A stretch of DNA of 39,665 nucleotides from Lutibacter sp. (GTDB lineage: Bacteria > Bacteroidota > Bacteroidia > Flavobacteriales > Flavobacteriaceae). The stretch spans positions 1-39,665 of the forward strand of contig JAQVGD010000007.1 in the NCBI GenBank assembly GCA_028696945.1, read 5' to 3'. The notes below the pieces were generated by a model, which worked only from the letters and a program-made list of their open reading frames with translations, was not told the origin of the DNA and made no database searches. Positions 1 through 39,665 of this stretch are shown here, one piece after another; position 1 is the stretch's first letter, and every line of letters starts with the position of its first letter. Both the position numbers and the translations under genes were made by a program.

Positions 1-40
1 CAGAAAAACAAAAAAGGGTTCTATATTTGCCCTCGCTAAA

Positions 41-125
41 GGAGAAATGGCAGAGTGGTCGATTGCGGCAGTCTTGAAAACTGTTGAGGGTCACACCTCC
101 GGGGGTTCGAATCCCTCTTTCTCCG
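41..125 (+). tRNA. tRNA-Ser (anticodon TGA)
   Basis: GGAGAAA/TTTCTCC acceptor pairing, anticodon loop CTTGAAA (TGA), long variable arm (GAGGGTCACACCTC), GGTTCGAATCC T-arm. Confidence 0.95.
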
Positions 126-136
126 CTAAAAACCAG

Positions 137-175
137 CCCTAACGATTGATACTCAATTAGTTAGGGTTTTTTATT
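137..175 (+). terminator. Rho-independent-like terminator after tRNA-Ser
   Basis: CCCTAAC ... GTTAGGG stem with inner ATTGA/TCAAT pairing, followed by T-rich tract. Confidence 0.7.
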
Positions 176-219
176 TTTTATTTAGTCCACACCTAGCCCA
201 CAAAATAAAAATCACTTCA

Positions 220-711
220 TTAAAAATTATCTACAATCTTATAAAGTCCTTTTGATGCTTTTTTAGCACTTAAATTCCATTTTTGATATAATGGTAGATT
301 TTCGCAAAATACATCAGCATAGGGCTTTGCGTAGCCTTTTTTAATCATTATTTCGTTTAATGAGCTTCCATTACTTAACATTAAATACCCTAATGATCTT
401 CCGTATTTATCGAAATGATTATTCTCTTCCTGAATTAAAGTACATTTTTCACCTATTGTAATATTGCTTTTCAAAAATTCAAAAGATAGATAACCCAGTT
501 TTATTAATAAAGCTGCCGGCATATGAAGTTCTCTTTCATCTTTTTTTAATTTGTCACAATATTTCATTTCAGGCGCATCAATTCCGTATAGTCTAACTTC
601 AAATTCTTTTTTTGTGGTAAAATCCTCGGCAATAATGCCATCACCATCAACGATTTTTTTGATTTTAAGAATAATATTTCCTCTCATAGGTTTATAAGCA
701 TTAAAATGCAT
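220..711 (-). CDS. Thermonuclease-like (SNase domain) protein
   Basis: ORF; motifs IVDGDGI..., VRLYGIDAPE, DKYGRSLGYL, NEIMIKKGYAKPY typical of SNase fold. Confidence 0.85.
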   Translation of the reverse strand: MHFNAYKPMRGNIILKIKKIVDGDGIIAEDFTTKKEFEVRLYGIDAPEMKYCDKLKKDERELHMPAALLIKLGYLSFEFLKSNITIGEKCTLIQEENNHFDKYGRSLGYLMLSNGSSLNEIMIKKGYAKPYADVFCENLPLYQKWNLSAKKASKGLYKIVDNF

Positions 712-801
712 CGATTTGCGTTATATAAGTTGCTCATATATAGATATTTATATTGTAAATTTAATGAATAAATTTAACATTTTAACTTTTAAAAAATTTT
801 T

Positions 802-1605
802 ATGGCAAGACAGAAAGGACATATTAAATATGTCGGAACATTAGGAGAAGTAAGACACTTCAAAATTAGAGGTAATCAAGGTTACTTTGCAGGATTAAAA
901 GGTGGACCAACTGGCGAACAAGTAAAAACTGCCCCAAGTTTTATTCGTACAAGAGAAAATATGGCTGAGTTTGCAGCTTGTGCGAATGCAGGAAAGGCTC
1001 TTAGAACTGGTTTATCAGCTTTGATGAAACAAATGTCAGACAGTCAACTTACCGGGCGACTAACTGCAATTATGAAAAAAATAAATATTGAAGATGGTTC
1101 AGAAGCCAGAGGCCAAAGAGCCGTTTTGGTTTCCCAACAACCTCAATATTTAAAAGGTTTGGATTTTAACCGGAATATTTCTTTTTATGGTGTTTTCAAT
1201 GCTCCTTTTACTTTATCAGCTACAGTTGGAAGAAATGAAAGTACATTAAGTATTCCTGCTTTCAATCCTTTGAATTATTTAAACATTCCTTCAGGAGCAA
1301 CACATTTTAGAATTATCAATGCTCTTTCTGTAGTTTCTGATTTTGTTTACAATCCTACTACTGGATCTTATGAGCCTGCTGATACTCTTTTGAATGAAAT
1401 GTCAAATATTGCTTATTCGGATTATACCCCTGTTGATGCTGCAACCACTTTGCTTGCTGTAACAGCAACCTTACCGGGTGCGCCAACAATTACTGCTGAT
1501 GTTGCAGTTTTAGGGAGCATCGGAATTGAATTTTATCAAATGGTAGGATCCAATTACTACTTATTTAATGCCGGTAACGCTTTAAAAATTCAAGAGGTTT
1601 TCTAA
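802..1605 (+). CDS. Conserved hypothetical protein (Bacteroidota-type)
   Basis: 267-aa ORF with good start context; N-terminus MARQKGHIKYVGTLGEVRHFKI resembles a family seen in Flavobacteriia; function unknown. Confidence 0.7.
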   Translation: MARQKGHIKYVGTLGEVRHFKIRGNQGYFAGLKGGPTGEQVKTAPSFIRTRENMAEFAACANAGKALRTGLSALMKQMSDSQLTGRLTAIMKKINIEDGSEARGQRAVLVSQQPQYLKGLDFNRNISFYGVFNAPFTLSATVGRNESTLSIPAFNPLNYLNIPSGATHFRIINALSVVSDFVYNPTTGSYEPADTLLNEMSNIAYSDYTPVDAATTLLAVTATLPGAPTITADVAVLGSIGIEFYQMVGSNYYLFNAGNALKIQEVF

Positions 1606-1647
1606 AAAAATGAACGTTTTTTAGAAGTTAAAAACTTCAAATACAAA

Positions 1648-1675
1648 CCCTTTCTTTTGAGAGGGATTTTTCTTT
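1648..1675 (+). terminator. Putative terminator after 802..1605
   Basis: CCCT...AGGG short stem followed by T-rich tract. Confidence 0.4.
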
Positions 1676-1871
1676 TGCGCTATTTTATCTATAATGGGGA
1701 GTTATGTTTGGGTTATGGTGCAAATAAATACGGAATAAAGGTTAGTCAATCCTTGTATAGTCAAACGTTGTGGATTTTAAGGATTTGTTTCTGTTGAGTT
1801 TTAAAAATATGCTTGAAAGTAAGCTAAAACTTAAAGGATTATTACCGATTCTTTTAGATTGCTTTTAACTG

Positions 1872-2603
1872 TTAGCCTTTTAAATCCGAAGATTTAGTCG
1901 GTGGGTGAAGCGGTTGGAAATCTTCGGATTTTAAGAGGCTTAGCTCAATATGGCGATTGAATATTAAGAAACAAGGGTGTGTTTTTTTATTTGTTTTTAT
2001 CGAATTATCTGATTGGTTTTAAGTGTAGGCTTGATGCTAAATTGTTGTTCTGGAAAATGAGTTTAATTTTTAGAGAAATATTCCTTTGGAATTGGCATAG
2101 CATCAAGACTGCTTAAAAGCAATTTACTTATTATTTCTGACAAATAAAAAAACATACGCTTGTGAGCAATTTTGGTTTTGTGGGTGCTTAAAGCTTCTGT
2201 TTAAATGGTTATTTTATTTTTGCAATAATGTTCTGTTTGGTTGGTAAAGCACTCACAAAAGCAATGTAAAATGTACCTAGTGCGCTGGCAGAAGCGTTGA
2301 ATTTGAGCGTTGGCAAAGCGGCTATTTAACATAATTGCTGTTATAACTACGGCTTTGGCGTGGCTGATGTCGGCAGTATTATAACACCAATTATGTTACT
2401 TAGCTTGGGGTTGTTTTTTTGGCGGATTATTTGTTTGAGCGTTGGCAATAGCTTATTGTTTTTTTTAGGTACGACAAAAATTAATGTGCTATTAGAGGAT
2501 GGCTACAAATAATGTGACCTAAAAACAACAATGCGGCTGGGTGCGGAACAACACAAAAGACAGAGACTTGTTGCGATAGCAATAAACTGGATTTTGTGTT
2601 GTG
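1872..2603. repeat. Cluster of six consecutive imperfect palindromes in ORF-free DNA
   Basis: Inverted repeat pairs at 1872-1895/1918-1942, 1977-2039/2098-2157, 2176-2189/2247-2260, 2327-2350/2376-2398, 2455-2470/2517-2532, 2547-2558/2592-2603. Confidence 0.75.
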
Positions 2604-2670
2604 GGGCATTTATTACACCTAAACATTCTGTTTTGTTGAGAATATTCTGATGGAAACGGATTAAAAGAGG

Positions 2671-2762
2671 GCAAAGGCAAAAAATAAGTGCTTTTTTAAA
2701 GCTCTTATTGTGCGGAATTGGAAGCTGTATTTGGTGAAGTGAAACGGAATGGAATACTGCTG
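2671..2762 (+). repeat. Direct repeat R1 (~92 bp)
   Basis: GCAAAGGCAAAAAATAA...GTGCGGAATTGGAAGCTGTAT...TGAAGTGAAACGGAAyGGAATACTGCTG shared with 5766-5858. Confidence 0.9.
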
Positions 2763-2810
2763 GAGATAGAGAAATTTTTATACTGTCAAATAAAATAGTT
2801 TAAATAAATA

Positions 2811-2953
2811 GTACAATATTAACGGTTTTGTATTATAATTTGTGCGACGAAAAAAAACAGATATTTTATCTAGGTAGCAATATTTTTACTGAATGTTTGG
2901 CTGTTTATATTTAGTTAAAATGAAAGCATAAATTATATGCAGCGCTGTACAAA
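2811..2953 (-). repeat. attC-like element B (3' of the 60-aa ORF)
   Basis: Collinear blocks shared with 4351-4483 (AATTTATG, TTTAA, AAACATTCA, TTGCTAC, GTCnCACAAnTnTTATAA, CGTT); left end TTTGTACA is complementary to the start of the upstream unit (TTGTACAAA). Confidence 0.65.
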
Positions 2954-2954
2954 G

Positions 2955-3137
2955 TCAGTTTGAAATCCCTTCTAAACTATTTTCTTCTAAGATCTCGTAT
3001 GCCGATGAAATTTCATCTGATAATTGATATTTAATCATAAATGGAATCTCGAAAAGGTCGTTTTTACCAGTTGATTTTTTGATGTCATCAACAAAATTTG
3101 ATAAATCGTTTATTTCCCTTTTTTTATTATTATCCAT
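2955..3137 (-). CDS. Small hypothetical protein (60 aa), partner of the SDH-like protease
   Basis: Short ORF immediately downstream (3-nt gap) of 3141..4331 on the same strand. Confidence 0.55.
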   Translation of the reverse strand: MDNNKKREINDLSNFVDDIKKSTGKNDLFEIPFMIKYQLSDEISSAYEILEENSLEGISN

Positions 3138-3140
3138 AGC

Positions 3141-4331
3141 TTAATTGTTTAATATTTTAACCTTTCTGTTAAGTTGTAATTCAAGCTGATTCCTTACAGG
3201 GTTTAAATTTACATTAAATCCACAACTATCACAAACTAAATCTTCTATATCATTTAGTTTTAATTCAGATTCTGAAAGTTGGTCGACAGGAATAGCTTTT
3301 AATGTGTGAATTTTTGAGCATTTTGGACATTTTTGTTCAATTTTAGCCTCAATTTTTTGATTTTTTATATTATTTCCAATTGGAAAAGGTATTGATGTTC
3401 CTCCTTGGACAACTTGATTTCTGAAAATTTTTTGTGTATCAGTGAAGAATAATTTATAAGTTGATGATGAAGCATAAATCAATCTAATAACTGTTTTTAT
3501 TTTATAAACGATTTCTGCTAAATCTTTATTGTCATCTATCCTGTCAATTTTCAACCATTCCCTCAAATCTTCAATTTTTAAAGACCTACCGTGTGTTCTT
3601 AGTTTTGATTGATTTGTTAATTCCTCTGCAACTTTCTTTGCTCTTTTCAGTTTGTATTCTGTGTCAACTGTTATACCATTTGTTTCAGTAATGGTCCAAT
3701 CCTTAAATTTATATTTAACTAACCAATCTGAAACTAAATCTTTTGCAAATTCTAATGAGTTTATTATTCTCTTAATTTCTCCAGGAGATACTTGCGAAAT
3801 TATTACAGCGTCAACAGGATTTAGCCCTCTGTTTTTAGCTGCTTCAATTTTCTTTTCTTTTATCCATTCATAGTAATCATATGCAGAAACTACAGACCTG
3901 CCAATTCTTACTTGTGCATCGATAGGTCCAAGACTACCAGAATCAGTCATTGAAATATTATGACCAGAGAGAGCTAAAATTGTTCCAGCACTTTTTGCTT
4001 CACTTGCGATTATAAAATTGACTTCACTAAATTTGTTATGTAGAAATTTGGCAATTTCTTCTGCACTTTCTCCACTTCCTCCGGGACTTTCAATATAAAA
4101 ATCAATTTTTTTACAAGTATAGTTTCTTAATAAATCTTGAATTATGTAGAAATCATCTTGTGTCAGAGATATATTCCCATCTTTTGAATTTCCTTTGTCG
4201 AAATCAGCAGAATAGACAAATAAGAAACGACCTGTAGAAGTTTCATAATCTTCTATTAATTGATGGAGTTCCTTGTGTAAATCTGTGATACTTAATCTTT
4301 TGTCAATGTATTCTTGTAATAAACTTTTCAT
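3141..4331 (-). CDS. ClpP/crotonase-fold serine protease (SDH/SppA-like, PF01972-type) with C-terminal zinc ribbon
   Basis: KIDFYIESPGGSGESAEEIAKFL...NFIIASEAKSAGTILALSGHNISMTDSGSLGPIDAQV and CPKCSK...CDSCGF. Confidence 0.85.
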   Translation of the reverse strand: MKSLLQEYIDKRLSITDLHKELHQLIEDYETSTGRFLFVYSADFDKGNSKDGNISLTQDDFYIIQDLLRNYTCKKIDFYIESPGGSGESAEEIAKFLHNKFSEVNFIIASEAKSAGTILALSGHNISMTDSGSLGPIDAQVRIGRSVVSAYDYYEWIKEKKIEAAKNRGLNPVDAVIISQVSPGEIKRIINSLEFAKDLVSDWLVKYKFKDWTITETNGITVDTEYKLKRAKKVAEELTNQSKLRTHGRSLKIEDLREWLKIDRIDDNKDLAEIVYKIKTVIRLIYASSSTYKLFFTDTQKIFRNQVVQGGTSIPFPIGNNIKNQKIEAKIEQKCPKCSKIHTLKAIPVDQLSESELKLNDIEDLVCDSCGFNVNLNPVRNQLELQLNRKVKILNN

Positions 4332-4350
4332 AGGTATATTCTTTAATTTT

Positions 4351-4483
4351 GTACAACGAGTTATAAGACTTGTGTGACTGGAAAATCAGAGATTCTACGG
4401 AAGTAGCAAATCGTTTGTTGAATGTTTATCGGTTTGTTATATGGTTTAAACGGGAACATAAATTTTGTGGGTTATTAGCTACA
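4351..4483 (-). repeat. attC-like element A (3' of the 327-aa ORF)
   Basis: Homologous to 2811-2953; its left end TGTAGCTAA is the reverse complement of the start of its own unit (TTAGCTACA at 5473-5481). Confidence 0.65.
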
Positions 4484-5462
4484 GTGTGTATATTTGACCT
4501 TGAATGTTATTAATCCGTTGGTTTAGAAGTTTTATTTTATATTCTAAATGATGACTTAAAATAAAAGGGAAATCTTGCTCATTTTCTTTTTCAGATCCAT
4601 TAAACCAAGATAATCTTATGTTTTCACATTCATTCTCCATATAGGAATTAAATTGATTTATATTCTTTTTAAAATTTTTTAATTTTTCTTTAGAATCAAA
4701 GGATTCTTTTAACTCATTATAGAGGCTTGTCAGTTTATTCTCTTTTCCGTCAATTATAAGTTGAAAATAATTTTTTCTTTCTAAATCATCAATAGGAATT
4801 AATTTTTCATAAATTTTCTCCGAACAAAGGAAGAAAAACGCAAATTGTAATAAAATGTTATCTAGTAAATATTGAGAAATTTTTTCATAACTCAATTCGA
4901 GTTTATGAGTAGTTGAAAGAAAATCGTGACAAATAACATTACGTATTTCATAAACTTCTTTTAAGTTTTTTAATATTTTTCCAATACCTGAAATACTTTT
5001 AGTTGGAATTACATCTTCCAAATCAACTTGTTCGATTACATCTATTAAAAAATCTTGATTTAACTCTTTGTAAATATCAATTTTGGTTATTTCTATGAAT
5101 TGAGAAAAAATATTTTCAATTGAAGAATATTTTAAAGAATATGATATTAAATCACCAATAGAAAAAGATGATTTTGTTATTTGAAAAACATCTTCAATTT
5201 CAATCTTTGTTCTTTTTATTAAACTTTTTGAACTAGTTAAATACATTTCATCCGAATTAATTATAGATGAAAAACTTTCTTTAAAAAAACTTTCGTTTGA
5301 GGCAACAATATGAATTGGAATGGTTAAAAGAAATGATTTATCATTTCTCTTTTGCTCTAATTGTTCATACAGTTTAACTAACTCACTAGGTGTGTGAATA
5401 TAATGGGTTTCTTTAATGTTTTCTTTTGATTTTTTTATTCTATCATTTAATATCATTTTCAA
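4479..5462 (-). CDS. HEPN-like domain protein of unknown function
   Basis: 327-aa ORF; EIRNVICHDF matches the RX4H HEPN signature in an alpha-helical context. Confidence 0.6.
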   Translation of the reverse strand: MKMILNDRIKKSKENIKETHYIHTPSELVKLYEQLEQKRNDKSFLLTIPIHIVASNESFFKESFSSIINSDEMYLTSSKSLIKRTKIEIEDVFQITKSSFSIGDLISYSLKYSSIENIFSQFIEITKIDIYKELNQDFLIDVIEQVDLEDVIPTKSISGIGKILKNLKEVYEIRNVICHDFLSTTHKLELSYEKISQYLLDNILLQFAFFFLCSEKIYEKLIPIDDLERKNYFQLIIDGKENKLTSLYNELKESFDSKEKLKNFKKNINQFNSYMENECENIRLSWFNGSEKENEQDFPFILSHHLEYKIKLLNQRINNIQGQIYTL

Positions 5463-5765
5463 ATTTTAATATTGTAGCTAACTTGTCTTGCCCCAATAAA
5501 AATTGATTATTATCATTAATATTTCACTGATAATATAATATTGTATTCCTATTTATTTGAATTAGCAATAATTTTTATGGATGACTAAAATAAGCAAAAT
5601 AAATTTAAGTTTCAATAAAGTACAACAATTTAAAATGTTTATTGAATTATATAATCTTGTTTTAATTACATCCCCCTACTCTGGCTCAGAATGATTGTGT
5701 GAAATTATAAACTTCTTCTTTATACAAATTTGTTTTATTAAATAAGGAAATGAATTTAAAAAAGC

Positions 5766-5858
5766 GCAAAGGCAAAAAATAAAGGCTTTTTTTAAAGCTT
5801 TTATTGTGCGGAATTGGAAGCTGTATGCAGTGAAGTGAAACGGAACGGAATACTGCTG
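5766..5858 (+). repeat. Direct repeat R2 (~93 bp)
   Basis: Near-identical to 2671-2762. Confidence 0.9.
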
Positions 5859-5949
5859 TAAATGTGGGTATTCTTGTTATTTTGAAAATGCTGTTAATTT
5901 AATTCTAAATGACTTAGATTTTAACTTAGTTCTGCTTAAAATTGTTACT

Positions 5950-6657
5950 ATGAAAAAGAAATCGTTAAGGATATATAAATCACTATTCAATTTGAATTTA
6001 GATTCATTGAAAACTTTAATAGAGGATGAAAGTGATTTGTATTTGGCTTTTCCAATACCTGATGATTTTGATTATTCGGAATCCTATGTGAAATTTACAG
6101 CTTTTGATATTTTAAGAATGAAAGTTGATATATGGTCGCGCATTACGCATAATGAAGATTTAAAAGAAATCAGTGATTTTTTGCCTGAAAACATTTATAA
6201 GAAAGCTTTAGAATGTAAGGCGTATTTAGAAGCTAAATTTCCTAATTTTCATTCTAAATTTGAGTATGTTAGGTATCAAGATTTGATGTTGGATTTTTAT
6301 GGCAATAAAAATTACATTGACGAAGAATCATTTAATGACTATTTAATCCAAGGTTTTCAAAGTATAGACATAGAATTGGTAAATGCTGCAATATCAAGAA
6401 ATGAAAAATTGGTTATTGATTTATTAAAAAACGGAGCAAAACCAACTATTAATTTAGCCAGTAGCATTGCAATAATTGATCTAATGTATTATTTGATTAA
6501 TGAAGAAGCTACTTGTTTTATGGACTATAATATACTTTTAATGGGCGATTTCAACAATAACGATTACGATGATGTATTTTATAGCTTGGTTGATTTATAC
6601 ACCGCCGCCAGCACTTCTAAAATGTTACTCCTGATTGATATTTATAATGTTAGTTGA
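5950..6657 (+). CDS. Hypothetical protein, immunity-protein-like
   Basis: 235-aa acidic ORF; ankyrin-like segment NAAISRNEKLVIDLLKNGAKPTI. Confidence 0.6.
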   Translation: MKKKSLRIYKSLFNLNLDSLKTLIEDESDLYLAFPIPDDFDYSESYVKFTAFDILRMKVDIWSRITHNEDLKEISDFLPENIYKKALECKAYLEAKFPNFHSKFEYVRYQDLMLDFYGNKNYIDEESFNDYLIQGFQSIDIELVNAAISRNEKLVIDLLKNGAKPTINLASSIAIIDLMYYLINEEATCFMDYNILLMGDFNNNDYDDVFYSLVDLYTAASTSKMLLLIDIYNVS

Positions 6658-6711
6658 TAAATTAAAATATATTGATTAAAAAAAGGAATATTCTTTCATT
6701 ATTTAGGTTAA

Positions 6712-6732
6712 CCGGAACGGAATACTGCTGTA
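6712..6732 (+). repeat. Truncated copy (R3) of direct repeat
   Basis: CGGAACGGAATACTGCTGTA shared with end of R2. Confidence 0.7.
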
Positions 6733-6763
6733 GATATTGAGTTTTTATTTTTTATTGGAAATA

Positions 6764-7669
6764 TTATTTAATCACTTGCTTAATTAAGCTCATAATGTAT
6801 TCTAAATCATTATCATTTTCTATCTGTATTTGGTAATCTCCATTGCCTCGATGTCCAATATTTGAAACATCTTTTACCAAACCTTTTGGGTCGTTTAAAG
6901 AACCTTTTTTAGCATTTATGAATATTTTCAGTCCCTTTTTTTGAATTTCAATATCCGAAATATTGCTTCCTTTTTTAAAGGCTATATAAAATTTTTGAGG
7001 AATAATTTCAATATTATCTGAAAGGTTTAATATTGAGGTTTTAAATTTTTCATATAATTCAATGGTAAAATCAGAACCATTTTTAAAATGGTCCTCTTCT
7101 GTATAAACCTTAATATGTTCTTTTACTTCTTTTAGTTTTTCACTATTTTCTAAAAGTGGTTTAATACTTTGTGCCGAACTGCTTTTTTTAATACTATTTA
7201 TACTTATAAAATTATTTTCAAACTGTTTAATTTCCCATAATTCGATGCCAAAATCTTTAAAATCACTTGCTGATATTTGGTTTTCCGTAAAACTTGGAGA
7301 AACAAAAGCTACTCTTGATTGTGACCAATCTATATTTTTACTATGTAAAGTATCTTTTAATGTTTCGTTATAGGTTAAAATAAATTCAGCCCTGTTTTGT
7401 AGCATTAAGTTTAAATAGGTTAAACCCTGATCAACTACACTGTAATTTTTATCACGCTTATACTCTATGATAATAAATGCTTGGGATTGCTTGTCAAATG
7501 CAAGTGTATCAATACGTTTATTTTTTATGGCAAATTCAGACTTCACTAATTCTAAACCCATTATTGCCTGAAGATTCTTTTCAAATATTAGTTGAATTTC
7601 TCTTTCTAATTTGAAAGGCTTTTCATTTACTTGTTTAAGGATTGCGTTGCTGTTGTTGTATAAAATCAT
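6764..7669 (-). CDS. DUF5655-like / PD-(D/E)XK nuclease-like protein
   Basis: RIDTLAFDKQSQAFIIIEYKRDKNYSVVDQGLTYLNLML (nuclease-like core) and C-terminal YIAFKKGSNISDIEIQKKGLKIFINAKKG. Confidence 0.75.
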   Translation of the reverse strand: MILYNNSNAILKQVNEKPFKLEREIQLIFEKNLQAIMGLELVKSEFAIKNKRIDTLAFDKQSQAFIIIEYKRDKNYSVVDQGLTYLNLMLQNRAEFILTYNETLKDTLHSKNIDWSQSRVAFVSPSFTENQISASDFKDFGIELWEIKQFENNFISINSIKKSSSAQSIKPLLENSEKLKEVKEHIKVYTEEDHFKNGSDFTIELYEKFKTSILNLSDNIEIIPQKFYIAFKKGSNISDIEIQKKGLKIFINAKKGSLNDPKGLVKDVSNIGHRGNGDYQIQIENDNDLEYIMSLIKQVIK

Positions 7670-7695
7670 AAAGCAATTTTATTTATATTAACCTA

Positions 7696-10566
7696 TTAAT
7701 TTCCTGTTATCCCATTGATAAAAGTTTCCACAAAACCGACTATTTTTTTTGTGATGCTATCCCCTAATTTTTTGCGAATTAATACTGAAGGCTTATCCCC
7801 TTCTATTAAATCAAGGACTTCATCCCTTAATGGATCTCTTTCGGCAAATAGATAGTTTTCTATCAATTTATGGGTTTTTTCTGGTGATAAGTTTTCTTCT
7901 TTTACTAACTGGTTGAATGCTTTTTGCTGTTCTGAGTTCCAGTACTTGTCAAATTCTTCTGGAATGGTATCTGTATCTTCAATTACCGGCAAGTTTTCTA
8001 AAATAAACTTTTCAATTAATTCACGTTTACTTCTTAAATTGGCTTCTCCAGTCAATAAATCGACTATTTCTTTGTGTTTCTTTTCTTTTTCTGCTTTTGT
8101 GGTGTCTTTAAGTCCAGCCAACAATTTAAGGATATAGGTAACATTTACTTCATCACGGTGAATTAATTCCAATTCAAAATCTACATCTTCAAGAATTGAC
8201 ACTTTTTCTACTTGATGTTCGTCTTTTACTTTATCGTATAAATCGAGGTATTTGCTTTTATAATCTTCAAAGAGTTGCTCGTTCATCGCCAGATCATCCC
8301 AAACAAAATCGGCAAAAGTTGACATTGAATTTTTGATTCGCATTAATTCCCTGAACGCTTTTACAAACGCCAGTTCATCTTCTTCACTTACCAAATTGTT
8401 AACACTGTTCACCGTTGGCACTATTTTTAATAAAGCTATAAAAGCATCGTTAAATTTTGTTACATAATCCTCGTAAGGTTTCATTATGATTTCTTCAATG
8501 GCTTCCTTGTTACTGAATAAGGTTATGGCTTCGTCTGTTGCCTTTTTAAGGTTTCTGAACACAATAATGTTCCCCTGTGATTTCTGTTCGTTTAAGATGC
8601 GATTTGTTCTTGAATAGGCTTGTATCAAGCCGTGATACCTTAGGTTTTTATCTACATAAAGCGTATTTAACGGCGGACTGTCAAACCCTGTTAAATACAT
8701 ATTGACCACCAATAAAATATCTATTTTACGCTCTTTTACTTTCTTTGAAATATCGTTGTAATAGTTATAAAATGATTGGCTGTCTTTTGTTGAGAAATTA
8801 GAACCAAACATTTCATTATAATGTGTTATGTAATCGTCTAATTTTTCCCTGCTATGTTTGTGTAAACCGTAAAGAACCGGAGATTCTTCAACTACAGAAA
8901 CTTCTTCCGGAATAAACCCGTTGGCATCGGCATCATCTTCATTGGCGACATAACTAAATATTGTTGCAATTTTTAAATTGTGCAGGCCTTCTTCTTTTTT
9001 GCGTTGTAAAATATCGTAATATTTTATAAGCGTATTGATACCACTAACACAAAACATTCCCGTAAATTCTTTGTTGTATGTTTTTTTATTGTGATTTGCA
9101 ATGATATAATCGGCAATTTTTTCCAGACGTTTTGGGGATTCCATCAACTCTTTTGTATCAATGTCTTCCACATCAATATCTATTTCTGTTGCGGGCGCAT
9201 CGCGATACGCCCCTACACGCTTGTAGCGACCAACATATTCAATTGAAAACTTTAATACATTTTCATCTTTTATGGCATCTGTAATTACATATTTGTGCAA
9301 ACATTCTCCGAATAATTCTTTGGTTGTTCGTTTTCCCAATTCATTTTTTACTGCGTTATCGGCAAAAATTGGCGTTCCTGTAAATCCAAATAGTTAAATA
9401 TTCTTGAAGAATGCTTTTATCCGATTGTGGGTATCGCCAAACTGACTTCTGTGGCATTCATCAAAAATAAATACAACGCGTTCATTTTGGAGTTTTTCCA
9501 TTTTAGCCAAATACTGCTTTTTACTGATGGCGGTATTTAGTTTTTGAATGGTGGTAACAATGAGCTTTGTATCGTTTGAAAATTGTTTTACCAATGCTTT
9601 TGTATTGTCAGTTCCGTCAATACTTCCTTTGCTAAAACTATTAAATTCTTTGGTTGTTTGGTAATCTAAATCTTTCCTGTCCACCACAAACACCACTTTT
9701 TTCACTTGTGGCATTTGCATTATTATTTGACTGGCTTTAAAAGATGTTAGTGTTTTTCCCGATCCGGTTGTATGCCAAATATAACCGTTTTGATTGCTGT
9801 TTTTTACTTTATCTATTAAGGCTTCAACGGCATAATATTGATATGGGCGAAGCACCATTAAAATCTTATTGGCTTCATTTAAAACCACATACTTACAAAT
9901 CATTTTAGAAATATGGCAAGGTTCTAAAAACTCACTTGTAAAGCCGTTTAAAATATTGGTTAAACGCTTATTTTCTTTATCTGTCCAATAAAATGTTTGT
10001 TTGAATGATTGGTATTTGTTGTTAGCATAATACTTTGTGTTTACTCCATTACTAATAATGAAAATTTGAATGTATTGAAACAATGCAGCACCAGCACCAA
10101 AAGAATGGCGTTGGTAACGATTGGTTTGGTTGAATGCTTCTTTAAGTTCTAATCCCCTTCGTTTCAACTCTATTTGCACCAACGGCAAACCGTTTATAAG
10201 CAGCGTAACATCGTAGCGATTTTTATAGGTGCCTTCCATTGTAACCTGTTGGGTTACTTGAAATTGATTTTGGCACCAATGGTTGGTATTGATAAACTCA
10301 AAATAAAGGTTGTCGCCGTTGTCTTTTAAAATATGTTGTTTTTCCCGCAGTGTTTTGGCTTTTTCAAATACCGACCCTTTGCTGAGAATATTTAAGACCT
10401 TGTCGAACTCTTTATCAGAAAAAACAATATTGTTGTGCTTTTCCAGTTGGTTTTTAAGATTGGAAAGCAATGCTCTTTCATCATTAATTACAACATTTGC
10501 ATACCCCAAAATTTGTAGTTGTGCGACTAGTTGTTCTTCTAATATTAATTCCGGTTGTTTAGCCAT
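7696..10566 (-). pseudogene. hsdR: Type I restriction enzyme R subunit, interrupted by in-frame TAA
   Basis: ORFs 9394..10587 and 7696..9339 are in the same frame; N-terminal nuclease motif, IWHTTGSGKTLTSFKAS Walker A, FIFDECHRSQFG; after the TAA the frame continues LFGFTGTPIFADNAVKNELGKRTTKELFG. Confidence 0.88.
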
Positions 10567-10627
10567 AATTAAATTGATATAAAACAAAGATTTGGTTTAT
10601 ATAGTTGCTTAGGTTGAAAATAAAATG

Positions 10628-11719
10628 CTAGTATAATTTTTTGTCAATTGAGGTTTTTATTGCATAAAACTTAGATTCATAATTTATTCTACCGAGAATA
10701 ATAGCAGGATGTATATTATATTTACCTGCATAATCAATTATCGCTCGTTCTGTAATGTTTTTCTCAGTTTTAAATTGTAACCAAATATGCCGTGGTATTA
10801 AATTTTCTGTAGCAAATTTATCAGCTTCCTCCTCAATTACTTCTAAATGAGGACTTTTTATTTTTAAGTCAAAAAATTGCTGCTCTTTATCATCTTTTAA
10901 GTGCAGTTCAATATGTCCAATTTCGTGCATAATCGTAAAAGCAAAATTATCTATCCTTTGATGTCTTATAGTTAATGCTATAACAGGATTATTACCAGAC
11001 CAAAAGGTATAGCCATCAATAGGCGTTTGTTCTAATTTAGGAACCAAAATAAATTTAATACCATATTTTTTTAATGCTTTTTCAACTTGATTGACTGCAT
11101 CGCTATTTTGAAAAAAAATAGTTTTAAGCTCTTCAACTAAATTAGGTATTTTTTCGGGATAGAACTTATTAACGATTTGTTGGTTTGCTTTATATTTTGC
11201 AAGAACATTCCAAGCCAAAATATTCTTTTCACTAATTTTTAATTTGTCTGATTTTCTAAAAAATGAAAATTTTTGTTTTGCAGATAAAACAATTAAATCA
11301 TCAACATTATTGATATTATATACTTCTTTTATTTTAGCAATATCAACGTTTAAATCATCAACTAAATATCCTAATTTTCTAAAATAATTTACTGGCACAT
11401 ATTCCTTAATGATTTTCCAAATATCAATATTGAATAGTTTTTGTATGTTCCTTTCTTTTATTCTTGAAATATCAATATCATATTGTGACTGAAAACGTAA
11501 CCAATAGTCCGCTGAAATACCTAATGATCGTTCAAGTAAAATGGCCAAATCAGCTGTAATTGGTCGTTTTCCGTTTATTATTTCACTAAGCATTGTATGT
11601 TGCATACCAATCTCAACGGCAAATTCTTTTTGTTTAATTCCACCAGCCACTAATTCGTCTTTTAACAATGTTCCTGGGTGTGTAGCTGAAAATGGAATAT
11701 TTTTTTCTAAGGTTTTCAT
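10628..11719 (-). CDS. higA: HigA-type HTH antitoxin fused to ImmA/IrrE metallopeptidase domain
   Basis: HPGTLLKDELVAGGIKQKEFAVEIGMQHTMLSEIINGKRPIT (HigA HTH) and FTIMHEIGHIELH (zinc metallopeptidase HEXXH). Confidence 0.88.
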   Translation of the reverse strand: MKTLEKNIPFSATHPGTLLKDELVAGGIKQKEFAVEIGMQHTMLSEIINGKRPITADLAILLERSLGISADYWLRFQSQYDIDISRIKERNIQKLFNIDIWKIIKEYVPVNYFRKLGYLVDDLNVDIAKIKEVYNINNVDDLIVLSAKQKFSFFRKSDKLKISEKNILAWNVLAKYKANQQIVNKFYPEKIPNLVEELKTIFFQNSDAVNQVEKALKKYGIKFILVPKLEQTPIDGYTFWSGNNPVIALTIRHQRIDNFAFTIMHEIGHIELHLKDDKEQQFFDLKIKSPHLEVIEEEADKFATENLIPRHIWLQFKTEKNITERAIIDYAGKYNIHPAIILGRINYESKFYAIKTSIDKKLY

Positions 11720-11720
11720 A

Positions 11721-12047
11721 CTATTTTTTTTTGTAGTGGTTACTTAATTCAATTATGGAGCAAATAGTGATGGTATTCGGTTCTTTACCTGCTATTGCTG
11801 TTCTAAATTCAATACGGTACTGGTCATTAACTTTAACAGCTTCAAGACCTTTTTTATTACCTGATAATTTTTCATAATTCAAACTTTTAATAGGAAATAG
11901 ATCTTCTATTCGTTGTGCAGGTCTTAATTTGTCGATTGCTTGTTTATATTGTCTTATAACTTGGGGTTGAAATCTATATTTTTTATTTTTACACTTTCCT
12001 TCAGTATAAAGTTGTTCTAGATATTCTTTTTCAAATTCGATTACCAT
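11721..12047 (-). CDS. higB: RelE/HigB-family toxin
   Basis: MVIEFEKEYLEQLYTEGK...QVIRQYKQAIDKL...LNYEKLSG...VKVNDQYRIEFR; start chosen at internal ATG. Confidence 0.85.
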   Translation of the reverse strand: MVIEFEKEYLEQLYTEGKCKNKKYRFQPQVIRQYKQAIDKLRPAQRIEDLFPIKSLNYEKLSGNKKGLEAVKVNDQYRIEFRTAIAGKEPNTITICSIIELSNHYKKK

Positions 12048-12060
12048 AAGCTGGTTTTTC

Positions 12061-12078
12061 GTTGTACAAATGTACAAC
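12061..12078. promoter_or_regulatory. Palindromic operator candidate upstream of higBA
   Basis: GTTGTACA-AA-TGTACAAC, 8-bp arms, 14 nt upstream of the higB start. Confidence 0.6.
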
Positions 12079-12122
12079 AATTAATTATTAATATTCACTA
12101 AATAAGTGAACTATTTTGTATT

Positions 12123-13370
12123 TTATATAAACAGTTGCTGCAACAAACCCTTTTTCCAAACTTCTGTATTGGTTATTTGCGCTTGGCAATGGTTAATTTT
12201 TTCATCAATAGCCGATAAAAAATTGGCTATTTTGGTTTGTTCGTGGCGGGTAGGAATTGAGATTTCCATTTTAACTAAACTAACATAACTTAATGTATTT
12301 CTTACGCTCCCCTCAAATGAATTATTCATTTTCATTAAAAATTGCTCAGATGAAAACCAATTTAAAAGAAAATCATCTTTTAGAAATTTATCTTTTGCTC
12401 TAAAAGAAATGTACAATGGACTTATAACAGATATTTCATCATCAAATTTATATGCCAATGAACCTACATCTATACGTGAGGGGTTGTATGCAAAATGTCC
12501 TTTTTCAATTACATAATAATTTGAAGTATCTTTACTAGCAACCCGTCTATCCTCAAACATTTCATCTTGGTTGATAAAACCGAACTTATTGCTAACACTT
12601 TGAACTAATAAATATTTCTGCCTTTTATTTTTATTAGAATTTTTACTCAAAACCTCTCCCAACTTCTTCTCCTCCCAATCCGGAAAATCATTTCCATTAT
12701 CATCTTTAAATCTTAATTCCTGGGAGAATATTTGTTGCATCACGCCTTTTTTGTACTGCTCTAAAAGGTTTTTCTTTTGTTTTAAGGCTTGTAGTTTTTC
12801 ATCAACTGCCGTTAGGAATGTGGCGATTTTTTGTTGTTCTGGGAGGGTTGGGAAATTTAAATGAATAGATGATAAAGTTTCTTGCCCTACATTAAATCGT
12901 GTACTTCCTCCAGATCTAGACGTAATTTCATCTCTAGCTATATCTGTTTTTAATAATTTATTTAAAAAAACAGGATCGTATTCTCCAATTTTTCTTCCTC
13001 GAATTACAAATCCACCAAAAGTTGCAGTATTGTATTTATCAAGATATACGCAAGCAGTCCCGACTTCTTCTCTAGTTTCTGAACTTCTTTGGAAAAGAAT
13101 ATCACCATAGCTAACAGGGAATTTAGCAACCATTTCTTTATTAACATTAACGCTTCCAATAATGCTGTCGTGAGTTATAAAATCATTATTTAGAATATCC
13201 AAAACATTAATAAATTTATAACCGCTTCCATATAGTTCTTTTGAAGCATTAATGCCATTCTTGAACTCTAATAAATTACTTAATTTATTAGTTCCCCATT
13301 CGCCATTAAATTCAGGAAAGCGCAAAGCTGGTATGTTCTTTACTTTTTCCATATTAAAACGGTGTTTCAA
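12123..13370 (-). CDS. hsdS: Type I restriction-modification specificity subunit
   Basis: Two TRD/CR repeats: PTLPEQQKIATFLTAVDEKLQALKQKKNLLEQYKKGVMQQIF and PTRHEQTKIANFLSAIDEKI. Confidence 0.95.
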   Translation of the reverse strand: MKHRFNMEKVKNIPALRFPEFNGEWGTNKLSNLLEFKNGINASKELYGSGYKFINVLDILNNDFITHDSIIGSVNVNKEMVAKFPVSYGDILFQRSSETREEVGTACVYLDKYNTATFGGFVIRGRKIGEYDPVFLNKLLKTDIARDEITSRSGGSTRFNVGQETLSSIHLNFPTLPEQQKIATFLTAVDEKLQALKQKKNLLEQYKKGVMQQIFSQELRFKDDNGNDFPDWEEKKLGEVLSKNSNKNKRQKYLLVQSVSNKFGFINQDEMFEDRRVASKDTSNYYVIEKGHFAYNPSRIDVGSLAYKFDDEISVISPLYISFRAKDKFLKDDFLLNWFSSEQFLMKMNNSFEGSVRNTLSYVSLVKMEISIPTRHEQTKIANFLSAIDEKINHCQAQITNTEVWKKGLLQQLFI

Positions 13371-14925
13371 TGTTAAGTTGTTTGCAGAAATCGGTTATTG
13401 TTTTATCCGTTTCCTCAATCCGGGTATCCAAATCTTTTATTTCATTGGCAACGGCATTAATGTCTATGCTTTCTTCGGCTTCAAAGGTATCCACATAACG
13501 AGGAATGTTTAGGTTGTAATTGTTTGTCGCAATTTCTTGCAATGTAGCACGCTTGCTGTATTTGTCTTCTTCCAAACGTTGGCGGTAGGTTTCAATAATT
13601 TTGTCAATATGTTCCTCACGCAATACATTTTGGGTTTTTACCTTTTCAAAATGTTGGCTGGCATCTATAAACAACACATCTTCGGGATTTTCGCGGCATT
13701 TTTTAAATACCATAATGCACGTAGGAATGCTTGTGCCATAAAATATATTAGCCGGCAAGCCAATTACGGCATCCAAATAATTACGGTCTTCAATTAAATA
13801 TTTACGAATGTGCTGTTCGGCCCCACCTCTAAACAAAGCACCGTGCGGCAACACCAATGCCATTGTGCCATTATCGGCTAAATGGTGAATCATATGCTGC
13901 ACAAAAGCAAAATCGGCTTTACTGCCTGGTGCTAATTTACCGTATTGGCTAAAGCGATCATCACTTGTAAATAGTGGGTTTGCGCTCCAATTTGCCGAAA
14001 ATGGCGGATTGGCCACAATGGCTTCAAAAGTCATTCCCAAATGTTGCGGATGCTCTAAAGTATCTTCTTGTTTAATGTCGAATTTACGGTAATGAACGCC
14101 GTGTAAAATCATATTCATTCTGCACAAGTTATACGTAGTGCGGTTCATTTCTTGTCCGTAAAACATACTTACTTCTTTAACTTGCCGTGCAATACGCAAT
14201 AAAAGGGAGCCGCTGCCGGCCGTGGGATCATAAGCAGTTTTGAGCTTTGTCTTTCCTGTGGTCACAATTTTAGCCAATATGGTGCTTACCTCTTGCGGCG
14301 TGTAAAATTCCCCTGCTTTTTTTCCTGCACCACTGGCAAACTGCCCTATTAAATATTCGTAGGCATCACCCAAAACATCTAACTCGGTATCTTGTAATTT
14401 GAAATCAATTTTATCTAAATGAGAAAGTACTTTTGCTATAATTTCGTTACGGGCTTCGGGCGTTTTCCCCAGTTTGGTAGAATTTAAATCCATATCCTCA
14501 AACAGATTGTCGAAATCCTCTTCGCTTTCCGTACCCATTGTGCTCAACTGAATGTTGATTAGGATTTTTTGAAGGTCTTCAATAATAAAATTGCTTTGTC
14601 CTTCAACATCGCTATTGCCACGTTTTGCCACTTCACTAAAAAGTTCGTTTGGCGTTAAAAAATAGCCTAAGGTTTCTAATGCTTCTTCTCTAATAGCATC
14701 AATGTATTTAATTCCGTTTTTCGTATTTTCGTTGATGGATTTGTATTTTATGCCGTCGGATTTTAGAATGCTGTTGGCATAAATTTCCATTTTTTCGGCA
14801 AGGTATTTATAGAAAATAAAGCCTAATATGTAATCTCGAAACTCGTCGGCATTCATTTTGCCTCTTAGGGTATTGGCAATATTCCAGAGTTGTTGTTCCA
14901 GTTGTTTTTTATGGTCTTCTGACAT
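13354..14925 (-). CDS. hsdM: Type I restriction-modification DNA methyltransferase
   Basis: DPTAGSGSLLL and ANPPFSANW methyltransferase motifs; GEFYTPQEV. Confidence 0.97.
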   Translation of the reverse strand: MSEDHKKQLEQQLWNIANTLRGKMNADEFRDYILGFIFYKYLAEKMEIYANSILKSDGIKYKSINENTKNGIKYIDAIREEALETLGYFLTPNELFSEVAKRGNSDVEGQSNFIIEDLQKILINIQLSTMGTESEEDFDNLFEDMDLNSTKLGKTPEARNEIIAKVLSHLDKIDFKLQDTELDVLGDAYEYLIGQFASGAGKKAGEFYTPQEVSTILAKIVTTGKTKLKTAYDPTAGSGSLLLRIARQVKEVSMFYGQEMNRTTYNLCRMNMILHGVHYRKFDIKQEDTLEHPQHLGMTFEAIVANPPFSANWSANPLFTSDDRFSQYGKLAPGSKADFAFVQHMIHHLADNGTMALVLPHGALFRGGAEQHIRKYLIEDRNYLDAVIGLPANIFYGTSIPTCIMVFKKCRENPEDVLFIDASQHFEKVKTQNVLREEHIDKIIETYRQRLEEDKYSKRATLQEIATNNYNLNIPRYVDTFEAEESIDINAVANEIKDLDTRIEETDKTITDFCKQLNIETPF

Positions 14926-15757
14926 TTGTAGAATTTTGATACAATTTTTGTGTGAAAATACTAAAATTTGAATTTAATAGCTATTGATTTTAAAATATTA
15001 TGGAAAAGAAAAACTTTTTAAATATTATGTGGGATTTCTTTTTTATAAAACACTATATTTGAAATCTAGGTCTTTCATAGGGCCTATACTTTTTAAGCTG
15101 CCATCCATTTTATTTTTTTATTGGTGTAGCTTGAATAAGCTTTTAGAAATTATTATTCATAGGATAATTTGTGTAAGCTTATTTCATAGCAATTTTTTTA
15201 ACCCACCTTTACAGCAATTTTAGAGGAGGGTTTTTTCTTGCCATATTATTGTTGCTGTCCGTTTTCATTAAAAAAATCTCCAAAACTATCTATTAACACC
15301 AAATCTTCAGGACAAATGTTAAATCTTTATTTATTCTCACTAAAATTTCTTTCTAATCAATTGTATCAGCAAAAATGAAACGAAGATTTTCAACCACTTC
15401 TTCATTTAAGAGGAGTTCTATAAATTAAAAATTTAGTTTTCAAGTATTTATCACTATATTGAAGCCACCAAAAAAACAGCTAAAAATATGAATAAGCAGC
15501 CAATACAAATCGATAAGAAAGAAATCATTGTTCGCTGTGTAATTTTCTGCTAAAAAATTATCGGAAATTGGTAAACCGTTAGATAAAAATCAGTAATATT
15601 ATTGATTTTTAAATGTTTAGAGAATTATTAGAGGGCAAACTTCTAAATACTGCCAAGAAAAATAATGTCGGAGCGAAGCATAAGTATCTAAAATTGAAAT
15701 CTAATAAGTTAAATTTAACTACAACAAATCAATAAAATCCAGCTTAATAAAAATCTT

Positions 15758-17314
15758 ATGACCAATAGAACGAATAAAAATATTAAGATTTTACTGTTTT
15801 TAGTATTCTTTTTTACGCTTGGATTTTTTTTATTGCAATGGGTGGCTAAAAATTATGTAGAGAACTTTTTAACGCAAAAAATGCCTTCACACTTTGCGCT
15901 AATGTATTCCGATTTAGATATTAACATGTTGCGTGGCAATGTTGTTTTACACAATACCTCTTTTAAAATTAAAAATAAAGACACCCTTCAAAATCATACC
16001 TACTTAAAATTAGAAACCCTTCAATTAAATGGTATTGGTTATTGGGATTTCCTGTTTAATGAAACGCTCTCAATAAAAAACATCCTATTAAAAAATCCTA
16101 AGCTTAATTATTATCCTTACAAACAGATTGCCTCAAAGAAATCGGAAACCAAAACCAATAGGAAAGGAATTAAAACCATAAAATTTAATGAATTAAATAT
16201 TACTAACGGAAATATTAATATTATGAAACAAAGTGCAGATAGCATTAAACTTTCTGTTTCATCTTATCAACTAACCGTTTTAGCAGGCGAAATAAATTTG
16301 CGTTCAGGCCAACAAACACCGCTAAATTATAATAGTTATAAACTTAAAGCAGAAAATATAATTTTAGGTAATAACGATTATGAAACCTTTAAAATAAACC
16401 GTATGAACGCCAATAAAGAAGTGATGCAAATAGAAAATTTACAAATTATACCTAAATATAATAAAAATGAACTTTCCTCACATTTAAGCAAAGAGCGCGA
16501 TTATATTAATTTAAATATTCCAAAAATTATTTTAAATAACTTCGATTTTAATTTTGTCAAAAACCGCCTCGGTATAACTGTAACCTCAGCAGAAATAGTA
16601 GCACCAAATCTAGAAATTTATAGGGACAAATTATTACCCGATGATTTAACCATTAAACCTCTATATAGCGAATTTTTAAGAAATCTAAACTTTAATTTGG
16701 CTATAGACCTAACAGAAATAAAAGATGGTTACATTTCCTATGCAGAATTGGTTGAACCAAATAATCAAGCAGGTAAGTTGTTTTTTAATAAAGTTGATGC
16801 TACTATAAACCATATTACCAACCACAAAAATGCAAAAAAAACAGAAATAAAAATCCGTTCAGAGCTTATGGGAAAAGCCCCCTTGGAACTAAATTGGAGT
16901 TTTGATGTAAATAACACATCTGATACTTTTATAGTATCAGGATCAATAAATAATTTACCAGCGGAAATTTTAAATCCATTTTTTAAATCAAATTCGAACA
17001 CACTTGTTGAGGGAACACTACAGCAAATGTATTTTACATTTTATGGAGATACAAATGAATCTCAAGGAGAAATGAAAATGAAATATGAAGATTTTAAATT
17101 TAAAATATTACGTAAAAATGGTTTTAAAATAAATAAAATTTTAACCGCAATAGGAAATATTTTTGTGAACGATGGATCTAAAACCGATGCTGAAGGATTT
17201 CGTCATGGAAATATACAGGCAGAGCGAGAGAAAACCAAATCCTTTTTTAATTACTTATGGATTAATATAAAAAGTGGCATTATTAGTACATTTACAGGAA
17301 GTGGTAAAAAATAA
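15758..17314 (+). CDS. AsmA/DUF748-like membrane-anchored protein
   Basis: Single N-terminal TM, repeated beta-rich segments (DLDINMLRGNVVLHNTSFKIKN..., FKINKILTAIGNIFVNDGSK). Confidence 0.65.
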   Translation: MTNRTNKNIKILLFLVFFFTLGFFLLQWVAKNYVENFLTQKMPSHFALMYSDLDINMLRGNVVLHNTSFKIKNKDTLQNHTYLKLETLQLNGIGYWDFLFNETLSIKNILLKNPKLNYYPYKQIASKKSETKTNRKGIKTIKFNELNITNGNINIMKQSADSIKLSVSSYQLTVLAGEINLRSGQQTPLNYNSYKLKAENIILGNNDYETFKINRMNANKEVMQIENLQIIPKYNKNELSSHLSKERDYINLNIPKIILNNFDFNFVKNRLGITVTSAEIVAPNLEIYRDKLLPDDLTIKPLYSEFLRNLNFNLAIDLTEIKDGYISYAELVEPNNQAGKLFFNKVDATINHITNHKNAKKTEIKIRSELMGKAPLELNWSFDVNNTSDTFIVSGSINNLPAEILNPFFKSNSNTLVEGTLQQMYFTFYGDTNESQGEMKMKYEDFKFKILRKNGFKINKILTAIGNIFVNDGSKTDAEGFRHGNIQAEREKTKSFFNYLWINIKSGIISTFTGSGKK

Positions 17315-17661
17315 ATTTCAGAAAAAGCCTCCATTGTGCAACATCTTGAATATTTATTGTGATGTACTTACCCAAAAATATAAATAGCTAGCAATCAATA
17401 CACGCTATAATTTGCCTAAAATGGAACTCTTATAAGTAAGATTCTCTCCCAAATTAGATCAAGGAAGTTCTTGAAATAAAATTAGATTTTTCGACCCTAA
17501 AGTGTTAAATTTATACATGCTAAAAAAAAAATATGAAATGTCCGTTATTAAATTTCAACCAACAGAGATAAATACCTTGGGCATTCCCTGCTCGCCCAGT
17601 AGTTATTGAGCTTTTCGAAATGCAGACGAACGTCTTCTAGTTTCCTAAATATTTTATACAG

Positions 17662-20600
17662 ATGAAAAACACAACTCACAATAAAGATTTGTTTCAAAAT
17701 ATTTTTGAAGCTTCTATTGAAGGCATTATAGCTGTTAATGAAGATGGGCGTATTTTAACTACAAATCCTGCGTGCGAACAACTATTTGGTTATGAATCTG
17801 GAGAATTGATAGGTAAAAATATTGAAATTCTTATTCCTGAAAAACTTAAGCACCAATATAAAATCTACATCAAAAAGCATATAATGCCTCCTAAAAGAGA
17901 AACTGATATTTGGGGGATTAAAAAAGATGGTAGCAAATTTAGTTTAAACATTGGTTTAAGTCCTACAGTAATTGATGGAAAAAATGCGACCATCGCTTTT
18001 TTTTGGGATGCCACCCAACAGAAAAATGATTTAAGAATCATTAAACAAACAAACGCAAAACTTATAGAAAGCAACCGAAAGTTTGATGCACTGATAAATA
18101 ACCTGAAAGGAATTGTGTACCGTTGTAAAAACAATAGGAATTACGAAATGGATTATATCAGCGAAGGCTGTTTGGAAATTACTGGCTATACTTCTGATGA
18201 TTTTATGAACCAAACCATAAACTTTGGAAACCTTATTTTGGCCGAAGAACGAGATTTTACTTGGAAAAGCACACAAAATACGTTAAAGCAGAAAAAACCA
18301 TATAGTGTTGAATATCGTATTAAATCTAAAAACGGAACCATAAAGTACGTCTGGGAAAAAGGCTCGGCAATTTACAACAATCAAGACGAAGTGGTAATGT
18401 TAGAAGGTTTTATAGCTGATATAACACCACAAAAAGAAACTGAATTGGAATTGCGCAGTAGCGAAGCAAAAATAAAAGCCTTATTGGAAGCCAATCCGGA
18501 TATAATGCTTATTCAGGATTGTAAAGGCGTGTATCTTGATTGGTATGCCAACAGTCCCGAAAAATTACCTATGCCACCAGAAAAATTTATTGGTGTGACT
18601 ATGGAAAAAATATTACATCCTGAGGTGTATCAAAAAATAAAAACGTCGCACAACAAGGTAATCGAATCTGGAAAAATGCAGATTGCAGAATATAGCGTTC
18701 AAGGTAAAAACGGTCAGGAACATTATGAAGCCCGCGTGGTTCTTATGGACGACCACAGCCTTTTAACCATTGTTCGTAACGTTACCCAAGAAAGAACTAA
18801 AGACACTTTACTTACCATACAAAACAACGCCCTAGCCTCTGCCAGTAATGGCATCGTGATTGCAGATGCACAACAACCACATAAACCTATTATTTATTGC
18901 AATGCTGCTTTTGAAAAAATGACAGGCTATTCTCAAAAAGAAGTATTGGGAAGAAACAGCCGATTTCTACAAAATGATGATCGGGATCAAAAGGAAATTG
19001 GCATCATAAAAAATGCCTTTATCAAGGGAGAAACTTGTAAAGTAACAATACGTAATTATAGAAAAGATGGCACCATGTTCTGGAACAACGTTACCATAAA
19101 CCCTGTGCATAATGAGGAAAATATACTAACGCATTTTATAGGTGTGCAAAACGATGTTACGAACAAAGTAAAGGAAGAAAAATTCAAGGATCAAACTAGA
19201 GAAATACTGGAGTTAATAGTCCAAAACAAACAATTAAAAACCATTGGCTATAAGATTGTGGAAACCCTCGAGACCCATTTTAAGGATTGTGTGGCTTCCA
19301 TTTTATTGTTGGACACTGAGCATAAAACACTTCACAAATTGGTAGCACCAAACTTACCAGAATCTTTTATCGAATATATTGAGGGCGTTACAATTGGATC
19401 AAAATTGGGTTCTTGTGGTACAGCTGCCTTTTTAAGAAAAGAAATTATTGTATCCAATATCTCAACCAATATCCTTTGGGAAGATTATAAGGAAATAGGC
19501 TTAAAAAGCGGCTTTAAAGCTTGCTGGTCATTTCCTATAATGTCATCTACCAATCAAGTGCTCGGTACAATTGCAATATATAGTATGTTAGCTAGAAAAC
19601 CTTTAGCAGAAGAAAAAAAGATCCTTCTAGATATGACCCATTTGATAAGTATTGCGATAGAAAATCACAACAATTCCATCACTATACAAGAAAATAGACT
19701 TGAACTTGAAAAGTATGCTCAAAACCTAGAAAAAAAAGTTCAAGAGCGTACACAGGAGGTAATGTCAACCGTACAAAAACTGGTAGAATCCAATTTAAAT
19801 CTCGAAGACCAAATACTCATAACCAAATTAGCAGAAGGCGAAGCTATTACTAGTAAAAGTATTGCATCAGAAATTGCCAAAAACTTCCCTAACGGTTTTG
19901 TTGCCGTAATGAACAAAGATTCAAAGATACTGTTTGCTGAAGGTGATGCTTTAACACAGTTAGGGTTAAAACAGATTTTTTATGAAGGAATAACCGTTGA
20001 TGATATTCCTCTTTTTTCTGAAACACAAAAAGCACTAATTAAGGAAAATATTACAAAAACACTTGCTGGGCAGCATCACTCTTTTGAAGTTAATTATCAA
20101 GGCAGGTACTTCGCTGTAAACACAGCCCCTTTGGTTGATGAAAATAATAAAATAAGCAATGCATTGCACGTTTATAGCGATATTTCTCAACAAAAAGAAG
20201 TTGAATTTGCTATACAGAATGCCTTAATAAAAGAACGGGAATTAAACGAACTTAAATCACGCTTTGTATCTATGGCATCGCATGAGTTTAGAACCCCTTT
20301 GAGTGCCATACTCACTTCAGCAATTTTAATTGGCAAGCAAAACGGACAGGGGAAAGAGCAAAAAAGAGAGAAATATGTAACTCAAATTGAAAAGAATGTA
20401 AATAATCTTGTTGTTATTCTTAATGACTTTCTCTCATTAAGCAAACTGGAAGAGGGAAAAGTAGTGGCAATACCAAAGCGGTTCGATTTGATTTCATTTT
20501 TTAAAATATTGGTCGAAGAAAGCAATATAGGCTTAAAAAAGAATCAAACTATAAGTATAAATAGTCCAAATGAAGAACTCTTTGTGCATTTAGATGTAAA

Positions 20601-20928
20601 ATTACTAAAGCATATAATTAACAATCTTTTGTCCAATGCATCAAAATATTCGCCAGAAGCATCGAGCATATATCTTAAAATATTGCAAAATCAAGAAAAT
20701 GTGGTCATTCAAATTACAGATCAAGGCATAGGCATTCCAGAGGAAGAACAAAAGTACTTGTTTGCTCGTTTTTTTAGGGCAAAAAATGCCGCCAATATCG
20801 AAGGCACCGGCTTGGGTTTAAATATTGTAAAACAATATACAACGTTAATGGGCGGAACTATTGAGTTTAAAAGTGGTATAAACAAAGGCACAACCTTTTC
20901 TGTTGAGCTTCCAATACATAAGGAATGA
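17662..20928 (+). CDS. Multi-PAS/GAF sensor histidine kinase
   Basis: Several PAS/PAC segments, GAF (CWSFPIMSSTNQVLGTIAIYS), HisKA (FVSMASHEFRTPLSAI), HATPase (NNLLSNASKYSPEA, GTGLGLNIVKQY). Confidence 0.95.
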   Translation: MKNTTHNKDLFQNIFEASIEGIIAVNEDGRILTTNPACEQLFGYESGELIGKNIEILIPEKLKHQYKIYIKKHIMPPKRETDIWGIKKDGSKFSLNIGLSPTVIDGKNATIAFFWDATQQKNDLRIIKQTNAKLIESNRKFDALINNLKGIVYRCKNNRNYEMDYISEGCLEITGYTSDDFMNQTINFGNLILAEERDFTWKSTQNTLKQKKPYSVEYRIKSKNGTIKYVWEKGSAIYNNQDEVVMLEGFIADITPQKETELELRSSEAKIKALLEANPDIMLIQDCKGVYLDWYANSPEKLPMPPEKFIGVTMEKILHPEVYQKIKTSHNKVIESGKMQIAEYSVQGKNGQEHYEARVVLMDDHSLLTIVRNVTQERTKDTLLTIQNNALASASNGIVIADAQQPHKPIIYCNAAFEKMTGYSQKEVLGRNSRFLQNDDRDQKEIGIIKNAFIKGETCKVTIRNYRKDGTMFWNNVTINPVHNEENILTHFIGVQNDVTNKVKEEKFKDQTREILELIVQNKQLKTIGYKIVETLETHFKDCVASILLLDTEHKTLHKLVAPNLPESFIEYIEGVTIGSKLGSCGTAAFLRKEIIVSNISTNILWEDYKEIGLKSGFKACWSFPIMSSTNQVLGTIAIYSMLARKPLAEEKKILLDMTHLISIAIENHNNSITIQENRLELEKYAQNLEKKVQERTQEVMSTVQKLVESNLNLEDQILITKLAEGEAITSKSIASEIAKNFPNGFVAVMNKDSKILFAEGDALTQLGLKQIFYEGITVDDIPLFSETQKALIKENITKTLAGQHHSFEVNYQGRYFAVNTAPLVDENNKISNALHVYSDISQQKEVEFAIQNALIKERELNELKSRFVSMASHEFRTPLSAILTSAILIGKQNGQGKEQKREKYVTQIEKNVNNLVVILNDFLSLSKLEEGKVVAIPKRFDLISFFKILVEESNIGLKKNQTISINSPNEELFVHLDVKLLKHIINNLLSNASKYSPEASSIYLKILQNQENVVIQITDQGIGIPEEEQKYLFARFFRAKNAANIEGTGLGLNIVKQYTTLMGGTIEFKSGINKGTTFSVELPIHKE

Positions 20929-21995
20929 AAAAAGTACTATTAATAGAAGATAATGAAGACGTTCGCGAAAATACAGCAGATATTTTAAAACTGGCGGGTT
21001 ATAGTGTTGCCACAGCCGAAAATGGAAAAATAGGTGTTAAAATTGCAGAACAATTACTTCCAGACGTTATTGTATGTGATATTATGATGCCAGAACTAGA
21101 TGGTTTTGAAGTCCTTCGGATTTTGGACAAGAACACTAAAACAGCGAGTATTCCATTTATATTCCTGACAGCCAAAACAGAAAAAATAGATATGCGAAAA
21201 GGAATGAATTTAGGCGCAGATGATTATTTGACCAAACCCTTTAGCGAAAACGAATTGTTAGATGCAATAAACAGTCGCTTAAAAAAATACGATTTCTTAA
21301 AAAAAGAATTTTCACATACTATTGAAGGTATTTCCAAATTTATTGAAGAAGCTTCTGCATATCTGGATTTAGAGCACTTGTCAAAAAAATTTACTCCAAA
21401 AGTATATAAAAAGAAAGACTTGGTTTTTATGGAAGGTAGTACAGCAAATTCTTTATATTTTATTGAAAGTGGCGTAATAAAAACGTATAAAACCAGCGAA
21501 AAAGGTAAAGAATTTGTAACAGGCTTGTTTGGTTCGGGAGACTTTATAGGACAATTATCCTTATTAACAGACCAAAGAACCTATATTGAATCTGCTGCCA
21601 TACTTAAAGATGCAACCCTATATGAAATACCACAATTAGATTTTATAACACTTATTTACAGCAATAAAGACGTGTCTAATAAGTTTGTAAGTTTAATTTC
21701 TAATAATTTGGTTGAAGTACAAGAAAAATTAGTAAACATGGCGTATGCCTCAGTGCGCCAACGTGTAGCAAAAGCATTACTGGACTTATACAAAAAAAGA
21801 ATTTTAATAAATGAAGAAAATGATGGCATTAGCATCGCCAGAGAAGATTTTGCAGGAATTGTTGGTACTGCAACAGAAACATCTATACGTATGCTAACTG
21901 TATTTAAGGAGGAAGGTTTAATTACTATTGGATCAAGTGGAAAAATTGTAATCCAAAATAAAAAAGCGATGGAAGATATTGTAATTTTCAATTAA
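20925..21995 (+). CDS. Response regulator with REC, cNMP-binding and Crp/Fnr HTH domains
   Basis: VLLIEDNEDVRENTADIL...DIMMPELDGFEVL...LTAKT...KPF; cNMP fold; HTH SIAREDFAGIVGTATETSIRMLTVFKEEGLI; ATGA overlap with kinase. Confidence 0.93.
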   Translation: MKKVLLIEDNEDVRENTADILKLAGYSVATAENGKIGVKIAEQLLPDVIVCDIMMPELDGFEVLRILDKNTKTASIPFIFLTAKTEKIDMRKGMNLGADDYLTKPFSENELLDAINSRLKKYDFLKKEFSHTIEGISKFIEEASAYLDLEHLSKKFTPKVYKKKDLVFMEGSTANSLYFIESGVIKTYKTSEKGKEFVTGLFGSGDFIGQLSLLTDQRTYIESAAILKDATLYEIPQLDFITLIYSNKDVSNKFVSLISNNLVEVQEKLVNMAYASVRQRVAKALLDLYKKRILINEENDGISIAREDFAGIVGTATETSIRMLTVFKEEGLITIGSSGKIVIQNKKAMEDIVIFN

Positions 21996-22001
21996 AAAAG
22001 T

Positions 22002-22240
22002 CATTGTTGTCCGATAAAAATTTATAAAAAATGATTTATCTCTATCAAAACTGGACTTTACAAACAGTTCGCCCTGCTGGGCTTGTTTTTGGAAAAAATC
22101 TAATTTTCTACAAGCAGTAAGTCCCGATGGGACTAAAATAGCTCCAGAGGAGCTACATGTTTGTAGAAACATAAAATAATTTATCAATTAAAGCCCCATC
22201 GGGGCGACCTGTTTATCAAAAATTTAATCGGACAATAATG
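22002..22240. mobile_element. MITE-like element with TIRs enclosing REP-like palindromes
   Basis: TIRs CATTGTTGTCCGATAAAAATTT / AAAATTTAATCGGACAATAATG; inside: GCCCtgctGGGC, GTCCCgatGGGAC, GCTCCagaGGAGC, GCCCCatcGGGGC. Confidence 0.75.
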
Positions 22241-22271
22241 TAAAAAAGTATAAATTTTTGTTTAAAATGAC

Positions 22272-22314
22272 TGACTGGCATCATTTCCTATAATTAGTGG
22301 ACATACTATCTTAG
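22272..22314 (+). promoter_or_regulatory. Crp/Fnr-type box plus -7 element
   Basis: TGAC-TGGC-ATCA (22272-22283) and TATCTTAG (22307-22314, one mismatch to TAnnTTTG); centre distance 33 bp. Confidence 0.45.
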
Positions 22315-22344
22315 TATTCTACAAATGTTATTATTTAAATTAAA

Positions 22345-22845
22345 ATGATTTCAGAAAATTATAATACAAAACAAAAACAAATTTGCATTAAAGCATACCA
22401 ACATTTATGGGAACTAGAGGAGACTTTGCAATTTATTGAGAATAAAAAAGAGTTGCATCTTCAAATTTCAATTCTCGGAAAAGTAAATCAATTTAATTCA
22501 GACAAAGAAAATAGCATTATAAATAAAAACAAAAATATAAAAGCACATTGGAAAAGCCTTTTTGGAGATCGTGTTAATTTTGGTAGTTTTAACAATCCTG
22601 AAATTGGAACTGTTTTTATTGTTGGATTTTTATCTTCAATATTTCTTCATAAGATAAACGGAAAACCTCTGGCAATGTTATCATCTGGTATTTATGGTAT
22701 TTTAAGAGGATTGGGTGTTAGTGAAGCACAAACTACCATCTATTTAAAAATGCTAAATTGTGGCAGTTATTTACTGGTTTTTAGAGGTTCTAAAAACGAC
22801 CTAGGTATTATCACAAAGGTTCTAGAAGAAAAAGAGAATGGATAA
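22345..22845 (+). CDS. Hypothetical protein, general-stress-protein-like
   Basis: 166-aa ORF; Gly-rich hydrophobic segment followed by GVSEAQTTIYLKMLNCGSYLLVFRG. Confidence 0.6.
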   Translation: MISENYNTKQKQICIKAYQHLWELEETLQFIENKKELHLQISILGKVNQFNSDKENSIINKNKNIKAHWKSLFGDRVNFGSFNNPEIGTVFIVGFLSSIFLHKINGKPLAMLSSGIYGILRGLGVSEAQTTIYLKMLNCGSYLLVFRGSKNDLGIITKVLEEKENG

Positions 22846-22851
22846 ACTTCT

Positions 22852-23877
22852 TTATTCCTTGATAAAATGAATAACGCTAATTTGTCCGCCTCGAAGTATC
22901 GTGATTGGCATTATATCTCCTTTTTTAAATTCCTCCTGTCTTTTCCTTAACGGCTTTTGAAAATTTGGTTGCCCAAAACTAATTCCGCCGATATTCAATA
23001 TAATATCACCACCAATTAAAAGTTCCACGCCATCTATTGTTGCTTCAATAAAACCTCCTTTAAGACCAATTTTAGCGGCTGTTCCTTTTGAAGATACAGT
23101 AAGTACCAGCAATCCAGATTCTTGGGGAACATTTAGTGCTTTTGCAGCCGCCCCTGTTAGCAATATTGAGTTCATTCCTGTCCAGATATTTGGCCGATCC
23201 ATTAACAATTTATTGTCGGTATTTGAAGAAATAGCGAATCCAACACCATTGAATCCTCCAGAAGCACTATAAATACTGCTGGTAATTCCTATCAATTCTC
23301 CTTTCATATTAAACATTGGGCTACCCGAGCTTCCTTTGTTTATAGCAGCATCGGTTTGTAAGAGTTCAATTTTTACAAAATCATTGATTAAACCTTTGGG
23401 TGTGTGCCTCCCGCTCAAAATACCCTTGGATATTGTTTGTTTAAGTCCAAATGGAGCACCTAACACGAAAATATCATCTCCTATCTTCTGCGCATCCGAA
23501 TTACCAATTTTTACAACCTTCTTGTTCTTTTTTTTGAATATGCCATTAATTTTGATCAAAGCCACATCTGCCAATGGGTTTGATGACAGGACTTCAGCTT
23601 CATACACTTCGCCATCGAAAAATTCTACTTGCACCAGTTCTGCCAATTGCACAACATGTGCCGCCGTCCAAATAAGCCCATCTTCAGAAATAAGAACTCC
23701 CGAACCTTGTTTGGCTCTGGTTACCAAAGTAAGATTATCATCCACTTTTTTGGGCTCAATATTCAAAATATTAATCACAACAACAGCTGGACTAACCTCA
23801 TCGTAAAGTTTAGAGAGATTTTGTGCAGATTGGGTAAGTGTAAATAATAGAAAAAAAGAAAAAAATAGTCTATTCAT
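22852..23877 (-). CDS. HtrA/DegP-like trypsin-fold protease with PDZ domain
   Basis: Signal peptide; VLISEDGLIWTAAHVV (His), NPLADVALIKI (Asp), DAAINKGSSGSPMFN (Ser); C-terminal PDZ. Confidence 0.92.
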   Translation of the reverse strand: MNRLFFSFFLLFTLTQSAQNLSKLYDEVSPAVVVINILNIEPKKVDDNLTLVTRAKQGSGVLISEDGLIWTAAHVVQLAELVQVEFFDGEVYEAEVLSSNPLADVALIKINGIFKKKNKKVVKIGNSDAQKIGDDIFVLGAPFGLKQTISKGILSGRHTPKGLINDFVKIELLQTDAAINKGSSGSPMFNMKGELIGITSSIYSASGGFNGVGFAISSNTDNKLLMDRPNIWTGMNSILLTGAAAKALNVPQESGLLVLTVSSKGTAAKIGLKGGFIEATIDGVELLIGGDIILNIGGISFGQPNFQKPLRKRQEEFKKGDIMPITILRGGQISVIHFIKE

Positions 23878-24365
23878 TTTTATTTAGTTTAATGGGTTTA
23901 GAATATGTCTTAAAACAGAAACGGAAAGCCTTGGCTTCCCATTTCCTAATAAGACGATTAATTTTATTGATACATCTGTTTAATTAAATTATAAAATTCT
24001 ATTTCTAAAATACTATAATAAATCAAACTTTGGCAAAATTAATTTTAATCGTTTCCTATTGGTTAAACACGCCTTACAGCAGATACGACCAATGCTTTAT
24101 TATATTTTTTTAAAGGAAACGGAGAGATCTAAATTTCTCGGCTTCTTTTTTAAGGTATTAAATTTATCTCATTACCACTTACTGCTATTCTGCATTGCTC
24201 TATCGCTAGGCCAATGTAAAAAAATACAAAGATTGTGAAATACTTTTTATACCTTCAAGATTTTCATTGTATTGCCACTTTGAAAATCTATATTTATTCT
24301 GTTATCAAAGAACGATCTAGTTTTTTATTGTAAACTAAATTACGTGATTTTTGAAACTTGAGGAA

Positions 24366-24408
24366 TGACCTAGGTCAGTCGGGTAATTTTTTTCTGAATT
24401 TAGCATTT
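24366..24408 (+). promoter_or_regulatory. Crp/Fnr-type box plus weak -7 element
   Basis: TGACCTAGGTCA (24366-24377) and TAGCATTT (24401-24408); centre distance 33 bp. Confidence 0.45.
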
Positions 24409-24411
24409 AGT

Positions 24412-24447
24412 GTCATTGTTGTCTGATAAAAATGTATAAAAAATGAT
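24412..24447 (+). mobile_element. Solo copy of the MITE/IS terminal sequence
   Basis: GTCATTGTTGTCTGATAAAAATGTATAAAAAATGATT nearly identical to 22000-22035. Confidence 0.7.
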
Positions 24448-24776
24448 TTTGACATAATAAATGTCTCTAATTTTGGTATATCCAACCACATCAAAGAATT
24501 TTATTCCTACTATTTCTAGCTAAACCACTATGAAGTGTCTTGTGTTTTTAAAACGGACTTAAAACCTGTTACATTATTGAAATCCAAAGTAATACGGTTA
24601 CCGAATATGCTTTTAAATGATTAATAGATTCAAATAAATTAGCGAAACCTGCCCAACGGTTTACCCGCTAAAGAAGGACAAGTGGGTTCGTGGTTAAAGT
24701 TTCTAAAAACCAAAAACGAGATGTATTAAAGTGCATAGTTTTGACTAAATTTGAGGTCAATAAAGAATAGATAAAT

Positions 24777-25430
24777 ATGAAAATAAACATCCCTGAATCA
24801 ATAAGTTCAAGAATTGAATTTAAGCGCAAGTTCAGTTTGTGGGAAATGTACCGCTCTTTTATTTTCTTTCCACGGGCAATGGCTAAGATGATTGGAAATA
24901 ACAAAAGCAAATTAGTTGACAATGATTTTATAAGGCGTTTACAATTGGCAGTAACCGAAGTAAACGGTTGCCCTGCCTGCTCCTATCAACATACAAAAAT
25001 GGCTTTGCAACAAGGAATGAGCGGTGAAGAAATCAGCAGTTTTTTAAGTGGCGGAGATCAGTATATTAAGCCCGAAGAAGCAAAAGCCATCATGTTTGCG
25101 CAACATTTTGCAGATTCAAGAGGATATCCTAAAAAATATGCTTATGATTCCATTGTAAAAGAATATAGCGAAAAGGAAGCAAACATTATACTTTCTGCTG
25201 TCCAAACAATGATTGCAGGAAATATGTATGGAATTCCATATAGCGCATTTCAATCCAGACTTAAAGGAAAGCCTTACAAAGACAGTTCCTTATTTTATGA
25301 ATTGGGAATGATGGTAACAGGTGTTCTTTTATTACCAATTGCAATTGTTCACGGACTTTTGAGGGCTTTGGCTGGACTCCCAAATAAAAGGCTTGATAAA
25401 AGTACGATGGATGAAGATGATGGACTTTAA
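24777..25430 (+). CDS. Carboxymuconolactone decarboxylase/AhpD-family protein
   Basis: LAVTEVNGCPACSYQHTKMALQQGMSGEEI (CxxC...H AhpD motif). Confidence 0.85.
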   Translation: MKINIPESISSRIEFKRKFSLWEMYRSFIFFPRAMAKMIGNNKSKLVDNDFIRRLQLAVTEVNGCPACSYQHTKMALQQGMSGEEISSFLSGGDQYIKPEEAKAIMFAQHFADSRGYPKKYAYDSIVKEYSEKEANIILSAVQTMIAGNMYGIPYSAFQSRLKGKPYKDSSLFYELGMMVTGVLLLPIAIVHGLLRALAGLPNKRLDKSTMDEDDGL

Positions 25431-25531
25431 ATTGTAACAAATTAATATAAACTTCTATATTAAAAATGACCTCGTCAATGTTTTACGGATATCCATTTTG
25501 ATAGCGAACATGTCGAGATTCCTATATTAAC

Positions 25532-25645
25532 ATGACCGATTTTGGACTGCATATCGCCAACATTATTTTTTATGTCTTTCATACGGTATTGATTTTTTTC
25601 AACCTATTTGGGTGGCTTCATCCCCGAATGCGAAAGCTCAATTAG
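25532..25645 (+). pseudogene. Possible DUF2784-like gene fragment
   Basis: Short ORF MTDFGLHIANIIFYVFHTVLIFFNLFGWLHPRMRKLN ends early. Confidence 0.3.
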
Positions 25646-25688
25646 TCAATTGAACAAGATTATCAAAATGCGAAAAGGCTGACCTGAC

Positions 25689-26576
25689 CTAATAGCTCTT
25701 TTTTTTCAATGCCTCAAACCCTGCAATCACATCAAAAAGTTCCTCATCAATAGTGCTTTGTCTTAAACGGTTATAAACCAGATTCAATTCATCGAGCATC
25801 TCCTCTATATTTTTTTCTGCACGCTCCATGGCTTCCAGCCTGCTTGCGTTTTCGGCGGCCAAAGATTCCGCACTGGCTTTGTACAAGGAAACAAAAAGAT
25901 ATTCCCTAATCAGCATCCGCAAAGTACTTTCAACACCTCCAATTATCTGAGGAACATTATGTGTTGGCCATTCCATTTTCTTTATGTCGCCTTCCCATTT
26001 CTCATCAGGCGGAAACAATTGTTGACTTTCTTGTCGATAATTTGCTCCCTGTGATGGTGTGTTGTGAAAAATATAAAAACTATAAAACTGGTCTCTTATT
26101 CGGTATTCTTCACTCTTAATTAAAATCTCATTTACCAAAGGAGTAATCGCAGTAACCGAATTGGGAACACTAAAACGTTTGGTAGGTGGAAAATCGCCAT
26201 CCACCAGCAGGGAATAAACTCTTTCGCCAACTGTCCAGATTTCTGCTTGTCCAGGAATCTCTTTTATTATTTTTTGGGCATAAGAGCTTATTGAATCGTT
26301 AAACCTTCCCACCAATCCTTGGTCTGAACCAAAGATAACAGCCACGGATATTGAATTTTTCCTATCGCGATTATCGGCTAAAACTGAAATATTTTCCTTT
26401 CTAAAACAGGCGTGTATCCCAAGGGAGATGGTGCGGTAATAATCTTGTAAAGAATGTACTGCCATTTCGTATTGGTTAATATTGGAAGTTGCCATAGCCT
26501 TCATGGTTTTTACCACCGATGCCATATCACCCGCACTTTGTTTCCTTCTTTGTAAATTTATCAAAGTGTCACTCAT
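25689..26576 (-). CDS. atpG: N-ATPase gamma subunit
   Basis: SDTLINLQRRKQSAGDMASVVKTMKAMATSNINQYE; C-terminal NLVYNRLRQSTIDEELFDVIAGFEAL. Confidence 0.92.
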   Translation of the reverse strand: MSDTLINLQRRKQSAGDMASVVKTMKAMATSNINQYEMAVHSLQDYYRTISLGIHACFRKENISVLADNRDRKNSISVAVIFGSDQGLVGRFNDSISSYAQKIIKEIPGQAEIWTVGERVYSLLVDGDFPPTKRFSVPNSVTAITPLVNEILIKSEEYRIRDQFYSFYIFHNTPSQGANYRQESQQLFPPDEKWEGDIKKMEWPTHNVPQIIGGVESTLRMLIREYLFVSLYKASAESLAAENASRLEAMERAEKNIEEMLDELNLVYNRLRQSTIDEELFDVIAGFEALKKKSY

Positions 26577-28107
26577 CGCTATCGAGTTTAAGGATATTTG
26601 TAATTGCTTCTTTTGCCAACATCACAAGAATAGCTTCATCAACTTCGTTCAAAGACTCTGAGGAATAAATCCGTTGTAACACCTCATCGGGTAATTGGTA
26701 ATATTTTTTCTGAATTAAAGCTTCTGCCTTTGTTATTTTATCGAGTGGTACAGCGTCAAAAACACCATTTATAAGTGCATGTAATACCAATAGTTGCTCT
26801 GGCACTGAAACTGGCTTCATTTCTGGCTGTTTGAAAATCATGCGTATTCTTTTCCCACGCTCAATCATTTTTTTTGTATCCTGATCGAGTCTGGTACCAA
26901 ATCGCGCAAATGTTTCCAGTTCCTCAGATTGTGCATAAGCAAGTTTTAGATTTCCAGAAATTTTTCTATAAGCTCTTAATTGTGCCTTCCCTCCTACTCG
27001 AGAAACGGATTTTCCAATATCTACGGCCGGAAGTAAACCCAATTCGAACAATTTTGGCGACAGATATATTTGCCCATCGGTAATTGATATTAAGTTTGTG
27101 GGAATATATGCCGAAATATCTTGTGCTTGTGTTTCAATAATGGGCAAAGCGGTCAAGGAACCGCCACCATTCTCTTCATTTAAATGAGTCGCTCTTTCCA
27201 AAAGTCTAGAATGGATGTAAAAAATATCTCCAGGAAATGCTTCCCTGCCTGGTGGTCTGCGCAATAAAAGTGAAAGTTCCCGATAGGCGCGTGCGTGCTT
27301 GGTCAGGTCGTCATAAACAATCAACACATCGCGTCCCTGCTCCATAAAATATTCTGCGATACTTGTAGCTGCATAAGGCGTCAAATATTGAAGACCAGGG
27401 GAACTATTACCTTCCGTAACCACAACGATTGTATATTCCATAGCACCCTTTTCTGTAAGTTCGGAAATCACTTTGGCAACTGCTGCCGTACGCTGTCCGA
27501 TAGCACAGTAAACACACAGCACATTTTTATCGTGTTGATTGAGAATGGTGTCAATAGCAATAGAAGTTTTTCCTGTTTGGCGGTCACCTAATATCAATTC
27601 TCGTTGGCCTCGACCAATAGGAATGATCGCATCGATCACCTTAATCCCCGTTTGTAATGGCGCATTCACAGCCTCACGGCTCATAATAGGTGGTGCAGGC
27701 CTTTCAATAGGATTCCGTTGTTGAAACGAAATTGGACCTTTATCGTCCATTGGATTTCCGAGAGAATCAATAACCCTGCCGATGAGATTCTCGCCTACTG
27801 GAATATCAGCGACACGATGGGTTCTTAAAACGGTATCGCCAGCTTGAAGTTGATCGTTTCTACCCAAAAGAACAACGCCTATTTCATCTTTATCCAAGTT
27901 AAAAGCCATTCCGAATAAATTATTGGGAAACTCCAATAACTCTTCAAAACCTGTTCCAGGCAAACCAGTTACTGTGGCAGTACCAGCAGAAATATTTTTT
28001 ACGACTCCCATTTCGCGAAATTGAATATTGGAATCATAATTTTTCCTGCTATGGCTTATCTCAAGGAATGTATCATCTATTATTTGGGTTAAATCAGTCG
28101 ATTGCAT
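26569..28107 (-). CDS. atpA: N-ATPase alpha subunit
   Basis: GDRQTGKTSIAIDTILNQ Walker A; SISRVGG-like KSVSRVGGKAQ; start chosen at internal ATG (MQSTDL). Confidence 0.95.
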   Translation of the reverse strand: MQSTDLTQIIDDTFLEISHSRKNYDSNIQFREMGVVKNISAGTATVTGLPGTGFEELLEFPNNLFGMAFNLDKDEIGVVLLGRNDQLQAGDTVLRTHRVADIPVGENLIGRVIDSLGNPMDDKGPISFQQRNPIERPAPPIMSREAVNAPLQTGIKVIDAIIPIGRGQRELILGDRQTGKTSIAIDTILNQHDKNVLCVYCAIGQRTAAVAKVISELTEKGAMEYTIVVVTEGNSSPGLQYLTPYAATSIAEYFMEQGRDVLIVYDDLTKHARAYRELSLLLRRPPGREAFPGDIFYIHSRLLERATHLNEENGGGSLTALPIIETQAQDISAYIPTNLISITDGQIYLSPKLFELGLLPAVDIGKSVSRVGGKAQLRAYRKISGNLKLAYAQSEELETFARFGTRLDQDTKKMIERGKRIRMIFKQPEMKPVSVPEQLLVLHALINGVFDAVPLDKITKAEALIQKKYYQLPDEVLQRIYSSESLNEVDEAILVMLAKEAITNILKLDSDE

Positions 28108-28861
28108 TTTCTTTCTTTTTTGTGATACTATCCTTTTTAAATGAATCGAGATAGGATTCAATATTCCAAGACAATTGGTAGCTTGGCGTTTTAATCTCAA
28201 TTCCACTAACTAATCCAGGTTCTAGTAGGTATTGAAAATCATTCGGATTTTCGGTGATTTTCTCAATCGCTTTTTCAAGTTCTTGTTTTGAAGTCGCCGA
28301 TAATTCAAAAACACTTTTAATGCTAATAGGGACGTACTTATTATTAAGGGCAGCTATAAATTTTGATTTATCCATCTTGTCTAAATTCTTGATTTTTTCT
28401 ATAAAAACTTTTATAACCTGTTCCTCAAGATTGGCATTGGCAAGATCGGAAAGTGTTTTGCTGGCAATGGCAAAAACCGCTTCCTTTGTTTTGAGTTTAA
28501 GCGAATCCATTATTTCTAGTTCTTGCTGCTTAAATGAATCTTCAAATTTTGAGCGTAGTTCAGTCGATTCCTTTCTCACTTCTTCCAACAGACGTTGCTT
28601 TTCTGAATCGATCTGCTCATAAACTTCATTCATTTTTACCGAACGTTCCTTATCAAAAACCTCATTTTTTTGACGATACAGATCTTGATCTTTTTTAGCC
28701 TCTGCCTTAGTCATCGCAGCATCCTCAAGTTGTGAGGCAATCTTTCTTTCCCTTTCATCAATAGCCTTCAATACCGGCTTGTACAAAAACCGTTTTAAAA
28801 GCCAAACCAGAATAAGAAAGTTGACTATTTGCGCTATTACTGTAAACCAGTTGATTTCCAT
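28094..28861 (-). CDS. atpF: N-ATPase b subunit, extended (b-delta-like)
   Basis: INWFTVIAQIVNFLILVWLLKRFLYKPVLKAIDERERKI; long C-terminal extension, no separate delta gene in operon. Confidence 0.92.
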   Translation of the reverse strand: MEINWFTVIAQIVNFLILVWLLKRFLYKPVLKAIDERERKIASQLEDAAMTKAEAKKDQDLYRQKNEVFDKERSVKMNEVYEQIDSEKQRLLEEVRKESTELRSKFEDSFKQQELEIMDSLKLKTKEAVFAIASKTLSDLANANLEEQVIKVFIEKIKNLDKMDKSKFIAALNNKYVPISIKSVFELSATSKQELEKAIEKITENPNDFQYLLEPGLVSGIEIKTPSYQLSWNIESYLDSFKKDSITKKKENAID

Positions 28862-28873
28862 TTTAAGAGTTTA

Positions 28874-29140
28874 TTACGCTAAAAAATGATTCCAGAACGG
28901 ATTCGCAAAAATGAGAATCATCGAAAGCACAAAGCAATAGATGGCTGTTGATTCAATCATTGCCAAGCCCACAAATAATGTTCTGGTAATGGTTGTTGCT
29001 GCATCAGGTTGTTGTGCAATAGATTCCAATGCCTTTGAAACTGCCTTTCCCTCGCCTATTGCAGGCATCATACTGCCAATACCAGTTGTAAATCCTGCAG
29101 TAATTATTGATGCTACTGCGATAATAGTTATGTTGTCCAT
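28874..29140 (-). CDS. atpE: N-ATPase c subunit
   Basis: Two TM hairpin; GEGKAVSKALESIAQQPDA and AMIESTAIYCFVLSMILIFANPF. Confidence 0.95.
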   Translation of the reverse strand: MDNITIIAVASIITAGFTTGIGSMMPAIGEGKAVSKALESIAQQPDAATTITRTLFVGLAMIESTAIYCFVLSMILIFANPFWNHFLA

Positions 29141-29254
29141 ATTCCTAATTTTAGATTTTAGATTTTAAATTTCAGCCTTTAAACCTTATGATTTATATTT
29201 TAAAATTCTTGTTTTTCTGTTCCTTCTTTCGGCGGGCAAACTCGGTTCTTTCGC

Positions 29255-29941
29255 CTACCGTCTTTGTTTTATTCTCTCGGTATCTTGTGTTGCGGCAGCT
29301 ATATATACAGTCGCCAAAATTGCAAAAATATATGCCTGTATCATTCCCGTAAGCAATCCCAAAGCACTCATAATCATTGGAAAGAAAAATGGAACTATAG
29401 AAATCAAAACGGTAGCAATCAATCCGCCACTCATAATATTTCCAAACAATCTAACCGCCAATGCAAGGGTTCGTGAAAGCTCACTGATAATATTAAAGGG
29501 CAACATGATGAAATTAGGTTGCAAATAAGAACGCAAATAGCCCTTAAGTCCGCCCTCGACAATTCCAAAAAAAGGCACCGCAATAAATACGGATATCGCC
29601 AAAGCCGTTGTGGTAGAAAGAGATGCTGTAGGCGCTTCATACCAAGGCACAATTGTCAATAAATTTGAAACTGCTATAAAAATGAACAGCGTCCCGATAA
29701 AGCCTATATATTTTTCTGGTTTGTTCAATCCCACTTCCTTAATTTGGTCGCGGATTGAAAGTACCAGCATCTCCAAAACATTTTGCCAACGGGAAGTCTT
29801 GATATCTGATTTTAAATTTCGCGTAATAAGCCAAGCACCAAACGCAAGCAAAATCATCAATATCCATGTGGTAACGATAGTGAGATTTATACTAATAAAC
29901 CCATACTCCCAAAAAATCATTTGATCAGGACTAATTCTCAT
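29255..29941 (-). CDS. atpB: N-ATPase a subunit
   Basis: ELSRTLALAVRLFGNIMSGGLIATVLI conserved a-subunit Arg helix. Confidence 0.95.
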   Translation of the reverse strand: MRISPDQMIFWEYGFISINLTIVTTWILMILLAFGAWLITRNLKSDIKTSRWQNVLEMLVLSIRDQIKEVGLNKPEKYIGFIGTLFIFIAVSNLLTIVPWYEAPTASLSTTTALAISVFIAVPFFGIVEGGLKGYLRSYLQPNFIMLPFNIISELSRTLALAVRLFGNIMSGGLIATVLISIVPFFFPMIMSALGLLTGMIQAYIFAILATVYIAAATQDTERIKQRR

Positions 29942-30257
29942 CGCTTACTTCTTTTATGAATACGTTCTTTGCCTGCTTGTCCATTTTAGTAATTCGGGTA
30001 ATTACAATTCTCGCAATTAAAAAACCTAATAGGCAAGCAAGCATTTTTTGCCAATTGTCCCCACCAACATAATAAAATCCGATTACAACAATCGCCATTC
30101 TTATAACCAAACTCCCCATGAATATCAAAGTCGATCTTTTTGAGCCCAATCCTTTACGAACGGTAAGCCAAAGACCTCCAAAAAATATAATTCCTAATAC
30201 AATCCCGACAAATACAGCCGGTAGTAGGTTTAATACTTCATTTATTTCCATCTTCAT
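29931..30257 (-). CDS. atpR: N-ATPase AtpR subunit
   Basis: Three-TM small protein in atpQ-R-B position; RSTLIFMGSLVIRMAIVVIGFYYVGGDNWQKMLACLLGFLIARIVITR. Confidence 0.88.
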   Translation of the reverse strand: MKMEINEVLNLLPAVFVGIVLGIIFFGGLWLTVRKGLGSKRSTLIFMGSLVIRMAIVVIGFYYVGGDNWQKMLACLLGFLIARIVITRITKMDKQAKNVFIKEVSDEN

Positions 30258-30561
30258 TCTTTTTATGAATTTCCTTATTTTCTTTTTGGATCCAGTTCCA
30301 CGCTATCAAACAACCTAGCATCAATCCTGCGACCAAGAGACTTAGCGTCCAAGAGAATTCTTCTTTATATTTTTTATCGAGCCAAACACCCAATGCCGCA
30401 CCCAATAAAGTGGGTACTGCGATAGACCAGCCTATCATCCCAAATAATCCCAATCCAGCCCACACGCTTTTTTTTTCACGTTGTGCCTGCAATTTTCTTT
30501 CTTCCTTGTCGCCGACTACTTTCTCAAAAGAGTTGTCATTATTTAGTTTTTCCTCTTTCAC
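30238..30561 (-). CDS. atpQ: N-ATPase AtpQ (AtpI/ATPase_gene1-like) subunit
   Basis: GLGLFGMIGWSIAVPTLLGAALGVWLDKKYKEEFSWTLSLLVAGLMLGCLIAWNWI. Confidence 0.88.
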   Translation of the reverse strand: MKEEKLNNDNSFEKVVGDKEERKLQAQREKKSVWAGLGLFGMIGWSIAVPTLLGAALGVWLDKKYKEEFSWTLSLLVAGLMLGCLIAWNWIQKENKEIHKKNEDGNK

Positions 30562-30563
30562 TA

Positions 30564-30965
30564 TTATTTTCTTAATTTTTGAAAATTGCGCAGAAAGCCT
30601 GTTTCCAACTTTGCCATAACACTACGGGCATTTATTTCCAATTCATCCAATTGCATCATTTCCTGTTCCACTACAGCGCGAAGTTTTCCAAGTGGTGCAT
30701 CCCCCATCGCATTCCGCACAGATATTAATACCTCGCTACCTGCCTTTATTATGATTCCATCGTCCAATGCAATATATTTTACACCGTCGTTTTCTGTTTC
30801 ATACTCTAAAATTCCAGGCAACAAAGCTGCTGAGCAATCGAGTCTTCGTGGTAAAATTCCATACGAGCCAGCGGTTGTTTCCACGACAATTCTTTTAACG
30901 CTCTTTATGTCCACAAAAACTTTGTAGGGCAATAAGATTTTAAGATGCATTAATGTATTTTCCAT
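30564..30965 (-). CDS. atpC: N-ATPase epsilon subunit
   Basis: ETTAGSYGILPRRLDCSAALLPGILEYE...YIALDDGIIIKAGSEVLISVRNAMG. Confidence 0.9.
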   Translation of the reverse strand: MENTLMHLKILLPYKVFVDIKSVKRIVVETTAGSYGILPRRLDCSAALLPGILEYETENDGVKYIALDDGIIIKAGSEVLISVRNAMGDAPLGKLRAVVEQEMMQLDELEINARSVMAKLETGFLRNFQKLRK

Positions 30966-30968
30966 TGT

Positions 30969-32405
<1,437 letters not shown>

Positions 32406-32488
32406 TTACTTTGCAATTTTTAAAGGCATCGCATTGCCATTTGCTTTAAAGTATCCTTTTATGTTACGCATCCATATATTACTAAACG

Positions 32489-32562
32489 TAAATATATCAA
32501 GTTTTAAATACATTGTAAATGACCTTGGTCATTTCACAAAGTTGCATCAATCGGTAATTTTG
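32489..32562. promoter_or_regulatory. Divergent Crp/Fnr-type site between atpD and ftsH
   Basis: Box TGACCTTGGTCA (32520-32531); TAATTTTG (+, 32555-32562) and TATATTTA (-, 32496-32489), each 24 nt from the box edge. Confidence 0.6.
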
Positions 32563-32723
32563 TCTTTATTGCCACAAATATGGGATATGTAAAAACAAGA
32601 CGTTTCGCACCGATAACAAAGGATTCCGTTGCCCTACTGGAATACGGTCTGATAGGGAGTTTAAAAACTTCCTCGTTACAAATTGGTACAAGTTTTTTAA
32701 TGGTTTAATAAAAAATAGATAAA

Positions 32724-34640
32724 GTGACCGCAAACAAAAATAATACTAAAGACAAGAAGCCTAAACCGTTTAATCCTTATTGGTTATATGGATTTCTTTT
32801 ATCTCTTTTCATAATTACCTTCTTTCTCAACCCCATTTCCAATACAAAGGAAATTAGCATGTTACAATTTGAGCAGAATATGTTGAGTCAGGGTGATGTT
32901 GAAAAAATTATAGTTGTAAATAAGGAAACTGCAGAAATTTACATAAAACCCAACCGGCTTACAGACGAGAAATATAAAGATGCCGTTAAAAACATCGCGG
33001 AAACAAGTCCCCAATATATTATAAAAATTGGCTCTGTTGAAAGTTTTGAAAACAAACTGGAAAAAGCCCAGGAACATTTTGCGCCAAATGAAAAAGTTGG
33101 GGTTCAGTATGAAGATCGTTTCAATTGGATTAACAGTTTTTCATGGCTTTTGCCTTTATTGATTATCGTAATTTTCTGGCTATTTATGTTACGCAGAATG
33201 GGAACAGGCGGAATGGGCGGTTCAATGATGAATTTTGGGAAGTCAACTGCAAAACTGGCAAACATAGACACCAAAAGCAAGGTAACATTTGAGGATGTGG
33301 CTGGATTAAAAGAAGCTAAGGTTGAGATAATGGAGCTAGTGGATTTTCTGAAAAACCCTGAGGAATATACAAAACTCGGAGCAAAAATACCTAAAGGAAT
33401 ATTACTGACAGGACCACCTGGTACTGGCAAGACACTATTGGCCAAAGCAGTTGCTGGGGAGGCGCAAGTTCCATTCTATTCTATGTCGGGATCAGAATTT
33501 GTGGAAATGTTCGTTGGCGTTGGTGCTTCACGGGTCAGGGATTTATTTAAGCAAGCAAAGGCAAAAGCTCCTAGTATTATTTTTATCGATGAAATAGATG
33601 CCGTGGGGCGTAGCCGTGATCAAGCAAAATCATTTCAATCCAATGACGAAAGAGAAAACACCTTAAACCAATTGTTGGCTGAATTGGACGGCTTTGGCGT
33701 CAATACAGGTGTCATAGTACTGGCGGCAACTAACCGAGTAGATATATTGGATAAAGCTCTGTTAAGAGCAGGCAGATTCGACCGACATATATATTTGGAA
33801 TTGCCGACGAAAACAGAAAGGAAAGAAATCTTTAATGTGCACCTAAAACCCATAAAAATAGACAAAACGGTAGATGTTGAATTGTTGGCCTCCCTAACGC
33901 CTGGTTTCTCGGGAGCAGACATTGCCAATATTTGTAATGAAGCAGCATTGTTAGCTGCACGCAAAAAAAAGAAAGTTGTAAGCCAGATTGATTTTACGCA
34001 AGCTCGGGATCGTGTTGTGGGCGGCTTAGAAAGAAGTAGTAAGATTATTTCACCCAAAGAAAAAATAATTGTCGCACATCACGAAGCTGGACATGCGGTT
34101 GCGAGCTGGCATTTAGAACACGTTGATTCCTTGGTAAAAGTGTCCATCATCCCAAGAGGAAAATCATTAGGCGCAGCATGGTATCTACCTGTAGAACGTC
34201 AAATTATAACCAAATCGCAATTTATGGATCAAATATGTGCATTGTTAGGTGGTCGTGCGGCTGAAGAAATCATATTTGATGAAATATCCTCAGGAGCTCT
34301 CGACGACTTGGAAAAAGTAACCAAACAAGCCTATAATATGGTGGCTTATTACGGCATGGATGAAAATATTGGTCCTCTTAGTTTTTATGATTCCTCTGGA
34401 CAATATCAAAGCATGTTAGGAAAACCCTATAGCGAAGAAATGGGTAAACTAATTGACAAGGAAGTACATAATCTTATTACCACACAATATGAAAGAGCAA
34501 AAAATATTTTGACCAAACACAAAGATGAACTCGAAAAATTGGCACAGCTTTTACTTGATAAAGAGATAGCTGATAAAGAGGATTTAGAACATATTTTAGG
34601 GAAAAGGAAAGCAAAAAAATTATTGAAACTAGAAAAATAA
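32724..34640 (+). CDS. ftsH: ATP-dependent zinc metalloprotease FtsH
   Basis: [21 protein letters not shown] region, [14 protein letters not shown] start. Confidence 0.97.
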
Positions 34641-34728
34641 ACTGGTTCGAAAACTGTGAGGCACAAATAAATTGTGCGAATAGATAAAAGAAACTTACAT
34701 TAAACAGACATAGTAATCAAAGTTTACA

Positions 34729-37422
34729 ATGACCAGAACCCGTAAAAAACAAAGCAAATCACCACATCCTACCGAAATGAATACAGCGGCTGTAAGCAAG
34801 TTGCAAACTGCATCTCAAGGGGATGCTCATTCAGTATATACTTTGATGGAAAGTTCCAAAGAAGGAATTTCACAAGCCACGGCCGAGGAACGAATTACAA
34901 AATTTGGTTTAAATGAAGTGGCGCACGAGAAAGCACCTTCTTGGTTCAAACAATTAGTAAAATCGTTTGTCAATCCGTTTATATTCATCCTCTTAGCCAT
35001 TGCTATAATTTCTTTTATGATTGATGTGTGGTGGGCTACTTCTGGTGAAAAAGACTTTAAAACGGTAATCGTTGTGGGTGCAATGATTATTATTAGTGGC
35101 CTTCTCAGCTTTTTTCAGGAATACCGAAGTAATCGAGCGGCGGAACAGTTGAAGAGCATGGTAAAAAATACTGCTGCAGTACTGCGAAAAGACCTTGGTA
35201 GAAACGAAATACCCATGTCGTACATAGTTCCTGGTGATGTGGTTTATTTAGCAGCTGGCGACATGATACCAGCGGATTGTCGCATCGTGGAAAGCATCGA
35301 TTTATTTATAAGTGAATCCATGCTTACTGGTGAATCCTTGCCGGTAGAAAAAACGTCATCGGCAATTGAGGATTCAAATAACAAAAGACCTCTTGCCCTT
35401 GCCAATCTCTGCTTTATGGGCACTAATGTGATAAGCGGAGCGGCAACTGCAGTAGTAATTTCAACTGGTAACAACACCTATTTTGGCAACATCGGTAAAA
35501 GTATTGTCGGTAAAAGTCCCGAAACCAGTTTTGATATAGGAATCAATAAAGTGAGCGTACTGCTTATCCGCTTTATGTTAGTAATGGTTCCCATTATCTT
35601 TCTGATAAATGGTTTGGTAAAAGGAGATTGGATGGAAGCACTGCTCTTTTCTATTGCGGTAGCTGTGGGCCTGACACCCGAAATGTTACCAGTGATAGTT
35701 ACCGCCAACCTTGCCAAAGGTGCCATGAGCATGAGCAAGCACAAGGTAATTGTAAAACGGTTAAATGCCATTCAGAACCTCGGGGCAATGGATATGCTTT
35801 GTACTGACAAAACAGGCACGCTTACCTTGGATAAAATTGTTTTGGAACAGCACTTAAATGTTTTTGGAGCAGAAGATGATGAAGTTTTAAAATGGGCCTA
35901 TTTAAACAGCTTCCACCAAACAGGATTGGCAAACTTAATGGATAAAGCTGTTTTAGACCACGTAGAACTAAAGGATTATTTAAAAGTAGAAAAGGATTTT
36001 GAAAAGATAGATGAAATTCCATTTGATTTTCAGCGTAGAAGAATGAGCGTCATTCTAAAACAAAAGAATGGAAAACATCTGCTCATCGCCAAAGGTGCCG
36101 TAGAAGAAATGCTAGATCTCTGCACCCATAGTTTTAATCCAGGAGAAGATCGTCAATTGCATATTGAGCTAGATGAAATAGTGCGAATGGATGAAGCTAT
36201 GCGAAAAAATGTTTTAGAAACCTCTGTAGCCTTAAACGAAAAAGGATTGCGTATTCTATTGCTCGCCATTCGTGAGTTTGATGGAGATCATCCATTAAAC
36301 TATGGCGTTACAGACGAAAGCAACCTAATATTCACTGGATTTATTGGGTTTCTTGATCCTGCAAAACCATCGGCAAAACCGAGTATTGAAGCCTTGCATA
36401 AATTACATGTAGAAGTAAAGGTGTTGACAGGTGATAATGAAACGGTAACTAAAAAGATTTGCAAGGATGTTGGTATCCCCATTCAAAACATCATGTTGGG
36501 AGATGAGTTGGCTTTGATTTCGGATGAGGAACTCACTGCTCGGGTAGATGATATTTCAATATTTGCCAAAATGAGTCCTTTACAAAAAGTGAGAGTGGTA
36601 CAATCGCTAAGAGCAAAAGGACATACCGTTGGAGTTTTAGGTGATGGCATTAATGATGCTGCTGCTTTAAAAGAAGCGGATGTAGGAATTACGGTAGATA
36701 ATGCCGTGGATATTGCAAAAGAAAGTTCAGATATTATTCTTTTGGAAAAAGATTTAATGGTGCTAAAGGAAGGGGTGCTTTATGGTCGTAGAACCTTTGG
36801 AAATATCATCAAATACATAAAAATGGCCACCAGTAGTAATTTCGGGAATGTGTTCAGTATTCTTGGAGCAAGTGCGTTTTTACCCTTTCTTCCCATGTTG
36901 CCCATTCAGCTTTTGGTGCAAAACCTGTTATACGACATCTCCCAAACATCAATTCCTTGGGATAAAATGGATGAAGATTATTTGGAGACCCCAAAAAAAT
37001 GGGAACCAGAAGGCATTCGTAGGTTTATGATTTACATTGGTCCAACCAGCTCCATTTTTGATTATGCCATGTTTGCGATTATGTTCTTTGTGTTTAAAGC
37101 AAATAGTCCTGAGCATCAAAGCCTATTTCAAACAGGTTGGTTTGTGCTAGGTCTGCTTTCCCAAACATTGATCGTGCACATGATTCGTACAAAAAAAATA
37201 CCGTTTATCCAAAGCTGGGCCTCTGCGCCTGTGGTAGCACTTACCTCTTTGGTTATGGTAATCGGAATTATCATTCCCTTCACTCCTATAGCAGATATGC
37301 TATATATGGAGCCGCTGCCACTGGCTTATTTCCCTTGGTTGATTGGCATTTTGGTTGCATATAGTTTTCTCATACATTTCGTTAAAAATTGGTATATCAG
37401 AAAGTTTAGCAGTTGGTTGTAA
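34729..37422 (+). CDS. mgtA: Magnesium-translocating P-type ATPase
   Basis: DKTGTLTLDKIVLEQHLN, ESMLTGESLPVEK, GDGINDAAALKEADVGITVDNAVDIAKESSDIILLEKDL. Confidence 0.93.
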   Translation: MTRTRKKQSKSPHPTEMNTAAVSKLQTASQGDAHSVYTLMESSKEGISQATAEERITKFGLNEVAHEKAPSWFKQLVKSFVNPFIFILLAIAIISFMIDVWWATSGEKDFKTVIVVGAMIIISGLLSFFQEYRSNRAAEQLKSMVKNTAAVLRKDLGRNEIPMSYIVPGDVVYLAAGDMIPADCRIVESIDLFISESMLTGESLPVEKTSSAIEDSNNKRPLALANLCFMGTNVISGAATAVVISTGNNTYFGNIGKSIVGKSPETSFDIGINKVSVLLIRFMLVMVPIIFLINGLVKGDWMEALLFSIAVAVGLTPEMLPVIVTANLAKGAMSMSKHKVIVKRLNAIQNLGAMDMLCTDKTGTLTLDKIVLEQHLNVFGAEDDEVLKWAYLNSFHQTGLANLMDKAVLDHVELKDYLKVEKDFEKIDEIPFDFQRRRMSVILKQKNGKHLLIAKGAVEEMLDLCTHSFNPGEDRQLHIELDEIVRMDEAMRKNVLETSVALNEKGLRILLLAIREFDGDHPLNYGVTDESNLIFTGFIGFLDPAKPSAKPSIEALHKLHVEVKVLTGDNETVTKKICKDVGIPIQNIMLGDELALISDEELTARVDDISIFAKMSPLQKVRVVQSLRAKGHTVGVLGDGINDAAALKEADVGITVDNAVDIAKESSDIILLEKDLMVLKEGVLYGRRTFGNIIKYIKMATSSNFGNVFSILGASAFLPFLPMLPIQLLVQNLLYDISQTSIPWDKMDEDYLETPKKWEPEGIRRFMIYIGPTSSIFDYAMFAIMFFVFKANSPEHQSLFQTGWFVLGLLSQTLIVHMIRTKKIPFIQSWASAPVVALTSLVMVIGIIIPFTPIADMLYMEPLPLAYFPWLIGILVAYSFLIHFVKNWYIRKFSSWL

Positions 37423-37622
37423 CCTTGTTATTGGGAGTGAATTCAGGTACTAAAAATTACAAATGGAATTATAAAGAATGTTCTATAATTCCTTCGAATA
37501 AGTGCTAAATCTTTTAGGAAACTTATATGTAAAATGTTATCGGCTTATCAATTATACTGCTTTATTCAATACTATTAAACTAAATACCAATTTTCAATCC
37601 TAACAAATATACTTTCACTCAT

Positions 37623-37665
37623 TGACCTAGGTCATTTCATTAGACTCCTTAACCAATTAACTTTG
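37623..37665 (+). promoter_or_regulatory. Crp/Fnr-type box plus -7 element upstream of SDR
   Basis: TGACCTAGGTCA (37623-37634) and TAACTTTG (37658-37665), centre distance 33 bp. Confidence 0.6.
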
Positions 37666-37752
37666 TTTGAAAATAGACTGTAAATCATTCTAGTTTTATC
37701 ATTTGGAATGATGGAAGTACATATAATTAATTTAACATTAAAAATTAAAATC

Positions 37753-38511
37753 ATGAAGAGAGCAGAAAACAAAGTTGTTATCGTAACAGGCGGCTCATTG
37801 GGACTCGGTCGAGAAACAAGTCTTTTGTTAGCAAAACACGGAGCAAAAGTTGCAGTAGCCGATATTCTTGACAAAGAAGGTAAGGCATTGGTTGAAGAAA
37901 TAAAAAAGTCAGGGGGAAAGGCAAAATTCTGGCATCTTGATGTGACTAACGAAAAAGAAGTCGAAAAAGTTTATGCTGAAGTCGTTAAAGAATTTGGCAG
38001 ACTTGATGCAACCGTAAACAATGCAGGAATTGCAGGTGCAGACAAACCATCACACGAGGTAACCGAAAAAGAATGGGATCTTGTTATGAATATTAATGTA
38101 AAAGGAGTTTTCTTTTGCACCAAACATGCCGTGCCATATATGAAAAAATCAGGTGGCGGAAGTATTGTAAATATTTCTTCTATCTATGGAATCATCGGCG
38201 CAGCAGATTTACCACCATATCATGCTTCCAAAGGTGCTGTTAGAGTAATGTCGAAAACCGATGCAATACAATATGCAAAAGATAAGATTAGAGTGAACTC
38301 TGTGCATCCAGGGTTTATTTGGACACCTCTAGTGGAAGAGTTAGGCAAAGGCAATCCTGGATTCCGTAAGCATCTTGATAGTCTGCATCCAATAGGACAT
38401 ATTGGTGAAGCCATAGATATTGCTTATGGAATACTTTATCTAATATCAGACGAATCTAAATTTACTACTGGAAGTGAGTTGGTTATTGATGGTGGCTATA
38501 CTGCCATCTAG
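37753..38511 (+). CDS. Short-chain dehydrogenase/reductase (SDR)
   Basis: VIVTGGSLGLGRETSLLLAKHGAKVAVAD, NNAGIAG, YHASKGAV; start chosen at MKRAENK. Confidence 0.93.
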   Translation: MKRAENKVVIVTGGSLGLGRETSLLLAKHGAKVAVADILDKEGKALVEEIKKSGGKAKFWHLDVTNEKEVEKVYAEVVKEFGRLDATVNNAGIAGADKPSHEVTEKEWDLVMNINVKGVFFCTKHAVPYMKKSGGGSIVNISSIYGIIGAADLPPYHASKGAVRVMSKTDAIQYAKDKIRVNSVHPGFIWTPLVEELGKGNPGFRKHLDSLHPIGHIGEAIDIAYGILYLISDESKFTTGSELVIDGGYTAI

Positions 38512-38534
38512 GTAAATTAACAATCGTTGGTAAC

Positions 38535-38637
38535 AACCAACTAGGCAAGAATACATCCCGTACAGGGGACAAGAATTTACTGTAAATGATATAATTTATG
38601 CAGTACTTGTCCGTTTCAGCGGGATGTCGTCTTGGTT
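38535..38637. repeat. Imperfect palindrome downstream of SDR
   Basis: AACCAA...ACATCCCG...GGACAAG...TACTG pairs with CAGTA...CTTGTCC...CGGGATGT...TTGGTT. Confidence 0.6.
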
Positions 38638-38839
38638 ATTATAGAGAACGGACTAAATAACCAGTTAAATCTCTAAGCAAAGGTTGTGATTTTATTCTTC
38701 TATCATTGAAAGGTCGTAATGTCAAAATAAAATCCTGATTCGGATGGTGTTTATATCACAACTTTAGATTTTTGGAGTTTATTATTTTGTGAATTCATTA
38801 TAAATCGATTTAATTTTGTTAGTCAAAGATTTATAGTAT

Positions 38840-39526
38840 TCAAAGCGCATTATTTTTTAAAGGGATAATTGGTCTAAATTCTTGACAAGTACCAGTAAAA
38901 ATCAAATTCTTATCTAAAATCTGACCAAATTCGGTTTTTGTAGGCGATACCAAAATTTGCTCCCTGGCACTACTATCAATTATTTTTACCGTAGTAATGG
39001 TTTCTATGTCTGCAAGGTTTTCAGGATAATCTACCTTAGAAATAGTAATTAAACCAGTTGGTTTTAGGGTTATAATTTTTACTTCCCAGTGATTATCACT
39101 TATTTGATTGTTTAAAATTAAATGCCCTTTATAATATTTTAAAACGTGTTTGGGAATTTGGGTTGAAAAAATGGTATCTTTTAAGTTTATTGTTGAAAAT
39201 ACAATCCCATTTTTTTCAATGGCAGGAAAAGATTCTTTTGAGCCATTGAAAAATAATTGTCCGTTCTCAAATCTAACTTCTTTTGTAGCATCAATTTCTT
39301 GCTGGGTAAGTGCTATGTCAAACATTTTGCTTTTGTAAATAAGATTTTTATTGACATACAAACTCACACTATCTTTATCGCACCAATATATGCCTTGAAA
39401 ATGTTCGGAAATCGATGTTAATGCATCAATGCCTTTAGGCTGAGGCTCTGAAAAAACTACAGGTGGTTCGCAAGACAAAAAAAATCCAACAAATACTGCC
39501 ACTATTATGAATTTATGACACTTCAT
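38840..39526 (-). CDS. Hypothetical lipoprotein
   Basis: Signal peptide with lipobox FVGFFLSCEPP; no recognised domain. Confidence 0.75.
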   Translation of the reverse strand: MKCHKFIIVAVFVGFFLSCEPPVVFSEPQPKGIDALTSISEHFQGIYWCDKDSVSLYVNKNLIYKSKMFDIALTQQEIDATKEVRFENGQLFFNGSKESFPAIEKNGIVFSTINLKDTIFSTQIPKHVLKYYKGHLILNNQISDNHWEVKIITLKPTGLITISKVDYPENLADIETITTVKIIDSSAREQILVSPTKTEFGQILDKNLIFTGTCQEFRPIIPLKNNAL

Positions 39527-39556
39527 TTTTATAGTTTATAATTTTTTAATTATTAG

Positions 39557-39665
39557 TGTCCGATAAAAAATCCCTCAATAATTGAGGGATTTTTCGTATA
39601 TAGCAGAATTAATCTATAACCAAAAATTCAGCTATGGGCAAAAGTACAATTTTTTTCGGACAGCC
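39557..39665 (+). mobile_element. Left end of an IS element (IS4-like, DUF4372-type) running off the window
   Basis: GTGTCCGATAAAAAATCCC terminus, perfect hairpin AAATCCCTCAATAATTGAGGGATTT, then ATG GGC AAA AGT ACA ATT TTT TTC GGA CAG (MGKSTIFFGQ) at 39634, resembling a Bacteroidota IS4-family transposase N-terminus. Confidence 0.6.

Follow-up and report, generated by a model that had tools for sequence, protein, structure and literature searches.

The DNA analysed here, hereafter the window, is a stretch of 39,665 nucleotides from a Lutibacter genome (Flavobacteriaceae). Its minus strand carries an array of two gene cassettes preceded by an attI-like site, and the features of this array, in positions of the whole stretch, are the following.

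5479..5607, minus strand: attI-like site without an integrase, whose end is marked by the cut G5482^T5481 (..GACAAG^TT)
4357..5481, minus strand: cassette A, starting with the TT behind the attI junction and ending with the G of the cassette's own attC
4479..5462, minus strand: gene of cassette A, an ORF of 327 aa if started at TTG, or of 324 aa if started at the ATG at 5453
4355..4483, minus strand: attC of cassette A, with R'' TGTAGCTAAT at 4483-4474 and the final GTT at 4357-4355
2823..4356, minus strand: cassette B, with own-end complementarity of TTTGTACAGC and GTTGTACAAA (9/10)
3141..4331, minus strand: SDH-type Clp-fold serine protease-like gene of cassette B, 396 aa (Pfam PF01972, 44.5 bits, cutoff 31.3)
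2955..3137, minus strand: 60-aa ORF, second gene of cassette B, taken from the list of ORFs
2821..2953, minus strand: attC of cassette B, with R'' TTTGTACAGC at 2953-2944 and the final GTT at 2823-2821

On the minus strand, unit A (5481-4357) begins at the cut in ..GACAAG^TTAGCTACA and unit B (4356-2823) at that in ..CTCG^TTGTACAAA. Each ends in an element with the same ordered blocks, as the original prediction had described, its nominal edge at 2811 lying slightly past the last GTT. The complementarity claimed between the start of each unit and its own element has been confirmed with one mismatch in ten positions for cassette A (TGTAGCTAAT against GTTAGCTACA, 9/10) as for cassette B, and the junctions GTTGTAC and GTTAGCT each agree with GTTRRRY at the 6 of 7 positions first counted. 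In both sites the single mismatch sits inside the AAC triplet, altered to AAT in the attC of cassette A and to AGC in that of cassette B; the sites therefore look slightly degenerate or decayed, and the two cassettes may no longer move. Scores of 93.7 bits (cassette A) and 74.7 bits (cassette B) were obtained for these elements with an nhmmer model built from 17 element copies, both window elements among them. The stop codon of the cassette A gene falls within the R'' arm of the attC. Its protein has a weak and marginal TIR-like/ThsB match (PADLOC, E 9e-4, 17 bits) and no match in a Pfam search; no Pfam family was matched by the 60-aa ORF either. Together with the SDH-type Clp-fold protease, this marginal ThsB-like match lends weak support, in both cassettes, to the earlier description of the genes as defence-like. 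A search with integrase profiles across the window gave no match, in agreement with the absence of an integrase noted from the start. With two attC about 1.4 kb apart and no integrase-profile match nearby, the array resembles a CALIN, in which two or more attC lie within less than 4 kb of each other and no integrase is nearby; unlike a CALIN, it begins at an attI-like site, a conserved left flank that had been overlooked in the original prediction, and the integrase family linked to such arrays is not IntI.

The surroundings of the array have features of their own. Direct repeats (2679-2767 and 5775-5863, 87% identical over 89 nt) lie on either side of the attI and cassettes, with a partial third copy at 6707-6746. 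A type I restriction gene (7696-10587, minus strand) seems split into ORFs of 397 and 547 aa, which may reflect a broken gene or a sequencing error; from reading the sequences, we take these ORFs to be HsdR-like and the neighbours at 12123-14925 to be hsdM/hsdS-like. A 267-aa gene, presumably related to DUF6266 as judged by eye, is located close to the array (802-1605, plus strand).

Stretches 68-88% identical to the last 130 nt or so before cassette A occur at 11 other places in the genus. Most of these copies end at the same ..ACAAG^TT and can be aligned with attI-like sequence located 3' of the linked integrases described below. Behind eight of the 11 lies a cassette whose own ends pair with no more than 2 mismatches, in five cases with an attC of the type found here, and at the other three no convincing paired cassette was detected. 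A joined-flank search of the genus for an empty site found none and exposed these attI copies instead. The best description of the window is that of an outlying array located at an attI copy without an integrase. The copies in the genus (L209-L219) are located 3' of UmuDC-like genes or short conserved ORFs, and the variable genes after them are TIR-like, AAA ATPase and GIY-YIG-like. Genes similar to the 267-aa gene occur near some of them (L214, L215, L216), where conserved ORFs of 131, 74 and 63 aa beyond the cargo suggest a shared island type.

A DNA search with the window element matched nine of 201 Flavobacteriaceae genomes, the core of the query being covered and the outer ends differing. 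The aligned core reads AACACCTCATA[A/T]AATTTATGC ... GCACAAATC[T/A]TATAAAAACTCGTT, in which the A/T position of the left arm covaries with the paired T/A position of the right. A search with a model of the family detected these attC in 37 of the 38 genomes of the genus, and a family profile recovered 40 copies in the source genome, where a first exact pattern search had found only one site because the pattern was too strict. This genome is a fragmented draft with an estimated contamination of 6.9%, and the same features are present in closed relatives. No matching family was found in a search of Rfam with the elements. Copies occur directly 3' of unrelated genes on the same strand, among them a ParE-type toxin-antitoxin pair and an FRG-domain gene. 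The possibility that the elements are tied to homologues of the two window genes, raised at the outset as an argument against cassettes, has been rejected: the elements follow many unrelated genes, loci with homologues of the protease lack the element, and the cassettes carry unrelated proteins.

A tyrosine recombinase beside a dense array, for which a search had been proposed, was found in the genomes of relatives and differs from canonical IntI. In genome G173, an attI-like site and four cassettes lie behind such a recombinase, and the attC arm of each cassette pairs with the start of that cassette; the inner sequences of the four attC differ, and the pairing is therefore not inherited from one repeat. 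The recombinase family is present in 131 of the 201 sampled Flavobacteriaceae genomes (E < 1e-55). A chain test was applied to 55 integrase loci, drawn from Flavobacteriaceae genomes with matches, from other matches and from named organisms. Starting at a GTT just 3' of the integrase, an attC with matching inner arms was sought whose outer arm pairs with the exact junction over 5 or more nt in addition to the triplet, and the search was continued from the GTT of that attC. Arrays were found at 39 of the loci, mostly from Flavobacteriaceae, giving 253 attC in chains of 2 to 17 cassettes within the 12 kb scanned; as controls, neither 165 shuffles nor a search in the opposite direction gave a chain longer than 1. 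At the other 16 loci there was no chain of at least two; a relaxed search recovered a first cassette in a few of the chainless loci, some being still without a chain, and a plasmid relative in Chryseobacterium had no array.

In a complete genome of the same genus (G210, one contig), the integrase (608024-609193) and its attI junction (609229) are followed by a superintegron in which 50 or more linked cassettes, arranged in nine runs, extend to 699673, about 90 kb behind the integrase; 39 of 39 attC of the type found here lie on one strand. In drafts, contigs often end just behind the integrase (e.g., G045, G054, G075, G136, G144). This would be the outcome of assemblies breaking at repeated attC; drafts will under-report arrays. 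The source genome carries an integrase of the linked family on contig C65, where the sequence stops shortly behind the attI, and this integrase clusters with those of Lutibacter. Named carriers are uncultured Lutibacter, the Flavobacteriaceae isolate S0862, Winogradskyella ursingii and Seonamhaeicola aphaedonensis. The same integrase family, with 13 cassettes, has been detected in Rufibacter sp. SYSU D00344 (Cytophagales, L094), where the attC are mostly 55-58 nt long, against about 120 nt elsewhere, and single candidate first cassettes were located behind the integrases of Aquiflexum and Algoriphagus. A divergent zinc-ribbon-like gene of 125-137 aa lies beside the integrase in six of the 15 loci with enough upstream sequence, and such a gene is found upstream of the integrase at L051, L052, L062, L063 and L065. 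In genome G126 (L051, L052, L053), several near-identical group II intron-type reverse transcriptase genes are located close to the integrase loci.

The longest ORF lies on the attC strand in 234 of the 253 cassettes (92%), with a median distance of 15 nt from stop codon to AAC. Almost no families are shared among 89 cassette proteins, whose matches include restriction-methylation, SLATT and abortive-infection proteins alongside many unknowns, and duplicates of cassettes within an array, 92-100% identical, occur in several genomes. The proposal of attC-type cassettes is supported by this strand bias, by independent arrays in dozens of genera, by a conserved attI beside the integrases, and by the complementarity of own ends at 253 sites, for which matched controls were run.

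Such complementarity, on whose recurrence elsewhere the original prediction depended, is the rule at the other sites. It covers GTT and 7 further nt at 188 of the 253 sites, 6 at 51 and 5 at 14, never exceeding 7, a distribution partly conditioned by the minimum of 5 paired nt in the chain test, just as the AAC and GTT present in 253/253 attC are a condition of the search and not a result. The controls address this bias, as does an unselected test on profile-defined attC of G210, in which runs of at least 5 nt were found in 13 of 18 adjacent pairs versus 27 of 1369 non-adjacent ones. The eighth position is a nearly invariant mismatch, where the cassette start has A and the attC arm has C. With the remaining junctions of its array, an attC pairs over 1.16 nt on average, and 5 nt or more are reached in 3% of cases. 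When the cassette circle is reconstituted, the bottom strand has a lower energy than in the array form at 246 of the 253 sites, the R stem forms at 251 sites versus 39 in the array form, and at 248 sites the top strand is the less stable of the two. Folding of the sites as arranged in the array gave no signal, since R' there belongs to the next unit. In their attC with paired R and L boxes, their G^TT cut point and their own-end pairing, the cassettes have the properties of those in canonical integrons.

The integrases are distinct from those of canonical integrons. The catalytic residues RKHRHY are kept in the array-linked members, one of which (L201) ends before the Tyr in the ORF used. The segment from KGxKDR to HxLRH comprises 58-59 residues in 39/39 array-linked integrases, a XerA-like length, and 100 residues in 11/11 canonical IntI, class 1 IntI1 included. 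The roughly 42 residues that hold the IntI-specific domain (I2, patch III), a mark of the canonical integron, are missing from all 39, and scores against the NCBIfam integron integrase model TIGR02249 fall below its cutoff. All 39 also carry an N-terminal extension of about 85 aa, which is predicted, with good model confidence, to form a strand-helix domain. Among solved structures the nearest are archaeal XerA and Xer (PDB 5hxy, 4a8e), followed by Vibrio IntI4. The archaeal proteins are closest by sequence as well as fold and share the catalytic-domain spacing; the N-terminal extension is absent from both. We know of no cassette arrays associated with XerA or archaeal Xer. Phylogenetically, IntI forms one clade (100/99) and the Bacteroidota integrases a separate one (84/88). 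An AU test in which the two were held as an exclusive group did not reject the grouping (p-AU 0.055, and 0.16 when two I2-less neighbours of IntI were removed), so that a separate origin cannot be claimed.

Bacteroidota possess an attI-cassette-attC system linked to a recombinase that falls outside IntI in these tests. It is very likely that the linked recombinase is the cassette integrase and, judging from the sequences, likely that it acts on folded single strands. A cassette system whose enzyme recombines double-stranded attC in a dif-like manner, the folded strand having no role, would be in keeping with Xer relatives, which act on double-stranded sites, and with the absence of the I2 domain, which is credited with single-strand attC recognition (PMC7790495). 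Such a mechanism would not need the complementarity of R'' and R', which are separated by about 120 nt and free to differ from one cassette to the next but match within each, nor the joint swapping of the inner-arm A/T position and its partner, nor the stronger folding of the reconstituted circle and bottom strand, and on these grounds it appears unlikely. The resemblance of the attC to canonical ones (RYYYAAC / GTTRRRY-like, with inner L boxes) might instead indicate ordinary cassettes mobilised by a canonical IntI that is encoded elsewhere or was formerly present, the linked XerA-like recombinase being incidental. This is highly improbable, given that no IntI above the TIGR02249 cutoff was found in the 10 genomes searched, at least seven of which have arrays, that in genus after genus the arrays begin at a conserved attI a short distance behind the non-canonical integrase, and that attI types are shared among related integrases. 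Finally, REP-like intergenic repeats or terminators following genes by chance would also be short, repeated, 3' of genes and provided with hairpins, but this explanation can be dismissed in view of the per-cassette end pairing, the dense tandem arrays behind integrases, the fixed cut point, the inner sequences that differ within one array and the chain test, in which a REP family would give no chains.

The evidence supports the view that units A and B belong, as gene cassettes, to a true gene-capture system of integron type. This system is widespread in Flavobacteriaceae and also occurs in other Bacteroidota. The region itself is, in all probability, an integrase-less integron array of this system, with cassettes moved by an I2-less XerA-like recombinase via folded attC. 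In the proposed mechanism, the R'' of the attC (C-N7-AAC) in a cassette circle would pair over 10 bp with the R' (GTT-N7-A) from the start of the same cassette, while L'' (about GTATAA) and L' would pair inside the R stem, the bottom strand thus folding into a hairpin. A tyrosine recombinase of the XerA-like clade, with the N-terminal extra domain and without I2, would cut at G^TT and join the folded attC to the attI located 30-190 nt behind its own gene. New cassettes would enter at attI, the arrays then growing, duplicating and shuffling, and attI copies that lie elsewhere without an integrase, as in the window, may also serve the enzyme as sites of cassette insertion.

The system works like an integron, and its integrase lies outside IntI by the membership test. 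As in chromosomal integrons and superintegrons (e.g., Vibrio, IntI), an attI lies beside a tyrosine recombinase and dense arrays are formed by cassettes of one or two genes, with duplications and with toxin-antitoxin, defence and unknown genes; the attC show the R''-L''-L'-R' order, the G^TT cut point and a bottom-strand hairpin, here deduced from sequence and computed folding. Unlike in chromosomal integrons, the integrase is outside the IntI clade, lacks the I2-containing segment, has the N-terminal extension and is encoded on the same strand as the cassettes, the R pairing extends to GTT+7 at most and is closed by a conserved C/A mismatch, and the core is GTTR followed by variable bases instead of GTTRRRY. 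Cassettes can insert at non-classical attG sites, outside the main platform. The outside insertion point in the present case differs in being a conserved attI homologue of about 130 bp, found at many loci of the genus.

In Bacteroidetes, only In0 elements had been recorded earlier, and a single complete integron was reported with IntegronFinder 2.0, in Salinibacter (PMC9024848). An early survey selected IntI by the additional domain (PMC2426708), which archaeal integrons have also been reported to possess (PMC9668308). Lacking I2, the present integrases have probably caused genome surveys to miss the system. No account of it was found in the open-access literature, and one in a preprint or closed journal is possible. 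There is a good chance that the system represents a second integron lineage, widespread in Bacteroidota, in which the integrase handles folded attC without I2 by another structural solution, perhaps the N-terminal domain, being either independent of IntI or a pre-I2 state, and which also spreads cassettes to integrase-less attI copies. Integrons are held to use single-stranded attC by virtue of the acquired I2 helix, a role without direct proof because deletion of I2 abolishes IntI1 function (PMC7790495). A natural I2-less integrase family located at attC arrays makes this role in single-strand chemistry testable. The presence of the family in 131 of 201 sampled Flavobacteriaceae genomes, compared with near-absence in IntegronFinder surveys, implies a large unrecorded pool of cassettes.
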